A stretch of 64,000 nucleotides of DNA from Persicimonas caeni (GTDB taxonomy: Bacteria > Myxococcota_A > Bradymonadia > Bradymonadales > Bradymonadaceae): assembly GCF_006517175.1 (NCBI RefSeq), contig NZ_CP041186.1, positions 4,491,074 to 4,555,073 on the forward strand, in the 5' to 3' direction. Shown in pieces: positions 1-64,000 of this stretch. Both the position numbers and the translations under genes were made by a program. Below the pieces are notes generated by a model, which was given only the letters and a program-made list of their open reading frames with translations, made no database searches and had not been told where the DNA came from. How positions within the stretch are numbered: the stretch's first letter is position 1; the number at the start of each line of letters is the position of its first letter.

Positions 1-107
1 AACGGCCGGCGTTGTCAACTACCAACACAAACGGCCGGGCGGGCGGATGGATCTATTTTTGTGCGCTCGAGGCCGGTTTTTTCTCGCGTTGCGTCACGGG
101 AGACGTA

Positions 108-393
108 TCTGGTCGTCGGGTTGGGCCGCGTAGTGTCGGGTGAGCCGTCTCTGGTCGTCAGGTTGGGTCGCGTGGTGTCGCGTGGGCTTTCTGCTCCTCG
201 AAGATGGCTCACGTGGCGTCGAGCGGGCCGGCCGGGCGGCGTCGAAGGCTTACTTGGCGTCGAGCGAGCCAACCGGGCCATCCGGGACGCCCGCCCGACG
301 GTGCGCGGGCTTTCCGGGCAGAGTGGGAGGGTCGGCGTGACGGTGCGCGGGTTTCCCGAGCAGAGTGGGAGGGGCGGCGTGGCGGTGCGCGGC
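108..393. repeat. Tandem imperfect repeats, 40 bp then 42 bp units
   Basis: Two copies of a 40 bp unit starting with TCTGGTCGTC begin at 108 and 148. A different 42 bp unit starting with G(A/G)CGGTGCGCGGG begins at 297, 339 and 381, and the last copy is cut by the 65 bp repeat that follows. Copies of TGGCGTCGAGCG near 213 and 255 are further local duplications. No convincing gene lies here; the open frames are low-complexity Arg/Ser/Pro strings. Confidence 0.75.
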
Positions 394-578
394 CTTCCGA
401 AGACCCCGTCGGGCTCGTCCCGCCGGTGAATGAGCCTGTGTAGCTAGAGAAGTGCAGTCTTCCGAAGACCCCGGCGGGCTCGTCCCGCCGGTGAAAGAGC
501 CTGTGTAGCTAGAGAAGTGCAGTCTTCCGAAGACCCCGGCGGGCTCGTCCCGCCGGTGAAAGAGCCTGTGTAGCTAGA
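394..578. repeat. Three 65 bp tandem repeats, each with a REP-like hairpin
   Basis: Units begin with CTTCCGAAGACCCC at 394, 459 and 524, exactly 65 bp apart; the last lacks its final 10 bp. Copies 2 and 3 are essentially identical, and copy 1 differs at a few bases. Each contains CCGGCGGG-CTCGT-CCCGCCGG, a perfect 8 bp stem with a 5 nt loop in copies 2 and 3, flanked by GAAGACC and GGTGAA. Reverse-complemented, these flanks match the hairpins at 1113-1146 and 4211-4240, so the unit appears to be a multiplied member of a dispersed palindromic family. Confidence 0.85.
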
Positions 579-1110
579 TGTGGCCGCGCCCCGCCCGCCT
601 CGCGCGCGCGACTTGCGAGTATGAACAGAGTTGCAGACATGATCCCTCCCCCTGGGTCCCACGGACCCCCCCCATTGACCAACCAAGACGTACCTCAGCG
701 CTGCCTCCGCCCGCCTCGCTTCGTCCGCCCTCGTGGGGCGGCTCGGCAGGAGGTGTGGGCCAGGCCGGGGTGTCATCTCGTCAACGGGTGCGCATCCGCG
801 AGGGCCGATCTCGAACGCGGCGCTGGGTGAGACGACGCGTCGGGGCCCTCATTATGGTTATCGGGGATTTGGCGGATTTGTTGCGGATTATTTTTGAAAT
901 CGGGGCGTGGTGGGGTTCTCGCGGGGGATGGCGCTGATGGTGGGGATTGGCGGATGAGGGTGATGGTGCTGATGGCGCTGATAGCGCGGATGGCGCTGAT
1001 GGCGCTGAGCGCGGATGGGGTGATGATAGGCGGATTGGGCGCGGATGGGCGGGGATGATGGAGGATGCGCGGATGGTGGGTGGGGCGACCGGCGGCGTTA
1101 GCTGCGCAGG
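579..1110. other. Gene-free stretch with GCGCTGATG-type simple repeats
   Basis: No supported gene. Around 935-1075 the plus strand is an imperfect array of short GATGGCGCTGATG / GCGCGGATGG units, a purine-rich simple-sequence tract. Open frames are Ser/Pro/Arg or Ala strings in changing phases, with no domain-like segment or credible ribosome binding site. Confidence 0.6.
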
Positions 1111-1112
1111 CT

Positions 1113-1146
1113 GATTCACCCGCGGGACAAGCCCGCGGGGGTCTTC
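1113..1146. repeat. REP-like palindrome downstream of the SLC13 gene
   Basis: ATTCACCCGCGGGACAAG followed by CCCGCGGGGGTCTTC: an 8 bp stem CCCGCGGG/CCCGCGGG with loop ACAAG, flanked by TTCAC and TCTTC. The same layout occurs in the 394-578 units (opposite orientation) and at 4211-4240. It lies about 90 bp past the stop of the minus-strand transporter, where it may also act as a 3' end structure. Confidence 0.7.
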
Positions 1147-1174
1147 ACGTAACGATTCGCCTGGGCGCACATTC

Positions 1175-1208
1175 AAGCCCCAAGACCCACGACCGCGCCG
1201 CAGGCGCC
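1175..1208. repeat. 34 bp dispersed repeat, copy 1
   Basis: AAGCCCCAAGACCCACGACC followed by GCGCCGCAGGCGCC. The same 34 bp recur with three mismatches at 62819-62852. Both copies sit just beyond the stop codon of a minus-strand gene, in the same orientation. A second GCGCCGCAGGCGCC follows at 1216-1229. Confidence 0.7.
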
Positions 1209-1234
1209 GAGGCCCGCGCCGCAGGCGCCACGCA

Positions 1235-3046
1235 TCACACGAAGATATTGACCGTCACAATCAGCACCACCAAAAAGAGCACCGTCATCGCCGTGCCGGC
1301 GCGCATGAAGTCTTTGACGCGGTAGCCGCCGGGTCCCATGAGCAGGGCGTTGACCTGGTGGGTGGGCAGCAAGAAGGCGTTGGAGGCGGCCAGGGCGACG
1401 ATGAGGCCGAATTGGGCCGGGTCGGCGCCGACGCCTACGGCGACGTTGGCGGCCAGGGGCACGAGCAGGACCGTGGCGCCCACGTTCGAGATGGTCAGCG
1501 TGAAGACCGTGGTCACCAGGGCGATGACCAGCTGCATGCCCCACGGGGGCAGGCCGCCGGCGGCGTTGATGACGTTCTCGGCGATCCAGGCGGCGGTGCC
1601 CGTGTCCTCGACGGCCTGGCCCAGGGGGATGAGGGCGGCGAGCAGGAAGATGGTCTTCCAGGAGACGGCGCGGTAGGCCTCGTCGGCGGTGAGCACGCCC
1701 GAGACGAGCACGATGCCCGCGCCGACCATCAGGGCCAGCGAGAGCTGCAGGCTGGTGAAGATGACCAGGCTCAGCGACAGCGCGAAGGCGCCCAGGGCCC
1801 ACCACATCTTGTTGGTGCGCGGCGGCTCGGTGGGGTAGTCGGAGAGGATGACGAAGGCGGGCTGCTTGGCCAGGTTGTCGAGGTGGCCCCAGGGGGTGAA
1901 CAGCACGAGCACGTCGCCGGCTTCGAGTTTGACCTGGCGCAGGTCGTCGGTGATGACTTTGCCGTTGCGGTGCACCGCCAGAAGGGTGACGTCGTACAGC
2001 TCGCGCAGGCGCAACTCGCGCACCGTGTTGCCCACTGCGTCGCCGCCCGGGCGAATGATCACCTCGGCCAAGCCGGCGTGCTCTTTGTCGTGCAGGATGG
2101 TGAAGGGGTCGCTCTCGACGGGGTTGAGGCCTTGCTCCGCGGCGAAGGCTTCCACGGCGCGGCCGTCGCCGACCAGCCCCACCACCATGCCCGGCTCGAT
2201 GATGTAGTCGCGGTAGGGGGCGATGGTCAGCCCGTCGCCGTCGTGTACGGCGACCACGAGGATGCCCTCGTGCTCGGCCTCGATGTCGGCGACTCGCCGA
2301 TGGAGCAGGTCGCTCCCCTCGGGGACCAGGTAAGCGCGGATATCTTGGTCGAGTCCGTAGATGGCGGCGATGCCGGGCAAATCGGCGTGGGCGTCGCGGT
2401 CGGCTGCTTTGTTGGGCAGCAGCCATTTGCCCGCGAAGGCAAAGAGCAGGATGCCCGAGATGACGAGCGTCACGCCAATCGGCGTCGGGGCGAACAGCCC
2501 GTAGGGCTCGATCTCCACGTTCAGGTTGCTCGCCGTCGAGGCGAGCAGGTCGTTGAGGAGGATCAGGGGGCCGGAGGCGACCAGGGTCATCGTGCCGCCC
2601 AGGATGGCCGCAAAGCCCATGGGCATCAGCAGGCGGCTCACCGGAATCTTGGTACGCTCCGACAGACGCTCGGCGACCGGCAAGAAGAGCGCGGCGGCGC
2701 CGATATTCTGCATAAACGCGCTGATGGTGGCCACCGCCGTCGAGATAAGCGACGAGATGCGCCCCTCCGTCTTGCCGCCGATGCGCAGCAAGAAGGCCGC
2801 CACGCGTCGCATCACCCCGACCCGGTCGAGGCCCGCGCCCAAAATCATCACCGCGATGATCGAAATCACCGCGTTCGAGGCGAAGCCGGCGAAGAGGTCG
2901 TCGGCCCCCACCAGCCCCGACAGGCCGATGACGACCATGATGATGATGGCCGCCACGTCGATGCGGACGACCTCGGTGACAAAGAGTGTGACGGCGCCGG
3001 CCAGGATGGCTAGCACCATGATCATTTCAAAGGTCAACGCTTCCAA
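1235..3046 (-). CDS. SLC13/DASS-type anion symporter with RCK_C domains
   Basis: Inner-membrane transporter of 603 aa, of the divalent-anion:Na+ symporter/CitM-ArsB superfamily. The N-terminal membrane half has about five hydrophobic segments, including FMQNIGAAALFLPV. A cytosolic insert near residues 210-390 carries two regions resembling TrkA-C (RCK_C) modules, with motifs such as YLVPEGSDLLHRRVADIE and EVIIRPGGDAVGNTVREL. A second membrane half contains TISNVGATVLLVPLA, the position of the family SNT-type substrate loop. This layout is typical of bacterial 'SLC13 family permease' proteins, proposed for sulfate or dicarboxylates; the substrate cannot be read from the sequence. The ATG start leads directly into the first membrane helix. 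The gene is divergent from the XRE regulator at 3345, and two palindromes lie between them. Confidence 0.9.
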   Translation of the reverse strand: MEALTFEMIMVLAILAGAVTLFVTEVVRIDVAAIIIMVVIGLSGLVGADDLFAGFASNAVISIIAVMILGAGLDRVGVMRRVAAFLLRIGGKTEGRISSLISTAVATISAFMQNIGAAALFLPVAERLSERTKIPVSRLLMPMGFAAILGGTMTLVASGPLILLNDLLASTASNLNVEIEPYGLFAPTPIGVTLVISGILLFAFAGKWLLPNKAADRDAHADLPGIAAIYGLDQDIRAYLVPEGSDLLHRRVADIEAEHEGILVVAVHDGDGLTIAPYRDYIIEPGMVVGLVGDGRAVEAFAAEQGLNPVESDPFTILHDKEHAGLAEVIIRPGGDAVGNTVRELRLRELYDVTLLAVHRNGKVITDDLRQVKLEAGDVLVLFTPWGHLDNLAKQPAFVILSDYPTEPPRTNKMWWALGAFALSLSLVIFTSLQLSLALMVGAGIVLVSGVLTADEAYRAVSWKTIFLLAALIPLGQAVEDTGTAAWIAENVINAAGGLPPWGMQLVIALVTTVFTLTISNVGATVLLVPLAANVAVGVGADPAQFGLIVALAASNAFLLPTHQVNALLMGPGGYRVKDFMRAGTAMTVLFLVVLIVTVNIFV

Positions 3047-3211
3047 GATTCATCCCTCGCTTCAGGTTCATTTGGTTCGGGCCATGACGCCCGTCGGGAG
3101 AGGTCGTTTGCACAAAGCGGGCCAGCCTCGAAATTTCTTTGGTGCAGGCGATTACGCCGATGGTGGGACCCCCGAGGGCGCGCGGCCTGTTGCGGGTCGT
3201 TTCGACGGGAT

Positions 3212-3243
3212 GTTTCACATTGAAACGTGTTTGCGAGCGCAAA
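3212..3243. promoter_or_regulatory. Two adjacent palindromes, possible operator
   Basis: GTTTCA-CAT-TGAAAC (3212-3226) and TTTGCG-AG-CGCAAA (3230-3243) are both perfect inverted repeats separated by 3 bp. They lie in the 298 bp divergent gap between the transporter and the HTH regulator, about 100 bp upstream of the regulator. They are plausible binding sites for that regulator, by position only. Nothing else was recognised in 3047-3344. Confidence 0.45.
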
Positions 3244-3344
3244 TGAATTGCCCCTTCACCATTGAAGCTCATCCTCGTACGCTTACGTTGTAGCCCAATG
3301 GGTATATGTACTCCTTTCGAGCATGATTCTGACGGAGTGAGACT

Positions 3345-3698
3345 GTGGCACAGCAAAGTGAGCAGCACGACATCGCCGAAGAATTGATCGAACGTCTCCA
3401 AAAGCAGGGCCCGGCCCCCGGCGGCGAGTTCAACGAGTCGATGGCGGTCAGCCCGATCGATATCCCCGACGACTTCGACATCGACGTGAAGTCGATTCGA
3501 AAGCGGCTGGGCCTGTCGCAAACCGAGTTCTCGCGCGCCTACGGCTTTTCGGTGCACACGCTGCGCAAGTGGGAGCAGGGCGTGCGCCGGCCGGAGAAGT
3601 CGACGCGGCTCTTCTTGCTGATGATCCGCGACATGCCCGAGATCGTGCAGCGCTACCTCAATTGGCTCAGCTCGAGCGCGCGTCCCGACGGGTCCTGA
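3345..3698 (+). CDS. XRE/HigA-like helix-turn-helix regulator
   Basis: A 117 aa DNA-binding protein. The C-terminal half carries a Cro/C1-type HTH (about residues 48-105) with the recognisable core KRLGLSQTEFSRAYGFS, followed by VHTLRKWEQGVRRP. The N-terminal 45 residues are acidic and probably a dimerisation or partner-binding arm. This arrangement is usual for HigA/NadS-type antitoxins and related regulators, but no RelE/HigB-like toxin frame lies on either side, so it appears to be an orphan. The GTG start is chosen because GGAG sits 8 bp upstream. The palindromes at 3212-3243 are candidate targets. Confidence 0.8.
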   Translation: MAQQSEQHDIAEELIERLQKQGPAPGGEFNESMAVSPIDIPDDFDIDVKSIRKRLGLSQTEFSRAYGFSVHTLRKWEQGVRRPEKSTRLFLLMIRDMPEIVQRYLNWLSSSARPDGS

Positions 3699-3808
3699 GC
3701 CCCGAGCGGCGCCCATCGGCTTGCTGTGAGGCGGCGCGCCCCCACGTTCATAGACGACCACTTGTGATAGACGACGCATTGACTCGTCTCGTGGACACGG
3801 AGGCTCGC

Positions 3809-4210
3809 ATGAACTGGAAAAGGTGGGACGTCCATCATCGCCGCTGGCAAGATATCCTGGCGTTTGTCGCCGGATGCTGGCTCATCGCCACGGTGATGGC
3901 GCAGATTTCGACGGTCATGGCCCCGGTGGGCTGGATGGCGTTTATCGGCGGCGCGCTCGCCTTTCTGATGACCGCGGCCGCACTGCAAGACGACAGCCCC
4001 GGCTACTCCTGGGCGGCCGCCGCCGGCGGGTTGATTGCGGTCGGAGGGGCTTTCATCGCGCTCGCCTTCGGCCATATGTTCACCTTCTTGAGTCTGGTCA
4101 TCGGCGGCGGGGTCGTGCTCCTCTTGGAGGTCTGGAGCGCCGCGCTCAAACGCCGCGCGCACGAGCCCTCGAGACGGCGCGTGGGCACCGCGCGTCCCGT
4201 GCGTACCTGA
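3809..4210 (+). CDS. Small four-helix membrane protein, unknown function
   Basis: A 133 aa integral membrane protein not recognised as a family member. The basic N-terminus (MNWKRWDVHHRRWQD) precedes four hydrophobic segments: ILAFVAGCWLIATVMA, GWMAFIGGALAFLM, a Gly/Ala-rich AAAAGGLIAVGGAFIALAFG, and FLSLVIGGGVVLLLEVW. The tail is Arg-rich. The paired-helix pattern resembles SPW-repeat proteins (short membrane proteins with W-x-D in the first loop), but the SPW motif itself is absent, so this is only a suggestion. ATG at 3809 has GGAGG 5 bp upstream and removes an improbable Arg/Ala N-terminal extension. The stop abuts a hairpin shared with the convergent TetR gene. Confidence 0.7.
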   Translation: MNWKRWDVHHRRWQDILAFVAGCWLIATVMAQISTVMAPVGWMAFIGGALAFLMTAAALQDDSPGYSWAAAAGGLIAVGGAFIALAFGHMFTFLSLVIGGGVVLLLEVWSAALKRRAHEPSRRRVGTARPVRT

Positions 4211-4240
4211 TTCACACGCGGGGCTCATCCCCGCGAAGAC
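4211..4240. repeat. REP-like palindrome at the junction of two convergent genes
   Basis: TTCACACGCGGGGCTCAT followed by CCCCGCGAAGAC: stem CGCGGGG (4217-4223) / CCCCGCG (4229-4235), loop CTCAT. It has the same TTCAC...GAAGAC/TCTTC frame as the copies at 394-578 and 1113-1146. It begins one base after the stop of the membrane protein and encodes the last eight or so residues (LRGDEPRV) of the TetR regulator, so it may serve as a bidirectional terminator. Confidence 0.7.
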
Positions 4241-4820
4241 ACCCCCGCATGACCATAACGAAGAGCGCGTCGGCGTCGTCTGCACCGGCGCGCTCGTCGA
4301 GCACGACCGGCTTGTAGACCGCCGGCGCCGTCAGCAGGTCGACGAGCATCGTCGGGTCGACGTCCTCGCGAAGCTTTCCCTGCTCGATGGCCCGCTCGGC
4401 CAGCGCCCGTGCATGGTCGCGCATCGGCGTGACGAAGCGCTTGTGGAACGCGTCGGTCAGCTCCGCCTCGCGCAGCAACGCCGCCGGCGCCATCGGGAGC
4501 TCCGTGTGGGCGCGCCCGGCCACCCGGGCATAGAACTGCGCCACCACGCTGCGCAGGTCGGCGAGCGCGTCGCCGGTCTCCTCGAACTCGCGGGGCACGA
4601 CCTGCTCGGCGATGGCGTCCAACACCATCTCGGCCTTCGAATCCCACCTTCGGTAGATGGTCGTCTTGGCGACTCCAGCGCGCTGCGCCACGTCGACCAT
4701 CGTCAGCCCGTGGTAGCCGAGCTCGTCGAGCAGCTCGAGGGTTGCTTGCCGAATCGCCTCGCCACGCGCCGGGTCGCGGGGGCGTCCTCGCCCGGGTCTC
4801 GAACTCTCCTGCTGCGGCAT
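4212..4820 (-). CDS. TetR/AcrR family transcriptional regulator
   Basis: A 202 aa repressor-type protein. Residues about 15-62 form the TetR_N HTH, with the diagnostic string DVAQRAGVAKTTIYRRWDSK (TIYRRW is typical of the family). The C-terminal ligand/dimerisation domain (FYARVAGRAHTELPMAP... VDLLTAPAVYKPVV) resembles the TetR_C_11/16 group; the ligand is unknown. An in-frame ATG lies 5 codons upstream (4835), but the strong AAGGAGGAG sits immediately before ATG 4820, which I prefer. The last residues are encoded by the inserted REP-like palindrome, suggesting the natural C-terminus was replaced. No obvious target gene is adjacent. Confidence 0.88.
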   Translation of the reverse strand: MPQQESSRPGRGRPRDPARGEAIRQATLELLDELGYHGLTMVDVAQRAGVAKTTIYRRWDSKAEMVLDAIAEQVVPREFEETGDALADLRSVVAQFYARVAGRAHTELPMAPAALLREAELTDAFHKRFVTPMRDHARALAERAIEQGKLREDVDPTMLVDLLTAPAVYKPVVLDERAGADDADALFVMVMRGCLRGDEPRV

Positions 4821-4960
4821 AGTCTCCTCCTTCATGTAGCTCGTATCCGTCTAGAACGTGCCCACGGGTGCAGGCCGGGCAACACTCGTCCACCCCCTGT
4901 CGCCACCTTCCCATCCCACACACCTTGGCGTATAGTCGGGCCATTCATTTTTAGAGGAGT

Positions 4961-5011
4961 ATGCACGTCTTCGCGCCCTGTCGGCGTGTACTGATCGATA
5001 CAGGACGATGA
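4961..5011 (+). CDS. Possible 16-codon ORF before lipoprotein remnant
   Basis: ATG preceded by TTAGAGGAGT, the best Shine-Dalgarno in the gap, opens a 16-codon frame (MHVFAPCRRVLIDTGR). It stops in an ATGA overlap with a second, out-of-frame ATG. It could be a leader peptide, or the displaced translation start of the lost upstream lipoprotein. The rest of 4821-5074 shows nothing I can support. Confidence 0.25.
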   Translation: MHVFAPCRRVLIDTGR

Positions 5012-5074
5012 ATGCGGATGCGCTCGACGATGCCGGGCCACATGTGGCGATTGCAGGGGCACCGAGCGCCGTCC

Positions 5075-5194
5075 GCCGCCGGCCGCCCCTCGCTGACGCT
5101 CGGCGCCACGGCGGGCACGACGCACGTGATTGTGGTCGACTCATTGCACAACGCCGGGTTAAGGCGTTACGTGCTCAAAATCAACAATTGGTGA
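5075..5194 (+). pseudogene. C-terminal remnant of a lipoprotein paralogue
   Basis: The translation AAGRPSLTLGATAGTTHVIV, then VDSLHNAGLRRYVLKINN, aligns almost residue for residue with the last about 38 residues of the RCC1 lipoprotein ending at 7152 (AADGRSSLTLSATAGETYVI, VIDTPSNAGLGTYVLSIND). DNA identity is evident as well. It is followed, like the intact copy, by the conserved leader GTGTTTGGTGATATCTG of the next gene. No corresponding N-terminal or propeller portion remains upstream. I read it as the tail of a deleted tandem paralogue. Confidence 0.8.
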
Positions 5195-5217
5195 AGTAGT
5201 GTTTGGTGATATCTGTC

Positions 5218-7152
5218 ATGAGTGATTCCAACCCGCTGCCCGAGCGCGGCGTCTCCGCGCGGATGACGACGCTTCTACTCCTCGTCGGCCTCGTCGGCAC
5301 AATTTCGACTGGCTGTGACAGCCTGTATCGCGACCTCGACGAGGTCGAGTTGCGCGAGGCCGACGCCGCCTCGGATGCCGACGTTCTCGACACAGGCGAC
5401 ACGGCCGATGTCGCCGACGCCGTCGACGCCGTCGATGCGGACGAACCATCCGACGCCACGGATACGATCGAGCCCACCGACGCAGCGGACGTCGCCGACG
5501 CGACTGATGCGTCTGATGCATCGGATACTGCAGACGTCGCGCGCGACGCCGATGCCCAGTCCTCCTGCGATGCAGGCGGCGATATTTGCGACGGCGGCGA
5601 CATAGACAAGATCATCGACCTCGACAGCTACGCCCGCACCACCTGTGGGCGGCGTCAGTCAGGGAGCGTGGTGTGCTGGGGCGAGGGAAGCAACGGGCAA
5701 ATCGGCCACGGCAGCAGGGACGACGCGCCGCTGCCCACCGAGGTGGTCGGCATCAGCGACGCCCAAGAGCTCACCGTGGGGGCGAACCACAGCTGCGTGG
5801 TCGATTCGGCGGGGGCGGTCTTTTGCTGGGGCGACAACGCGCACGGCCAACTGGGACTCCCCTCATCGGTGGGCGAGTCGCCGACACCCGTCGAGATTAC
5901 CGCCGCAGCGGGCGTGACGGACTTGAGCGCGGGCAGCGGCTTTACGTGCGGTATCGACGCTGCGGGCCAGGCCGTCTGCTGGGGGCGCAACAATGACGGC
6001 CAACTCGGCCGCGGGACCACGAGTGCTTCGGAGGCACGCGGGCCGGTCTCCGGGCTGACCGACGTCGTCGACGTCGAGGCGAGTGAGCAGTTTGCCTGCG
6101 CGGTCAAGAGCGACGGCACGGTGTGGTGCTGGGGCCTCGACGGCGACGCTCAGCTGGGCAACGGGACGAACCAGGGCACCACCTCGACGCCCACGCAGGT
6201 GGTCGGCCTGGCTGACGTCGAAGAAATCAGCTTGAACAGCAAGACGGGCTGTGCTCGCCAGCAGAGCGGCGCGGTGTGGTGCTGGGGCGAGACGTGGGGC
6301 GGCGTGACGGGCAGCAGTTCGGCTCCCGGAGATGAGACGCATGTGCCCGTGCAGACCGACATCATCGACGACGCCGAGAAGCTCTTCTCCGGCAGCTATC
6401 ACAACTGTGCGCTGCGGGCGTCGGGCGAGCTGTGGTGCTGGGGCAAAGGTGGAGTCGGTGAGCTGGGGCTCGGCTCGGCGGCCGACAAGCCGGCGCCCGT
6501 GCAGATCCCGTTCTACGTGGGCAAGACCGTCGTCGACGCGTCCGGCGGCGGGGCGTTTACCTGTGTGGTGGTCGACACCGGCCGGGTGTACTGCTCGGGA
6601 GCAGGCGAGAGTTTGGATGCGCGCGTGCTGGGCGACAACCAGCACCCCGACGGGGCCCAGCCCCGCTACGCCCCGACGCCGGTGGCCACGATTGCGCCCA
6701 TCGACGACGAGCTCAACCTTTGTCGCGACGGGCTCGACAACGATGGCCAAGACGGCGCCGATTGCGCCGATCCCGATTGCGCCAGCGACCTGGGCTCGAC
6801 TGTGGGCCAGTCGGTCACAACCGGCTTTTTCAGCGGCGCCGAGGGCAATCACTTCGTGGGCTCGTGCGGCACCGACACGAACGGTCGCGAGCGGGTCTTC
6901 ACGTGGACCGCTCCGTCGACGGCCGAATACACGCTGACCACCGAGGGCTCGGGCCTTTCCACGGTGCTCTACGTGCTCGACACCTGCGACGAGAGCGCGG
7001 CGGGCGCCGAAATTGCCTGCGACGTGGCCTCGGCGGCCGACGGGCGCTCGTCGCTCACACTCAGCGCCACGGCGGGCGAGACGTATGTGATCGTGATCGA
7101 TACACCCTCGAATGCCGGGCTAGGTACCTACGTGCTCAGCATCAACGACTGA
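5218..7152 (+). CDS. Lipoprotein with seven-bladed RCC1 beta-propeller
   Basis: A 644 aa exported lipoprotein. The signal peptide (TTLLLLVGLVGTISTGC) ends in a lipobox Cys. An Asp/Ala/Thr-rich linker of about 110 residues follows, then seven RCC1 repeats (about residues 135-460) recognisable by CWG signatures (VVCWGEGSNGQIGHG, VFCWGDNAHGQLGLP, AVCWGRNNDGQLGRG and so on). Each blade carries a Cys pair 9-10 residues apart, suggesting seven disulfides. Then comes a NLCRDGLDNDGQDGADC Asp/Cys motif and a C-terminal beta-sandwich like the bacterial pre-peptidase C-terminal domain. Such proteins are probably surface or periplasmic binding scaffolds; the ligand is unknown. ATG 5218 is preferred over the upstream TTG because the same leader and ATG recur at 7193. 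Confidence 0.88.
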   Translation: MSDSNPLPERGVSARMTTLLLLVGLVGTISTGCDSLYRDLDEVELREADAASDADVLDTGDTADVADAVDAVDADEPSDATDTIEPTDAADVADATDASDASDTADVARDADAQSSCDAGGDICDGGDIDKIIDLDSYARTTCGRRQSGSVVCWGEGSNGQIGHGSRDDAPLPTEVVGISDAQELTVGANHSCVVDSAGAVFCWGDNAHGQLGLPSSVGESPTPVEITAAAGVTDLSAGSGFTCGIDAAGQAVCWGRNNDGQLGRGTTSASEARGPVSGLTDVVDVEASEQFACAVKSDGTVWCWGLDGDAQLGNGTNQGTTSTPTQVVGLADVEEISLNSKTGCARQQSGAVWCWGETWGGVTGSSSAPGDETHVPVQTDIIDDAEKLFSGSYHNCALRASGELWCWGKGGVGELGLGSAADKPAPVQIPFYVGKTVVDASGGGAFTCVVVDTGRVYCSGAGESLDARVLGDNQHPDGAQPRYAPTPVATIAPIDDELNLCRDGLDNDGQDGADCADPDCASDLGSTVGQSVTTGFFSGAEGNHFVGSCGTDTNGRERVFTWTAPSTAEYTLTTEGSGLSTVLYVLDTCDESAAGAEIACDVASAADGRSSLTLSATAGETYVIVIDTPSNAGLGTYVLSIND

Positions 7153-7192
7153 CATTTCGACAACTGACACGCCGTGTTTGGTGATATCTGCC

Positions 7193-10100
7193 ATGGACAT
7201 ACGCAACGCCTCGCCGCAGCTTCGAATCTCGGCCCGACTGACGACCGTGCTGCTTTGGGTCGGCCTGGCCGGCTCGTTTTCGACCGGTTGTGACACATTG
7301 TACCGCGACCTCGACGAGGTCGAGTTGCGCGAGGCCGACGCCGGCGCGGACGCCGAAGTGCTCGACGCAGGTACCGACGCCGATGCAGCCGATGCGGGCG
7401 ACACGTCCGACGCCACGGACACGACCGATCCCACGGATGCGGCCGATACGACCGATGCTGCTGATGCCACCGACGCCTCGGACGCCTCCGACGTCGAAGA
7501 CGACGCCGAGATTCCGTGCGAGGAGCGCGACGAGGTCTGTGACGGCGTCGACAATGATTGCGACGGCGACATCGACGACGCCGACGACGACGTGGTCGAT
7601 CAGAAGACCTGGTATCGCGACAACGACCGCGACGGGTACGGGGACCAGAACAATCAGACCGCGGCCTGCTTCGCTCCCAGCGTCGACTGGGTGGCGCGCC
7701 CCGGAGACTGCAACGACGGCGACCGGGACGTGTGGGTCCGCTGCGGGCAGTGCAACGATGACGACGGGGATGGGTTCTTCGACGGGTGCGACGCTTACTT
7801 CAACCATCGGCCCGATTGCGACGACACCGACGCGCACATCACCCTCGAGTGCCCGAATTACGGGGACCGCACGTTCGGCGCTTATCCCAGCGCGGTGGCG
7901 GTCGAGAGCGAGGGCCAGGGCGGCCGGGTGCACGTCGGAGGTACGATCAACGCCGGAGAAAACGCCGTCTTCGGCGGCACCGCGCTCAATCCCACGAGCG
8001 GCTCGGCAGGTTTCGTCGCCTCGTACGCCCGTGATGGCGTCGTCGAGTGGGCGAAGAGCCTCGACGGAAGCAACGACGAGCACGTGAGCGACGTCGGGGC
8101 CTACGGAGTCGGCTCGATCGCGGCCGGCGGCCACTTCGACGGCGACCTCGTCTTCGGCGACGACCGTCAACTGGGCACCGTTTTGCAGGCCGACGAGACC
8201 GACGCCTTCGTCGCCGCCCTCTCCGAGACTAGCTACGAGTGGATCGCCCACATCTCGGGCAGCCGCGAGGAGCGGGTCGTGGCCGTCGACGCCGGCGCGA
8301 ATGTCTTCGCGGCCGGTAACTTCAACGGCGAGGCGAGCTTCGATGGCTCGGACTTCGTGCTCGGCTTCACCTCCGGTGCGTCGGGAGCCGCCCAAAACGG
8401 TTTCGTCGCCGCGTTCAACAGCAACGGGTATGTGGAGTGGGCCGCGCATCTGGAGAGCGAAAACAGCCTCGAGGTGGCCGACATGGCCCGGCTCGAAGGC
8501 GGCAAGCTCGCGGTTGTGGGCTCCTTTCAGGGGAGCTTGTCGTTCGCGCGCGGTACTGGTGAGGTCCTGACCATTGTCGCCACCGGCCAATCGGACGGGT
8601 TTTTGCTCGTGCTCGACGCCTCGCAGGGCCGGGCGACCTGGCTCGAACGCATCGACGGCGAGGACGCCGCGCGTCCGGCGGCGGTCACAGGGGTCGACCT
8701 CGACACGGTGGCGGTCGCGGGCACCTATGACGGCATGATGCTCGAGCCCACGCTCGCCGACCCCGAGGCGGCGACCTCGGATATTTTCTTGGCCACCTAC
8801 GACATCACCACACAACAAGCGGTCACCGCGGCGTCGGCGGGCGGCGCCGGCACCGAGACGGTCGAAGCGGTCGCCGCGGCCGATGGTGAGATCGCCGTGT
8901 ACGGCAAATTCGACGAGCCGGTCGGCTTCGGCGACCTCGAGCCCAACGGGACCTACTTGCGCCCGCGAAGCGCCAACGGGGCCGACGTGTACGTGGCCCG
9001 CTACTTCCTCGACGGCTCGCTCAAGTGGGCGAGGTCGGCGCCGACGAACTCCGACACCCAACGCGGCGGCGACATGGCCGCCACGCCCGCCGGCTCGCTG
9101 GTGACGGTGGGCGATCTCGGCAACCACGCCTCGTTCTGGAGCGGCTCGGCCCAGCCGGTCGAATTGACGGCCACGGGCAATGATCCCGGCTTCGTCGTGC
9201 ATCTGCGGCGCAGTGGCGCAGCCTGCGGTGAGACCGGCGGCACACTGGCGGGATCGCCGTGGCCGATGGACGGTTTCTGCCCGACGCGCCGCGGCGTCGC
9301 GCCGGTGGTCGGGCCGAGCGGAGAGTTTTCGTTGTCGAGTGTATGGTTGACGTCGCTGCCGAGCGGCCCTGCCAGCGGCCCGGTCGCGGGGGCTTCGGGC
9401 GCTCTCTTCGTCGTCTCGAGTGATGGCGCGCTGCACACGATCTCGGCCAACGGCCAGCTCGACGGCGGGAGTTTTCCCGTCGAGCAATGGAGCGCGGGGA
9501 ACCAGACCTATGTCGCCTACGAGAGCGAGGCGTCGACCCCGGTCATCTCGGCCAACGGCACGATCTCGTACGGGTTGAAAAAGCGCCGGGTCTCCGATGG
9601 CGTCCAGTACGGAAGCGTCATCAGCGTGTCCACGCAGGGCAACTATCTGAGCTCGTATGCCACGGCGACCGGCACGGCGAACAACGAGCCCTACAACGTC
9701 GTCTACAGCTCGCCGTTGCTCGACTCGAGCAGCAATCTCTTCTTTAGCAGCATCGGCGGCAGCCTCTACGGCATCTCGAATGGGACGACGGAGATCTTTA
9801 CGATCCCCGGGAGTACCCGAGTCGACGGCAGTGTCGCCCCGGCGCTCGGAGCGGACGGGCGTATCTACGCGGTTATCGAGAACCCCACGAACGACGAATT
9901 TACCGCCTTCGACAAGAGCGGCAACGAGCTGTGCGCGTCGAGGATCGACCTGGGCGGCAAGGTCGTCGCGGACCTGGCCGTCGGCCTCGACGAGACGGTG
10001 TACGTGGGCACGCTGACCGGCCAGCTCTTCGCCATCGATGGGCGTCGATGCTCCGTGATTTGGACGTACGGGCTGGGCGGTGCCGTTCACGGGCGTGTGG

Positions 10101-10459
10101 CGATCGATGCCGATGGCTACCTGTACGTGGGCACGGTGGAGCCGAGCGGCGGGAAGATCTACTCGCTCGATCCCAATGAGCCGGGCAATGTCGGCAAGAT
10201 GATCGTCGAGCAGGTGAGTGGCGGGGTGGTCGCCTCGCCCATCGTCGATGCGCGTTCGCGGGTCTTCGTGGGGAGTACCAACGGGGAGGTCTATCGCATC
10301 GACCGAAAGGCAGCCGACGAGGTCAAATTGGTCTTCACGTTCACCTCGCCGGTGCGCCAGACCGCGGCGTTCGACAGTCAGGGGCGCCTGATCGTGGTCG
10401 AGGAAGGGGACCCGTCCGCGTCGGGCAGCGCCGAGATTCGCGCGCTCGAGTCGCCTTGA
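7193..10459 (+). CDS. Lipoprotein: MopE-like Asp motifs plus two propellers
   Basis: A 1088 aa exported lipoprotein. Residues 1-60 are nearly the same as in the preceding gene (shared LYRDLDEVELREADA after the lipobox GC). An Asp-rich linker is followed by MopE-type metal-binding motifs: EVCDGVDNDCDGDIDDADDD, YRDNDRDGYGD, CNDDDGDGFFDGCD. Residues about 220-660 form repeated beta units (VEWAKSLDG, YEWIAHISG, VEWAAHLES, LKWARSAPT), the pattern of SBBP/lactonase-like propellers. Residues about 700-1085 are PQQ-like propeller repeats (PVVGPSGEFS, VISANGTISYG, PALGADGRIYA, VAIDADGYLYVG). Calcium or other metal binding by the Asp motifs is family knowledge; the overall role is unknown. It shares the GTGTTTGGTGATATCTG leader with 5218 and ends 13 bp from a convergent gene. 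Confidence 0.86.
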   Translation: MDIRNASPQLRISARLTTVLLWVGLAGSFSTGCDTLYRDLDEVELREADAGADAEVLDAGTDADAADAGDTSDATDTTDPTDAADTTDAADATDASDASDVEDDAEIPCEERDEVCDGVDNDCDGDIDDADDDVVDQKTWYRDNDRDGYGDQNNQTAACFAPSVDWVARPGDCNDGDRDVWVRCGQCNDDDGDGFFDGCDAYFNHRPDCDDTDAHITLECPNYGDRTFGAYPSAVAVESEGQGGRVHVGGTINAGENAVFGGTALNPTSGSAGFVASYARDGVVEWAKSLDGSNDEHVSDVGAYGVGSIAAGGHFDGDLVFGDDRQLGTVLQADETDAFVAALSETSYEWIAHISGSREERVVAVDAGANVFAAGNFNGEASFDGSDFVLGFTSGASGAAQNGFVAAFNSNGYVEWAAHLESENSLEVADMARLEGGKLAVVGSFQGSLSFARGTGEVLTIVATGQSDGFLLVLDASQGRATWLERIDGEDAARPAAVTGVDLDTVAVAGTYDGMMLEPTLADPEAATSDIFLATYDITTQQAVTAASAGGAGTETVEAVAAADGEIAVYGKFDEPVGFGDLEPNGTYLRPRSANGADVYVARYFLDGSLKWARSAPTNSDTQRGGDMAATPAGSLVTVGDLGNHASFWSGSAQPVELTATGNDPGFVVHLRRSGAACGETGGTLAGSPWPMDGFCPTRRGVAPVVGPSGEFSLSSVWLTSLPSGPASGPVAGASGALFVVSSDGALHTISANGQLDGGSFPVEQWSAGNQTYVAYESEASTPVISANGTISYGLKKRRVSDGVQYGSVISVSTQGNYLSSYATATGTANNEPYNVVYSSPLLDSSSNLFFSSIGGSLYGISNGTTEIFTIPGSTRVDGSVAPALGADGRIYAVIENPTNDEFTAFDKSGNELCASRIDLGGKVVADLAVGLDETVYVGTLTGQLFAIDGRRCSVIWTYGLGGAVHGRVAIDADGYLYVGTVEPSGGKIYSLDPNEPGNVGKMIVEQVSGGVVASPIVDARSRVFVGSTNGEVYRIDRKAADEVKLVFTFTSPVRQTAAFDSQGRLIVVEEGDPSASGSAEIRALESP

Positions 10460-10472
10460 GCGACTTGGGAAC

Positions 10473-11363
10473 CTAAAATGCCAGCGTGAAGTCGAGCGCC
10501 ACCGCGTCCGCGCCGACCGAAGGCGTCAGCGTGTAGCTCGACGCTGTCGGCTCTCTCTCTGCGCCGCTCATCAGGTCGACGGTGAGTAGCGCGGCGCCGG
10601 CGACGGCCAGGCCGGCGCCCGAGTACAACAGAATCTGGCCGCGGTCCTGCTTCGACGAGATGTCCTCGCGTAGCTGCGCATAGCGCGCCGAGTCGGCGTC
10701 GGCGCCGGCTTCTTCGTAGGCCGCCCAGTCGTCTTCGAGCTCGATCGACGTCCAGCCGGCGCCGGCCAGCGCCGCTCCGCCCACCACCAGCATCGCCGTG
10801 CCCGTCCAGCCGAGCACACCGAGGCCCTCGGCGGTCTCGAGCACAGGCGCTTCGTCGACCGGGTCTTTCTTCTCGTCGGGGCGAGCGTCCTTGGTGGGGG
10901 CTTCGGCGCGCGCTCGGCTGGCCGCCTCGGCCATCGCCTCCGCGCGCTCGGGGGCGCCCAGAGCGACCGTACAAGCCGCGCCCAGCGCAGCGTTGGCCGC
11001 CTTGGTCTTTCCTTTCAGTCCTTCGGCGGCGCGCTCGCTGGTCGCCAACGCCTTGTCGTGCTGGCCGAGCTTGGCCTGGGCGAGGGCGATATTGTAGAGG
11101 AACATCGCCTCGGGATAGCTCTCGTAGCCCTTGCGGAACTCGACGATGGCGCGGGCGTAGCGCTCCTGCAGGTAGTACTCGGCGCCCTTGTCGAAGTGGG
11201 CCTGCGCCTTCTTCTTGTCCTGGGCGCTCACCGCCGGCTTGTCACCTTGTTGGGCGAGTGCGGGCGTCGTCCCCAGAGCGCACGCAGCCGCCAGGCTGGC
11301 GGCGAGGGCGACCCGCGTTACACGGAACATCTTCGAGTTGGCGTTCATCGCTGGATTGCTCAC
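10473..11363 (-). CDS. Exported TPR protein with C-terminal membrane helices
   Basis: A 296 aa protein. After a short N-terminus, residues about 11-37 form a signal peptide (VALAASLAAACALGTTPALA-Q). A TPR segment follows (AQAHFDKGAEYYLQERYARAI, then FRKGYESYPEAMFLYNIALA, then KLGQHDKALATSERAAEGL), then a charged linker, then a helix (LGVLGWTGTAMLVVGGAALAG). The C-terminal part contains ILLYSGAGLAVAGAALLTVDL. This design is common in myxobacterial and bradymonad genomes next to Ser/Thr kinases. It starts 5 bp after the kinase stop, so both are probably one transcript, and the protein may be a partner or output of that kinase in the envelope (inference). Confidence 0.8.
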   Translation of the reverse strand: MSNPAMNANSKMFRVTRVALAASLAAACALGTTPALAQQGDKPAVSAQDKKKAQAHFDKGAEYYLQERYARAIVEFRKGYESYPEAMFLYNIALAQAKLGQHDKALATSERAAEGLKGKTKAANAALGAACTVALGAPERAEAMAEAASRARAEAPTKDARPDEKKDPVDEAPVLETAEGLGVLGWTGTAMLVVGGAALAGAGWTSIELEDDWAAYEEAGADADSARYAQLREDISSKQDRGQILLYSGAGLAVAGAALLTVDLMSGAEREPTASSYTLTPSVGADAVALDFTLAF

Positions 11364-11368
11364 TCTAT

Positions 11369-13183
11369 CTACTCCATGGGGAACAAGTCGAGGCCGTCGT
11401 CTTTGGCCGCAGGCTGCTCGTCGTTCGGTTCAGGCGTCGGTTTCGGCTCGGGTTTGGCGACGGGTTTCGGCTCGGGTTTTGCGACCGGTGTGGGCTTTGG
11501 CTCGGGTTTCGCGACCGGTTTGGGCTTCGGCTCCTGTTTCGGCTTCGTGTCCGTGGCCGTCTCCGCGACCGGCTCCGGCTCCCGGCTCCCGGTCTCCGTC
11601 TCCGTGACCGTCTCCGTCTCCGTGACCGTCTCCGTCTCCGTGACCGTCTCCGTCTCCGCGACCGGCTCCGGCTCCCGGCCCCCGGTCTCCGGCCCCCGGC
11701 TCCCGGTTTCCGGCTCCCGGCTCCCGGTTTCCGTCTCCGTCTCCGTGACCGTCTCCGTCTCCGTGACCGTCTCCGTTTCCCCGCCTTCATCCTCAGCAAG
11801 CAAGGAGGCGGCAACCCCACCAATACCAAGCACGAGAATCAATAGGATTCCCACCACCCACAACAACTTCGTGTCTCCGTGGGCGCCGGCCGACTCGAAG
11901 GTGTTCGAGTCGAAGTCCGCAGCCGGCGCGGTCGCCTGATTCGACGGGGACGCCGCCGTCTGGGCCTTGTCGGTGTTCACGCCGGGGCCGGAGGCGCGCG
12001 TCTCGGCAAAGACCAGCTCGCGCTCCTCGTCGGACGCCGGCGGCGGAAACCCGCGGTCGGTACGCGCGCCCGTGGCCCCGATCTCGGTGATGGGGGCGAT
12101 CTCGTCGCTATTCGACAGCCGAGCGCGCGTCTTGCCCTGGACGAGCCAGGCGTCGAAGACCTCGTCGAGCGCGGCGGCCGCGTCGACCCGAATCGGCAGC
12201 AGCCCGTGGGCGCGCTGGATGGCCTCGATGGCGTCTCGCAGGTCGAGTACGCTGTCGGGCCGGCCCTCTGGGCGCTTGCGAAGTGTGCGGTCGACCAGCT
12301 CGACGACTTTGTCGGGGGCGTCGTCGGCGGACAAAATCTCGCGGAGCGACGGCGGCTCGAGCTGGACGTGCTTGAGCATGAGCTGCAGCGGCGCTTCGGC
12401 CGTAAACGGCAACTGCCCGGTGAGCATCTCGAACAAGACCACGCCCAGCGAGTAGATGTCGGTGCCCGGGCCAATCTCCTGGCCCTGCGCCTGCTCGGGG
12501 GCCATATAGTGCGCCGTGCCGCACACCGTGCCGGTGGAGGTGAGCTTGGTGTCGGCCTTCAGCGCGCTGGCGATGCCGAAGTCGAGCACTTTGACCTGCA
12601 CCGAGCCGTCGGCGATGGGTAGCAGCATCAGGTTTTCGGGCTTCAGGTCCCGGTGGATGACCCCGCGGGCGTGCGCCTCACTCAGCGCGCTGCACACCTG
12701 CCGGGTGATCTCGAGCGCCGGCCCCAGCCCGATGCGTCCGCGCTCGAGCAGGCTTCCCAGCGACAACCCGTCGACCAGCTCCATGACCAGGTAGAGGACG
12801 TCGTGGGTGGCGTCCTGGCCGAAATCGATCAGGTTGACGATGCCCGGGTGGGCAAAATCGGAGATGACCTTCGCCTCGCGAAAGAAGCGCTGGATGACCA
12901 TCTCGTCGTCGCAGATCTCGGAGTGCAGCACCTTGACGGCCACGCTGCGTCCCACCGACAACTGCACCCCTTGATAGACCTTGCCCATGCCGCCTTCGCC
13001 GAGCACGCGCTCGAGCCGAAAGCGCCCGTCGAGCAACTCGCCGAGCAGCGGGTCGTCGTCGGCGTCGCGCAGCCGGTAGGTGTACAGCGAATGGCCGTCC
13101 TCGGGGCATACCTCCATTGACGCGGCGTACTCCTCACCGCATTCAGGGCAATATGCTTTCGAGTTGTCCTGCTGACCTGCCAT
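11369..13183 (-). CDS. Transmembrane Ser/Thr kinase, Zn-ribbon and repeat tail
   Basis: A 604 aa eukaryote-like kinase. The N-terminus has a zinc-ribbon-like YCPECGEEY...VCPEDG. The kinase domain (about residues 50-315) is complete: G-loop LGEGGMGKVYQG, VAVKVL lysine, HRDLKPENLML catalytic loop, VLDFG, GTAHYMAPEQAQG and DIYSLGVVLFEMLTG. A cytosolic Ser/Pro linker leads to one membrane helix (LLWVVGILLILVLGIGGVAASLL, about 428-450). The outside tail is a Thr/Glu repeat (VTETET, REPETG) then a Lys/Pro/Glu repeat (KPEPKP), probably a cell-wall-spanning stalk. No sensor fold is visible beyond it. It is translationally close to the TPR gene at 10473. Repeat DNA is described separately. Confidence 0.92.
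   Translation of the reverse strand: MAGQQDNSKAYCPECGEEYAASMEVCPEDGHSLYTYRLRDADDDPLLGELLDGRFRLERVLGEGGMGKVYQGVQLSVGRSVAVKVLHSEICDDEMVIQRFFREAKVISDFAHPGIVNLIDFGQDATHDVLYLVMELVDGLSLGSLLERGRIGLGPALEITRQVCSALSEAHARGVIHRDLKPENLMLLPIADGSVQVKVLDFGIASALKADTKLTSTGTVCGTAHYMAPEQAQGQEIGPGTDIYSLGVVLFEMLTGQLPFTAEAPLQLMLKHVQLEPPSLREILSADDAPDKVVELVDRTLRKRPEGRPDSVLDLRDAIEAIQRAHGLLPIRVDAAAALDEVFDAWLVQGKTRARLSNSDEIAPITEIGATGARTDRGFPPPASDEERELVFAETRASGPGVNTDKAQTAASPSNQATAPAADFDSNTFESAGAHGDTKLLWVVGILLILVLGIGGVAASLLAEDEGGETETVTETETVTETETETGSREPETGSRGPETGGREPEPVAETETVTETETVTETETVTETETGSREPEPVAETATDTKPKQEPKPKPVAKPEPKPTPVAKPEPKPVAKPEPKPTPEPNDEQPAAKDDGLDLFPME
11440..11790. repeat. Coding tandem repeats in the kinase tail (VNTR-like)
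   Basis: In the minus-strand kinase gene, 11565-11785 is built of 12-18 bp units of CCGTCTCCGTGA (Thr-Glu-Thr-Val) interrupted by CCGGCTCCCGG units (Arg-Glu-Pro-Glu). 11440-11540 holds GGTTTCGGCTCGGGTTT units (Lys-Pro-Glu-Pro). Such arrays change length easily by slippage, so stalk length is probably variable among strains. Confidence 0.75.
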
Positions 13184-13324
13184 CGTCTGTCGTGGTCACA
13201 GTCGTTGAAAATCACCGGTATAAAACTGCTTGAAGCGGGAGTGTATGGGTGAGGACGGTAGGCTGTCTATTGCTTTTTGCCGGGTGCGCGTTGGCTCTAC
13301 AGAGAAAATTTCTGAAAAATCTGG

Positions 13325-13354
13325 TGATCCAAAATCGGAGCTGGCTCGTACTTC
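13325..13354 (+). promoter_or_regulatory. Candidate RpoE/ECF-type promoter of carF-sigma-chrR
   Basis: TGATCC (13325-13330), an 18 bp spacer, then TACTTC (13349-13354). The -35 element and spacing match what is known for group RpoE-ChrR promoters in alphaproteobacteria (TGATCC, about 18 bp, TA-rich -10), though only the leading TA of the -10 agrees. It lies 48 bp upstream of the preferred carF start and would allow autoregulation of the downstream sigma factor. Confidence 0.4.
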
Positions 13355-13401
13355 CTGTGACGGATGAATGAATGGTTTTTTGCAGTCACGGTACGAGTCG
13401 T

Positions 13402-14157
13402 ATGAATAGTTTGGGTCACTGGTGGCGCGCCTCGAGCGCCCACTACGAGTATTCGCCGAGTCATCGCTTCTTAGAGATCTTGGCCATCGCCGCAGCCATC
13501 GCCTTGATGGTGGTGATGTCGTGGAGGTTGTTGGCGGCGCTCGCGAGCACCGCCAGCCTGCTCAGTTGGGCCTGTGCGCTCGGCGCGGGGCTGGTTGGCT
13601 ACGTCGCCGCCGACTTCGTCTCGGGGATGGTGCACTGGCTGGCCGACCGCTTCGGCACGCCGGACACACCGGTCTTGGGCGAAGCGTTCATCCGCCCCTT
13701 TCGCGAGCACCACGATTTTCCCAAAAGGATCACCCACCACGACTTCGTGGAGGTCAACGGTAACAACAGCCTGGTGCTGCTGCTCGTGTTGGCGCCGGCC
13801 GCCTGGATGCTCCCGGCTCAACTCGACGCGGCGTGGCTCGCCTTCGGGTCGTTCTTCGTGAGCTTCCCGCTGGCGATCTTCATGACCAACCAGTTCCACA
13901 AGTGGGCGCATATGGACGAGGTGCCGGCGGTGGTGGCGTGGATGCAGCGGCGCGGTCTGATCTTGTCGCCTCGAGCCCACGACCGCCACCACACCGCGCC
14001 GTTCGAGACCGACTACTGCATCACCAGCGGCTGGCTCAACCCGCTGCTCGAGCGCTTCCAACTCTTTGCGCGCTGCGAGCGGTTCTTGAGGCGACGGCCG
14101 CCGCAGCAGACGCCGGCGGAGCATCACGAGCCGGCCTGCCCGCCGCCGTCCGTCTGA
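13402..14157 (+). CDS. carF: CarF/TMEM189-type plasmanylethanolamine desaturase
   Basis: Integral membrane di-iron-type desaturase (251 aa) that in Myxococcus (CarF) and animals (TMEM189/PEDS1) introduces the vinyl-ether bond of plasmalogens. Two N-terminal hydrophobic segments lead to the signature SGMVHWLADRFGTPDTPVLG, then FREHH, ITHHDFVEVNGNN, two more hydrophobic segments, NQFHKWAHM and SPRAHDRHHTAPFETDYC; the conserved histidines are all present. Length and motif order fit the family. An ATG 10 codons upstream (13372) is possible, but 13402 leaves a normal leader after the candidate promoter. It is followed 70 bp later by an ECF sigma/ChrR pair. In Myxococcus, CarF and plasmalogens are needed for singlet-oxygen signalling, so the neighbourhood is functionally coherent. 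Confidence 0.9.
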   Translation: MNSLGHWWRASSAHYEYSPSHRFLEILAIAAAIALMVVMSWRLLAALASTASLLSWACALGAGLVGYVAADFVSGMVHWLADRFGTPDTPVLGEAFIRPFREHHDFPKRITHHDFVEVNGNNSLVLLLVLAPAAWMLPAQLDAAWLAFGSFFVSFPLAIFMTNQFHKWAHMDEVPAVVAWMQRRGLILSPRAHDRHHTAPFETDYCITSGWLNPLLERFQLFARCERFLRRRPPQQTPAEHHEPACPPPSV

Positions 14158-14227
14158 GTCGGCGAGGCTTGAGCGCCCACACCTCGATTGCTACATTCGC
14201 CCGACGTGCGATTGTGTTCGAAGTGAT

Positions 14228-14797
14228 GTGCCGTTTATGGCTCGAGACGTGGACGATCAGGGGTTGGTCGAGGCTATCGCCGCAGGCGACCGCGAGGCGC
14301 TCGGCGAGTTGTACGACCGTTATGCTTCGGCCCTGATGGCGCTGGGGATGCGCCGCCTCGGTGACCGCGAGGAGGTCGAGGACGTGCTCCACGACGTCTT
14401 CTTGGAGGTGTGGCGTCGCGCCGACACCTACGAGTCGAGCCGCGGGACGGTGCAGACGTGGCTGATGCTGCGCATGCGAAGCCGCACCCTCGACCGCGCC
14501 CGCACCGTGCGGCGCAATCGGCTCGACTCCCTGGACGACGTCGACACCGACTCGCCCGATTGGCGCGCGCCCGAGGACCCGGCGAGTGACGCCGAGCACG
14601 CGCGGCTGCGCCAGGTCATCGACGAGTTGCCCGCGCGGCTGCGTCAGGTCCTCGGGTTGACGTATTTTCGCGGGCACACGTGCCGAGAGGCTTCCGAGCT
14701 GCTCGACATCCCACTGGGCACGGTCAAATCACGGCTGGCTGCGGCGCGCGAACGGCTCGAAGCGCTGCTCGGCGCCCACCAAGGAGGCTCGACATGA
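14228..14797 (+). CDS. ECF (RpoE-like) RNA polymerase sigma factor
   Basis: A 189 aa sigma-70 family member with only regions 2 and 4. Region 2 (about residues 12-85) contains ALGELYDRYASALMALGMRR and DVLHDVFLEVWRRADTYESS. Region 4 (about 125-180) contains RLRQVLGLTYFRGHTCREA, followed by SELLDIPLGTVKSRLAAARE. The sequence style (DVFLEVWRRA, GTVKSRL) fits RpoE partners of ChrR-type anti-sigma factors. The start is GTG 14228, or ATG 14237 three codons in; neither has a strong ribosome site. The stop overlaps the anti-sigma ATG (ATGA), indicating coupled, roughly stoichiometric synthesis. It probably transcribes its own operon and other stress genes when released from the anti-sigma. Confidence 0.92.
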   Translation: MPFMARDVDDQGLVEAIAAGDREALGELYDRYASALMALGMRRLGDREEVEDVLHDVFLEVWRRADTYESSRGTVQTWLMLRMRSRTLDRARTVRRNRLDSLDDVDTDSPDWRAPEDPASDAEHARLRQVIDELPARLRQVLGLTYFRGHTCREASELLDIPLGTVKSRLAAARERLEALLGAHQGGST

Positions 14798-15465
14798 CCG
14801 AGCACCTCGACAAAACAGGGCACATCGACTCGATGCTCGATGACTGGCTCGCGGGGGCGCTCGACGAGGCTGAAGAAGCCGCGCTGGAGGCCCACGCCGC
14901 TCAGTGTACGCGCTGCGCCCGAGCTCTCGAGCGCGCCCGGCAGCATTTCGTCGAGCTCGCCGCGGCGCTCGACCCCGTCGAGCCGTCGGCCGGCCTGCGA
15001 GACGACTTACTCGCCGCCGCGACGCCCGAGGCGCGCTTCGCCGATCTGGCCGACGAGGTCGCCGAGATCATCGATCTGTCCACCGAACGCGCCCTGAGGC
15101 TTTTGGGCCGCGTCGACGAGGCGAGCCATTGGGAGGAGGGGCCGTTTCCGGGCCTCGAGCTCTTCCACATCGACGGCGGTCCTTCGGTCGACGAGGCCAT
15201 CGTCGGCTTCGTGCGCATGACGCCGGGCATGGCCTTTCCCCACCACTCCCACCGGGGCGCCGAGACCACCTTGGTCTTGCAAGGCGGGCTGCGCGACGCC
15301 GATGGCACCGTCTACCGCCGCGGCGAGGTCGTCGAGCACGGCTCGGGGACGAGCCACGCCTTTGCCGCCCTCGACGACGCCCCTGCGCTCATCTACCTGG
15401 TCGTCGCCCACCACGGCATCGACGTCGGCGACACCCACTTCGGCCCGAACGACCCGGCGTTGTAA
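14794..15465 (+). CDS. ChrR-like zinc-cupin anti-sigma factor
   Basis: A 223 aa cytosolic anti-sigma factor. The N-terminal ZAS-type domain (about residues 1-75) has the zinc motif HAAQCTRC (H-x3-C-x2-C) within LDDWLAGALDEAEEAALEAH. The C-terminal cupin (about 110-215) has FPHHSHRGAETTLVLQGGLR, DGTVYRRGEVVEHGSGTSHA and a last LVVAHHG, giving the His/Glu metal set of ChrR-type cupins. In the known RpoE-ChrR pair the ZAS domain holds sigma and the cupin responds to singlet oxygen or organic peroxides. The start is set by the ATGA overlap with the sigma gene and AAGGAGG 7 bp upstream. No membrane segment is present, as for ChrR and unlike Myxococcus CarR. Confidence 0.9.
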   Translation: MTEHLDKTGHIDSMLDDWLAGALDEAEEAALEAHAAQCTRCARALERARQHFVELAAALDPVEPSAGLRDDLLAAATPEARFADLADEVAEIIDLSTERALRLLGRVDEASHWEEGPFPGLELFHIDGGPSVDEAIVGFVRMTPGMAFPHHSHRGAETTLVLQGGLRDADGTVYRRGEVVEHGSGTSHAFAALDDAPALIYLVVAHHGIDVGDTHFGPNDPAL

Positions 15466-15506
15466 ACTCGTCGGGAGGGGTTTAGGAGTCCCTCTCCTCC
15501 CCCTGT

Positions 15507-15608
15507 GGAGTAGGCGTACTCGACGGAGTAGGCGTACCCAACCCACCGACATGCATGTCAGCGCCCGCGGGGGAGGGCGTGCACTGTTGGTTCGACACTT
15601 GCAAAGTG
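15507..15608. promoter_or_regulatory. Direct repeats and palindromes before desaturase operon
   Basis: GGAGTAGGCGTAC occurs twice, 18 bp apart (15507-15519 and 15525-15537). They are followed by the 12 bp palindrome GACATGCATGTC (15548-15559) and CACTT-GCA-AAGTG (15596-15608). The cluster lies in the 186 bp between the anti-sigma stop and the hydroxylase start, and looks like an operator/promoter region. No matching regulator is identified. Confidence 0.35.
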
Positions 15609-15651
15609 CCTGTGCGACACTGGTCCGCAGCACTCTCACTAAGGTCGAACC

Positions 15652-16398
15652 ATGATTCCTCTGATTGTTATTGGCATTGGCATCGTCATGATCGCCGTCG
15701 AATTGGCCAGCCCGGCGCGCGAGTGGCCCGACGTGGCCGGCTGGTGGGGCCGGGCGATTTTATTCAACGGCATTCAGGTCGCCGCGGTCTATTTTGCCGG
15801 CGTGGCCTGGGACGGCTGGATGGCCGATCACAGGCTCTGGTCGCTCGACTCGCTGGGGCCGACCCTCGGTGGACTGGTCGGCTACCTGGTGCTGACCTTC
15901 GTGTACTACTGGTGGCACCGCGCGCGCCACGAGTCGCAGTTTTTGTGGAACTGGCTCCACCAGCTCCACCACAGCCCGCGGCGCCTCGAAATCATCACCT
16001 CGTTTTACAAGCACCCCATCGAGATCGTGACCAACGCGCTGATCTCGAGCGCGGTGGTCTACCTGCTCGTGGGCTTGAGCCCCACCCAAGCCGCCTACGC
16101 GACGCTCTTGAGCGGGCTGGCCGAGTTCTTCTACCACTGGAACGTCAAAACCCCGCACTGGGTCGGCTACATCATGCAGCGCCCCGAGAGCCACTGCGTG
16201 CACCACCAGCGCGGGCTGCACCGGTACAACTACGGCGACTTGCCGCTGTGGGACATGCTCTTCGGCACCTTCCACAACCCCAAAAATTGGGACGACGACT
16301 GCGGCTTCGAGGCCGACGAGGAGCTCCAGGTCATGGACATGCTCGCCGGGCGTGACGTGCAGAAGAAACCGTTCGTGGGCGAGGGAGGTGCCGAATGA
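15652..16398 (+). CDS. Sterol desaturase/fatty acid hydroxylase family protein
   Basis: A 248 aa integral membrane di-iron enzyme of the fatty acid hydroxylase superfamily. Four hydrophobic segments alternate with the histidine boxes WWHRARHES (H-x3-H), WLHQLHHSPRR (H-x2-HH), and the late ESHCVHHQRGLHRYNYGD then LFGTFHNPKN. The substrate (sterol, carotenoid, fatty acyl or ether lipid) is not readable. The ATG has AAGGTCG 6 bp before it. Its stop overlaps the start of 16395 (ATGA), so it heads a three-gene coupled operon. Its position just after carF-sigma-chrR suggests a lipid-modification role in the same response, but a 186 bp gap with its own palindromes separates them. Confidence 0.88.
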   Translation: MIPLIVIGIGIVMIAVELASPAREWPDVAGWWGRAILFNGIQVAAVYFAGVAWDGWMADHRLWSLDSLGPTLGGLVGYLVLTFVYYWWHRARHESQFLWNWLHQLHHSPRRLEIITSFYKHPIEIVTNALISSAVVYLLVGLSPTQAAYATLLSGLAEFFYHWNVKTPHWVGYIMQRPESHCVHHQRGLHRYNYGDLPLWDMLFGTFHNPKNWDDDCGFEADEELQVMDMLAGRDVQKKPFVGEGGAE

Positions 16399-16892
16399 GT
16401 CGCCTCGACTACCGTGCACTGGCGCTCCTGGTGCTGGGCCTGGCCCAGATGGTCGGCGCCCTGTTGGGCATCGGCCCGCTCAAGGGCCTGGCGGCGGCCA
16501 CCGTCGCCTCGCCCGCGCCCAAGGTCTTCTCGGCGGCCAAGGGCCTGGAGACCTACTCGACCGAGTTCTTTTTGGAGTGGCGAAGCGTCGACGGCGAGGA
16601 GCACGTCATGGCGCTGACGCCCCAGGTCTACCCGAAGCTGCAGGGCCCGTATAACCGGCGCAATATCTACGGCGCGATCCTCGCCTTCGGCCCGGTGCTC
16701 TACACCGAGGCGCCGGCGCGGCCGATGTTCGACGCGGCCAGCGAGTTCGCCCTGTGCGGCGAGGCGCCGGTGTTGCGCGAGCTCGGCATCGACCCGGCGA
16801 CCGTCGACGGCGGCGTGAGCGTGCGCTACGTGCCGCGCGACGGGCTCGACCTGGGAGAACTCCCCACGCTCATCGAGGTGCCCTGCTCATGA
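16395..16892 (+). CDS. Small signal-anchored protein, unknown function
   Basis: A 165 aa protein, not recognised. Residues about 7-36 form a hydrophobic signal anchor (ALALLVLGLAQMVGALLGIG), followed by a soluble domain of about 125 residues with mixed beta pattern (YSTEFFLEWRSVDGEEHVMA; YNRRNIYGAILAFGPVL; GGVSVRYVPRDGLDLGELPT) and two Cys (EFALCGEAP and the penultimate Cys). It lies between the hydroxylase and the HTTM-DCC protein with ATGA overlaps on both sides, so it is very probably a partner of those membrane proteins. Similar small proteins accompany HTTM genes in related bacteria, as far as I recall. Confidence 0.7.
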   Translation: MSRLDYRALALLVLGLAQMVGALLGIGPLKGLAAATVASPAPKVFSAAKGLETYSTEFFLEWRSVDGEEHVMALTPQVYPKLQGPYNRRNIYGAILAFGPVLYTEAPARPMFDAASEFALCGEAPVLRELGIDPATVDGGVSVRYVPRDGLDLGELPTLIEVPCS

Positions 16893-18208
16893 GTACGAAA
16901 ACACAGCGAAACAAACCGGACAATTTCGGCCGCGACCTCATGCGCCTTCGCGCCCCGCACGGATGGACCGGCGGCCAATACAGCGTCTACCGGGCCATCC
17001 TGGGCGTCTACCTGTGCGTGCACTTCGTGCATCTGATCCCGTGGGGCGCCGAGATGTTCTCGAACGAGGGCGTCCTGGCCGACGCGGCCACAAGCCCTCT
17101 GGCGTTCGTCTTCCCGAACGTCTTGAGCTTCTTCGACCCGCCCTGGTTCGTCACCGGCCTGCTCGTGGCGGCCGCGGTCGGAAGCCTCGCCTTCGCCGCC
17201 GGCTTCAAGGACCGCCTCGTAGCGGTCGGCCTGTGGTACGTGTGGGCGTGCCTGTTCGGCAGAAACCCGCTCATCAGCAACCCGAGCCTGGCCTTCGTCG
17301 GCTGGATGCTACTGTTGCACGCAGCCACCCCCGGCAAGCCCTTCGGCGCCTGGGACGCCCGCGGGCGCACCGACCCGCAGGGCGGCTGGAAGTTGCCGCG
17401 CTCGTATTTTTCGGCCGCCTGGATTCTGATGGCCGTCGGCTACACCTACAGCGGCTACACCAAGCTCATCAGCCCGTCGTGGCAAGACGGCACCGCCCTG
17501 GCCGAGGTGCTCGAGAGCCCGCTCGCCCGCGACACGGCCCTGCGTGAGTTCCTACTCGGCCTGCCCGACGTGCTCTTGCAGGCGGCCACCTACAGCACGC
17601 TCGCCCTCGAGCTCTTCGCGCTGCCGCTGGCGCTGGTCGGCCGGCTGCGCCCCTGGCTGTGGCTGTCGCTCGTCGGCCTGCACCTGGGCATCTTGTCGAC
17701 GGTGGCCTTCGCCGACCTGACCGTGGGGATGCTCACCGTCCACCTGCTCACCTTCAACCCCGCCTGGATAGGCAAGCTTCGCGACGGCGCGCTCGACCAC
17801 GTCTTCTACGACGGAAGCTGCGGGCTGTGCCAACGCACCGTCCGGTTTCTGCTCGCCGAAGACCCCGCCGAGCCGTACGCGTTTCGGTTCGCACCTCTCG
17901 CCAGCGACGCCTTCGCTCGTCGCCTGGGTGAGGCCGCCCCCGAGCGCAGTGTTTCCGAGATGCCCGACAGCGTCATCGTCATCACCGAGCGCGGCGAGGT
18001 GTTGGAGCGCTCCGAGGCGATCCTGTACCTCGGCAAGCGCCTGGGCGGGCTGTGGCGCGTGCTCGCCACGGCCGCCTCGTGGGTGCCGCGCGGGGTGCGC
18101 GACCGCGTCTACGACGGCGTGGCGGCGATCCGCCACAAGCTCTTCGAGCGGCCCAAAGAGGCGTGCCCGATGATGCCGCCGGAGGTGCGGGGGCGCTTTG
18201 ATTGGTGA
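16889..18208 (+). CDS. HTTM membrane domain fused to DCC thiol oxidoreductase
   Basis: A 439 aa fusion. Residues about 25-300 form a multi-helix HTTM domain, the membrane fold related to vitamin-K-dependent gamma-carboxylase (YRAILGVYLCVHFVHLIPWG; SAAWILMAVGYTYSGYTKL; MLTVHLLTFNPAWIG). Residues about 305-430 are a DCC (DUF393) domain beginning HVFYDGSCGLCQRTVRFLL, with the DGSCGLC thioredoxin-like motif. The pairing suggests a membrane redox or carboxylase-like reaction coupled to thiol chemistry; the substrate is unknown. The start is fixed by the ATGA overlap with the previous gene; a longer frame would run inside that gene. Confidence 0.85.
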   Translation: MSTKTQRNKPDNFGRDLMRLRAPHGWTGGQYSVYRAILGVYLCVHFVHLIPWGAEMFSNEGVLADAATSPLAFVFPNVLSFFDPPWFVTGLLVAAAVGSLAFAAGFKDRLVAVGLWYVWACLFGRNPLISNPSLAFVGWMLLLHAATPGKPFGAWDARGRTDPQGGWKLPRSYFSAAWILMAVGYTYSGYTKLISPSWQDGTALAEVLESPLARDTALREFLLGLPDVLLQAATYSTLALELFALPLALVGRLRPWLWLSLVGLHLGILSTVAFADLTVGMLTVHLLTFNPAWIGKLRDGALDHVFYDGSCGLCQRTVRFLLAEDPAEPYAFRFAPLASDAFARRLGEAAPERSVSEMPDSVIVITERGEVLERSEAILYLGKRLGGLWRVLATAASWVPRGVRDRVYDGVAAIRHKLFERPKEACPMMPPEVRGRFDW

Positions 18209-18325
18209 TGGGGCGTTGGCGCGCTCCCGGCCCGTGTCCAAGTTCCAGAGTACTGTCATGACGAGACCAAATGGGGACGGTTCGTGTGGCTGGATACTTG
18301 GAACTGATTTGCGCAGGGGGCGACG

Positions 18326-18727
18326 ATGGAGGGGGCTGCATCGCAGGCGACGGTCAATCGAGCGGGGACAAGTCGAGGGGGAGCAAGCGGGGACGCGCTC
18401 GAGAAGCGCCGTGAGTGGATGACCTATCTCGTGGGGGCGATCTTTGTGCTCAACGCCATCGACGCGGTGGCCACCGTGACGTGGGTGTCGGCGGATCTGG
18501 CCTACGAGGCCAACCCGCTGATGGCGCACCTTCTCGACATTCACCCGGTCTTATTCGTGGCGACCAAGCTGACGCTGGTGGGCCTGTCGGTCTGGCTGCT
18601 GTGGCGCCATTGCGACCGCATGCTGAGCATGGTCGCGGCGATCGCGTTGTTCGGCCTGTATTACGCGCTGATCGTCTACCACCTGTCGTTTCCGTCCTAT
18701 CTGGCCTGGTCGACCGTGCTCGGCTGA
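18326..18727 (+). CDS. DUF5658-like small membrane protein
   Basis: A 133 aa protein. After a 30-residue hydrophilic N-terminus come three hydrophobic helices: MTYLVGAIFVLNAIDAVATV, HPVLFVATKLTLVGLSVWLLW and MLSMVAAIALFGLYYALIVY. The motif N-x-x-D-A (LNAIDA) followed by EANPLMA is characteristic of DUF5658 proteins; function unknown. The start may instead be ATG 18419 at the first helix, because the N-terminal 31 residues look unstructured. In the 117 bp upstream, AGTTCCA/TGGAACT form a wide inverted repeat (about 18242 and 18297). Confidence 0.75.
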   Translation: MEGAASQATVNRAGTSRGGASGDALEKRREWMTYLVGAIFVLNAIDAVATVTWVSADLAYEANPLMAHLLDIHPVLFVATKLTLVGLSVWLLWRHCDRMLSMVAAIALFGLYYALIVYHLSFPSYLAWSTVLG

Positions 18728-18821
18728 CATTCGGGGGCTGTGAGCTTGGAACGCGGCGCGCCCGCCTTAGCTTTTGTCACCGGCAATATTGTCGACCATC
18801 AATGATTATAGGAGCTGGACG

Positions 18822-21563
18822 ATGTCCGAATCGAAAGCGTCTTCTCGAGAGCCTATCTGGCAAGAATCCCGACTGCGCGCCATGGTGCGCGACACCGGGC
18901 GCAGCGCGCAGACGCGAAGCTGGGCGCTCGACCGCCTCGCGCGCATGCTCGGCGAGCAGGCCGTGGTGCCCCTGGCCGTCGACATGCTGGCCGACGAGGA
19001 GCCGCACGTGGCCGCCAACGCGCTGACGATGCTCGAGAGCGCCGGGCGTAAGGAGTGCTCCGAGGCGGTCGCCGCGTTCTCCACGCGCGACGACGTGCCT
19101 CACTGGTCCAAGCGGCTGTCGACGGTGCTCTTGGCCAGTTGCGGCGACGAGGAGGCGTGCCAGACGGCCTTTGGCAGCCCCGGGGCGGTGACCTATTTCG
19201 AGCTGTGGGCCGAGCGCGACCCGCACGGATTTAGCGAGGCGGCGTGTGCGTTCTGGAGCGACCGGCTCGCCCACAACCCCGACTTCTTGGCCGCCTGCAC
19301 CACCGCGGCGACCGCCGAGTTGGCCGCGCCGCTGCTCGAGACGCTGGGCAAGCTCGACACCTGCGACCCCAACCGCGACGACCTGTTGGTGCGCCTGATG
19401 GCCCGCGCCGGCTTCGGCCTGCCCGAGCTCGGCGCCGACATGCCCATCGAGTGGCACCCGAGCCAAGAGGACATCTTCAGCTCGCGCGTCGACCCGTCGA
19501 TGCTCGAGGAGCGCTGCGACGAGCTGGCCGAGTTGGTCGCCCAGGAGGACTGGAAGGCGGTCAGCCGCCACTGCCTCGACACCATCGGCTCCATCGGCGA
19601 GTCGGGCGCGCGTGAGCTCGACGCTCCGCCGCTCGACTGGGCGTTCGTGCTCGCCGGGGCCCTCGACGAGCACCCGCAACGCATCCCCGACGACTATATG
19701 CGCGCCCAGCTGTCGTTCGCGCTGCAGGAGGCGGTGCTCCTGGTCTTCGACATCGAGGCCACCCTCGACGAGCGCGACGGCCTCGAGCCGGTGCTCGACC
19801 TGTACGGCTGGTCGATTGGCACGGAGCGCGACCGCCTCGAGGAGATGATCGAGGCGCGTTGGACGGGCAGCGACGACCAGCGCGAGCTGGTGACCCAGTG
19901 GCTCGACCGGATCGACGACGAGTTCGAATGGTTCGACGCCCTGCAGGTCGCCTCGCGCCTCGACGGCTACGACGTCACCCCGTGTTTGAGCGTGCTCGTC
20001 GACGAGATGGAGGACGAGCGCGCCGGCTACGACATCGACTGGGCCGCCGAGACGCTCATCTGCGCGCTCGAGCGCCAGCCTGGCCTGGTCGCCGACGAGC
20101 CCGACCGCCTGCTCTTGGGCGGCGCGGTCGTCTCCGACAGTGCGCTCCTGGCGCTGGCCACCGTGCCCTACACGTGGGCCAGCCGACTCATCTTGGAGCG
20201 CTTCGACAAGCTGGCGAGCACCGAGGAGAACGAGGTGTTGTGGGAGACCCTCTCCGAGCTCGCCGACCCCGACAGCCTCGAGCCGCTCATGGAGCAGTGG
20301 GAGCCCGGCGAGTACCGCCTGGCCCACGCGATCGCGTTTGTGGCCGACGTCGCCGGCCGCCTCGACGAGCTCCCCGACGGCATCAAAAAGGACCTCGACG
20401 AGCTCTCCTCGCGTGAGGCGCGCTACGAGAAGCGCCTCGAGGCGATGATCTCGGGCGACGGCGACCTGTCAGCGGCCTTGCCCGACGGCGGGCCGCTGGA
20501 GCTGTCGCTTCGGTGCACCGAGTGCGACACGGTCTCGGACTACACATTCAGGGAGCTGTACCTCGACCGCGAGCGCGAGGTCGACCTGCGCGACCCCTTC
20601 GCGGCGGTCTTGTTCGACCGCATCGTCGAGTGCCCCAACTGCGGGGCGGTCGACAGCGTCGAGCCCACCGAGCGCGCCGAGCACAGGCTGGCGGCGATGA
20701 TCGCCGCGCTGGCCGACGCCGAGCGTTGGCCCGAGGATTCGCCCCTGCAGGTGTGGCATCCGGAGCTGTGGGACGGCACCACCTTTCGCACTCCGCGCGA
20801 GGGCATCGAGCACCTCGAAGCGCAGGCCAACGCCCAACCCGACCGCCCCGAGCCGTGGCGTCGGCTGGGTCATTTCTGCGTGCGCTTTCACGCCGACGCG
20901 AAGGCCAAGGAGGCCTACGAGCACGCCGACCGCCTCGACGGGCGCGGCGTGCCCGACCCCGACAGGCTTCGCGACCTGGGCATCCCCACCGAGCCGGTGG
21001 GCCCCGACGAGGCCAAAGCCCTGCTCGCCGAGCACAGCCATCGCCACGCCCCGCACCCGGGCGACGGCGCCAAGCTCGCCTCCTACGAGCTGCACGAGTG
21101 CCTCGTCTCCGAGAACTGGCGAGACGTCGAAAAGCTCGCCTCAGTCTTCGTGAGCCGGAAGGTCTCCGAGGACAAATACGTCGCCGCCGCTTTCCTGGTC
21201 GATCTGGGCAGCCAGGGCGTCAAGGAGGTCATCTTCGCCTCCTCGCTCGGCCCCGATCGCTACAGCGGGCTCAAAAAGCGTCTGCAAGACATCCACGGCA
21301 ACCTCGAGTCCAGCCCCCCCGAGCTCGCCGCGCGCATCCTCGACACGGCGGTGCGCTTCGCCCTGGCGCTGGGCTTCTTCCCGCCCGACGACTACTTCGC
21401 CGCCCGCGAGATGCTCGCCGAGTACGACCCCGACGCCGCCGGCGAAGACGTGCCCACCGGCGAGCAGGGCCTGCCGCTGTACGTGGGCGACCCGGACGCC
21501 TTCGAGCCGGTCGTCGAGCAGATCTACCGGCGCACCGGCCCGGACGGGTTCGCGTCGATCTAA
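18822..21563 (+). CDS. Large HEAT-like/Zn-ribbon/TPR protein, unknown function
   Basis: A 913 aa acidic soluble protein. Residues 1-250 are helical repeats resembling HEAT units (SWALDRLARMLGEQAVVPL, ANALTMLESAGRKECSEAV). The middle (about 250-560) is Asp/Glu-rich and helical. Residues about 565-625 hold a two-Cys-pair ribbon, LRCTECDTVSDYTF ... VECPNCGAVDSVE, which should bind zinc. Then come TPR-like helices (WRRLGHFCVRFHADAKAKEAYEHA). It resembles the cytosolic SEC-C/HEAT scaffold proteins of deltaproteobacterial genomes, but I recognise no defined family. ATG 18822 has TATAGGAGC 6 bp upstream and is preferred over an upstream in-frame start at 18774. Confidence 0.75.
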   Translation: MSESKASSREPIWQESRLRAMVRDTGRSAQTRSWALDRLARMLGEQAVVPLAVDMLADEEPHVAANALTMLESAGRKECSEAVAAFSTRDDVPHWSKRLSTVLLASCGDEEACQTAFGSPGAVTYFELWAERDPHGFSEAACAFWSDRLAHNPDFLAACTTAATAELAAPLLETLGKLDTCDPNRDDLLVRLMARAGFGLPELGADMPIEWHPSQEDIFSSRVDPSMLEERCDELAELVAQEDWKAVSRHCLDTIGSIGESGARELDAPPLDWAFVLAGALDEHPQRIPDDYMRAQLSFALQEAVLLVFDIEATLDERDGLEPVLDLYGWSIGTERDRLEEMIEARWTGSDDQRELVTQWLDRIDDEFEWFDALQVASRLDGYDVTPCLSVLVDEMEDERAGYDIDWAAETLICALERQPGLVADEPDRLLLGGAVVSDSALLALATVPYTWASRLILERFDKLASTEENEVLWETLSELADPDSLEPLMEQWEPGEYRLAHAIAFVADVAGRLDELPDGIKKDLDELSSREARYEKRLEAMISGDGDLSAALPDGGPLELSLRCTECDTVSDYTFRELYLDREREVDLRDPFAAVLFDRIVECPNCGAVDSVEPTERAEHRLAAMIAALADAERWPEDSPLQVWHPELWDGTTFRTPREGIEHLEAQANAQPDRPEPWRRLGHFCVRFHADAKAKEAYEHADRLDGRGVPDPDRLRDLGIPTEPVGPDEAKALLAEHSHRHAPHPGDGAKLASYELHECLVSENWRDVEKLASVFVSRKVSEDKYVAAAFLVDLGSQGVKEVIFASSLGPDRYSGLKKRLQDIHGNLESSPPELAARILDTAVRFALALGFFPPDDYFAAREMLAEYDPDAAGEDVPTGEQGLPLYVGDPDAFEPVVEQIYRRTGPDGFASI

Positions 21564-21606
21564 CTCTCGGGGCCACCTTTGTTTTTGCGGTCTCTCGCTT
21601 AGCTTC

Positions 21607-21632
21607 GAAAGTGCTGCATTGGGCGCACTTTC
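21607..21632. promoter_or_regulatory. 7 bp inverted repeat before APC permease
   Basis: GAAAGTG (21607-21613) and CACTTTC (21626-21632) with a 12 bp centre, ending 18 bp before the permease GTG and just upstream of its ribosome site. It could be an operator or an mRNA hairpin controlling the permease. No T-tract follows, so it is not an intrinsic terminator. Confidence 0.35.
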
Positions 21633-21650
21633 AGTGATCGGGAGTACCGC

Positions 21651-23798
21651 GTGACATCTGCACCATCGACCGCCGACTTACCTGCTGAGGGGGCTGCCGA
21701 GGAGCCGAGCGATACGAAGCTCGACAAGAAGCTGGGACTCTTCGACGTCTTCGCCGTCGCCACCGGCGCGATGTTCAGCTCGGGGTTCTTCTTGCTGCCC
21801 GGCATCGCCGCGGCCCAGACGGGCCCGTCGGTGGTGCTCGCGTATCTGATCTCGGGCCTGTTGGTCTTACCGGCGGCCCTGAGCGCCGCCGAGTTGTCCA
21901 CCGCCATGCCGCGCGCCGGCGGGGCCTATTTCTTTTTGGACCGCACCCTCGGCCCGTTGATGGGCACGGTAGGCGGCGTGGGCACCTGGATTGCGCTGGT
22001 GCTCAAGAGCTCATTTGCGCTCATCGGCATGGGCGCCTACCTGGCGATCTTCGTCGACCTGCCCATCAAGCCGGTGGCGCTGGCGCTTATCGCCGCCTTT
22101 ACGGTCATCAACCTCGTGGGCGCCAAGGAGACCACCGGTCTGCAGCGCATTCTGGTGGTGGTCCTCGTGGCGGTGCTCGGCTTCTTCGTGTTCCAGGGAC
22201 TCTGGAATGTGGCCGAGCTGCCGCAGCAGCAGTTCTCCGAGCAGTTTTCTCCCTTCATGATCTTCGGGTTGAGCGGTCTCTTCTCGACCGTCGGGCTGGT
22301 CTTCGTGTCGTACGCCGGCCTCACGCACGTGGCCAGTATCTCCGAGGAGGTCAAAAACCCGGACCGAAACGTGCCTCTGGGCATGTTTTTGGCGCTCGGG
22401 TGCACCGTGTCGATCTACGTGGCCGGCGTGCTCGTGATGGTGGCGCTGCTCGACCCGGCAGCGTTCCACGAAGACCTGACCCCGGTGGCCACCGCTGGGC
22501 AGGCTTTCTTCGACTGGTTGCCCGAGCCGACCGGGCTGGTCCTGGTGGTCGCCGCGGCCATCGCCGCGTTCGCCTCGACCGGAAACGCCGGGGTGATGTC
22601 GTCGTCGCGCTACCCGCTGGCGATGGCGCGCGACCAGCTCGTCCCGTCGGGGTTCAGCAAGCTCAATCGGTTCCAGACTCCGACCCTGGGGATCTTGGTC
22701 TCGGCGGGCACCATGGCTGCAGCCGTCTTGCTCCTGGACGTGGCGTCGCTGGCCAAGCTCGCCAGCGCCATCCAGCTCATCTTGTTCGGGCTGTTGTGCC
22801 TGGCGACCATCATCATGCGCGAGAGCAAGCTCGAGTATTATCACCCCGGCTTTCGCTCCCCGTTATATCCCTGGACCCAGATCGCCGGCGTCATCATTCC
22901 CGTCTGGCTGATCATCGAGATGGGGTGGATGCCGGTGCTCTTCACCCTCGGGGTGATCGTGTTGGCGCTGGGGTGGTACTTTTTGTACGCGCACCGACGG
23001 GTCAAGCGCGGCGGCGCGCTCTTCCACGTGTTTCGCCGGCTCGGCCATCAGGCCGACACGGGCCTGCACCACGAGCTTCGCCAGGTGATCGCCGACAAGG
23101 GGCTCAACGCTGAGGACGCCTTCGAGGAGTTGGTCACCACCGCGATCTTTATCGACATCGACGGCGACGTCTCGTTCGAAGACGCCATGCGCACCGCCTG
23201 CACCTCCGTGAGCAAATACTTGCCCGTGGACGCCGAGGTTCTGCGGGAGTGCCTGTCCAAAGAGTTCGACAGCGAATTGATGCCGGTGTCGCACGGCGCG
23301 GCCGTGCCCCACCTGCGCGTGGACTCGTTTGAGGGCACGCAACTGGTGATGGTGCGGCTGAGTCGAGGCGCCTGGATTTCGGAGGAGAAACCGGGGCTTC
23401 CCCACGCTCGTATTTACGCCATCTTGTGCCTGATCGGACCCAATGAGCAGGCCGATGGCCACTTGCGCCTGCTCGCCAAGCTCGCCGCGAGGGTCGACGA
23501 GCCCGGGTTTGTCGACGCATGGCTCGACGCCGCCGACGAAGCTCGCGTCAAGGCGTTGCTTCTGCCGAACGAGCAGTTTTTCGAAGTGGTGGTGGAGGAG
23601 AGCGGGCCTTCGCGCCTGCTCCTCGACAAGCCTGTCGGGGAGGTCGACGTGCCCGAGGGGGCGCTGGTCGCCTGGCTGCGGCGAGATGGGAAGATAGAGG
23701 TCCCCGCGCCCGATACGACTATCCGGCGCGGGGACCACGTCATCTTCATCGGCCACCCCGAAGCGATCGAGGATTTACGCACGATGTTGGAGGCCTAG
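21651..23798 (+). CDS. APC permease fused to PTS EIIA and TrkA-C domains
   Basis: A 715 aa three-part transporter. Residues about 25-445 form a 12-helix APC-superfamily permease (TGAMFSSGFFLLPGIAAA in helix 1, VNLVGAKETTG-like segment, SSSRYPLAMARDQLVPSGFS). Residues about 470-620 form a PTS EIIA type-2 (PtsN/fructose-like) domain; AAVPHLR places the phospho-accepting histidine at His554, with a preceding SHG. Residues about 630-715 are a TrkA-C (RCK_C) fold (LDKPVGEVDVPEGALVAWLR ... IRRGDHVIFIG). The permease substrate is unknown, probably amino acids or cations. The EIIA and RCK_C parts suggest regulation by phosphorylation and a ligand. GTG start with GGGAGTACC 5 bp upstream. It converges on the lipoprotein at 23810, 11 bp apart. 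Confidence 0.88.
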   Translation: MTSAPSTADLPAEGAAEEPSDTKLDKKLGLFDVFAVATGAMFSSGFFLLPGIAAAQTGPSVVLAYLISGLLVLPAALSAAELSTAMPRAGGAYFFLDRTLGPLMGTVGGVGTWIALVLKSSFALIGMGAYLAIFVDLPIKPVALALIAAFTVINLVGAKETTGLQRILVVVLVAVLGFFVFQGLWNVAELPQQQFSEQFSPFMIFGLSGLFSTVGLVFVSYAGLTHVASISEEVKNPDRNVPLGMFLALGCTVSIYVAGVLVMVALLDPAAFHEDLTPVATAGQAFFDWLPEPTGLVLVVAAAIAAFASTGNAGVMSSSRYPLAMARDQLVPSGFSKLNRFQTPTLGILVSAGTMAAAVLLLDVASLAKLASAIQLILFGLLCLATIIMRESKLEYYHPGFRSPLYPWTQIAGVIIPVWLIIEMGWMPVLFTLGVIVLALGWYFLYAHRRVKRGGALFHVFRRLGHQADTGLHHELRQVIADKGLNAEDAFEELVTTAIFIDIDGDVSFEDAMRTACTSVSKYLPVDAEVLRECLSKEFDSELMPVSHGAAVPHLRVDSFEGTQLVMVRLSRGAWISEEKPGLPHARIYAILCLIGPNEQADGHLRLLAKLAARVDEPGFVDAWLDAADEARVKALLLPNEQFFEVVVEESGPSRLLLDKPVGEVDVPEGALVAWLRRDGKIEVPAPDTTIRRGDHVIFIGHPEAIEDLRTMLEA

Positions 23799-23809
23799 CT
23801 GTCGCAGGC

Positions 23810-26305
23810 TCAGGGCGCGTAGTCCCATTCGCCGATGTGGTACGACGGGTGGCCGCCGGCCTCGGTGAACGGACCGCCGACGAACAGACGGTAGTCGGAG
23901 ACGGTCAGCGCCTGGGCGAAGTCGGACAGGCCGTCGCCGAGCGCGTGCCAGTCTTGGCCGTCCCACCAGGCGACATACTTGGCGGGCACCGTGTCGATCT
24001 GGGGGAAGGTCCCGCTGACGAACAGGCCGTTGGCCTTGGACGTGACGGCCATCACCGTGGGAGGCGGACCGTTGGGGAAGCGCGGGGGCAGGCCGCCGCC
24101 CAGGGTGTCCCAGGCCGAGCCGTCCCAGATGGCGATGGAGCCGGCAGTCGCGCTGCCCACCTCGTCGAAGTGGCCGACGACGACGAGCTTGCCGTCCCAG
24201 ACGGTCGAGGCGCTGATGCGGCCTCGGTCGGACAGGCCACCGCCGACGTCGACCCACGCCGAGCCGTCCCAACGCGCGATCTTCGACAGCGTGGTGGTGG
24301 CGTTGATGTCGCCGTCGAACGAGCCCGCGGCGTACAGGTCTCCGCCGGGGAGCACCTGCATCGTCTGGACGTAGTCGTCGAAGGCGTCGCCCAGCTGCTG
24401 CCAGGCCGAGCCGGTCCATTCATAGACCGTGCTCGTGTTGGCGTTGGGCGCGTGGGCGGCGACGTACAGCGTGTCGTTGGCGTCGATGGCCATCGCGGTG
24501 ATCTGGCCGGGGACGGCAGCGCTGAAGCCGCTCCAGTCGACGCCGTCCCAGATGGCCAGGTTCGAGATATTCTGCGTCGACGAGGCGACCGTGAACGAGC
24601 CGCCCATGTAGGCGTGGCCGTTCGAGTCGAACACGATCTCGGCGATGTCGCCGCTGATGGCTCCGGGGACCTCTTGCCAGCCAGTGCTGGTCAGCTGGGC
24701 GAGGCTCGAAATCTGCTTGCCGCCGATGGTCGTGAAGCGACCGGCTGCGTAGACGGTGTCGTCGGGGGCGGTGGCCAGGGTGACCACGGCGATGTCGGCG
24801 CCGGCGAACTCGCCCTGTCCGACCACCTTCGACCAGCTCGTGTCGTCGGTCCCGCCGATATCCCACTTGCCGATATTGAGGCTGAAGGTGTCGCCGACAA
24901 TCGAGAAGAGGCCGGCCACGGTCAACGTGCCGTTGACGTCGTCGACCAGGAAGTCGTTGGGGCCGACGACCGCGCCGAGCACGAAGCCGGCGGTGTTGAA
25001 GATGCCGCTTCCGAGCGCGCTCCAGGTGCCGTTGGCGTCGAGCACGGCGATATTGGAGGCGCCGACCTGGCCTGTGCCGCTGCCCGCGCTGGTGAACGTG
25101 CCGCCGACGAACAATTCGCCGTTGGGGCCGTGGGCCAGGGCGCGAACGCCGGTGACCGAGCCGCCCTGCATGCCGCCTGCGACGCCGTCCCAGGCTGTGC
25201 CGTCCCAGCGGCCGATGCCGATGCTCGAGTTTCCGTTGGCGTCGGTCACCGAGAAGGTGCCCGCGGCCAGAAGCGTGTTGCCATCATCGAGCAACTCCTC
25301 GACCGACGAGTTCATGCCGCTGCCCAGCGCGTTCCACTGGGTGCCGTCGTAGCAGGCGATGCGGTTGACCGTCAGGCTGCCGATGTCGGCGAAGTCGCCG
25401 CCGATGCAGATGTCGCCGTTGGCGCGCTCCTCGATGACGCGCACAGCTCCGTTGGGCGCGTCGCCGTTGCCCAGCATCGACCAGGAGGTGCCGTCCCAGA
25501 CGGCCAGGTTGTCGAGCAATTGGCCGTCGACGTCGCCGAATTGGCCGCCGATGGCGATGCGACCGTCGCTCAAGACCTCGATGTCGTAGACGACGGTGCC
25601 GAAGCCGCCGCCGATATTGGCGAAGACCGACCAGCTCGAGCCGTCCCACTTCTCGAGGGTGTTCGAGCCGCCGATGCCGATACCGCCACCGCCGCCACCT
25701 TCGCCGCCGGCGTACAGGTCGCCGTTGGCCGTGGTCGCCAGGGCGTGCACGTCGATGGCCAGCGAGATCGAGCCGACCGTGTTCCACTGCGTGCCGTCCC
25801 AGTGGGCGATATTGGTCGCCGAGGCGCCGCCGGCGACGTCGAAGATGCCGCCGACATAAAAGCCGCCGCTGGCCTTGTCTTCGGCCATCACGTAGCCGCG
25901 CGCCCCGGAGGGTCCTTGCAGCCCCGGCATCGAGTAGTTCGTGCTCCAGGCGCCGCCGGTCGGGTCGAGGTCGTCGACGGGGGGCGGGCCGACGTCCTCG
26001 CCTGTGTCGGGCTCGACGTCGGGGGTGACGTCGCCGGCATCGGCTTCGACGTCGGGGGTGACGTCGCTCGGGTCGGTCACGTCGGAGGTGTCCGAGGCGT
26101 CTTGGGGATCGCCGGCGTCGAGGTCGGACGCGTCGTTCGCATCTTGTCCCGCATCCTCGCTGCCGGTATCGTTATCCGCAGCATCCGGGCCTGCATCGGC
26201 GACCGGGTTGTTGGTCTCGTCACCACCCCCGTCGTCACTGCAGGCGACGGCGTGCGCGCTCAACAGGAGCGCCAGAGAAATGATTGCGAATCTTCGCGTC
26301 GTCAT
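23810..26305 (-). CDS. Lipoprotein with about 13 WDG-type propeller repeats
   Basis: An 831 aa exported lipoprotein. The signal peptide RFAIISLALLLSAHAVAC ends in a lipobox Cys, followed by a Gly/Asp run and an Asp-rich linker to residue about 125. The rest is made of repeats ending in WDG(S/T)xWxxLGxG (HWDGTQWNTVGS, VWDGTSWSMLGNG, RWDGTAWDGVAGG, IWDGSAWDTLGGG and others; about 13 recognisable, some degenerate) alternating with GDLYAGG / LFVGGTF strands. That pattern suggests one large or two consecutive beta-propellers. The ligand is unknown. ATG 26305 is preferred (AAGGTAGGTAAGG before it; signal peptide begins at once) over a longer frame from 26371. Confidence 0.85.
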   Translation of the reverse strand: MTTRRFAIISLALLLSAHAVACSDDGGGDETNNPVADAGPDAADNDTGSEDAGQDANDASDLDAGDPQDASDTSDVTDPSDVTPDVEADAGDVTPDVEPDTGEDVGPPPVDDLDPTGGAWSTNYSMPGLQGPSGARGYVMAEDKASGGFYVGGIFDVAGGASATNIAHWDGTQWNTVGSISLAIDVHALATTANGDLYAGGEGGGGGGIGIGGSNTLEKWDGSSWSVFANIGGGFGTVVYDIEVLSDGRIAIGGQFGDVDGQLLDNLAVWDGTSWSMLGNGDAPNGAVRVIEERANGDICIGGDFADIGSLTVNRIACYDGTQWNALGSGMNSSVEELLDDGNTLLAAGTFSVTDANGNSSIGIGRWDGTAWDGVAGGMQGGSVTGVRALAHGPNGELFVGGTFTSAGSGTGQVGASNIAVLDANGTWSALGSGIFNTAGFVLGAVVGPNDFLVDDVNGTLTVAGLFSIVGDTFSLNIGKWDIGGTDDTSWSKVVGQGEFAGADIAVVTLATAPDDTVYAAGRFTTIGGKQISSLAQLTSTGWQEVPGAISGDIAEIVFDSNGHAYMGGSFTVASSTQNISNLAIWDGVDWSGFSAAVPGQITAMAIDANDTLYVAAHAPNANTSTVYEWTGSAWQQLGDAFDDYVQTMQVLPGGDLYAAGSFDGDINATTTLSKIARWDGSAWVDVGGGLSDRGRISASTVWDGKLVVVGHFDEVGSATAGSIAIWDGSAWDTLGGGLPPRFPNGPPPTVMAVTSKANGLFVSGTFPQIDTVPAKYVAWWDGQDWHALGDGLSDFAQALTVSDYRLFVGGPFTEAGGHPSYHIGEWDYAP

Positions 26306-26426
26306 AACCTTACCTACCTTGCCAGTTCCATGAGAGACGTCTCCGCCCCTTCCACTCACGCTTTTCATCATGTTGCATCATCCAAATGGTGAGTGTCTTT
26401 CGGAACTTACAATGACTGACAGTTTG

Positions 26427-26586
26427 AGTAACTACACGAAGATTCTGTCGGTTATCTCGGCGGTTCTGAGCGCCAATGACTGCGTTGCTCCTTCTCGACG
26501 ATGCGCTGCATCGCCTCGGCGTCGCGCCTTGTCCTTGACACTCAGCCCTCGCCGAGACTTTCCCGCACAATCTTCGTGCAGTTACT
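26427..26586. repeat. Long imperfect inverted repeat in a divergent gap
   Basis: AGTAACTACACGAAGATT (26427-26444) is the reverse complement, with one mismatch, of AATCTTCGTGCAGTTACT (26569-26586). Pairing continues imperfectly inward (CTCGGCG near 26456 with CGCCGAG near 26550), so the whole 160 bp could fold into one structure. It sits between the divergent lipoprotein and STAND gene, ending 31 bp before the latter's ATG. It could be a MITE-like element or a structured leader. The rest of 26306-26616 has nothing else I can support. Confidence 0.6.
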
Positions 26587-26616
26587 TTGAGCCTCACCCA
26601 CTGACAAGTAGGTTGT

Positions 26617-29600
26617 ATGACCCCTCCTGAGCCCTATGGCAAGCTTCGCGCCTCCCCGGTGGTGTGCGTCGAGGTGCGCGGCGCGCGAGCGCTGTGGAGA
26701 GAGGTTCCCGAGGCGATGCAGAAGGCGGTCGCGTTGTTGGCCAACGCGGTCGACACGTTGCTCGAGACCTATCGGGGCGCCCGGCTCGACTCCCACGAGG
26801 CGCCGATCGCCGCCAGCTTCGACGACGTCTTCGACGCGGTCGACTGGGCGCTGGCGCTGAGCGACGCGTTGGTAGAGGTCGAATGGCCGGACGCCCTGGT
26901 CTCGCAGGAGGCCGGCGCCGAGGTTTTCGGGGAAGGGGAGGGCGAGGACCTTTTGTTTCGGGGCCTGCGCGTCGGCCTGGGCGTTGACATGGGCGTGGTG
27001 CACACGCGCATCGACGCGATGAGTGGTCGCAGCTTGGCCTGCGGTCCGACGCTGGAGGCGGCCGGCCGCCTCGCTGCAGCTGCGCCCACCGGGGGCGTGC
27101 GCCTCGGCGCCGCGGTCGTCGACCTCATCGCCGAGTTGGCCGGCATACAGGCTGGGACACAGGCACTCAGCGAGGAGCACACGTGGTGGCTCGAGCAACT
27201 CGCTGCCGATACCTGCGAGGCGACCGCCCTCCCGCAACGCTTGGCTCGTAATGCCTCCCACACGCCCGTCCCAAAGCCGCACGACCGACGCAGCAACCTG
27301 CCCGAGCCCGGCGGCGCGTTCGTCGACCGAGTAGGCGAGTTCAACGCGCTGGCCGAAGCCCTCGAGGGCGCGCGACGGGTAGCCATCTGCGGGCCGGCGG
27401 GCGCCGGCAAGTCGCGCTTGGCCGTCGAGTTCGCCCGCGCGTGGCTCGCCCACCACGACGCGCGCAGCCCCGGCCGGTTGGAGGGCGCGGCCGAGGCGTG
27501 GTTCTGCGACCTTTCGGAGGTGCAGTCCACCGACGAGGCCGTCTTTAGCGTGGCCCGCACCACCGGCGTGCAGATTCCGCGCTCCGAGGCGCGCGCCGAG
27601 CTCGACGCCCGCCTGGTCGCGGCCATCGGCGAGCGCGGCCCGACGTTGCTCGTGCTCGACGACGTCGACGCTCTCGACGACGACTTCATCGATTCGGTCG
27701 CGCACTGGCTCGACGGCGCCGAGAATCTGTACGTGCTCACCACGCGTCAGCGCCAGCCTCGCGCCGACGGCGAGGTGGTCATGGTCGACGCGCTGGGCCG
27801 CTCGGCCGCGCGAGCACTCCTCGAAGAGCTCTTGGAGCGGCCCACGCCGATTCCGCTCGATGCGCGCGCCCCTCACCTGCGCGACCCGGACAACCTGCTC
27901 GAGGTGGTCGACGCCTGTGGGCGGTTGCCGCTGGCGTTGGAGCTGATCGCGCGTGCGACGCCGCACCGCTCGGGCAGTGCGCCTGCAGGCCCGGACGACG
28001 ACGCGCCGCGCGACGAGCTCGAGCGCGCTTTGGCGCGCAGTTGGCAGATGCTCGACCCGGCCCAGCAAGCCGCGCTGCAAGCTTGTACGGTCTTCGCCGG
28101 CAGCTTTACGGCCGAGGCGGCCGTCTCGGTCATCGGCGCCACCGTCGACGCCGACGCCGAAGAGCTCTTCGCGATGCTGTGTCAGTTCTCGTTGCTGCGC
28201 ACGGGCGCCCAGCCCGGCGAGGCCGCGCGCCACGTGCTGCTCGCCCCGGTGCGCAACTTCGTAGGCGCGCGGGCCGACGAGGAGCTCGTCGCCGCGGCCA
28301 GGCGCCGACACATCGACTACTACGCCGAATGGGCGAAGACCCTTCGCGCCCATCTAGAGGGCGGTGACGAGCGCGCCTGGCTCGACCGCGCCGGCGCCGA
28401 GCTCGCCAACCTGTATCGCGCGGCCGACAACGCCGGCGCCGACCACCCGCGCCGGCTCGTCACCATCGTCGAGGGCCTGGCCGAGGTCGACGTGCGCGTC
28501 GGGCCGCTCGGTGGCTTCGGCGAGCGCAACGACGCGGCGGTGGCCGCTGCACGCGAAGCCGGCGAGCCCGGCTTGTTGGTGCGCGCGCTCCGGACCCGCG
28601 CCAAGAACCGCATGTGGGGCGGGCGCTACGAGGCCGCCGAAGGCGACTGCCGCGAAGCCCACGAACTCGCCCTCGAGTTGGGCGACGAACGAGTCATCGC
28701 CTACACGATGAGCGATCTCGGGTTTGTGTTGGGGATGGAGGGCAAGGAGGACGAGAGCCTCCCGCTGGTGCGCCAGGCAGCCGAGATGGCCCGCGACGAC
28801 GAGGGCTTCGACGTCATCACCGTGTTGACCAACGCGGCCATCGTCGCCCGAAACCGAAACGAGATGGACGAGGCGACCGACTACCTGCACCGGGCGCTGG
28901 TGCGCGCCCGGCGCTGCGAAAACGCGTTCAGCCAGGCCGCGGTGCTCTTCTTTTTGGGCACCATCCTGCGCCAGAAGCAGCAATGGGACGAGGCGATTCG
29001 CTATATCGACGAGTCGCGCGAGCTGTTCGAGTCGGTCGGTGACCGGCGCGGCCGGCTGGTCACCAGCCACGAGTTGGCCGCCTGCTACACCGCCACCGAC
29101 CAGATCGAGCTCGCCGAGCGGTGCTACGCCGAGGCGATGGAGCTGGCCTCGGCGATGGGCGACCGCGAGCACACCGCGGTCTTCTTCTTGGGGCGAGGTC
29201 GCTCACGCTTTGCCCGCGGCGACTACGCCGCCGCCGAGTCGGACCTGCTCGAGGCGAGCATCGCCGTCGAGGAAGCCGGCCACATCCACCTCAAGATCGC
29301 CATTTTGGTCTGTCTGGCGGCCACGTACGGCGCGCTGGAGCGAACCGGCGAGGCCAAGCGCTACTTCGAGCGCGTCGATCAGATCTTCGAGGAGACCGAC
29401 ATCGCCCGCGAGCGCTCGCTCTTCGAGGTGATGTACGGCTACTTGGACGCCGCTCACGCCCGCGCCGCGATGCGCCGCGGCGACGAGGCCGAAGCTCGTC
29501 GCAAGCTGCGCGACGCCTACGAGCGCGCCGACGCCACGCCCGAGTTGCCGGTCGCGCGTCACGAGGCCCAGAACCTGCTCGCCTACCTCGACGCCCGCGT

Positions 29601-29967
29601 CGAAGCCGGCGATCTGCCCGCCGGCGCTTCGCCGAAGCGCTCGGTGCTACGCGTCTGCGAAGAGACGCGCTGGTTCGCCATCGACGACGCCGAGCCGGTC
29701 GACATCAGCCGGCGCGGGCCCATCCGGCGCATCCTGCGCGCCCTGGTCGACCGCCGCCTCGAGGCCCCCGGCGAGACGATGACCAGCGACGAAATCGTCG
29801 CCGCCGGCTGGCCCGACGAGGTGCTCACCGCCCAGTCGGCCAGCCAGCGCCTCTACACCACGATCTCGCGCATGCGAGCGCTGGGCCTTCAGGACGTGCT
29901 GGAGACGTTCGACGGCGAGTATCTGATCTCGCCGGTGTACACGCCCGTGTGGGTCGAGCGCTCTTGA
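26617..29967 (+). CDS. Cyclase-like/STAND ATPase/TPR/winged-helix protein
   Basis: An 1116 aa multidomain regulator. Residues 1-175 resemble a class III nucleotidyl cyclase fold (GLRVGLGVDMGVVHTRIDAM, GPTLEAAGRLAAAAPTGGVR), but the metal-binding Asp pair is not evident, so it is probably a catalytically dead sensor. A STAND-type NTPase follows: Walker A GPAGAGKSRL (about 255), Walker B TLLVLDDVDALDDD. Then come TPRs (about 640-970; YEAAEGDCREAHELALELGD, EAIRYIDESRELFESVGDRR). The C-terminal 110 residues look like an OmpR/BTAD-type winged helix (GPIRRILRALVDRR, MTSDEIVAAGWPDE, SQRLYTTISRMRALGL), so the output is likely DNA binding. ATG with AAGTAGG before it. Confidence 0.8.
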   Translation: MTPPEPYGKLRASPVVCVEVRGARALWREVPEAMQKAVALLANAVDTLLETYRGARLDSHEAPIAASFDDVFDAVDWALALSDALVEVEWPDALVSQEAGAEVFGEGEGEDLLFRGLRVGLGVDMGVVHTRIDAMSGRSLACGPTLEAAGRLAAAAPTGGVRLGAAVVDLIAELAGIQAGTQALSEEHTWWLEQLAADTCEATALPQRLARNASHTPVPKPHDRRSNLPEPGGAFVDRVGEFNALAEALEGARRVAICGPAGAGKSRLAVEFARAWLAHHDARSPGRLEGAAEAWFCDLSEVQSTDEAVFSVARTTGVQIPRSEARAELDARLVAAIGERGPTLLVLDDVDALDDDFIDSVAHWLDGAENLYVLTTRQRQPRADGEVVMVDALGRSAARALLEELLERPTPIPLDARAPHLRDPDNLLEVVDACGRLPLALELIARATPHRSGSAPAGPDDDAPRDELERALARSWQMLDPAQQAALQACTVFAGSFTAEAAVSVIGATVDADAEELFAMLCQFSLLRTGAQPGEAARHVLLAPVRNFVGARADEELVAAARRRHIDYYAEWAKTLRAHLEGGDERAWLDRAGAELANLYRAADNAGADHPRRLVTIVEGLAEVDVRVGPLGGFGERNDAAVAAAREAGEPGLLVRALRTRAKNRMWGGRYEAAEGDCREAHELALELGDERVIAYTMSDLGFVLGMEGKEDESLPLVRQAAEMARDDEGFDVITVLTNAAIVARNRNEMDEATDYLHRALVRARRCENAFSQAAVLFFLGTILRQKQQWDEAIRYIDESRELFESVGDRRGRLVTSHELAACYTATDQIELAERCYAEAMELASAMGDREHTAVFFLGRGRSRFARGDYAAAESDLLEASIAVEEAGHIHLKIAILVCLAATYGALERTGEAKRYFERVDQIFEETDIARERSLFEVMYGYLDAAHARAAMRRGDEAEARRKLRDAYERADATPELPVARHEAQNLLAYLDARVEAGDLPAGASPKRSVLRVCEETRWFAIDDAEPVDISRRGPIRRILRALVDRRLEAPGETMTSDEIVAAGWPDEVLTAQSASQRLYTTISRMRALGLQDVLETFDGEYLISPVYTPVWVERS

Positions 29968-30004
29968 GTCAACACAAGTTTTCGAGCCGGCATTGAGGTG
30001 GCTT

Positions 30005-30018
30005 CGGTCACGTGACCG
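30005..30018. promoter_or_regulatory. 14 bp perfect palindrome CGGTCACGTGACCG
   Basis: A perfect 14 bp palindrome 38 bp past the STAND gene stop, immediately before the 43 bp repeats. No gene begins nearby, so an operator role is doubtful; it may belong to the structured convergent region. Confidence 0.4.
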
Positions 30019-30027
30019 TGGCCCCCC

Positions 30028-30146
30028 GTCGAACCCCGTTCGCGCTGCGTTCGACGCATTTCGCCCCCCTGTCGAACCCCGTTCACGCTGCGTCTAACGC
30101 ATCTCGTCCCCCGGTCGAACCCCGTTTGCGCTGCGTCAACCCACGC
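30028..30146. repeat. Three 43 bp tandem repeats
   Basis: Units begin with GTCGAACCCCGTT at 30028, 30071 and 30114 (43 bp period), with 2-6 differences between copies; the third is cut by the next repeat. Core: GTCGAACCCCGTTCGCGCTG then CGT(T/C).. ACGC. They lie between convergent genes. No coding support. Confidence 0.8.
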
Positions 30147-30230
30147 CAAATGTCATTCGAGTCGCGCTCCGCGCGGGTTTACGCGCCGCAAATGTCATTC
30201 GAGTCGCGTTCCGCGCGGGTTTACGCACCG
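30147..30230. repeat. Two 42 bp tandem repeats
   Basis: CAAATGTCATTCGAGTCGCG units start at 30147 and 30189, identical except at two positions, with a degenerate third start at 30231. The 42 bp period keeps a frame open (MSFESRSARVYAP repeated), but there is no ribosome site or flanking domain, so I do not call a gene. Confidence 0.8.
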
Positions 30231-30245
30231 CCAATGCCGTTCGAC

Positions 30246-30281
30246 CCCCCTGCGCGTCGCGTTGGCGCGGCGCGCAGGGGG
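30246..30281. terminator. 16 bp-stem GC hairpin between convergent genes
   Basis: CCCCCTGCGCGTCGCG (30246-30261), loop TTGG, CGCGGCGCGCAGGGGG (30266-30281): 16 paired positions, one G-T wobble. It lies between the ends of the plus-strand STAND gene and minus-strand hybrid kinase. It is very stable in either transcript; no T-run follows, so its use as a terminator is inferred from position. Confidence 0.55.
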
Positions 30282-30298
30282 CAAACCCCCTATGAAAA

Positions 30299-30356
30299 TG
30301 CCCTCGGGCCACCGCCTACCCCCGTCGAACGGGGGGGGGAAAGTGGCCCGAGGGCA
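30299..30356. repeat. Nested palindrome, 14 bp outer and 7 bp inner stems
   Basis: Outer arms TGCCCTCGGGCCAC (30299-30312) and GTGGCCCGAGGGCA (30343-30356) are perfectly complementary. The inner arms CCCCCGT (30319-30325) and ACGGGGG (30329-30335) close on loop CGA. It follows the 16 bp hairpin by 17 bp. It may form a cruciform or a bidirectional terminator. Confidence 0.75.
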
Positions 30357-30501
30357 GGTGACTACAGGGAGGGAGTCGCTCGGGGATCGGGTCGGCAGAC
30401 GGCGCGTCGAACTGCGGTTCGGCGACGGCCGGCTAAATGGCGTCCTCACGCGACCGGAAGCGTGGGCCAAGTGCATTCACGCAAGACTTTCGCGATATTT
30501 G

Positions 30502-30711
30502 TTCGGTGCGTGGGCATCTTGCCCTCGTCTTCTTCGGTGCGTGGGCATCTTGCCCTCGCCTTCTTCGGTGCGTGGGCATCTTGCCCTCGTAGGCGAGAGC
30601 TGGAAGCACTCGCACCGAAAGCGCGCGAAGTGTTCGGTGCGGGGGCATCTTGCCCTCGTAAGCGAGAGCTGGAAGCACTCGCACCGAAGTCCGGGGGCAT
30701 CTTGCCCTCGC
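30502..30711. repeat. GGGCA-TCT-TGCCC hairpin repeats (31 bp and longer units)
   Basis: TTCGGTGCGTGGGCATCTTG units start at 30502, 30533 and 30564 (31 bp period). Then two longer units (30564 onward and 30632 onward) add GCGAGAGCTGGAAGCACTCG and CACCGAA, which is the inverted repeat of the opening TTCGGTG. A fifth core occurs near 30691, almost touching the hybrid kinase stop. Each core is a 5 bp hairpin. There are no unique spacers, so this is not CRISPR. Confidence 0.8.
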
Positions 30712-33700
30712 CTACGCCTCGCCGTCGGTCATCGGCAGCGTAAAGAGGAACGTCGTCCCCTCGCCCAACTCGCTCTCCACCCAGATCTCGCCGCCGTGGG
30801 CCTCCACCAGCCCTTTGGCGATCGACAGGCCGAGACCGACGCCCATGCGCGGGGTCTTCTTGGCTTGCCAGTAGCTCTCGAAGATCTTGGAGAGTTCGTC
30901 TTCGGCGATGCCGGGACCCGTGTCGCGCACGGAGAAGCGCACGCCGGTAGGGTGGGAGGTGGCGCCGACGGTGACGCGGCCGCCCTCGGGGGTGAACTTG
31001 ATGGCGTTGCCGATCAGGTTGGAGAAGATCTGCAGGACGCGGTCGTGATCGCATCGCGTCGCCGGAAGGCCGTGGGCCACGTCGGCGTCGAGGGTGAGGC
31101 CCTGACGGCGCGCTTGCGGCCGCTGCGCATCGAGCGCCTCCTCGACGAGTTGCTCGGGATGGCAGTGGTCGAGCTGCAGGGTGAACGACCCGGTGTCGAT
31201 GGCGCCCAGATCGAGCAGGTCGTTGATCAGCCGGTCCATATGCTCGGCGTTTCGACGAATGACCTCGGCGCGCTCGGCGACCTTTTCGGAGTTCTCGTTG
31301 CCGGCCGTCATATCGAGCAACTCGGCCGACAAGGTAATCGACGACAGCGGGCTGCGAAGGTCGTGCGAGACCACGGCCATCAACTCCTCGCGGGTGCGAA
31401 CCTCGCGCTGGACCTCTTCGTAGAGGCTGGCGTTTTCGACGTGGACCGCGATGAGCTGGGCGAGCTGGACCAGAAGCGCCTCGTCGCGCTCGGTGAACTC
31501 GCCGTCGTATTTGTCCGACAGTTGGATGAGCCCTAGGTTCTTGCCGTCGTGGCCGACCAGCGGGGCGGCGAGCCAGCCGCGAATCGGCGGATGTGCGTCT
31601 TGGTGCTCGCCAAAGCCGCGCCAGGCGGCGTGCTCGGTCAATTCCTCTTGGGTCAGGCGCATGGGCTTGTTGGCTCTGCACACAAGCTTGTAGATGCCCT
31701 CGCCGGTCGGTGCTGCCTCGTAGTCCCGCCAGTGCGCGTATTTGTCGGACATCGATACCGCGTTGATCGCCTGGCCCCACTTCTGGTCGACCGTCAGGCT
31801 CGTGACCGCCTGGTGCGCTCCGATGAGTTCGCGTATTCGTTCGGTGACGATGTGGGCGACCTCGTCGAGCGACAGCGCCGAGTTGACCGCGATGGCCACG
31901 TCGTTGAGCTGCTTGAGCTGGGTGACATAGCGGCGCGCGTCGCTCAGGAGTTGAGCCTCGCGATACAGGCCGGCGTTCTCCAACGAGACGGCCGTCTGGG
32001 CGGCGAGTAACTGCAGGATGCGCAGACGGTCGGGGCTGAATGCACCGGCCGTCAGGTTATTCTCCAGGTAAAACATGCCGTACAACTTGCCCGAGCTCTC
32101 ATCGTGGCGCGTCACGGGAAGGCAGAGCACCGACTTGGGCTGGTGGGCGGCGACGTACTCGTCCGAGCCAAAGGTCTCGGAGCGGCGGGCGTCGTCGAGC
32201 AGGACCTTTTCGCCGGTGCGTCGCACATATCGGAGGATGGACTCGGGGACCCCGGTGGTGGGGCGGAACTCACCGTCGTCGGCGCCGAAGGGCGCGCGTT
32301 GCCTTCCCGCGCCCACCGAGATTTCGGCCTCGATGGAGAACCCGTCCCCGTCGAGCAGCACCAGACAGCCGCGCTCGGCGCCGGCGTGCTCGATGAGCAG
32401 CGGCATGAGCGTCTCGGTCAGCTTGGAGACCTCCAGCTCGGCCGAGATCGCCTGAGCGGCTTTGATGGCCGCCATCAAGTCGAGTTTTTCGGCGCGTAGA
32501 CGCCGGTCGTCGACGTAGGAGCCCTCGGCTGTGAACAGTTGTGGATAGAGCTCGTCGAGTTGGCTGACCTTGTCGGTTGCGCCCCAACGTGCGTAGGCCT
32601 GGCGCGCCTTGCGTAAAAAGCCGTGGGCGGCGGTGTCGAGATTCTTGCGCGCGTAGAACGCCGCGGCGCGCTCACAGGCGATCGCCTCGTCGTGGGGCGC
32701 CTGGAACTGGGCGGCGCGCTGGGAGGCGCGCTCGTACAAGCGCATCGCCGCGTCGGTTTCGCCGTCGAACTGGGCGAGTTCGGCGGCGCTCAACGCCCAT
32801 TTGGCCTCGAAGTTCTGCGGAGAGTGGCTGCACCAAGCTTTCAAGGTGTCGGCTGCCTCGCGCAGGCTCTCGACCATCTGCGTCTTGTCTGAGGGGGCGT
32901 CGGCCCGATGGCAGGCAGCGCTGAGCGCCATCGCACGCTGGAACACGTAGGTCGCCTCGAGCGCCAGCGTCATCGTCGACGCGGCGTGTGCTTCGGCCAG
33001 GCGCGCCGCCTCGAGGGCCGCGTCGGTCTGGCCGAAGACGTTGCCCAGTACCATGCGCGCGATCCAGAAGAGCGCCGTGCCGGTGCCGAAGCCGTTGTGC
33101 GAGAAGACCGCGAGTGCCTCGTCGGAGTCGAAGCCCGCAGCGTCGAGCTCGCCGCGCGCCTCGGTGCGCCCGAGCAGGGCGTCTTCGACCTGCTGCTCGA
33201 TGCGAATGGCCTGCTCGACGGCGCGGTTGCCGGTCTGGCGCGCAAAGCCGACGAATCGGCGGGAGGTCTCCTGGAGCTCGTCGAGCGTCGAGCCGCTCTC
33301 GAAGCAGACCCACCACTCGGTAAACGCGATGTAGTTGGAGTGGACGAAATCGCCGGTGAGCACGCAGGTGTCGAAGGCCTCTTCGAGCACCTCGGCGGCC
33401 TCGGCAAAGGGTCGCTTCCAGATGAGGATATGATTGCCGTGCAGATGCCCCAGCCAGCCCTCGCGGCTGAGGTCGTCGAGCTTGCGGTTGAGTTTCTGGG
33501 ACATCTCCGAGAAGGCCACGGCCATGTCGACCTGGCCGAACATCCACACCAGCACCAGCGCGTAGGCGCTGTAGCCGTAACAGGAGCGAGGCGTATTGCC
33601 GTGGCGCAGCGACAGGTTCACCGAGTCGAGCGACAGCAAGGGAAACAGCGCCGGGCGCACGAAATACGAGAAGACGGCCGTCTCGCTCAACAGCGCGAGG

Positions 33701-36159
33701 ATGCGCTCGATGCGCGCGTCGTCGAGCAGCGGGGCGTCGACCAGGTCGTCGATATCGCGGCCGTCGAGTTCGCGCTCGATGTCGTGGTGCAACGCCTCGA
33801 CGAGCGCCGGCAGCTCGGCGTCATCTTCGGGATACTCCATCCCCAACATGGCCAGCGCCTCGAGGCCCATGGGGAGCCCGTCGCGGAAGCGGCCTGCTTT
33901 TTGGTACAGGCTCAGCCAGACGATGTAGACGTCGACGCGATCGATCTCGGTGCGGCAGCGCGGCAGCAATCCGGCCAGGATATGTTCGGCGGCGTCGAAA
34001 TCGCCCGAGAGGTACTCGCACTCGGCGCGCTCCAGCTGAATTTCGAAGATGTCGTCAAAGCGCGACTGCCAGGCGTCTTCGCCCATCAGCTCGGCCACCA
34101 GCTCGAAGAGCGTGGCGGCGGGGGCGAAGGCCGACGAGGCGCGCGCCTTTTCGGCGGCCATCAGGTTGAGCTGGGTCAGTTGTTCGCGCTCTGCGGGGTC
34201 GTCGATCAGCCCGACCGCCTTGTTGAGCTGGTCGACGATGTCGAAGATCTGCTCGCCGCGCTCTTCGGGCGGGATATTCGCCAGCATCAGTTGGCCGATC
34301 TCGAGGTGCAGCGCAGGGCGGTCGCTCGGGGCGACCATCGAGTAGGCCGCCTGTTGGATACGGTCGTGGTGGAACTGAAAGCTCGCCGAAGCCTCCTCGG
34401 AGTTGCGCTGGGGCACCCGACCGATGAGCCCCTGCGCGATGGCGTCTTCGAGATGGGCGCGGATCTGGTCGCGGGGCGTGGCGCTGACGATCGCCAGCGT
34501 GCTCAGGTTGAACTTGTTGCCGATACACGCGGCGTGCTGCAGCGTGTCTTGGACCGGACGCGTCAGCCGCTCCAGCCGAGTCACCAGCAGGCCGACGACG
34601 TCCTCGGTCAGCCCGGCCTCCTCGATTCGCTCTTCTTGCCATGTCCACTCCAGGCGGCCGCGATCGTAGGTGACCAACCCCTCCTCGAAGAGGTTCTCGA
34701 GCAACTGGCGCACGAAAAAGGGGTTGCCCTCGGTCTTGCGGTAGATGAGCCGGCTCAGCGGAGCGGTGTGGTCGAGCGAGCTCTCCAAGGTGTCGGCGAC
34801 CAACTGGTTGACCTGCGCCTCGTCGAGCGGTCCCAGCGTGATCTGGTGCATGTTGGGGCCGTCGGCCTCGAGCTTGTTCATCAGGCGCGCGAACGGATGG
34901 GCCGCGTCGACCTCGTTGTCACGGTAGGCGAAGATCAGGTGCAGGTTGTCGACCATGAACCCGGTCAAGATGACCTCGAGCAGCGCCAGAGTCGCTCCGT
35001 CGGCCCACTGCATGTCGTCCAAGAAGATCACCAGCGGTCGATGCGGGCGCGCAAACGCCTGCACGAAGCGCTCGAACGTCAAGTTGAACCGGTTCTGAGT
35101 GGCCGAAGGGCTCAACTGGGGCACCGGCGGCTGTTCGCCCACGATGTGGCGGATCTCCGGGATGACCGCGGTGATGACCCGCCCGGTCTCCCCGAGCGCC
35201 TCTTGGATGCGGGCGCGCCAGGTGTCCAGCTCCTCTTCGCTGCCGGCCAGAATCTGTTGGACGAGCTGGCGAAACGCCTCGATGAGCGTCAGGTAGGGAA
35301 CGTTACGGTGATATTGGTCGAATTTGCCCGACGCAAAGAGCCCACCGCGGCGTGCGTGGGGCTGGAACTTGGCGATCAGCGTGGATTTGCCCACGCCCGG
35401 GCCGCCGGCGATCACCGAGATCTGCGCCTCGGAGGTCGTGTCGATGCGATCGAAGCGTTCGACCAGTGTGCCGAGGGCCTCGCGGCGCCCGTAGAGCTTG
35501 TCGGGGATGCGCAGCTTGGGGCCGGCGTCGTTGGTGCCCAACTCGAACGGTGAGATCTCTCCGGTGCGTATCCATTCGTCCAGGCTGCGCTCGAGATCGG
35601 CGCGCAGGCCCTCGGCGCTTCCGTAGCGCTCGTCGGGGTTTTTGGCCATCAGCTTGCGCACGATGGCCGAGATGACTCGGGGCACGCCCGGTCGCCGGCT
35701 GATCACCGCAGGGGCGGCGTCGGCGATGTGCAGGTGGATCAGCTCGAGGGGGTCGTCGGAGTCGAAGGGCAATTCGCCGGTGAGCATTTCAAAGAAGGTG
35801 ACCCCTAGCGAGTACAGGTCGCTGCGAGCGTCGACCGGCAAGTCGACACGCCCCGTCTGCTCGGGGGACATATACGGCAGCGAGCCGACCAGGGAGGTCC
35901 CCTCGATCGACTCGTCTCGGTCGTGCGCTCCCTCGATCGCGTCGATGTCGATGGCAAGCTCGGTGCCGACGAGATCGACGCGGCCGGTCGACGTGTCGTG
36001 GCGAAAATGACTCGGCTTGATGTCGCGGTGCACCCGCCGCTGTGCGTGCAGGGCGGCGAGTGCGTCGCTCATGGCGATCGCGCGGCGCAAGAATGTTTCG
36101 ATATGTAGTGATGGGCCGCCCCACTCCTCATTGCGACGCTGCCCGGTGTGCTCTGACAT
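30712..36159 (-). CDS. Pseudo-Ser/Thr-kinase/STAND ATPase/GAF/histidine kinase hybrid
   Basis: An 1815 aa signalling hybrid of the 'trifunctional Ser/Thr kinase/ATP-binding/sensor histidine kinase' type. The N-terminal kinase lacks the whole N-lobe (no G-loop, no VAIK lysine). It has HRDIKPSHF where HRDxKPxN is expected, and RVDLVGTEL in place of DFG, though GSLPYMSPEQTGR remains; it is therefore probably inactive. A STAND ATPase follows (GGPGVGKSTLIAKF, VIFLDDMQWAD), then a long helical/TPR-like region. Two GAF domains come next (ERGCLVLLDGDGFSIEAEIS; KNLGLIQLSDKYDGEFTERD). The histidine kinase is complete: VSHDLRSPLSS, NLIGNAIKFTP, DTGPGI, GVGLGLSIAKG. A longer frame reaches 36243, but MSEHTG at 36159 seems likelier. 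No response regulator is adjacent. It may be cotranscribed with 36250-38660. Confidence 0.88.
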   Translation of the reverse strand: MSEHTGQRRNEEWGGPSLHIETFLRRAIAMSDALAALHAQRRVHRDIKPSHFRHDTSTGRVDLVGTELAIDIDAIEGAHDRDESIEGTSLVGSLPYMSPEQTGRVDLPVDARSDLYSLGVTFFEMLTGELPFDSDDPLELIHLHIADAAPAVISRRPGVPRVISAIVRKLMAKNPDERYGSAEGLRADLERSLDEWIRTGEISPFELGTNDAGPKLRIPDKLYGRREALGTLVERFDRIDTTSEAQISVIAGGPGVGKSTLIAKFQPHARRGGLFASGKFDQYHRNVPYLTLIEAFRQLVQQILAGSEEELDTWRARIQEALGETGRVITAVIPEIRHIVGEQPPVPQLSPSATQNRFNLTFERFVQAFARPHRPLVIFLDDMQWADGATLALLEVILTGFMVDNLHLIFAYRDNEVDAAHPFARLMNKLEADGPNMHQITLGPLDEAQVNQLVADTLESSLDHTAPLSRLIYRKTEGNPFFVRQLLENLFEEGLVTYDRGRLEWTWQEERIEEAGLTEDVVGLLVTRLERLTRPVQDTLQHAACIGNKFNLSTLAIVSATPRDQIRAHLEDAIAQGLIGRVPQRNSEEASASFQFHHDRIQQAAYSMVAPSDRPALHLEIGQLMLANIPPEERGEQIFDIVDQLNKAVGLIDDPAEREQLTQLNLMAAEKARASSAFAPAATLFELVAELMGEDAWQSRFDDIFEIQLERAECEYLSGDFDAAEHILAGLLPRCRTEIDRVDVYIVWLSLYQKAGRFRDGLPMGLEALAMLGMEYPEDDAELPALVEALHHDIERELDGRDIDDLVDAPLLDDARIERILALLSETAVFSYFVRPALFPLLSLDSVNLSLRHGNTPRSCYGYSAYALVLVWMFGQVDMAVAFSEMSQKLNRKLDDLSREGWLGHLHGNHILIWKRPFAEAAEVLEEAFDTCVLTGDFVHSNYIAFTEWWVCFESGSTLDELQETSRRFVGFARQTGNRAVEQAIRIEQQVEDALLGRTEARGELDAAGFDSDEALAVFSHNGFGTGTALFWIARMVLGNVFGQTDAALEAARLAEAHAASTMTLALEATYVFQRAMALSAACHRADAPSDKTQMVESLREAADTLKAWCSHSPQNFEAKWALSAAELAQFDGETDAAMRLYERASQRAAQFQAPHDEAIACERAAAFYARKNLDTAAHGFLRKARQAYARWGATDKVSQLDELYPQLFTAEGSYVDDRRLRAEKLDLMAAIKAAQAISAELEVSKLTETLMPLLIEHAGAERGCLVLLDGDGFSIEAEISVGAGRQRAPFGADDGEFRPTTGVPESILRYVRRTGEKVLLDDARRSETFGSDEYVAAHQPKSVLCLPVTRHDESSGKLYGMFYLENNLTAGAFSPDRLRILQLLAAQTAVSLENAGLYREAQLLSDARRYVTQLKQLNDVAIAVNSALSLDEVAHIVTERIRELIGAHQAVTSLTVDQKWGQAINAVSMSDKYAHWRDYEAAPTGEGIYKLVCRANKPMRLTQEELTEHAAWRGFGEHQDAHPPIRGWLAAPLVGHDGKNLGLIQLSDKYDGEFTERDEALLVQLAQLIAVHVENASLYEEVQREVRTREELMAVVSHDLRSPLSSITLSAELLDMTAGNENSEKVAERAEVIRRNAEHMDRLINDLLDLGAIDTGSFTLQLDHCHPEQLVEEALDAQRPQARRQGLTLDADVAHGLPATRCDHDRVLQIFSNLIGNAIKFTPEGGRVTVGATSHPTGVRFSVRDTGPGIAEDELSKIFESYWQAKKTPRMGVGLGLSIAKGLVEAHGGEIWVESELGEGTTFLFTLPMTDGEA

Positions 36160-36249
36160 CCTAGGTTGCCCCTGCTTCCGCAGTGATCCTGCGGTGGATT
36201 CGTGATGGACGGCAATGCCGCACCAAATGTGGGGACTTCCCAAGGGATC

Positions 36250-38316
36250 TCAAATGTATTTGCCCGGGCATAGCGCCACAGCGGCCTGCCAAGCGTCTTC
36301 GGCTTCGCGCACGCAATCGAGCGTAAACGGCATCAGCAGCTCGGTGGCGAACTCGGGGGGCTCGTCGCTGGTGACCAGTTGTCTGAGCAGGCGCGCGGCA
36401 ATGGGGTACCAACGCGCTGCCTCGCCCTCCCAGGCGACCTGCACGCGCTTGGTCGGGGTTTGGCGGCCGTCGCGGATGAACTCGAGCTCTTCGAAGAGAA
36501 TGTCGTCGAATAGCTCGAGCGAGACGCGCCCGTGGGCGATCTCGGCCCACAACTCCCAGCGCGAGCGCTCGGTGGTGGCCAGATCGTCCATGATGCGCAC
36601 AAAGATCTGCTCGCCGCGCGCGTTCTCCATCGTCGCAGGCAGCGCCACGCAGCCGTTGCCCGCCAGCCAGTCGGCCAGGTATTGCAGCGCCTGAAAGACG
36701 TTGTAGCGAACCTCTTCGGGATCGTCGTTTTGGATGACGTCGCTCGTCTCGACGTTGGCGGCGAGCACCCCGCGCAGGTAGAGCGGGTCGTCTTCGGCCA
36801 GGCCGGGAACGTCGTCGCCGAAGATGAACTCGACGAGCGGCTCGCGCTCGACCGGGTCGGGCACCAGCGCCTCGACGAGCCGCTCGAGCACGTCGTCACG
36901 CGGGTCTTCTCGCCACCGGCGAAACGCCTCGACGAGCGCGATGCCCGGGCGCACGAAGTCGGGGTGGGCGACCCAGAAGCCGTCCAGCCCCCGCTTGAGC
37001 TGGGTGACCACGTCTTTGATGTAGCCGACCATGCACACCTCGAAGGAGTCGCGATTGCCCCCTTCGTAGAGCACGCCATACATCCCGCCGATCGAAATCG
37101 CGCCCATAGGCGCGAGCGCCTTGGCCAAAATCTCGTGGGACTCCTTGATGTGGTTGATGACGATATTGGGGTCGGCCTTGACCGGGATGCGGTAGCGCGG
37201 GTCGTTGCGGAAGAGCCGCGCGGTCGAGGCCAGAAAATCGTGCCAGCCCAGGCTCCCGCCCAGGAAGTGCGGCGACAGCGCCTGGGCGATCTCGCGGATA
37301 CGAAAGATGGCCCGCGGGTTCTCGAAGACGATGAACAGCCGCACGCTGCCCGGCTCGTACTCGGGATGTTGCACGTGGATCATCGCTTCGGCTTCGGCGA
37401 TGAGCGCGGCGAGGTAGGCTGCTTCCTCCTCGTTTTCGAGCTTGGGCACGTAGAAGACGAGCGCCTCGGGGCGCTGCCAGTTGTGGAACAGGTGCAGCGC
37501 GAAGTCGACCAGGTGCAGCGGCAGTGGCTGGCCGTCGAGCAGGTGATTGCCGTCGGGGAGCGCCAGGCCGGGGATGCGCTTGATCGGCTTGGCGAGCTTG
37601 TCGTCGGCCAACTCGTAGGTCTTGGCGCGCCCTGCTTGATCGGTGCGACGCGTGTCTTCGAAGCGCAGCGTGCCGTCGAAGCAGCCGAGCAAGTTGTCGC
37701 ACGCGTGCAGGAAATTGCGCATGATCGGGGTCTTCGAGTCCTCGTTGTCCGCGCCCCAGCGAGGCACGGCGCCCGATGCCTCGACCAATTCGGCGACCAG
37801 TGCGGGCTCGTCGGGCAGGCGTCGGTGCAGCGCGTTCATCGCGTTGATCGACATCTTGGCGGTGTCCGGCGGGCCGAACAGGGTGACCTGAATGCCCTCG
37901 ATGAACTCGGGGACCTCGACGGGCGCAGGCTCGGCGCGCTCGTCATCGGGCAGCGGTCCGACGACGACGCGGCCCGCCTGGTCGCGACGCCCGATGGGCG
38001 TCTCGTAATCGGGCGACAGGTACTCTCGCGTGGCATTGCGCTCGACGCTCTCGGCGACGACCTCGTCGACGAAGGCGCGGTCTTCTTGGCGCCTGTCGAG
38101 CACGCGGCGAAGGTGGTCGCGCGTGCGTCGGTACAGCTCGCAGACAAACGCGAGCGCCTCGTCGGTCTCGATGTGGCCGAAGGCGTCTCGAAGCCCCGGC
38201 GCCACGGTCAGCCCGGGGACGCCTTGCGCCGGTTCGCCTTCGCGCACGAGTCGTGCGAGCAACTCGTCGGGAAGAAAATCGCGGTAGTACGGGATGTCGC
38301 GCTTAGATGTCGTCAT
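36250..38316 (-). CDS. Divergent malate synthase superfamily protein
   Basis: A 688 aa protein homologous to the TIM-barrel core of malate synthase A, which condenses acetyl-CoA with glyoxylate. Matching blocks: TPIMRNFLHACDNLLGCFDG, LFIVFENPRAIFRIREIAQA, GGSLGWHDFLAS (the metal-site Asp position), AISIGGMYG, QLKRGLDGFWVAHPDFV, YLADWLAGNGCVALP and IFVRIMDDLATTERSRWELW (catalytic Asp region MEDAAT in the classical enzyme). The classical RPRGWH glyoxylate/arginine motif is not apparent, and the protein is longer (usual about 530), so its substrate may differ. No isocitrate lyase is nearby. The ATG overlaps the MazG stop (ATGA), so the two are coupled. Confidence 0.7.
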   Translation of the reverse strand: MTTSKRDIPYYRDFLPDELLARLVREGEPAQGVPGLTVAPGLRDAFGHIETDEALAFVCELYRRTRDHLRRVLDRRQEDRAFVDEVVAESVERNATREYLSPDYETPIGRRDQAGRVVVGPLPDDERAEPAPVEVPEFIEGIQVTLFGPPDTAKMSINAMNALHRRLPDEPALVAELVEASGAVPRWGADNEDSKTPIMRNFLHACDNLLGCFDGTLRFEDTRRTDQAGRAKTYELADDKLAKPIKRIPGLALPDGNHLLDGQPLPLHLVDFALHLFHNWQRPEALVFYVPKLENEEEAAYLAALIAEAEAMIHVQHPEYEPGSVRLFIVFENPRAIFRIREIAQALSPHFLGGSLGWHDFLASTARLFRNDPRYRIPVKADPNIVINHIKESHEILAKALAPMGAISIGGMYGVLYEGGNRDSFEVCMVGYIKDVVTQLKRGLDGFWVAHPDFVRPGIALVEAFRRWREDPRDDVLERLVEALVPDPVEREPLVEFIFGDDVPGLAEDDPLYLRGVLAANVETSDVIQNDDPEEVRYNVFQALQYLADWLAGNGCVALPATMENARGEQIFVRIMDDLATTERSRWELWAEIAHGRVSLELFDDILFEELEFIRDGRQTPTKRVQVAWEGEAARWYPIAARLLRQLVTSDEPPEFATELLMPFTLDCVREAEDAWQAAVALCPGKYI

Positions 38317-38660
38317 CGATCATCACCTTCTCCGTGAAGCACGCCTCGCTCCTGGCGGTCGGCGAGCTTGTCGATATTGGCCTGGGCAATATCGCCCATC
38401 TCGAGGCCCAGCTCGGAGCTGAGCGCGGCGACGTACCAGAGCACATCGCCGATCTCTTTTCGCAGCGCCTGGCGTCGCGCCTCGGTGATCTGGCCGCCGT
38501 CGTCGCGGATCGCTTTTTTGATGTGTTCGCAGACCTCGCCGGCCTCCCCGGCGAGCCCTAGCGCAGGGTAGGGCGCAAGCGCGTCGTCGTCTCGCCCGGG
38601 GTATAGGGCGGTGCGTGAGGCGAGCTTCTGGTATTCGGCGAACGTAAAGTCTTTGCTCAT
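38313..38660 (-). CDS. MazG-like nucleotide pyrophosphohydrolase
   Basis: A 115 aa all-alpha NTP-PPase of the MazG/MazG-like superfamily, a cytosolic house-cleaning enzyme splitting (d)NTPs to NMP and PPi. The metal-binding ExxE...ExxD set is visible: GLAGEAGEVCEHIKKAI followed by LRKEIGDVLWYVAALSSELG. Single-domain length is normal for the short family. ATG with GAAGGAG 6 bp before it (reverse strand). It is the first gene of a probable operon, with its stop overlapping the malate-synthase-like ATG by 4 bp. A functional link to that neighbour is unclear. Confidence 0.9.
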   Translation of the reverse strand: MSKDFTFAEYQKLASRTALYPGRDDDALAPYPALGLAGEAGEVCEHIKKAIRDDGGQITEARRQALRKEIGDVLWYVAALSSELGLEMGDIAQANIDKLADRQERGVLHGEGDDR

Positions 38661-38912
38661 CGGTCGAACTCCTTCGTGGTTGAATCGGCATCAATTTACA
38701 TACGGCATCGGCGTGCGATGGGCCACCGTCCTGATGGCCTCCCCCGGCTTGGTCGTTCGGGGATGCGCTACTCGTACTGGGAGCGCGACGCATGTCGGAC
38801 ACATTCGGTTGGAGATGAGTCTCGGTTTTCGTTACAGTTCGCGTCTGTCTTTTCGATGACTCGAGATTCTCGTTCCATCTCGTTGTTTTGCGCAATGGAA
38901 GTACGCGCCCTT

Positions 38913-41900
38913 ATGAAGCCCCAAGAAGTAATCGACAGCGTCACCCTCGGTCCCTTCGACGTCCACGAGCGCCTCGCGCAGGGAGCTATGGGCGTTGTGT
39001 TCGCCGGGGAGCATCGCCGCCAGCAAGTGCCCGTGGCCATCAAGGTGATCAACCGGCCCGACGAGCTCGACGCGCGCCTGCGCCGCGGGTTTCGCCGGGA
39101 GGTGCAGGCCGCCGCCGGCCTCAACCACCCGGGCATTGTCATGATCTTCGACTACGGCGAGGTCGACCCGCATGACAGCGCCGCCGGGGCCGCCGAGTTG
39201 TCGGCAGGCACCCCGTACTATGTCATGGAGTTGACCCGCCGCGGCACGTTGCGCGAGCTGGTCGGTCAGGTCCGCTGGACCCAGCTCGAGGCGATCTTGC
39301 TGACGCTGCTCGACGCGCTGGCCCACGCCCACGCCGCCGGTGTCATTCACCGCGACCTCAAGCCGGACAATATCTTGTTGGGCACCTGGGGCAGCCGGCT
39401 CATCCCGAAGCTGGCCGACTTCGGTCTGTCGCGCGCCTTCGATGGGGACGCCTCCTCGTCGAGGTTGGTCGGCTCGCCGCGCTACATGGCCCCCGAGCAG
39501 ATCGACCGGCCGTGGCACACCCACGGCCCCTGGTCGGACCTGTACGCGTTGGGGTGTGTGGCTTTCGAGTTGATCAGCGGGCGGTCTCTCTTCGACGGGA
39601 TGAATGTCCGCGTGCTCTACCAGAAGAAGAGCGGCGTGTGTCCCCGGCGTCTCGAAGAGACGATGGACGTGCCTGCGGGCTTTCAGGCGTGGCTCGATCG
39701 GATGCTTGCGCCCGCGCCTGCGGATCGGTTCGCCACGGCGGCCGACGCGGCGCGCGCGCTGGCCAGGCTCGATCTGAGCACGTTCGATGCCAGTGCCGAC
39801 GCCCAAGGCCTCCCCGCGAAAACGCGCGGGGTGGCCTCGCTGACGCCGGTGCTCGAGCCCATTCTGCAGACCGACGAGCTCCAGCAGACAGGCGAACTCC
39901 TGTCCACTGACAAGACGGCTTCCCCGCCGGCCGGCCTGCCCGACCGCTGGCCGACCTCGGCGTCGACGCCGCGCTCGATGCGCTTTGTGGGGGCGGGGCT
40001 GGGTCTGTACGGGCTGCGCTCGGTGCCCATCGTGGGCCGCGAGCGCGAACTGCAGCGTCTGTGGGACGAGCTGTGCGCGGTTACCCGCTCGGGTAAGACT
40101 TCCACGCTGGTGCTTCGTGGAAACCAGGGGTGTGGCAAGACCCGGCTGGTCCAAGAGTTTACCCGTCGGCTCGAGGAGCTCGGCGTCGCCGAGGTCCTGC
40201 GCGCGGCGTTTGGCGTCGAGAACGGCCCCGGCGAGGGGCTTGGGGACATGCTCGCGCGCCACCTTCGCATCGTCGAGACCGACGCTCAGGCCACTTACTC
40301 CGCAGTGCAGCAGGCGCTGGGGCCCGAGGTGGACCCGGCGTTGCCCGACTGGGAGGTGATTGCACATCTGGCACGGTCCGACCTGAAGGGTGCCCGCACA
40401 CAGCAGCAGGCTCCCGTCGCCGACCCGAATCAATACTATGCGGCGATGAGGCGCTATTTGCGTCGCCTCGCCTCCAAGCGCCCGGTGGTGGTCTGGCTCG
40501 ACGACGCCCAGTGGGGCATCGACGGGCTCGAATTCGTGCGTTTTGCCCAGCAGGCCCATCCAGATGATCTGGGCCCGGTGCTCTTTGTGGTGGTCGCGAC
40601 CGACGATCTGCTCGCCGAACAGCCGGACGCTTCGCAGATGCTCGACGAGGTGTGCGGCGGCCCACGCACCAGCACGCTGGCAGTCGAGCCGCTCGGTCAA
40701 CGCGAGCACACCCGCCTGGTCCGCAAGTTGTTGTTGCTCGACGACGCGCTCGTCCACGAGGTGGTCGAGCGCACCGCCGGCAACCCGCTCTTCGCGGTCG
40801 AACTGGTCGGAGAGTGGATCGAGCGCGGGGTGCTCGAGGTCGCCGAGCAAGGGTTTGTCCTCGCCGACGGCGTGGTGCCGACCATGCCCGATCATTTGCA
40901 TGAAGTCTGTGTGCACAAGGTCGACGCGGTGCTCGAGTCCTGCGGGCCCGACGCTCGCCACGCGCTGGAACTCGCCGCCGCCCTCGGGGCGAAGGTGGAT
41001 CGGCGCGAGTGGCACGCTGTGTGTGAGCAGGCGAAACTTCAAGTCGACAGATCGCTCGTCCACGAATTTGTCGCGCGCCGATTTGCGCGTCACACCGATG
41101 CGGGATGGGAGTTTTGCCACGCGCTCGTGCGCCAGAGCATCGAGCGAGCCAGCCGCGAAGCCGGGCGCTGGCAGCACTGCCGACGTCGTTGCGCTGACAT
41201 GCTCGAGCGCCTTTACGAGGACTTCTCGCCACGCCAGTCGGGTCGTTTCGGCTTGTACGCGATGGGCGCCGGGGAGTACGAGCGCGCGGTCGAGCCGTTG
41301 TGGCAGGGGGCTCGTGCCCATCGACACCTCGGAGAATACTCCGCGGCGAATCAACTCGCCGCTCGGTTGATGGACTGCTTCGAGGCGATGGGACTTCCCG
41401 ACGACGACGTGCGTTGGGGCAAGCTCGACGTGTTCCGCGCGCGTCTGTCGCTCAACGAGCGTCGCGTCACTCAGGCGTGTGCATGGGCCGTCAGGGCGCG
41501 CGACGCGGCCAAACGTCATGGTTGGACGGGCATCAAAGCGCAGGCGCTGGCGTATCTGGGGCTCGCCTCCCAGTGGATGGGCGAATCCGATGCCTCGGCT
41601 CTGCTTTTGGACGGATACGCGTTAATCCGCGATGGTGCCGACTGTGGTGGCGCTGGGGGGGCGATGACAGCGCTCGCCCAAGGACTGTCACGGGTGAACG
41701 AAGCCCAGAAGGTCAATTGGTTGCTCGATCGAGAACTCGAGATGATCGGTCCGGATGACCCTCAGTGGATTCGAAGCTCCAATTTCTACATGCGGGCACG
41801 GTTGGCGTTTTTCCAAAAGGACTTTCAAGACGGGTTGGCACACTGCCAGCGCGCGCTCACTCTGGCGGCTCGTCATCCCCGCTCGGAGGCACAGATTCTC

Positions 41901-42416
41901 GAGTTGCTATCGGAGCTCTACCGACGTCTTGGCGAACTCGAGCGTGCCGAGGCGATGTACGAAGAGTGCCTGCGCTTTCAGGAGGCCACTGGAAGCCCGG
42001 CGGGGATCACGCACCTCAACTTGGCGCTGCTCAAGTTCGAGCGGGGTGGTTACGAAGAATCCGAGGCGCATTTTCTGATCAGCGCCGAGATGTTCGAGGC
42101 CCGAGGGCGCGCGTTTTTCGAGATCATCGCCCGCGCCGGAGTGCTCGCGTGTGCTGCCGCCCGGGGCTGGTGGGGCGTCGTGGGCGAGTATATCGAGCCA
42201 CTGGCCACCTTTCTGGATCGGACGGACGCCGCCGATGAAGATCTCGCCAACCTTTTGGAGCGCACCGCCGACGCTTTGCGCAACGGGAGCCAGTGCGAGC
42301 ATGCAGTCGAGGTGTACGCGCTGGCTGCCGAGCAGTGGCGTCGGCTGGGCGATTGCGAGCGCGCCGAAGCCTCGAGCGCCAAGCGGCAACAAGTCTCCGA
42401 TGCCGTCTCTGCTTGA
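38913..42416 (+). CDS. PknK-like Ser/Thr kinase/AAA ATPase/TPR protein (copy A)
   Basis: A 1167 aa cytosolic signalling protein. Kinase domain residues about 12-270: LAQGAMGVVFAG, VAIKVI, HRDLKPDNILL, LADFGLSRAF, GSPRYMAPEQID, SDLYALGCVAFELISG. The ATPase of STAND/AAA_16 type begins about residue 365 (IVGRERELQRL), with Walker A GNQGCGKTRLV and Walker B VVVWLDDAQWG. A helical C-terminal half has TPR-like repeats (LERAEAMYEECLRFQEATGS, ESEAHFLISAEMFEARGR). It is similar end to end to the protein at 46289. ATG 38913 is preferred (kinase starts within 15 residues, GGAAG upstream); the open frame extends to 38676 without recognisable sequence. The activating signal is unknown. Confidence 0.9.
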   Translation: MKPQEVIDSVTLGPFDVHERLAQGAMGVVFAGEHRRQQVPVAIKVINRPDELDARLRRGFRREVQAAAGLNHPGIVMIFDYGEVDPHDSAAGAAELSAGTPYYVMELTRRGTLRELVGQVRWTQLEAILLTLLDALAHAHAAGVIHRDLKPDNILLGTWGSRLIPKLADFGLSRAFDGDASSSRLVGSPRYMAPEQIDRPWHTHGPWSDLYALGCVAFELISGRSLFDGMNVRVLYQKKSGVCPRRLEETMDVPAGFQAWLDRMLAPAPADRFATAADAARALARLDLSTFDASADAQGLPAKTRGVASLTPVLEPILQTDELQQTGELLSTDKTASPPAGLPDRWPTSASTPRSMRFVGAGLGLYGLRSVPIVGRERELQRLWDELCAVTRSGKTSTLVLRGNQGCGKTRLVQEFTRRLEELGVAEVLRAAFGVENGPGEGLGDMLARHLRIVETDAQATYSAVQQALGPEVDPALPDWEVIAHLARSDLKGARTQQQAPVADPNQYYAAMRRYLRRLASKRPVVVWLDDAQWGIDGLEFVRFAQQAHPDDLGPVLFVVVATDDLLAEQPDASQMLDEVCGGPRTSTLAVEPLGQREHTRLVRKLLLLDDALVHEVVERTAGNPLFAVELVGEWIERGVLEVAEQGFVLADGVVPTMPDHLHEVCVHKVDAVLESCGPDARHALELAAALGAKVDRREWHAVCEQAKLQVDRSLVHEFVARRFARHTDAGWEFCHALVRQSIERASREAGRWQHCRRRCADMLERLYEDFSPRQSGRFGLYAMGAGEYERAVEPLWQGARAHRHLGEYSAANQLAARLMDCFEAMGLPDDDVRWGKLDVFRARLSLNERRVTQACAWAVRARDAAKRHGWTGIKAQALAYLGLASQWMGESDASALLLDGYALIRDGADCGGAGGAMTALAQGLSRVNEAQKVNWLLDRELEMIGPDDPQWIRSSNFYMRARLAFFQKDFQDGLAHCQRALTLAARHPRSEAQILELLSELYRRLGELERAEAMYEECLRFQEATGSPAGITHLNLALLKFERGGYEESEAHFLISAEMFEARGRAFFEIIARAGVLACAAARGWWGVVGEYIEPLATFLDRTDAADEDLANLLERTADALRNGSQCEHAVEVYALAAEQWRRLGDCERAEASSAKRQQVSDAVSA

Positions 42417-42546
42417 CTCAGCTTGCCCGACCCAGCCTGCCTGACCCACCGCGTTAACACCGCGCCCACACGGAGAGGCGTGTCGCGCCCGGTCTCGTGT
42501 GCAAGTTCATAGGGGGACAAGGCTCTCCAAACTTGCGGAGGCGATT

Positions 42547-43047
42547 ATGACGACTGACACGCTCCATCGAACAGACTCTCGAAGCTCCACGTCGCTGTGG
42601 ACGAAGCTCTTTGTGACCGAGGACCGCTGGGCTCCGGCCATTTTGCGCCTGACGCTGGCGGTGGTGATGTTTCCGCACGGCGCCCAAAAGCTGTTGGGCT
42701 GGTTTGGCGGTGGCGGCTATAGCGCCACGATGACCAACTTCACCGAGGGAATGGGCCTGCCGTGGATCGTGGCCTTTTTGGTGATCATCATCGAGTTCTT
42801 CGGCGCTCTGGCGCTGGCCCTGGGCGCGGCCACCCGGCTCGCCGCCGCCGGTATTGGGGCGGTGATGATCGGCGCGATCGTCACCGTGCACGCCCAGCAC
42901 GGCTTTTTCATGAACTGGGGAGGCAACCAGGCTGGCGAAGGCTTCGAGTTTCACCTGTTGGCGTTGGGCATCGTGGTGGCGCTGATGGTCGCCGGTGGAG
43001 GCAGCGGCTCGATCGATCGCATGCTCACCACGCGACGCTCCACATAG
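42547..43047 (+). CDS. DoxX family membrane protein
   Basis: A 166 aa inner-membrane protein with four hydrophobic helices. DoxX signatures: PAILRLTLAVVMFPHGAQKL, LGWFGGGGYSATMTNF, and IVAFLVIIIEFFGALALALG. The loop AQHGFFMNWGGNQAGEGFEF precedes the last helix, as in the DoxX/YphA branch. DoxX proteins are linked to thiosulfate/quinone oxidation or redox stress (SodA-DoxX in mycobacteria); the role here is not determined. ATG 42547 has CGGAGG 7 bp upstream; the longer frame from 42499 runs through that site. Confidence 0.88.
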   Translation: MTTDTLHRTDSRSSTSLWTKLFVTEDRWAPAILRLTLAVVMFPHGAQKLLGWFGGGGYSATMTNFTEGMGLPWIVAFLVIIIEFFGALALALGAATRLAAAGIGAVMIGAIVTVHAQHGFFMNWGGNQAGEGFEFHLLALGIVVALMVAGGGSGSIDRMLTTRRST

Positions 43048-43323
43048 CCTGATGGTGCCTCTGGTGCCGATGTGAGGCGCTAAGCATTGACATCTGCGTC
43101 GGGTGTTTTCCTTGAGACTGTAGGTTGAAAGTATCGTTGACCCGGTCTCATGGGGGGCCGGGACGTCCTGTCGCACCACCGCATTCGAGCCGGCCGGTTG
43201 TACGTGACTCGCTCGGCTCGACGATCGAACCAGGTGGTTTCGTCAGGTCTATCACCCGAAAACGAGCAGGCGCCGCCGAGCTGTTGGATATCGCCGGCCG
43301 CGCCGAATCGTGGGGAGGACATG

Positions 43324-43977
43324 ATGAGTACGATCGCACGACGATGGATAGTCTTGTTGGCCGCGCTGATGTTGGCCGGTGCCACTGTAGGCTGCGAACG
43401 AGAAGCCGAGCAGGAAGGCATCGTCGAAGAGGAACAAGAAGGCGTGGCACTCGGTGACGAAGGCATGGAAGGCGGTCTGGGCGATGAGGTCGAGCCCGAA
43501 GCCGCCCGCGAAGAGCTCGCCGAGGGCATGACCGGAGAGGAGGACCTCGAGGAGACCCGCGACGATGTCGCCGACGAGCTGGGCATTCCCACCAATGCGC
43601 TGGTTTTCGGGCCGGATGTGCGTCAGTCGATCCTGAACGCCAATAACGACTTCGAGCGCGAAGCTTGGGGGACCGTTGGCGCCATCGAGCAACAGTTGAC
43701 GCGCATCAATATGCAGGACCTCGACGAAACCGAGCAGCAGGCCGCTCAGGAGCTGCAGCAGCAAATCACCTCGGCTCAACAGAACCTCCAAGAGATGGAG
43801 CGCGCCAGCGAGCAGGAAGCCGAGCAGATGGAGTCGCAGATGGAGGAGGAACTCGGCGAGATTCGCAAAAACTGGAACGAGATCGTCGATAAGATGAAGT
43901 TCGAGGAGCAGCCCGCTGGCGGTGGACCCCTCGAAGATCAGGAAGGCATGATGGAGGGTGAAGAGGGCGGCATGTAG
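43324..43977 (+). CDS. Acidic coiled-coil lipoprotein, unknown function
   Basis: A 217 aa exported lipoprotein. Signal peptide IVLLAALMLAGATVGC with lipobox Cys near residue 22. The mature protein is strongly acidic and Gln/Glu-rich. Residues about 105-190 form a long heptad-like helix (LDETEQQAAQELQQQITSAQ, RASEQEAEQMESQMEEELGE), suggesting a dimeric coiled coil, with a short Gly/Glu/Met tail. No family recognised. Of two adjacent ATGs (43321, 43324) the second has better spacing from GGAGG. A strong terminator follows at 44030. Confidence 0.72.
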   Translation: MSTIARRWIVLLAALMLAGATVGCEREAEQEGIVEEEQEGVALGDEGMEGGLGDEVEPEAAREELAEGMTGEEDLEETRDDVADELGIPTNALVFGPDVRQSILNANNDFEREAWGTVGAIEQQLTRINMQDLDETEQQAAQELQQQITSAQQNLQEMERASEQEAEQMESQMEEELGEIRKNWNEIVDKMKFEEQPAGGGPLEDQEGMMEGEEGGM

Positions 43978-44029
43978 CCCCGCCTCTCCTCTCCAGACCG
44001 GCCTGCCTGGGCCGGCTGTCGAGCACGAT

Positions 44030-44068
44030 GGGCGCGGCGCCGAATGGGCGTCGCGCCCTCTTCTTTTA
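44030..44068 (+). terminator. Strong intrinsic terminator
   Basis: GGGCGCGGCGCC (44030-44041), loop GAATG, GGCGTCGCGCCC (44047-44058), then TCTTCTTTTA. Twelve pairs with one G-U. The clearest rho-independent terminator in the window; it ends the coiled-coil lipoprotein transcript. Confidence 0.85.
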
Positions 44069-44090
44069 TACGCCTTTTATGGCATTGCCT

Positions 44091-44119
44091 TTGTGAACTT
44101 ACCTCCGGAGCGCTATAGT
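44091..44119 (+). promoter_or_regulatory. Housekeeping-type promoter for lipoprotein 44191
   Basis: TTGTGA (44091-44096), 17 bp, TATAGT (44114-44119), just downstream of the terminator and about 65 bp before the expected leader of the next gene. Good match to a sigma-70 promoter; no operator seen. Confidence 0.55.
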
Positions 44120-44190
44120 TTACGGCAGAGACATCTGTCGACAAAACTTGGCGTTTTTGGTGCCCCTTGTGGTGCGCCTCAGAGGTAGTT

Positions 44191-46230
44191 ATGCAGTATT
44201 CGATCGCGAAGGCGTGGCGCTCGTTCGTTCCCGTGGGACTTGTGTGCCTGCTCGCTACCGCGAACGCGTGTTCTCCAGCTGAGGACGCGCCCGGCGGCGA
44301 GAGCTCGACGGCCAACGGACGCATCGAAGCGCTGAGTCAAGCCAATCCGGTCTGTGGTCTCGATGTGCTGCCCTCACCGGCTCGGCCGGCCGAAGACCCC
44401 TGCACGGCAGGCGAGCTGATCTTGGACGGACCCCTCGCGGCGAGCACAAGTTGGGGAGACTCCTCGAGGGACACTTTTCATCTCACCGACGCCAGCCGCG
44501 TGTGCATCCGCGTCGACGGCGCTTTCGGGGCGCGCGTGCACGTCGACGGAACCCCTGTGATGCCTCGACCACGTGAGGCGGGCAGTAGCACCACCAACCA
44601 TTTTGCGCTGGAGCTCGATGCCGGAACGCATCACCTGAGCCTGCACGGCGCCGACGAAGTCGAAGTACGCGCGTCGCGTATCCGGCCCGGCCAAGTCACC
44701 GTGATGGGCCAAAATGGGATCGTGGAGCTGACCAACGTCGCCGTCGACCACCCGATGTTCTCGCCCAACGGCGACGACTACCACGACACGGCCTTATTCA
44801 ACGCTGACAATTTTCCGTGGTACCTGCCCGGCGAGTATAGCGGGTATTTCGACTACTACCTCGACTGGGAGTGGGAGGTTATCGACGCCCAGACTTGCCA
44901 GTCCTACGGCGTGGTGCTCGACGGCGCCACCCAGGTCAACTCGCCGACCAACGTTCAGGCATTGTGGGATGGCTCGGACCCTCAGGCGTCGACCAGCGTA
45001 CAAGCGCTCGGCTCGAGCAACCTCGAGGGGCCGGCGATCTCCGACGGCTCCTACATCTACCAATATCGCGCCGATCTGATGCGCTCGGACGGACTTTGGC
45101 TCGACACGGTGGTCTCCTATCCGCACGGGGTGCTGGTCAACTCGCAGAGCTCGCGCTGGCCCAACAGTTTCGGAGGCACAGGCCCGCTGAGCGTCAACAG
45201 CTTGTCGAATGCCAAATTTATCTCGGCCTGCGACCCTAACACCGATCCCTACAGCTGTCTGTGCCCTGCACAGCTCGAGGAAGGCACCCGGTGCACGGCT
45301 ATCTCGAGCGTCGACCTCGCGACTTTCGACGATCCGAACAACCTGCCCCAAGGCTTTATCAGCTCGACCTACGATTCGGCGACCGACCGCTGGACGGTGG
45401 TCGCCGACATGCGCACCTTCAATGGCGGCGGGCTGATCCCGCAGACCAACGGGGACTGGGCTACCATCGGCGAGCTGCAGCAATTCGTCTCCGATTTGAC
45501 CGGCGTGCCGGTCGACTCGACGAGCGATCGCCTGTTCAACTTCGACTATATCCAGCTCGGCTACTCCACACCGGTTCACGCCAACAAGCCGGTCGTGGGC
45601 TTCAACCACTTCCTGCTCGACGTGATCAGCGACCACAATGGCGCGGTGACCATCGGCAGCACGACCTACGACGTACCCACGCTCTTCGCCAACGGCGGGC
45701 CGAACACGCCCGCTGCCTACGATATCGGCAGCGATCGCGACGGCGACGAGTGCTACCACAACGGCAATACCAACGGGACCACCGAGATCGAGGCGCGCAG
45801 TTGCACCGAACTGCGCATGGCTAACTTGGACCCCGGGGCGAGCAACGTAGGGATCTACCGCATCAAGACGCGCATCTTCGAGATGCTCGTCGACGGCCAA
45901 GGGACCACCCGCGAATACTCTTGTAACTCGTCGGGCACCGAATGCCTGATTCGTAGCTACCAGCGTGACGCCGAAGCCATCAAACTCACGCGCGAGCACT
46001 ACTACGAAGATGGCTCCAATCTCTTGTTGGGTCCGTCCCCTACTCGGTCTTATACCGACTTGCCGATGTTGATCGTCGAGACCGACCGCTACTTCGACGA
46101 CAACGGCCAAGACAGCTCCTACGACGGGGTCTGCTCGCGCGGGGAGCTTACGCGTGATAGCATGGAAATCCCGTTGGACTCGGCCGATGGGGCGCTGCCC
46201 TCGACGTGTATCGTTAACGGGACCTTTTAG
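44191..46230 (+). CDS. Exported lipoprotein with FlgD-like beta domain
   Basis: A 679 aa lipoprotein. Signal peptide (SFVPVGLVCLLATANAC) with lipobox Cys, followed by a Ser/Gly linker. Residues about 55-165 form a beta-rich domain resembling pre-peptidase-type sandwiches (DASRVCIRVDGAFGARVHVD, HFALELDAGTHHLSLHG). Then VDHPMFSPNGDDYHDTALF introduces a FlgD/Big-like unit, of the type often found at exported protein C-termini (SPNGDGxND). The remaining 400 residues have Cys pairs and acidic loops (DIGSDRDGDECYHNGNTNGT) and are not recognised. ATG 44191 has CAGAGGTAG just upstream. Own promoter at 44091. Confidence 0.75.
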   Translation: MQYSIAKAWRSFVPVGLVCLLATANACSPAEDAPGGESSTANGRIEALSQANPVCGLDVLPSPARPAEDPCTAGELILDGPLAASTSWGDSSRDTFHLTDASRVCIRVDGAFGARVHVDGTPVMPRPREAGSSTTNHFALELDAGTHHLSLHGADEVEVRASRIRPGQVTVMGQNGIVELTNVAVDHPMFSPNGDDYHDTALFNADNFPWYLPGEYSGYFDYYLDWEWEVIDAQTCQSYGVVLDGATQVNSPTNVQALWDGSDPQASTSVQALGSSNLEGPAISDGSYIYQYRADLMRSDGLWLDTVVSYPHGVLVNSQSSRWPNSFGGTGPLSVNSLSNAKFISACDPNTDPYSCLCPAQLEEGTRCTAISSVDLATFDDPNNLPQGFISSTYDSATDRWTVVADMRTFNGGGLIPQTNGDWATIGELQQFVSDLTGVPVDSTSDRLFNFDYIQLGYSTPVHANKPVVGFNHFLLDVISDHNGAVTIGSTTYDVPTLFANGGPNTPAAYDIGSDRDGDECYHNGNTNGTTEIEARSCTELRMANLDPGASNVGIYRIKTRIFEMLVDGQGTTREYSCNSSGTECLIRSYQRDAEAIKLTREHYYEDGSNLLLGPSPTRSYTDLPMLIVETDRYFDDNGQDSSYDGVCSRGELTRDSMEIPLDSADGALPSTCIVNGTF

Positions 46231-46252
46231 GTGCACTGATTAGGTGCACTGA
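46227..46252. repeat. Perfect 13 bp tandem duplication at a stop codon
   Basis: TTAGGTGCACTGA twice in direct tandem (46227-46239, 46240-46252). The first copy includes the TAG stop of the lipoprotein, and each contains the palindrome GTGCAC. Probably a slippage duplication; it lies in the 58 bp before the next kinase gene and could also form paired operator sites. Confidence 0.6.
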
Positions 46253-46288
46253 ACGCGTTCTTATGTGTTGTAACCAGGGATTTTAGGC

Positions 46289-49200
46289 GTGAGTGACCGT
46301 ACGCCGAATACGCCGAATACGCCGATTCCGCCGACGCCGGACCACCATCGGCGTCCGAATCTGTCGACGCTCGATCATTGCGACACCCCGAGAGGGTTGT
46401 CGAATCCGTCGTCGATCGTCCACGAGACCCTCGGCCCCTTTGAGGTTCACGAGTCCATCGGTCGGGGCGGCATGGGCGTGGTGTTGCGCGGCAGGCACCT
46501 CGAGCAACAGGTGCCGGTGGCCATCAAGGTCATCACCGGCTCGCGCTCGGTCGACGCACATATGCGCCGCCGACTGCGCAACGAGGTTCAGGCGGTCGCC
46601 GCGCTGCACCACCCGGGCATCGTCATGGTCTTCGACTACGGCGAAGTCGGCCAGTCCACCGAGCTATTGCGCGAAGACGACGTTCACCGGGGGACTCCTT
46701 ATTTCGTCATGGAGTTGGCCCAGCGCGGCACCCTGCGCGACCTGGCCGGCAGGGTGCATTGGCATCAGGCCCGCGCGATCTTGTTGACGCTGCTCGATGC
46801 CCTTGCCCACGCTCATGCCGCCGGGGTGATCCACCGCGACATCAAGCCCGAAAATATTTTGCTCGCGCGCTGGAATGGCCGGTTGATCCCGAAGCTGGCT
46901 GACTTCGGAATCGCCTTCGCCGTCGATGGGGGAGCTGCCACCTCGCATTGTATCGGGACGCCACGCTACATGGCGCCCGAGCAGATCAATCAACCCTGGC
47001 GCACCCACGGGCCGTGGTCGGACCTCTACTCCCTGGGGTGTGTGGCCTACGAGTTGCTCAGCGGCATGGAGCTGTTCCAAGGTTCGGACGTCGTCAAGAT
47101 CTACCAAGAGCACTTCCGCGCCGAGTATCCTCGCCTCGACTCGGTCGTTCCCGTGCCTCCCGAGGTTCAGGGATGGCTCGACAAGATGCTCGCCCGGGAT
47201 GTCGACGATCGTTTTCAGTCGGCGGCCGAGGCGGCCAAAGCCCTGGCGGCTATCGACGATCACGGCTTGCCCGATACCACGCCCGCCGAGGTGGTCTCCT
47301 TCGAGTTTGCCCAACTCACGCCGGTGCTCGACGCGCTGCTCGAGTCCGGCTCGTCGGTCGAGTCGCCCACGAAGAGCACCCTGACCCAGTTGCCCGAGCA
47401 GTGGCCACCGCCGACCGTCGAGCCGATGTCGATGCGCATCGTGGGGACCGGGCTGGGGCTCTACGGGCTGCGCGCTATCCCGCTGATTGGCCGCGACGCC
47501 GAGCTCGACCGCATGTGGCGTGCTCTGAGAGACGCAGAGTCGACCGCTGAGAGCCGCGTGGTGGTGCTTCGTGGCAGCCAGGGGGCGGGAAAGACCCGGC
47601 TGGTCGACTGGTTCACCCAGAGGATCAAGGAGTTCGGCGCCGCCACGATCATGCGCGCCACCCACAGCGCCGAAGGCGGCGGCGCCGATGGGCTGGGGCT
47701 GATGCTCGCGCGGCACTTTCGCATCTTGGGCACCAGCGACCAGCAGGCCGAGCGGGTGATTCGCGAGGCGCTGGCCAAAGTCGGCATCGAATCGGACTAC
47801 GATTGTCAGGCGATGGTGCGCATCGCGCGTCCCTTCTTGGAGGTCGGTGAGTCGGAAAACTCGGTGACTATCGATAATCCCACCCAACGCCACGCCGTGA
47901 TCCAGCGCTACTTGCAGGCGTTGGCCGAGCAGCGGCCGGTCATTATCTGGTGTGACGATGTGCAGTGGGGAAGCGACGCGATCGAGTTTGCTCGCTTCGT
48001 GCGTCGTCACTCCGACTCCACCGGCAGAGTCTTGCTGATCCTGTCGGCGACCGACGATGCGCTTGCCGAGTGTCCCGAGGAGCGTGACCTGCTCGATATT
48101 CTTCTCGAGCAGGACCGGGTCGACGAACTCCTCGTCGAGCCACTTGCCCCAGTCGAGCACGAGCGTCTGGTCCAAGAGTTGCTGTTGCTGGAGGGGGAAC
48201 TCGCTCGCGAGGTGGTCGCCAAGACCGCCGGCAATCCGCTCTTCGCCGTCGAACTCATCGGAGACTGGATCGAACAAGGAGTCCTCGAGAGTGGCGAGCG
48301 CGGCTTTGTGCTGCGCGAAGGGGTCGAGCCGACCATCCCCGACCACCTGCACCAGGTGTGGGTCAAGCGTTTCGAGGCGCTTCTCGACGAGCACTCCGAC
48401 TATGCGCGAGATGCGCTGGAGTTGGCCGCCGCGCTTGGTCAAGACGTCCAGTTCGCCGAGTGGGAGGGCGTGTGCGACCTGGCCGGGGTGCGTCTGGACG
48501 AAAACTTGGCCGCCGACTTGGCCGAGCGTCGCTTCATTCGCTACACCGAGGCTGGCTTCACATTTGCGCACGCCATCATGCGAGAGAGCATCGAGCGTCT
48601 GGCGCGAAACCACGGCACATGGGTCGCCCGTCGGCGCCATTGCGCCACCTTGGTCGAGACGCTCTACGATATATCCATGCCTCACCACGCAGAACGCTTC
48701 GGCCGTTATGCCATGAGCGCTCACGAGTTCAGCCGCGCCTTCGAACCGTTGGTCGAGGGCGCTCGCGGGCGCAGGCGACGCGGCGAGTACCGCGCCGCTC
48801 AGCGACTGTTGTCCTCGAGCCTACGTTGCCTCGAGCAGATGGATGCGCCCGAAAATGACCGGCGTTGGGGAGATGTGTGGGTGATTCGTGCACGCACCTA
48901 TCTGAACAACAGGCAGCCGCGTGAGGCGGCTCCTTGGGCCCGACGGGCGATGGACGCTGCTGAGCGCCATGGATGGACCGAGATTTACGCCCAAGCGATG
49001 GGTTGGCTGGGTATGTCCTTGCAGTGGATGGGAGACAAAGCGGCCTCCGAGACGATTCACCGGGCTTGTGAGTTGCTAACCACCATCGACACCGACGCAC
49101 CGATGCGTGGAGTCTTTGGATCGGTGGCGCACGTGCTGACGAGTCTACGCAATTTCGAAGCAGCCGAACTTATGCTCGACCGGGATCTGGAGGCAGCAAC

Positions 49201-49858
49201 ACGCGAAGGCGACGAACTCGCCATCGCCCACAACCACCACCTTCGGGTGCGCCATGCCTTTTTCCAGCACAAGTGGAATCAGGCCCTGCAGTATGGCGAG
49301 GAGACAATGGCGCTGTGCGATAGGCTGGGACACCTTCCCGGAAAAGGCTTGTGTTTGGAAATCATGTCCGAAGCCCACCGCCTCATGGGAAATTTCGAGC
49401 GCGCTGAAGATCTTTATCGCGAATGCGTCGCCCTTCAGCACACTATCGGCGTGCCCACGGCGGTCTCGGAGACCAACCTCGCCCACATTCTGCTCAATCG
49501 CGGCCGCATCCAAGAGGCCGAGCGCTACTTCACGCGCGCGGCCAACACCTTCGCGGACACCGGGCGTCGCCTCTTTCACGTGGTGGCAGTTGCAGGCTTG
49601 CTGGCCTGTGCGAGCGCCCAGAAGCTGTGGGACGCCGTCGGAGAACACCTCGACTTCATTCGCGACTTCTTCGACGAGAGTGACGCCAGTGAGCGCGATC
49701 TCGCGCTGCTCCTCGAGTTCGCCGGCGATCACCTCCGCGACGCCGGCCAGTTTCGTGACGCCGTCGCCGTCTACACCCTGGCCGTCCAGCAGTGGCATGG
49801 ACTTGGTGATGAAGAGCGGGTCGACCAAGTCATGGGCAAGATCTCGCGCTGGACATAG
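46289..49858 (+). CDS. PknK-like Ser/Thr kinase/AAA ATPase/TPR protein (copy B)
   Basis: A 1189 aa protein, close paralogue of 38913. The N-terminal 45 residues are Pro/Thr-rich (ACGCCGAAT microsatellite). Kinase: IGRGGMGVVLRG, VAIKVI, HRDIKPENILLA, LADFGIAFAV, GTPRYMAPEQIN, SDLYSLGCVAYELLSG. The ATPase begins LIGRDAELDRM, with Walker A GSQGAGKTRLV and Walker B VIIWCDDVQWG. The helical C-terminal half has TPR-like repeats (FERAEDLYRECVALQHTIGV, EAERYFTRAANTFADTGRRL). The kinase and ATPase blocks match copy A nearly motif for motif while the N-termini differ, pointing to duplication then divergence of the input end. GTG start after TTTTAGGC, weak. It is followed 87 bp later by a third kinase. 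Confidence 0.9.
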   Translation: MSDRTPNTPNTPIPPTPDHHRRPNLSTLDHCDTPRGLSNPSSIVHETLGPFEVHESIGRGGMGVVLRGRHLEQQVPVAIKVITGSRSVDAHMRRRLRNEVQAVAALHHPGIVMVFDYGEVGQSTELLREDDVHRGTPYFVMELAQRGTLRDLAGRVHWHQARAILLTLLDALAHAHAAGVIHRDIKPENILLARWNGRLIPKLADFGIAFAVDGGAATSHCIGTPRYMAPEQINQPWRTHGPWSDLYSLGCVAYELLSGMELFQGSDVVKIYQEHFRAEYPRLDSVVPVPPEVQGWLDKMLARDVDDRFQSAAEAAKALAAIDDHGLPDTTPAEVVSFEFAQLTPVLDALLESGSSVESPTKSTLTQLPEQWPPPTVEPMSMRIVGTGLGLYGLRAIPLIGRDAELDRMWRALRDAESTAESRVVVLRGSQGAGKTRLVDWFTQRIKEFGAATIMRATHSAEGGGADGLGLMLARHFRILGTSDQQAERVIREALAKVGIESDYDCQAMVRIARPFLEVGESENSVTIDNPTQRHAVIQRYLQALAEQRPVIIWCDDVQWGSDAIEFARFVRRHSDSTGRVLLILSATDDALAECPEERDLLDILLEQDRVDELLVEPLAPVEHERLVQELLLLEGELAREVVAKTAGNPLFAVELIGDWIEQGVLESGERGFVLREGVEPTIPDHLHQVWVKRFEALLDEHSDYARDALELAAALGQDVQFAEWEGVCDLAGVRLDENLAADLAERRFIRYTEAGFTFAHAIMRESIERLARNHGTWVARRRHCATLVETLYDISMPHHAERFGRYAMSAHEFSRAFEPLVEGARGRRRRGEYRAAQRLLSSSLRCLEQMDAPENDRRWGDVWVIRARTYLNNRQPREAAPWARRAMDAAERHGWTEIYAQAMGWLGMSLQWMGDKAASETIHRACELLTTIDTDAPMRGVFGSVAHVLTSLRNFEAAELMLDRDLEAATREGDELAIAHNHHLRVRHAFFQHKWNQALQYGEETMALCDRLGHLPGKGLCLEIMSEAHRLMGNFERAEDLYRECVALQHTIGVPTAVSETNLAHILLNRGRIQEAERYFTRAANTFADTGRRLFHVVAVAGLLACASAQKLWDAVGEHLDFIRDFFDESDASERDLALLLEFAGDHLRDAGQFRDAVAVYTLAVQQWHGLGDEERVDQVMGKISRWT

Positions 49859-49945
49859 GTCCGGTCTTCGACGCTCAGATTGGTTGCGCTGCTGTGGGGT
49901 TCGGGAGATACTCGGGAGCTGAGCACCTCTTGCAACCGAATCCCG

Positions 49946-52900
49946 ATGCATCGATTAGCGACGGATGACGACCAGGTCGGACGGGTATGGGCCGATCGCT
50001 TCGAGATTCGACGCCGCCTTGGCGCCGGAGGCCTCGGCGTCGTCTACGAAGCCTTCGACCAAGACCGCCAGGAGCGCGTCGCCGTCAAGACGTTGCTGCA
50101 CCTGAGCCCCAGCGGCTTGTACTCGTTCAAGCGCGAGTTTCGCACCCTGGCCGAGATTCAGCACCCCAACCTGGTACGCCTCGGTGAGCTGATTCACGAC
50201 GGCGAGCGCTGGTTTTTCAGCATGGAGTTGCTCGAGGGGCAAGACTTCATTACCTACGTGCACGGCGGCCATCCTCCGGCCAATTTCCGTTCTTTACCCC
50301 GAGGGCGGGGGCGCGAGAGTTTTCCGCGCTTCGAGCCCGACTCCGATACGCTGCCGATCGACCGGCCGGCCTCCCAGCCCGAGACCCACGAGGTCGATCT
50401 CGAACGGCTGCGCGCAGCGCTCGGGCAGCTGACCGGCGGACTGCTCGCGTTGCACCGCGCCGAGCTCGTCCACCGCGACATCAAGCCGTCCAACCTGATG
50501 GTGACGCGTGATGGGCGAGTGGTCATCCTCGACTTCGGATTGGTCGCCCAGCTCTACGACAAGCTACTGCCGTCGAATAGCCAACACGACGTGGTGGGGA
50601 CCGTGCCGTACCTGTCGCCCGAGCAGGGGCGCGGCCGACGAGTCGGGCCGGCGACCGACTGGTACAGCGTGGGCGTGCTGCTCTACCAGATCTTTACCGG
50701 CTTCTATCCCTTTGAAGGAAAGCCCCTGGCGGTGCTCTTGCAAAAGGTGTCCGAGCCGGCTCCCGACGTGCGTCTGCTCGCCCCGCACATGCCCGAAGAC
50801 CTCGCCAGCTTGTGCATGGACCTGCTCGAGACCGAGCCCCAGGCGCGACCCACAGGCGAGGATGTCGCTGCCAGACTGGGCATCGCCAGCGCGGATATCG
50901 AGTCGGTCGTGACCTCCGCTGCGGCGCTGGGGCCTCGGCCGCCCTCGGTGGAGTTCGTCGGCCGCCACGCCGAACTCGACGCGCTCGCAGACGCGCTCGC
51001 CGACACAGGGCCGCGCCAGAGCGCCAGCGTCTTTGTGTCGGGGGCAGCCGGCGTCGGCAAATCCTCGCTGGTGCATCGCTTCCTGTTCAGTCAGGCCTCC
51101 GACGACACCCTGATCTTTACAGGCCGCTGCTACGAGCGCGAGTCGGTTCCGTACAACGGCTTCGATGGGATCATCGACGGGTTGAGTCACTTTCTCAAAG
51201 GCCTCGACGAAGGGGAGGTCGCCGACCTTCTGCCCATCGACGCGGCGCTGCTGGGCCGTGTCTTTCCCGTCTTGCTCCGCGTTCCCGCCATCCCCGAGTT
51301 CCGTGGGATGACGACGCGCGAGGAGTCGAGCGAGCTGCGCGCGCGCGCTTTCGATGCGCTCGTCAGGTTGCTGGCGAACGTGCGCAGAGACTACGCGATG
51401 ATCCTGTTCGTCGATGACCTGCAGTGGGCTGACCGTGAGACGCTCGAGCTCCTCGAGCGGGTCAGCCACCCCGAGCGAGGCGCCGGCGCGCTGCTCGTGG
51501 CGACGTTGCGCCGCGAAGATGACGGCTCGTATGGAGCTTATGGTCCGCAGGGACTCGAGACGCTGTGCGAGTATGCCCCCGACGTGCGCCTGATCGAGCT
51601 CGACAACCTGCCCGAGCGGGACACCCGCGACCTGCTCGCCAGGCTGTGGCCGCAGCAGCAGGATCTGGACACCGACGCCATCGAGCGGCTCGTCGACGAC
51701 ACCCGCGGCCATCCGCTGTTGCTGCGCGAGTTGGTGCGCCACCTGTCCGCAAAGGATTCGAGGGGCGCGACGGATTCCGGTGAGCCAATCGAGCCGGCCG
51801 AGCCCGACGTGAACCTGGCGACGATCCTCTGGCGGCGCGTCGAGCGCCTGGGCGAGTTGGAGCGCGAGCTCATCGAGCTCGTCTGTGTCTCGGGCATTCC
51901 GGTCAACCTCGACCTGCTCGCCGTGGCGCTCGACGAGGGCATCGGCGCGATGCTCGGCGCCGCCGAGCGCCTGGAGACGACTCGTCTGGTGCGCATGGAG
52001 AAGCGCCGGCGGCATCGACGCGTGGTCGCCTACCACGACCGCATCCGGGAGTCGGTCGTCGACCACCTGTCGGACGAGCAGCGCAGCGCCCACCACGCGC
52101 GGCTGGCGCGCGCCTATCAGGCCGAGCCCAACCTGCTCGAGGACCCGATGGTGCTGGTGGGCCACCTCGAGCACGCCGGCCGCGCCGAGCTCGCCGCCCA
52201 GTATGCCGTCGAGGCGGCCGAGCAGGCCGAGCGCGCGTTTGCCTTCGAGCGCGCCGCTCGTCTCTACCGACGCGCGCTCGAAGCGGAAGACGTCGGCGCC
52301 GACGACCGGCTGCGCCTGCAGATCCAGCTCGCCGAGATGGTCCTCAACAGCGGTCATTCCATCGACGCCGCCCACGAGTTTCAGGTCGCCGCCGAGCTGT
52401 GCACGGACGCCCCCAGGCGTCGCGCGCTGCGTCGTCGGGCCGCCGAGGCGTTGCTGATCAACGGCGACGTTGGCGGCGGCCTCGAGCAATTCGAGTCGGT
52501 GCTCGCCGACACCGGGCTGAGCATCTCGACGAGCACCGTGGGGCTGGTCGTGTCGACCCTCTGGCATAACCTGCGCCTGAAGTGGCGTGGGCTCGGATTC
52601 GTGCCGCGTGATCCCGACAAGATCGAGCCTTCCCAGCTCGAGCGCCTCGAGCTTCTGTCGAGCATGTCGCGCCAGATTAGCTTCATCGACCCGGTTTTTG
52701 GGTTCAACTACCGGGTGCGCGCCCTGCTGTTGGCGCTGTCGTTGGGACACCGCCCGGCCATCGTCGAGGGCATCGCCCTGCAGGCGGTCGCCTACGCGGC
52801 GCGCGGCGGCGAGAGCGCCGAAGCGCGTTGTGAGGAGCTCTTGGAGACAGCCACGCAAATCGCGACGACCGACGCAGAGATGGGCGTCATCATGGGGTGT

Positions 52901-53797
52901 CGTGCGAGCGTGATGATCTTCATGGGCTATTTTGCCGACGGGCTCGACGTCCTCGAGGAGGCGATGACCCAGCTGGCCGCTCACGCCACCGGCAGTCAGC
53001 GCGTCGCCGGCAGCAATCGCCTGAAGGTCTGGCGGCTCAAGACCTTGCTCGAGTTGGGGCGGGTCGCCGAGCTGTACGAAGCCTATGACGCGTTCATCGA
53101 CCAGGCGCGACGTCAGGGCGACCACCTTCGGCTGATGAGCGCCACGCGCATCGCCGGCGTTCGCTGGCTGCTCGCCGGCGAGCCCGCACGCGTCGAGGGG
53201 GCGCTCGAGGCGACGCCGCTGTACGCGCCGTTGATCACCCATTCGATCTTGCACTGGTACGACCTGCGCATCCGCGGCGAGCTCGCGCTCTACCGGGACA
53301 GCGTCATCGACGACTGGGAGGCGCTCGAGCGCCAACACAAGGTGGTCAGCCGCTCGCCGTTCGCCCGCCGCTTCGGCCTGGCGCGCATCGAGGTGCGCTG
53401 GTGGTGGGGGCGTTTGCTGCTCGCTCTCGTCGAGCAGCGCCGCGCAGACGCCGGACATCACAAGCAACTCGACAAGGTCATCAAAAAGCTGCGCAGAGAG
53501 TCCGCGTCGTCGCTGTCGGAGATGCTCGCCGACATGCTCGAGGCCGGCCGCCACGCCTGTGCCGGACGACACTCCGCGGCCGTCGACACGCTCGCGCGCG
53601 TCATCGAGCAGGCCGAGGTGCGTGGTCAGATGCTCTATGTCGCCGTGGCACGCTACCGGCGCGATATGCTCGACCACGGCCGCCCCGGCGAAGACGCCAC
53701 GGCCTATTTTGCCGCCGAGGGCATCGCCGAGCCAGACCGGGTCGCCCAGATCTTCCTCCCCGGCTTCAACCGCAGCGTCGAGCAGCTCGCGCCCTAA
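49946..53797 (+). CDS. Ser/Thr kinase/AAA ATPase/TPR protein (third, divergent)
   Basis: A 1283 aa protein. Kinase about residues 18-300: LGAGGLGVVYEA, VAVKTL, a 70-residue insert rich in Arg/Pro after the hinge (GHPPANFRSLPRGRGRESFP), HRDIKPSNLMV, ILDFGLVAQL, GTVPYLSPEQGRG, TDWYSVGVLLYQIFTG. ATPase: FVGRHAELDAL, Walker A GAAGVGKSSLV, Walker B MILFVDDLQWAD. Long helical TPR-like C-terminal region (RAFAFERAARLYRRALEAED). More distant from copies A and B, and closer in style to predatory-bacterium 'protein kinase, AAA, TPR' proteins. The start is uncertain: ATG 49946 leads straight into the kinase; the open frame extends to a TTG at 49880. Confidence 0.9.
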   Translation: MHRLATDDDQVGRVWADRFEIRRRLGAGGLGVVYEAFDQDRQERVAVKTLLHLSPSGLYSFKREFRTLAEIQHPNLVRLGELIHDGERWFFSMELLEGQDFITYVHGGHPPANFRSLPRGRGRESFPRFEPDSDTLPIDRPASQPETHEVDLERLRAALGQLTGGLLALHRAELVHRDIKPSNLMVTRDGRVVILDFGLVAQLYDKLLPSNSQHDVVGTVPYLSPEQGRGRRVGPATDWYSVGVLLYQIFTGFYPFEGKPLAVLLQKVSEPAPDVRLLAPHMPEDLASLCMDLLETEPQARPTGEDVAARLGIASADIESVVTSAAALGPRPPSVEFVGRHAELDALADALADTGPRQSASVFVSGAAGVGKSSLVHRFLFSQASDDTLIFTGRCYERESVPYNGFDGIIDGLSHFLKGLDEGEVADLLPIDAALLGRVFPVLLRVPAIPEFRGMTTREESSELRARAFDALVRLLANVRRDYAMILFVDDLQWADRETLELLERVSHPERGAGALLVATLRREDDGSYGAYGPQGLETLCEYAPDVRLIELDNLPERDTRDLLARLWPQQQDLDTDAIERLVDDTRGHPLLLRELVRHLSAKDSRGATDSGEPIEPAEPDVNLATILWRRVERLGELERELIELVCVSGIPVNLDLLAVALDEGIGAMLGAAERLETTRLVRMEKRRRHRRVVAYHDRIRESVVDHLSDEQRSAHHARLARAYQAEPNLLEDPMVLVGHLEHAGRAELAAQYAVEAAEQAERAFAFERAARLYRRALEAEDVGADDRLRLQIQLAEMVLNSGHSIDAAHEFQVAAELCTDAPRRRALRRRAAEALLINGDVGGGLEQFESVLADTGLSISTSTVGLVVSTLWHNLRLKWRGLGFVPRDPDKIEPSQLERLELLSSMSRQISFIDPVFGFNYRVRALLLALSLGHRPAIVEGIALQAVAYAARGGESAEARCEELLETATQIATTDAEMGVIMGCRASVMIFMGYFADGLDVLEEAMTQLAAHATGSQRVAGSNRLKVWRLKTLLELGRVAELYEAYDAFIDQARRQGDHLRLMSATRIAGVRWLLAGEPARVEGALEATPLYAPLITHSILHWYDLRIRGELALYRDSVIDDWEALERQHKVVSRSPFARRFGLARIEVRWWWGRLLLALVEQRRADAGHHKQLDKVIKKLRRESASSLSEMLADMLEAGRHACAGRHSAAVDTLARVIEQAEVRGQMLYVAVARYRRDMLDHGRPGEDATAYFAAEGIAEPDRVAQIFLPGFNRSVEQLAP

Positions 53798-53833
53798 ATG
53801 ATTCGATTTTCCAAGCGATTAATGGTAGTGCTA

Positions 53834-53845
53834 AACCGATCGGTT
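53834..53845. promoter_or_regulatory. TetR-type palindrome AACCGATCGGTT
   Basis: A perfect 12 bp palindrome in the 82 bp before the acylase gene. ACCGATCGGT is the form typical of TetR-family operators (established knowledge). It lies 35 bp upstream of the ATG, where a repressor would block transcription. Which regulator binds is unknown; the window's only TetR gene is 49 kb away. Confidence 0.5.
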
Positions 53846-53879
53846 AAACGGTGAGTCAGTCAATGCAGAGGTATCTAGG

Positions 53880-56660
53880 ATGAACGATCAACGTGATGAA
53901 TCCAGGGCCCGTTGGGGGCTTCAAATGTCCGGCGTGGCAGGCAAGGTTCTCTTGGCCGCAGCGCTCTCTCTCGGCGTGGCCGCGACGGGCTGTAGCGACG
54001 AGGAGGAAAAGAAAGAAGAGCCGATCGTCGACGCCGGCAGCGATGCGGCGGACACGAATGATATGGGCGATGCGGATGACGACGCCGGTGACGCCACGCA
54101 GAGCCAGGCGGTCCGCATCGACGGGCTGTCGGCGCCGGTCAAGGTACAGTTCGACCCGTCGGGCGTGCTGCATATCGACTGCCAGACCGACCTCGACTGC
54201 TACGCAGCCCAGGGCTATTTCCACGCCGACCATCGCTTCTTCGAGATGGACCTGATTCGCCGCCAGACCCGCGGCCAACTCTCGCAGGTCATCGGCCAAC
54301 TCGGATTGGACGGCGACAAGCAGTTTCGTCACCTGATGACCACGCGCGACGGCACGCCGCTCGAAGAAGCCTACTTGGCTCAGGTCAGCGACGAGACCCG
54401 CGCCATGCTCGACGCCTACGCCAACGGCGTGAACGCCTGGTTGGCTGACATGCGCGCCGGCGAGAACGACGCCACCCTGACGCGCGAGTACGAATTCCCG
54501 TTGGTCGCCGCCGACAATATCCGCGACTGGGAGCCCGCAGACACCATCGCGCTGTACCTGCAGTTGGCCTACCAGCTCAGCGAGACGGCGACCGACGACC
54601 TGTTCCGCGGCGAGATGGCCACCCGTCTCGATCCGGAGGTCGCCGCCGACCTCTTCTCGGTCAAGCCGGGCCTGGAGAGCAACACCATGCAGGCCTCGGG
54701 CGTCGACCCGTCGACGATGATCCGCTCGAACCTGGGCGGCGCGCTCGACCCGGCGGTGATGCGCGCGGCCAAAGAGCGGCTGCACCCGGCGATGGACGCC
54801 ATGGCCGCCGCTCGCAAGCGCTTCGACGACAACCCCTCGCTGCTCTTCGGCCCCCGCAACGGCGAAGACGGCTCGAACAACTGGGTCGTCGCCCCGTCGC
54901 GCACCGCCAACGGCAAGGCGATCTTGGCCGACGACCCCCACCTTTCGCTGAACAACCCGGCGATCTGGTACTTCGTCGAGCTCGACTCGAAGACCAACGG
55001 TGAGGGCAACCTGCACGTGGTCGGCGCCTCGGTCCCGGCCGTGCCGGGCATCGTCGTCGGACACAACAACGACGTGGCCTGGGGCGTGACCACCGCTCGC
55101 CTCGACCTGGCCGACGCCTACATCGAGGAGCTCAACGACGACGGCACCGCCGTGATGTTCAACGGCCAGGAAGTGCCGCTTCTGCAAAAAGACTTCACCT
55201 TCGAGACGAGCGACGGCCAGTCGATCACCGAGACCTTCGAATGGGTCCCTCACCACGGCCCGCTCATCTCCAAAGACGTCGCCAACAACCGCGGCGTCTC
55301 CATCAAGTGGGTCCTCAACGAAGCCGGCAACGACATCGACTTCTTGAACGACCTGATGACCGCCACGACCACCGCCGAGGCGATGGACGCCCTCGGACCG
55401 GTGCGCGCCATCAACCAGAACTGGATCTTCATGGATCGCGCCGGCTCCATCGGCTGGAACCCCAAGGGCGCCATCCCCAACCGTCCCTTCGCCACCACCG
55501 AGCTTCCCAACTGGCTGCCGCTCCCCGGCGACGGCTCGGCCGAGTGGGACGGCTACCTGTCGGAAGCCGACTCGCCCAAGATGGTCGATCCCTCGGCCGG
55601 CTTCATCGCCACGGCCAACAACGACATGGACGGAAGCTACACCGACGGCGACCCGACGAACGACGGGCACAGCCCCTGGCAGTCGCCGCCGGCCTACGGC
55701 CACCGCCACAAGCGCATCGTCGAGCTGATCGAAGAGGGCGGCAATAGCCACACCGTCGACACGATGCACGAGATTCAGGCCGACACCTACGTGCTGCACG
55801 GCGAAGTGCTCGTGCCCCATATCCTGCAGGTGGCCAACGACAACGCCGACCAGGTGGGCGACGAGGCCCAGAAGGTCGTCGACGCACTCGCCGACTGGCA
55901 ATACACCTGCCCGACCGGCCTCGACGGCACCGACCCGAACGCTTCGCCCAAATCGTCGGACGCCGACGAGGCGCGCGAGTCGATCGGCTGTGCCGCGTTC
56001 CACGTCATGCTCCCCTACCTGACCGAAGCGGTCTTCGCCGACGAAATCGCCGAGGGCAGCAGCTACGAGACGCTGGCCAACTGGTACTCGTTGCAGTCCG
56101 CGCTCATCTACGTGTTCGACGCCCCGGGTGAGCTCAACCGCGGGGAGGACTACTTCGACGATGTGTCCACCGACGCGTCCGCCGAGACCAAGACCGACGT
56201 CGTGCTCGAGGTGCTCGACACGACCGCCGCCAAGCTCGCCGAGGATACCGTCTTCGCCAGCAGCACCCCCGACGACTGGCGCTGGGGCCGCATCCACTGG
56301 GTCAAGTTCACCAGCCTGTTCGCCTCGGCCGGCGTCTCGCTGTTCGACAACGGCCCGTTCGCCAACGACGGCGGCTTCTCGACCGTCGACGTGGCCAACC
56401 CGACCGGTCGCGCAGGCGACTTCGACGACTCGTGGAACCACCCCAACGGCCCGTCGCTGCGCGTGGTCTTCGAGGCCACCGACGACGGCATCGACGCCTG
56501 GTTCCAGCTGCCCGGCGGCCAGGACCACCACGAGGACTCCGAGTTCTACGGCAGCCTCATCGACGAGTGGCTGAGCAACACGCCCACCGAGTTGCTCTAC
56601 GACCGCGATGAGGTCGACGCGGCCGCCGTCGAGACCATCGAGGTCCAACCGGCCGAGTGA
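53880..56660 (+). CDS. Penicillin acylase family (Ntn-hydrolase) lipoprotein
   Basis: A 926 aa exported amidohydrolase precursor of the penicillin acylase/AHL acylase family. Signal peptide KVLLAAALSLGVAATGC with lipobox Cys, then a short Asp-rich linker. The alpha-chain part begins VRIDGLSAPVKVQFDPSGV, with YAAQGYFHADHRFFEMDLIR. The autocleavage site is GEDG-SNNWVVAPSRT, with the nucleophile Ser332 starting the beta chain. Downstream family blocks: LADDPHLSLNNPAIWYFVEL, GIVVGHNNDVAWGVT and WIFMDRAGSIGWNPKGAIPN. Longer than most (700-850), partly from the linker. The substrate (acyl-homoserine lactone, beta-lactam or peptide-like amide) is unknown. ATG with AGAGG 8 bp upstream. A TetR-type palindrome precedes it. 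Confidence 0.9.
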   Translation: MNDQRDESRARWGLQMSGVAGKVLLAAALSLGVAATGCSDEEEKKEEPIVDAGSDAADTNDMGDADDDAGDATQSQAVRIDGLSAPVKVQFDPSGVLHIDCQTDLDCYAAQGYFHADHRFFEMDLIRRQTRGQLSQVIGQLGLDGDKQFRHLMTTRDGTPLEEAYLAQVSDETRAMLDAYANGVNAWLADMRAGENDATLTREYEFPLVAADNIRDWEPADTIALYLQLAYQLSETATDDLFRGEMATRLDPEVAADLFSVKPGLESNTMQASGVDPSTMIRSNLGGALDPAVMRAAKERLHPAMDAMAAARKRFDDNPSLLFGPRNGEDGSNNWVVAPSRTANGKAILADDPHLSLNNPAIWYFVELDSKTNGEGNLHVVGASVPAVPGIVVGHNNDVAWGVTTARLDLADAYIEELNDDGTAVMFNGQEVPLLQKDFTFETSDGQSITETFEWVPHHGPLISKDVANNRGVSIKWVLNEAGNDIDFLNDLMTATTTAEAMDALGPVRAINQNWIFMDRAGSIGWNPKGAIPNRPFATTELPNWLPLPGDGSAEWDGYLSEADSPKMVDPSAGFIATANNDMDGSYTDGDPTNDGHSPWQSPPAYGHRHKRIVELIEEGGNSHTVDTMHEIQADTYVLHGEVLVPHILQVANDNADQVGDEAQKVVDALADWQYTCPTGLDGTDPNASPKSSDADEARESIGCAAFHVMLPYLTEAVFADEIAEGSSYETLANWYSLQSALIYVFDAPGELNRGEDYFDDVSTDASAETKTDVVLEVLDTTAAKLAEDTVFASSTPDDWRWGRIHWVKFTSLFASAGVSLFDNGPFANDGGFSTVDVANPTGRAGDFDDSWNHPNGPSLRVVFEATDDGIDAWFQLPGGQDHHEDSEFYGSLIDEWLSNTPTELLYDRDEVDAAAVETIEVQPAE

Positions 56661-56672
56661 GCATGGTCAATC

Positions 56673-56733
56673 GCGCGCCATGTGCTACCCTGACGAGGTC
56701 CAACTACCACGTTAGGGAGAGCACATGGCGCGC
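56673..56733 (+). promoter_or_regulatory. Long hairpin burying RBS and start of gene 56725
   Basis: GCGCGCCATGTGCT (56673-56686) is perfectly complementary to AGCACATGGCGCGC (56720-56733), which contains the ATG at 56725. Inside it CCCTGACGAGGT pairs with ACCACGTTAGGG (11 of 12, one G-U), leaving loop CCAACT. The Shine-Dalgarno region AGGGAG and the start codon are thus inside a stem of about 25 pairs starting 12 bp after the acylase stop. Ribosomes leaving the acylase gene, heat or a ligand could open it. Confidence 0.75.
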
Positions 56734-57903
56734 ATCTCGAAAGCCTTCCCCCGGCGGCTCTTCGTCGTCTCTGTCCTCGCTGCATCGCTTCTCTTCGCCT
56801 CATTCACCCTCACCGGCTGCTTCTCGCGTCTTACCGGCAACGAGGGCCAATTCACGTTCGGTTACCTGACCGACGTGCAGATCGAAAACTTCAACAAGCC
56901 CATCGCCCCGGGGGCGCGCCTCGATTTGGTCGCCTTCGAGAACGGCAGCGACGACAAGCAGTACCGGGTGGTCGAGGCGACCTCGTCGAACCCGAAGGTG
57001 CTCACCGTGGCGTCGGTCAACGGGCGGCACGCGGTGTTGGAAGGCGTCGCTCCGGGCAGCGCACGCATCACGATGACGGTGCGACGCGCCGACGGCACGA
57101 CCTTGGAGGACTCGGTCTTCATGAGCGTGGCGAAACCGACCGCGCTCGAGCTCGCCCATACCTGCGCAGACACGCCCAAGGCAGCGTACGTGGCATCCGA
57201 CAACCTGACCGTGCCGTTTGCGCTGCACGCCGAAGATGGCCGCGCGGTTGTCGGCTACCGCTACGTGCCCGTCGACGTCGAGCCGAAGGGCGCCCTGAAG
57301 TTCGTGTCGCGCCCGCGCGAGTTCTCCGAGATCGTCTTTCGCGCCGGCCCGCCGGCCGAGGACGTGCGCATCACCTCGAAGGTCGACGACACCTCGCTCG
57401 AGCTGCGGCTGGTGCGCCGCTCCGACGTGGATCAGATTCGCCCCGAGCCTGCGACCTTGCAGGCGCTCACGGCCGTGGGCTACGAGCAGTTTGTCGGCTT
57501 CTACCCGATGGCCGGCACCGACCCGGTCTGCCAGTCGGGGATGCTCACCGAGGCGCGAAGCCTGACCCCCGACATCTGTAAGGTGAGCGCGGATCTCGAC
57601 GAAAACGGCTCGAATTGGAACCGCGCACAGATGGCGCGCGTCAAAGGTGTTGGCTTCGGCATATGCCGCTACGAGATCACGTTCCCCGAGGCCGCCGGCG
57701 GCGACGGACTCACCGAAGCCTTTACGATGCCTGTGGGCCAATTCCCCGAGGGCGACGACGCGGGCGAGCCCGCGGCCAGTGTAGCTCACGAGGCCCCGGA
57801 GCGTGCACTCCCATGGTATCTGACACCGCTGCTCGCGCTGTTGGCGTCGGCGCTGCTCGCGCCCTGGGCGTGGTGGTGGACGCAGCGACGCGAGGAAGAT
57901 TGA
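56725..57903 (+). CDS. Lipoprotein with Big2-like domain and terminal helix
   Basis: A 392 aa protein. Signal peptide LFVVSVLAASLLFASFTLTGC with lipobox Cys (about residue 32). Residues about 40-135 resemble a bacterial Ig (Big2) domain (RVVEATSSNPKVLTVASVNG, VLEGVAPGSARITMTV). A central beta-rich region without known family follows, with several Cys (HTCADTPK, PVCQSGM, DICKVSAD, FGICRYEI). The C-terminus has a membrane helix WYLTPLLALLASALLAPWAW followed by a basic WTQRREED stop-transfer. Having both a lipid anchor and a C-terminal helix is unusual. The start codon lies within the hairpin at 56673-56733. A methyltransferase follows 26 bp later. Confidence 0.78.
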   Translation: MARISKAFPRRLFVVSVLAASLLFASFTLTGCFSRLTGNEGQFTFGYLTDVQIENFNKPIAPGARLDLVAFENGSDDKQYRVVEATSSNPKVLTVASVNGRHAVLEGVAPGSARITMTVRRADGTTLEDSVFMSVAKPTALELAHTCADTPKAAYVASDNLTVPFALHAEDGRAVVGYRYVPVDVEPKGALKFVSRPREFSEIVFRAGPPAEDVRITSKVDDTSLELRLVRRSDVDQIRPEPATLQALTAVGYEQFVGFYPMAGTDPVCQSGMLTEARSLTPDICKVSADLDENGSNWNRAQMARVKGVGFGICRYEITFPEAAGGDGLTEAFTMPVGQFPEGDDAGEPAASVAHEAPERALPWYLTPLLALLASALLAPWAWWWTQRREED

Positions 57904-57929
57904 GGACGGTAGATGACAAAAGACCGCAG

Positions 57930-58490
57930 ATGAAAAAAGATCGAGACAAGTGGAACGCAAAATTCGGCGGCCGCGCCGACGAGCCGCTCGACCCCAACCC
58001 GTTCATCGTCGAGCACGTCGACCGGCTCGAGGAGGGCTCTGTGCTCGACCTCGCCTGCGGTGACGGCCGAAACGCGCTCTTTTTGGCCGAGAGCGGCTTC
58101 GAGGTGTGCGGCGTCGATATCTCCGACGTGGGCCTCGCCCGCCTTCGCCGCTTCGCCGCCGAGCGCGGCCTCGACGTCGACACCCATCAGATCGACCTGG
58201 ACGCGCCCGACGCCCTCTCGGGCCTGTCGGGCTTCGACAACGTGGTGATCTCGCACTTCAAGCCGCCGCAGACCTTCTGGGCCCAGGCGCCCGATTTGCT
58301 GCGCCTGGGCGGCGTGCTCCTCATCGACACCTTTTCGATTCGCCAGCACGAGGAGTTCGGGTTTCCCGAGCGGTTTTGCCTGCGGCCGGGGGAGTTGCGC
58401 GACGTGTCCGACAAACTCGAGGTGGTGCTCCACGAGGAGCACGGGGCGCCCGAGAAATACCTCGAGGGGTATCTCTTTCGGCGGGTGTGA
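57930..58490 (+). CDS. SAM-dependent methyltransferase, TehB-like
   Basis: A 186 aa class I methyltransferase. N-terminus DKWNAKFGGR, as in TehB-type small methyltransferases. SAM-binding motif I is SVLDLACGDGRNALFLAESG, then FEVCGVDISDVGLARLRRFA with the acidic ribose-binding Asp. Motif II/III is represented by FDNVVISHFKPP and LRLGGVLLIDTFSIRQHEEF. The C-terminal cap is short (VVLHEEHGAPEKYLEGYLFR). Likely substrates are small molecules such as oxyanions or thiols; not determined. The start is ATG 57930, with a weak ribosome site; its frame is open further upstream only inside the preceding gene. It converges on the P450 gene with a 39 bp gap. Confidence 0.85.
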   Translation: MKKDRDKWNAKFGGRADEPLDPNPFIVEHVDRLEEGSVLDLACGDGRNALFLAESGFEVCGVDISDVGLARLRRFAAERGLDVDTHQIDLDAPDALSGLSGFDNVVISHFKPPQTFWAQAPDLLRLGGVLLIDTFSIRQHEEFGFPERFCLRPGELRDVSDKLEVVLHEEHGAPEKYLEGYLFRRV

Positions 58491-58529
58491 GGCGGGAGGC
58501 AGTCGGAAGGTTGTTTGCCGTGGCGTTGC

Positions 58530-59918
58530 TTACCGTCGCCGCACCTTCATCTCGATCGCCGTCGCGGGGCGTTGGGTGACCGAGGGCTGGGTGCGAAGCG
58601 CCTGGCGAGAGACGTTTTCGAGGCGAACCTGCTGGGCCATCGTGGCCACGACCAAGATCGCCTCCATCATCGCAAAATAGTTGCCGATGCAGATGCGCGG
58701 GCCGCCGCCGAACGGGAAGTAGGCGAAGCGTGGGATGCGGTCTTCGAGCCCGTCGAGCCAGCGCTCCGGGCGAAAGAGGTCAGGGTTGTCGAACCAGCGT
58801 CGGTCGCGGTGCACCAGGCTCTGCGGCAGCAAGACCTGCGCGCCTTTGGTCACCGTCCAACCGGCGATTTCGACGTCCTCGATCGCCTCGCGCCCGATGG
58901 TCCAGGCGGGCGGATACAGCCGCATCGTCTCCTGGATGACCGCCTCCGTGTACGGAAGCTCGGAGACGTCATCGGCGGTCGCCACACGTTCGCCGAGGAC
59001 CTCGTCGACCTCGGCGTGGACCTTGTCCATGACCCACGGATGGTCCGACATCAGATACCAGGCGTACATGATCGCAAGCGCGGTGGTCTCGTGGCCGGCC
59101 AAAAACAGCGTGATGACCTCGTCGCGGAGTTGCCCGTCGGTCATCTGGTTGCCCTCGTCGTCGACCGCGGCGATGAGCCGGTAGAGCAGGTCATCTCCCT
59201 CGGTGGCGTCCTGGCGGCGCTGGTCGATGAGCTTGTAAATCAGCGCGTCGAACTCCTCGAGCGCTTTCTCGAACTTCGCCCTCATCGGGGTCGGCAGCGG
59301 CTCCGGGACGAAGCGCCACAGGGTATGCGCCTGCTCGTGAAACCCCTCCATCGCCGTGTCGAGCGCCTGTCCGACGCGGTGGATATCGCTGTCCATCTCG
59401 AGGTTGAAGAGCGTGTCGACCACGATGCGAAGCGTCACCTCCATGGCGTCGCGATGCAGCGGGCGCACCTGCCCGTCCTCCCAATCGTCGAGCATCTGAC
59501 GAGTGCGCTCGACCATGACGTCGGCGTAGTGCGCGATCTGCTTGCGCCGAAGGTTCGGCGAGATGAGCCGGCGCTGGTGGCGCCACATCTGCCCCTCGCT
59601 CGTCAGCAGTCCCTTGCCCAACAGGACGTCGAGCTCGTGGGTGAGCGCGTCCTTTTCGAACGAGCTGCTCTTGGTCAGCAGCACCTCCTCGATCGCCTCC
59701 GGGTCGGTGAACAGGTAGGCGTCGAAGGTCCCCAACTTGAAGAACGACGCCGAGCCGTAACGGCGCGTGATGCGTCGAAAGCAGCCGATCTGGTCGGTGG
59801 CGAAGTCGACCAAAACCTTCAGGTTCTGCCAACCACGTGGCCCCGGCGGCCGCGCAGGCGCAGACTCTCCCGACTTGAACCGGTCCACCAAATTGAGCCC
59901 ATCTTTCAAACCAAACAT
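58530..59918 (-). CDS. Cytochrome P450
   Basis: A 462 aa soluble-type heme monooxygenase. I-helix AGHETTALAI, K-helix ETMRLYPP (ExxR), PERW meander (FRPERWLDGL) and the heme ligand loop FPFGGGPRICIGNYFA with the axial Cys. N-terminal features resemble bacterial CYP102/CYP4-like fatty-acid-type P450s (DPEAIEEVLLTKSSSFEKD, WRHQRRLISPNLRR). No membrane anchor. Substrate unknown. It needs ferredoxin or flavodoxin partners, none of which is in the window. ATG 59918 has GGGAG 7 bp before it and is preferred to a TTG six codons upstream. Confidence 0.93.
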   Translation of the reverse strand: MFGLKDGLNLVDRFKSGESAPARPPGPRGWQNLKVLVDFATDQIGCFRRITRRYGSASFFKLGTFDAYLFTDPEAIEEVLLTKSSSFEKDALTHELDVLLGKGLLTSEGQMWRHQRRLISPNLRRKQIAHYADVMVERTRQMLDDWEDGQVRPLHRDAMEVTLRIVVDTLFNLEMDSDIHRVGQALDTAMEGFHEQAHTLWRFVPEPLPTPMRAKFEKALEEFDALIYKLIDQRRQDATEGDDLLYRLIAAVDDEGNQMTDGQLRDEVITLFLAGHETTALAIMYAWYLMSDHPWVMDKVHAEVDEVLGERVATADDVSELPYTEAVIQETMRLYPPAWTIGREAIEDVEIAGWTVTKGAQVLLPQSLVHRDRRWFDNPDLFRPERWLDGLEDRIPRFAYFPFGGGPRICIGNYFAMMEAILVVATMAQQVRLENVSRQALRTQPSVTQRPATAIEMKVRRR

Positions 59919-60010
59919 GACGAAGCTCCCGAGCAAAGAACGACCAAAAACCCTATCGAATTAACTACACGCCCCCCACAATCTCAACCCCAAGACCCCA
60001 AGACTGCGTC

Positions 60011-61303
60011 TCACTGCCGCGCCCCCTGCGCCACCCACGTCTCGACGAGCTGGATCTTCTCCATCGACATCGGCGGCAGTCCCAACGGCATGCCGCGCAC
60101 GCCCTCGACAGGCTCGCCGGCGACCTCGGCGTGCCGGGCGAGCATGTGAGCGACGAGCGGAGAGACCCCGTCGGCGCCTGGCTCGACAACGCTCTCGCGC
60201 TCTCCGTCTTCGCCCAGACGCCCGCGCTCGATCGCCTCGTAGCTTCCCAGGTCGAGGCCCTTGCCCTCGAAGCCGAACCCGCCGGTGTTGCCCGGCCCAC
60301 CGTCCCCGTTGTTGCCGTCGGGGTCGGAGTGGCAATGCCAGCAGACCTTCTTGAACACCTCGCGCTCCACCTCCGCATAGCGCACCTCGCGTTCGAGCAC
60401 AGGCAGGCGCTTCGGCATCTCGGGTCGCGCGACGGGGGCGAGCTCGGCGCGCAAAATAAAGGCGGCCGCCTGCTCGCGCTCCGTCTCGCTCAACGGGATA
60501 TGCGGCATGAGGCTGTCGGACTTGATCTTCTTCGAGTCTTCGAGCCAGGCGACCACCGCCGCCGGGCTCATCCGGTCGCGAGTGTAGCGAAGATCGGGGG
60601 CGAGCTTCATGGCGCGGGCGAGCGCCTCGGGCTCCATCTCGACCGGCACTGGAGAGGCTTTTAGCCCCTCGACGCCGCCAAAAGCGTGACAACTCGTGCA
60701 GCCGTTCGACTCCAAGACGGCGCGACCGGCCCCGAGGTCCGCCTGCGACAAATCGACCGCCTCGTGAGCGCCTGTGGAGGTCGGCACAAAGTACTCGGCG
60801 ATGGCGCGCGCGTCCTTCTCGGGCATCGCAAATCGCGGCATCGTCGCTTCCAGCCGCGGCCGGAGGTCGTGCGGTGACCGCAAGAAGTCGACGAGCCAGT
60901 CGCGCCGAAAACGTCGGCCTGCGCCCGTCAGCGTGGGGACGTCGATGAGGTGGACTACGTTTTTTTGCCAATGCGTAATCGCCTCGGCGGGGTACTCCTC
61001 GTCGAGCTCGCCGTCGTGGAGCGCGTTATGACACCCGGTGCAGCTTCGGTCCTGCTCGGCGAGTTCGAGCCGACCTCCTTCGAAGGGCCCCTGTTCGGCC
61101 CGCGTTTGGGTGGGCTGGGCGAGCGCAGAGTGACAGCGATTGCATTCATAGCGCTCTACGACCGCCACGGGGCTGCCCGGCGGCGGCGCTGTCTCGCATC
61201 CGAAGCCTCCTCGCTCACATCCGACCAGCGTCAAAAGCGCGAGCACGCCGAGCGCGAGAGAAATTGTGTCGCTAAAGAGTAACGAAAAATGCATTCGTGG
61301 CAT
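60011..61303 (-). CDS. Tetraheme-type cytochrome c lipoprotein
   Basis: A 430 aa exported protein. Signal peptide LALGVLALLTLVGC with lipobox Cys29. Four CXXCH heme-binding motifs: CNRCH (54-58), CTGCH (88-92), CTSCH (about 200) and CWHCH (about 320), each in a cytochrome c class I or short c-type setting. Met ligands are plausible in TMPRFAMPEKDA and SLMPHIPLSE. Spacing suggests two N-terminal short motifs and two larger c domains. Probably an envelope electron-transfer protein; partner unknown (a P450 lies downstream but is cytosolic). The start is the first ATG, or Met4; no good ribosome site for either. Divergent from the PAS-like gene. Confidence 0.88.
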   Translation of the reverse strand: MPRMHFSLLFSDTISLALGVLALLTLVGCERGGFGCETAPPPGSPVAVVERYECNRCHSALAQPTQTRAEQGPFEGGRLELAEQDRSCTGCHNALHDGELDEEYPAEAITHWQKNVVHLIDVPTLTGAGRRFRRDWLVDFLRSPHDLRPRLEATMPRFAMPEKDARAIAEYFVPTSTGAHEAVDLSQADLGAGRAVLESNGCTSCHAFGGVEGLKASPVPVEMEPEALARAMKLAPDLRYTRDRMSPAAVVAWLEDSKKIKSDSLMPHIPLSETEREQAAAFILRAELAPVARPEMPKRLPVLEREVRYAEVEREVFKKVCWHCHSDPDGNNGDGGPGNTGGFGFEGKGLDLGSYEAIERGRLGEDGERESVVEPGADGVSPLVAHMLARHAEVAGEPVEGVRGMPLGLPPMSMEKIQLVETWVAQGARQ

Positions 61304-61387
61304 CTAAGTTCTGAGAGCACTCGTAGTTCACGCTGTTCGATACACCATACACCGCCTGACCCTGTTGTTCCCAGTGAGGAGCACAAC

Positions 61388-62008
61388 GTGATTATTAGCG
61401 ATGACTTTCGGGCGCACTTCGACCCGGAAGAGTTGGCCGAGCTCGATCGTGATTCAGCCGTGATTTTTGGGCTCAGGCGCGACTTGACCCTCGCGCTGAT
61501 GAACGAAGCTTGGTTTCGGTTTGCCCGAGAAAATGGCGCGACGCAGGCGTTCTTCGAGGAGTACGGGCTCGGATCCTCGTATCTCCAAGCGTTGCCGTCG
61601 CCCGTGCGCGACTTCTTCGCCAAGCGCGTGCGCGAATCGATGAAGCGACAGGAGCGCTGGGCCTTCGATTATTTGTGTCCGGGAAAGGACACGCTCCAGA
61701 AGTTTCGCATGAAGGTCTTTCCGCTCGAAGGGGGCGTGGGCTGCTTGGTCAGCAACTCGCTGATCGTCGAGCTGCCTCATCCCGACGAAACCGGCGCTGA
61801 CCTCAACATGATCGATGCGTACGTCGGCGCGAACAACATCGCCACGCAGTGCTGCCACTGTCAGCGCGTCCGCCTCGTGGCCGACCCGACGCGCTGGGAC
61901 TGGGTGCCCCGGCTGGTCGACCAGATGCCCAACAATATCTCTCACTCCATCTGTCCGACCTGCTTCGCTTACTTCTACCCATCCGAAGAGGGAGACGAGG
62001 AGAGCTGA
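61388..62008 (+). CDS. PAS-like protein with C-terminal zinc motif
   Basis: A 206 aa cytosolic protein. Residues about 1-125 look like a PAS fold (VIFGLRRDLTLALMNEAWFR, FDYLCPGKDTLQKFRMKVFP, GCLVSNSLIVELP). The C-terminal 50 residues carry CCHCQRVRLV, then W-x-W-V-P, then SHSICPTCFAYFYP. This CxxCxxVR...SHxICPxC arrangement is common at the ends of PAS and response-regulator proteins and should bind zinc. It is a sensor without an output domain, so it probably works through a partner. GTG 61388 is chosen because GAGGAG lies 7 bp upstream and the extension to 61289 is low-complexity. Confidence 0.8.
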   Translation: MIISDDFRAHFDPEELAELDRDSAVIFGLRRDLTLALMNEAWFRFARENGATQAFFEEYGLGSSYLQALPSPVRDFFAKRVRESMKRQERWAFDYLCPGKDTLQKFRMKVFPLEGGVGCLVSNSLIVELPHPDETGADLNMIDAYVGANNIATQCCHCQRVRLVADPTRWDWVPRLVDQMPNNISHSICPTCFAYFYPSEEGDEES

Positions 62009-62172
62009 GGGCGCGCCAATGGCGAGACCGCCAACGCCCACCGGAGCCGACCCGCAACACCGGCAAAGCCCAAACGTCCCAATCGAAAACGTCGGACACA
62101 AAAGACCAACCCCCACGCTCCGCCCTCGAAGCGCTCCGCCAAAAGCGCGAGGCGGAGAAACGCGCCGAATAG
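62005..62172 (+). CDS. Possible small charged protein, non-AUG start
   Basis: A frame open over the end of the PAS-like gene continues past its stop and ends with SALEALRQKREAEKRAE, which looks like a real helical C-terminus (Lys/Glu/Arg/Ala), unlike neighbouring frames. It has no ATG/GTG after 62008; the only start near a ribosome site is CTG 62005, after GAGGAGAG (55 codons). It may be a real short ORF, or the tail of a gene that lost its beginning. Confidence 0.3.
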   Translation: MRARQWRDRQRPPEPTRNTGKAQTSQSKTSDTKDQPPRSALEALRQKREAEKRAE

Positions 62173-62857
62173 GCCGGCGCGATCCGTCGGGAAGGCATTA
62201 GAGAAATTCGCCTCGTGCGTGCCGCCAGAGGACGATTTTAGATTTTTTGCGCAACAAAATCTCATTTCTGCCGAAAACCGTAATGAGGGGTGGACGTATC
62301 GTGCGCACGAATTTCCCCACAAATTTGAAACGGGCGGGTGAGTCGTCGTTAGATTTGGCTCGCCAGCTGGTGGCTGAGCCGGTGGGCACAGCCTGCGGCG
62401 GAACGGTTCCCCGATCCGCAAAACAGAGCCTTCGTAGCGAGCGTATCTTCGAGGAGAAGTTAGACCGTACCTCTTCGACGCGCTCGGCGGAGGCCGAGCC
62501 GGCAGTTTCGTCCTTGTGGCGAAACGCAGTTGTCGGATTTGCCCGGTGCGGGTTTGTTGATGCGTCGACGTCGGAGGTGGCGCGAAGATGGGCCTGTGCC
62601 ATGAGGAGTGCCGCAGCGGCGTCGCTGTAGCTCGTAGGTCGTGGCGTCGGGGTGGGCATGCGCTCAGCGTGTGACCTATCCGAGGTGGCTTGAAAACGGG
62701 GCGGGCTTTGCCCGTTGGCCGAGCACAATCACAAGCAAATCCGCAACGCCCATGCCGGGAAAAGCAGCCGGCAGGCGCACCGGTGTATCATCGGCCGCTC
62801 CCTGCATAGCCGCTAACCAAGCCCCATGACTCACGACCGCGCCGCAGGCGTCAAGCC
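62173..62857. other. Gene-free gap with one AT-rich hairpin
   Basis: No supported gene. AGATTTT (62240-62246), TTGCGCAAC and AAAATCT (62256-62262) form a hairpin in an AT-richer patch. The remaining frames are Ser/Arg strings with no domain. The 34 bp repeat copy 2 (62819-62852) closes the region. Confidence 0.55.
62819..62852. repeat. 34 bp dispersed repeat, copy 2
   Basis: AAGCCCCATGACTCACGACC followed by GCGCCGCAGGCGTC; three mismatches to 1175-1208. It lies 6 bp beyond the stop of the minus-strand reductase, in the same relative position as copy 1 beyond the SLC13 gene. Confidence 0.7.
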
Positions 62858-64000
62858 CTAGATCCCAAGCACGACGTCGACCAGCCGACGCCACTGCGTC
62901 CGACGCGTCTCCGAGGCCGGATAGCCCGCATAGAGCAGTTGGGCGGCGCCCATCTTTGCCAGGACGGGCGTGAGTTGGAGAGCCAGACGCGGGGCGCGCG
63001 CGGCGGCTTTGAGTTTGCTGGCGATGAGGTCGAGGTCGGGGGAGGGCATCTGCTGGAGCAGCCCTTGGGCGGCCATCTCGGCGTCCATCAGGCCGGTGCG
63101 CATCAGGGTTTCGAGCACCTCGGGCGACAAGGTCTGCGAGAAGCGTCGAAAGACGGTGTAGCCGGCGAAGAGGCCGCCGAAATGGCGTTGCCAGTCGCGG
63201 GTGTAGCCGGCTAGCCCGCGGCCTTCGGCGAGCGCGTCGGCCAGAAAGCGCGCGGCGACGAGGCCGGGGCCGATGCCCGAGCCGTGCGCCGAGAAGACCT
63301 GACAGGCTGCGTCGCCGATGACCGCGCGATTGCCCTCGTGAAAGCGCGCGTAGGGCCGCCGAATCGGGATGGCGCGCGAGCCGCCGAATTGGCGCTCGCC
63401 GATCCAGGGCTGGGCGGCGGCGAATTCCTGCAGAATCGCGTGCCCGGAGCGGTGCCCCTCAGCCGGGATGCTGCCGGTGAGCAGGCTGACGTGGTCGTCG
63501 TCGACGCGCACGTTCAAGATCGAGTAGCCGCCCTCGATGCCCGTAAAGCAGAGCGTGTGGCCCGGCGAGACGTCGTGCTCCTCGCAAAACCGCCGGGCCG
63601 CGGCGGTGTCAGTGACCGTGTGCACCGCCTGGGCGGCCGCGCAGATGTCGCGCGGCGCAGGGGCCGGGTGGCCCAACAGCCGCGCCCCGGTCATGCCCGA
63701 CGCGTCGATGTACCAGCGCGCCTCGATCGGGCCGCGCGAGGTCTGCAGGTGCCCGTCGGCCATCCCCTCCACACGCGTGCTGCCGACGAGTTCGGCGCCG
63801 GCGTCGCGCGCGCCGCGCTGCAACCGCTCGACGAGCAGGCGCATGTCGACCTCCATCAACTCGTGGTCGCGCACGACCACCCGCTCGGGCCCCCAGCCGG
63901 CCACGAGGTGGAAGTCGACGCCCATCGCCATGCGCTCGGGCGCCTCGGGCCGGGCAATCCCGGCGCGGTCGAAGAAACTCGCCGGCACCCCGTTGACCCA
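62858..64000 (-). CDS. FAD-dependent reductase/monooxygenase-like, 5' end missing
   Basis: C-terminal 380 residues of a geranylgeranyl-reductase/lycopene-cyclase-like flavoprotein. Visible parts: VDMRLLVERLQRGARDAGAE (substrate-domain entry), WYIDASGMTGARLLGHP (second FAD-binding strand, DASG), and the late FAD motif NRAVIGDAACQVFSAHGSGI, followed by GPGLVAARFLADAL. The N-terminal GxGxxG Rossmann motif is absent because the frame stays open to the window edge (WVNGVPASFF before the first GTG). Likely acts on an isoprenoid, halide or polyketide substrate; not resolvable. The C-terminal about 100 residues are helical. Downstream lies the 34 bp repeat. Confidence 0.85.
   Translation of the reverse strand, partial: WVNGVPASFFDRAGIARPEAPERMAMGVDFHLVAGWGPERVVVRDHELMEVDMRLLVERLQRGARDAGAELVGSTRVEGMADGHLQTSRGPIEARWYIDASGMTGARLLGHPAPAPRDICAAAQAVHTVTDTAAARRFCEEHDVSPGHTLCFTGIEGGYSILNVRVDDDHVSLLTGSIPAEGHRSGHAILQEFAAAQPWIGERQFGGSRAIPIRRPYARFHEGNRAVIGDAACQVFSAHGSGIGPGLVAARFLADALAEGRGLAGYTRDWQRHFGGLFAGYTVFRRFSQTLSPEVLETLMRTGLMDAEMAAQGLLQQMPSPDLDLIASKLKAAARAPRLALQLTPVLAKMGAAQLLYAGYPASETRRTQWRRLVDVVLGI

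Follow-up and report, generated by a model that had tools for sequence, protein, structure and literature searches.

Myxococcus xanthus answers singlet oxygen through the ECF sigma factor CarQ and its anti-sigma factor CarR (carQRS), a six-helix membrane protein, and its carF gene is isolated and not known to lie in a sigma operon (PMC9304148, PMC9131029). Plasmalogens are required for CarR inactivation in Myxococcus (PMC9131029). CarR also responds to copper, and the published carF genes of the Cystobacterineae stand by themselves, transcribed divergently from the adjacent genes (PMC9304148). In Rhodobacter sphaeroides, the RpoE–ChrR pair (ECF11) consists of an ECF sigma factor (sigmaE) and a soluble zinc/cupin anti-sigma factor. 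The core sigmaE–ChrR regulon contains the furan-fatty-acid genes (ufaD, ufaO and ufaM). Singlet oxygen destroys the products of these genes, ChrR turnover depends on those products, and furan fatty acids have been suggested to act as second messengers (PMC6852236; PMC7380195). Most sigmaE targets are dispensable for ChrR turnover, and passages of the same source indicate that organic hydroperoxides act on ChrR too, via a different route (PMC6852236). By locus number, the desaturase gene ufaD (RSP1091) adjoins RpoE (RSP_1092). The ChrR-partnered sigma factor PSPTO_1043 of Pseudomonas syringae (RpoE–ChrR pair PSPTO_1043/PSPTO_1042) has the measured promoter consensus TGATCC-N16-CGTA, autoregulation included, and no carF is among its listed promoters (PMC5507510). 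The means by which plasmalogens and singlet oxygen inactivate the Myxococcus anti-sigma factor, and those by which furan lipids set off the turnover of ChrR in Rhodobacter, are still open questions in the field.

Taken one by one, ECF–ChrR circuits, CarF and the idea that such circuits can include an oxidant-labile lipid are already known. We found no paper in the open-licence literature that combines CarF, plasmalogens and ChrR, and the original prediction likewise knew of no report of the arrangement described below. The locus lies in a window of 64,000 nucleotides from the genome of Persicimonas caeni, a pink predatory bacterium of solar saltern origin (PMC7188933), the assembly of which is one contig of 8,047,206 bp. 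Three genes follow one another on the plus strand in the order carF, ECF sigma gene (ecf) and ChrR-family anti-sigma gene (chrR), and the features of the region, numbered within the window, are as follows.

13325–13350, plus strand: ECF-type promoter signature TGATCC-N16-CGTA, 5′ of carF, an exact match to the PSPTO_1043 consensus
13402–14157, plus strand: carF, plasmanylethanolamine desaturase homologue (PF10520, 190.5 bits; NF045946, 211 bits)
14169–14197, plus strand: possible weak internal sigma-70 promoter TTGAGC-N17-TACATT with an extended −10, in the carF–ecf gap
14237–14797, plus strand: ECF sigma factor gene (Sigma70_r2, Sigma70_r4_2; RpoE 2q1z, E = 3.6e-16)
14794–15465, plus strand: chrR-like gene encoding zinc-finger anti-sigma and cupin domains (zf-HC2, Cupin_7), product predicted to be soluble
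15652–16398, plus strand: gene of an FA_hydroxylase-family membrane protein (PF04116, 103.5 bits)

ATG 13402 is the likelier start of carF, an in-frame ATG at 13372 being the alternative (ORF 13372–14157), and ecf begins at ATG 14237 or alternatively at GTG 14228, which gives a carF–ecf gap of 79 or 70 bp, respectively. The ecf and chrR genes overlap by 4 bp (ATGA). The trio therefore has the position, strand and spacing originally claimed for it (gaps of 70–79 and −4 bp); the claimed gene identities are backed by the domain and profile matches listed above, and the claim that one locus unites a CarF gene and a ChrR-type ECF pair is likewise supported. No terminator-like site was found between carF, ecf and chrR, a strict sigma-70 scan detected no internal promoter between them, and we infer that the three genes are co-transcribed. 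A serine/threonine kinase gene (13183–11369) lies upstream of carF and diverges from it. The FA_hydroxylase-family gene begins 186 bp downstream of chrR and is probably outside the carF–ecf–chrR unit.

This layout differs from two known systems in which a lipid is tied to an ECF sigma factor. The lipid enzyme of P. caeni is CarF, encoded upstream of the sigma gene and in the same direction, in place of the furan-fatty-acid enzymes of R. sphaeroides; what the two share is an ECF sigma factor with a soluble zinc/cupin anti-sigma factor and a regulon that holds enzymes for an oxidant-reactive lipid. With M. xanthus the locus shares CarF, with its link to plasmalogens, and an ECF sigma/anti-sigma pair, whereas carF here stands within the predicted operon and the anti-sigma factor is of the soluble ChrR type. 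By analogy, the novelty would be a loop like the furan-lipid/ChrR loop of R. sphaeroides in which the lipid enzyme of Myxococcus replaces the furan genes.

The promoter signature begins at position 13325, and the sequence from there reads TGATCCAAAATCGGAGCTGGCTCGTA. ECF–ChrR pairs gathered from the Myxococcota (51 non-redundant) were compared over 330 bp of upstream sequence at spacers of 10 to 23. YGATCC-N16-CGTA occurs within 330 bp 5′ of ecf in 26 of the 51 pairs, and the same two half-sites at every other spacer occur 0 or 1 times. Pairs fetched later carry the signature in 2 of 2 and 8 of 10 cases. At the P. caeni locus it stands 5′ of carF, not 5′ of ecf. A genome survey confined to exact sites gave 12 occurrences of YGATCC-N16-CGTA, of which nearly all are intragenic and, across the 8.05-Mb genome, none but the carF site is cleanly intergenic; another (C1:3262541) may serve the gene of a 206-aa outer-membrane-like protein. 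Judged by sequence, the carF operon would have both the promoter and the autoregulation expected of ECF11 (RpoE–ChrR) members. The shared transcription unit, originally proposed as one apparent operon, is strengthened by this signature, and transcriptional coupling of carF to the ECF–ChrR circuit appears highly probable.

Were carF and ecf–chrR accidental neighbours, separately transcribed, TGATCC-N16-CGTA would be a chance match. Such a reading gains from the possible weak internal promoter and from the fact that carF/ECF–ChrR neighbours are unique to P. caeni in its family, but 12 sites in 2 × 8.05 Mb correspond to about 1.5e-4 per 200-bp upstream stretch on one strand, and the signature recurs 5′ of carF in five other genomes; we regard accidental adjacency as very improbable. 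An element of the form TTGA(C/G)-N17-TA lies near the same position as the one in the gap in 5/51 ECF upstream stretches, those of P. caeni and of four further pairs, compared with 0.17 in shuffles. Given the weak TTGAGC-N17-TACATT element, the sigma gene need not rely wholly on the carF promoter: basal sigma and anti-sigma could come from this housekeeping-like element, and such an internal promoter could uncouple ecf–chrR from carF.

Conserved adjacency of carF and ECF–ChrR in the family was considered and rejected: the neighbourhood check found no ECF/ChrR genes near carF at any of the 18 other carF loci of the class, within about 10 kb on each side and less on short contigs. Among 80 carF loci of named genomes, 79 lack a linked sigma pair, the one exception being L166. 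Absence of the sigma pair from all relatives had been named in the original prediction as grounds for abandoning it; three genomes of the same family (G006, G010 and G001) carry the orthologous ECF–ChrR pair, unlinked to carF where carF exists.

The promoter signature is more widespread than the adjacency. YGATCC-N16-CGTA precedes 7 of 177 non-redundant carF genes, compared with 0–2 at any other spacer. The P. caeni locus accounts for one, and the six further genes lie in five other Myxococcota genomes (two in G202 and one each in G254, G409, G209 and G331), in each of which ChrR is encoded on a different contig from carF. CarF pairs among the seven bearers are mostly 30–52% identical. The G331 CarF lacks the ninth histidine described below and, lacking it, may not be a true CarF. 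A ChrR homologue is present in all six genomes with a signature-bearing carF, compared with 20 of the 95 carF genomes of a phylum sample (P = 4.5e-5 for co-occurrence among the 95, or 1.0e-3 if G409, in which ChrR has no detected adjacent ECF gene, is counted as lacking the pair); the 95-genome table assumes that one sample equals the first 284 genomes of the other, as the handle numbering indicates. The exact site is missing 5′ of carF in 14 of the 20 ChrR-containing carF genomes. In two Leptospira-class MAGs (L166 in G058 and L282 in G114), carF diverges from an ECF gene that is followed by the gene of a shorter cupin protein. The gap of L282 contains a further 194-aa ORF, and no TGATCC-N16-CGTA was found in the intergenic regions of these two loci. 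The carF–ECF–ChrR association thus seems, from promoter signature and divergent linkage, to recur beyond P. caeni, and for the Myxococcota we predict that carF belongs to the ECF–ChrR regulon in several lineages.

In the circuit that we propose, the ECF sigma/ChrR operon would be autoregulated and carF would be its first gene after the promoter. In the resting state, the ChrR-like protein would keep the ECF sigma factor inactive, with a trickle of sigma and anti-sigma perhaps supplied from the weak housekeeping promoter in the carF–ecf gap. ChrR would be inactivated by an oxidative stimulus, for which singlet oxygen and lipid hydroperoxides are the likeliest candidates, and the freed sigma factor would transcribe its own operon from TGATCC-N16-CGTA, so that CarF, sigma and anti-sigma would rise together. 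CarF would then convert ether phospholipids to vinyl-ether plasmalogens, lipids that react readily with singlet oxygen. In the resulting feed-forward loop, the new vinyl-ether lipid would scavenge the oxidant, and its oxidation products would help inactivate more ChrR. That carF–ecf–chrR acts as a coupled circuit with oxidative induction we consider probable, and this operon appears to couple the making of plasmalogens to the sensing of oxidative stress.

The step from lipid to ChrR, in which the product of CarF would help inactivate ChrR, is expected by analogy with the action of furan fatty acids on R. sphaeroides ChrR and of plasmalogens on CarR in Myxococcus, and we advance it tentatively. 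In its strongest form, which we put forward no less tentatively, singlet oxygen could inactivate the soluble ChrR-type anti-sigma factor only by way of the vinyl-ether lipid from CarF as second messenger, and the sigma factor's autoregulated operon would begin with the gene of the messenger-making enzyme. If true, CarF–CarR and furan lipid–ChrR would be two forms of one scheme, from oxidant-labile membrane lipid to anti-sigma release. Alternatively, carF may be an output only, the sigma factor inducing plasmalogens to armour or repair the membrane, as a sacrificial antioxidant or by altered fluidity, and the lipid having no role in sigma release. Such a role would fit the sequence data as well as lipid feedback does, and the five genomes with a signature-bearing carF away from ECF–ChrR, where carF looks like an ordinary regulon member, speak for it, as does the dispensability of most R. 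sphaeroides sigmaE targets for ChrR turnover (PMC6852236). In the R. sphaeroides regulon, however, it is exactly the lipid genes that ChrR turnover needs, and in Myxococcus the inactivation of the anti-sigma factor depends specifically on plasmalogens (PMC9131029). We place the output-only role close to, if somewhat short of, an even chance. Because the P. caeni locus puts a plasmalogen enzyme in a soluble ChrR-type operon whose promoter is readable and whose predicted regulon is small, vinyl-ether gating of ChrR, as the lipid-feedback circuit would have it, is directly testable there.

The nearest solved structure to the ECF sigma factor is SigK, which we take to be an ECF19 member, with R. 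sphaeroides RpoE (2q1z) second. The ChrR-like protein matches R. sphaeroides ChrR (2z2s) across both domains; against TIGR02451 it scores 62.7 bits (E = 4e-17), under the 124.5-bit cut-off, which was passed by none of the 58 genomes in the search of relatives. In its anti-sigma domain, compared with the zinc site H-x(n)-H-x3-C-x2-C, H34, C38 and C41 align with ChrR H31, C35 and C38, the candidate first zinc ligand H10 is one residue out of register with ChrR H6, and the zinc ligands of this domain are absent from some close homologues. The cupin ligands H151, H153, E157 and H188 are invariant among close homologues, the first three being placed by alignment with 2z2s and H188 being matched to ChrR H177 by its position. 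The cupin zinc ligands of R. sphaeroides ChrR are H141, H143, E147 and H177. No transmembrane-grade segment was found in the ChrR-like protein (Kyte-Doolittle; maximum 19-aa mean of 1.26), and by sequence the anti-sigma factor is soluble, unlike the six-helix membrane (DUF1109-like) CarR type. The PF06532 profile misses CarR even in M. xanthus and failed as a CarR probe. Folded alone, the ChrR-like protein gave a poor model (pLDDT 54).

These ligands bear on the nature of the stimulus. The circuit could work as described with a natural stimulus that is not singlet oxygen: the anti-sigma or cupin domain might respond to organic hydroperoxides, to metals or to some different oxidant. The anti-sigma-domain zinc ligands vary within the clade, CarR answers copper too (PMC9304148), and R. 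sphaeroides ChrR has a separate route of response to organic hydroperoxides, according to the passages cited above (PMC6852236). Set against these observations, E157 and H188 correspond to ChrR E147 and H177 (H188 by position), both required for the response of R. sphaeroides ChrR to singlet oxygen and hydroperoxides. The ready reaction of vinyl ethers with singlet oxygen is established chemistry, and P. caeni is itself a pink bacterium of a solar saltern (PMC7188933). A stimulus other than singlet oxygen seems rather unlikely.

The carF product is the sole Lipid_desat protein in the P. caeni genome. Eight of its histidines (H78, H103, H104, H166, H170, H193, H196 and H197) are invariant in 40 aligned CarF sequences, as is a ninth, H113 (mouse H131), a histidine of PEDS1/CarF that is absent from plant FAD4 and alphaproteobacterial homologues. 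The protein keeps every one of the nine histidines on which Myxococcus CarF and human PEDS1 depend. The essentiality of Lipid_desat-domain histidines has been shown (PMC8960569). D82 and F100, corresponding to mouse D100 and F118, which are critical in the mouse enzyme, are also present and invariant among the 40 sequences. The protein thus resembles human PEDS1/TMEM189 in the nine histidines and the essential aspartate and phenylalanine positions, and differs from it in being a bacterial, predicted desaturase encoded in a stress operon. With 211 bits (E = 2e-62) against the 500-bit cut-off of the NF045946 CarF equivalog model, it is called here a CarF/PEDS1 homologue with diagnostic residues, not a proven equivalog. 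Its AlphaFold2 model (pLDDT 89) has weak matches only in the PDB, the best being the yeast fatty-acid hydroxylase Scs7p (TM about 0.45; probability 0.97–0.99; no E below 0.001), and is consistent with a membrane di-iron fold, no more.

The low equivalog score, and a pairwise identity of only 44% with the Myxococcus protein, would suit a desaturase that acts on another lipid, as a FAD4-like acyl desaturase or on some unknown substrate, with no plasmalogen made. H113, lacking in the FAD4 and alphaproteobacterial homologues, argues against this, as does an operon of elbB-C-D-E homologues, in the Myxococcus order, at about 7.293–7.302 Mb of the genome (47, 60, 43 and 42% identity, respectively; the ElbD match spans 1482 aa), and we judge another substrate to be improbable. 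With this operon in the genome, an ether-lipid substrate supply for a plasmalogen-forming CarF is plausible in P. caeni. In our survey, CarF-type genes are much commoner among bacteria than published.

Bacterial CarF-type genes are far commoner than the literature has them: in the published view they are very rare and almost confined to Cystobacterineae and Leptospira, whereas one genome scan gave 208 stretches with such genes (loci L093-L172 among them). They are carried by 95 of 379 Myxococcota genomes, and also occur in several Nannocystis and in MAGs filed under Planctomycetota, Bacteroidetes and Acidobacteria. Two further genomes compared, G006 and G008, contain an elbB-C-D-E-like ether-lipid set, as does the source genome:

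G000:C1:7293464-7301963 (L334), elbB-C-D-E-like ether-lipid operon

Among 63 ECF-ChrR pairs of Myxococcota, 36 carry the signature YGATCC-N16-CGTA ahead of the sigma gene. It appears to be a promoter of such pairs that is widespread in the phylum and probably autoregulatory, and as a search pattern it could serve to predict the whole regulon. Another TGATCC-N16-CGTA in the source genome (G000:C1:3262541-3262566, L075) falls in the terminal part of a gene and precedes, by about 70 bp, a gene for a 206-aa outer-membrane-like protein, a possible second regulon member. In G331 (L278, 3557-4599), an ECF-type site separates a divergent carF-like gene, whose product lacks H113, from what is by eye a type III polyketide synthase-like gene, followed by a methyltransferase-like gene.

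The unit in the window is followed by three genes:

15652-18208, downstream of chrR and in the same direction, FA_hydroxylase gene, 165-aa protein gene (no family assigned) and membrane protein gene (DCC1-like domain)

The Ser/Thr kinase at 11369-13183 has a long low-complexity tail (TETETVTETE/PEPKP).

Elsewhere in the source genome, the 25-mer TGATCCTATCGACAAGCTCGTCGTA occurs in four identical copies (G000:C1 2762290, 3086087, 5733096 and 7678287). Three of the four lie within a 610-aa ORF, and the 25-mer therefore probably belongs to a repeated mobile element.
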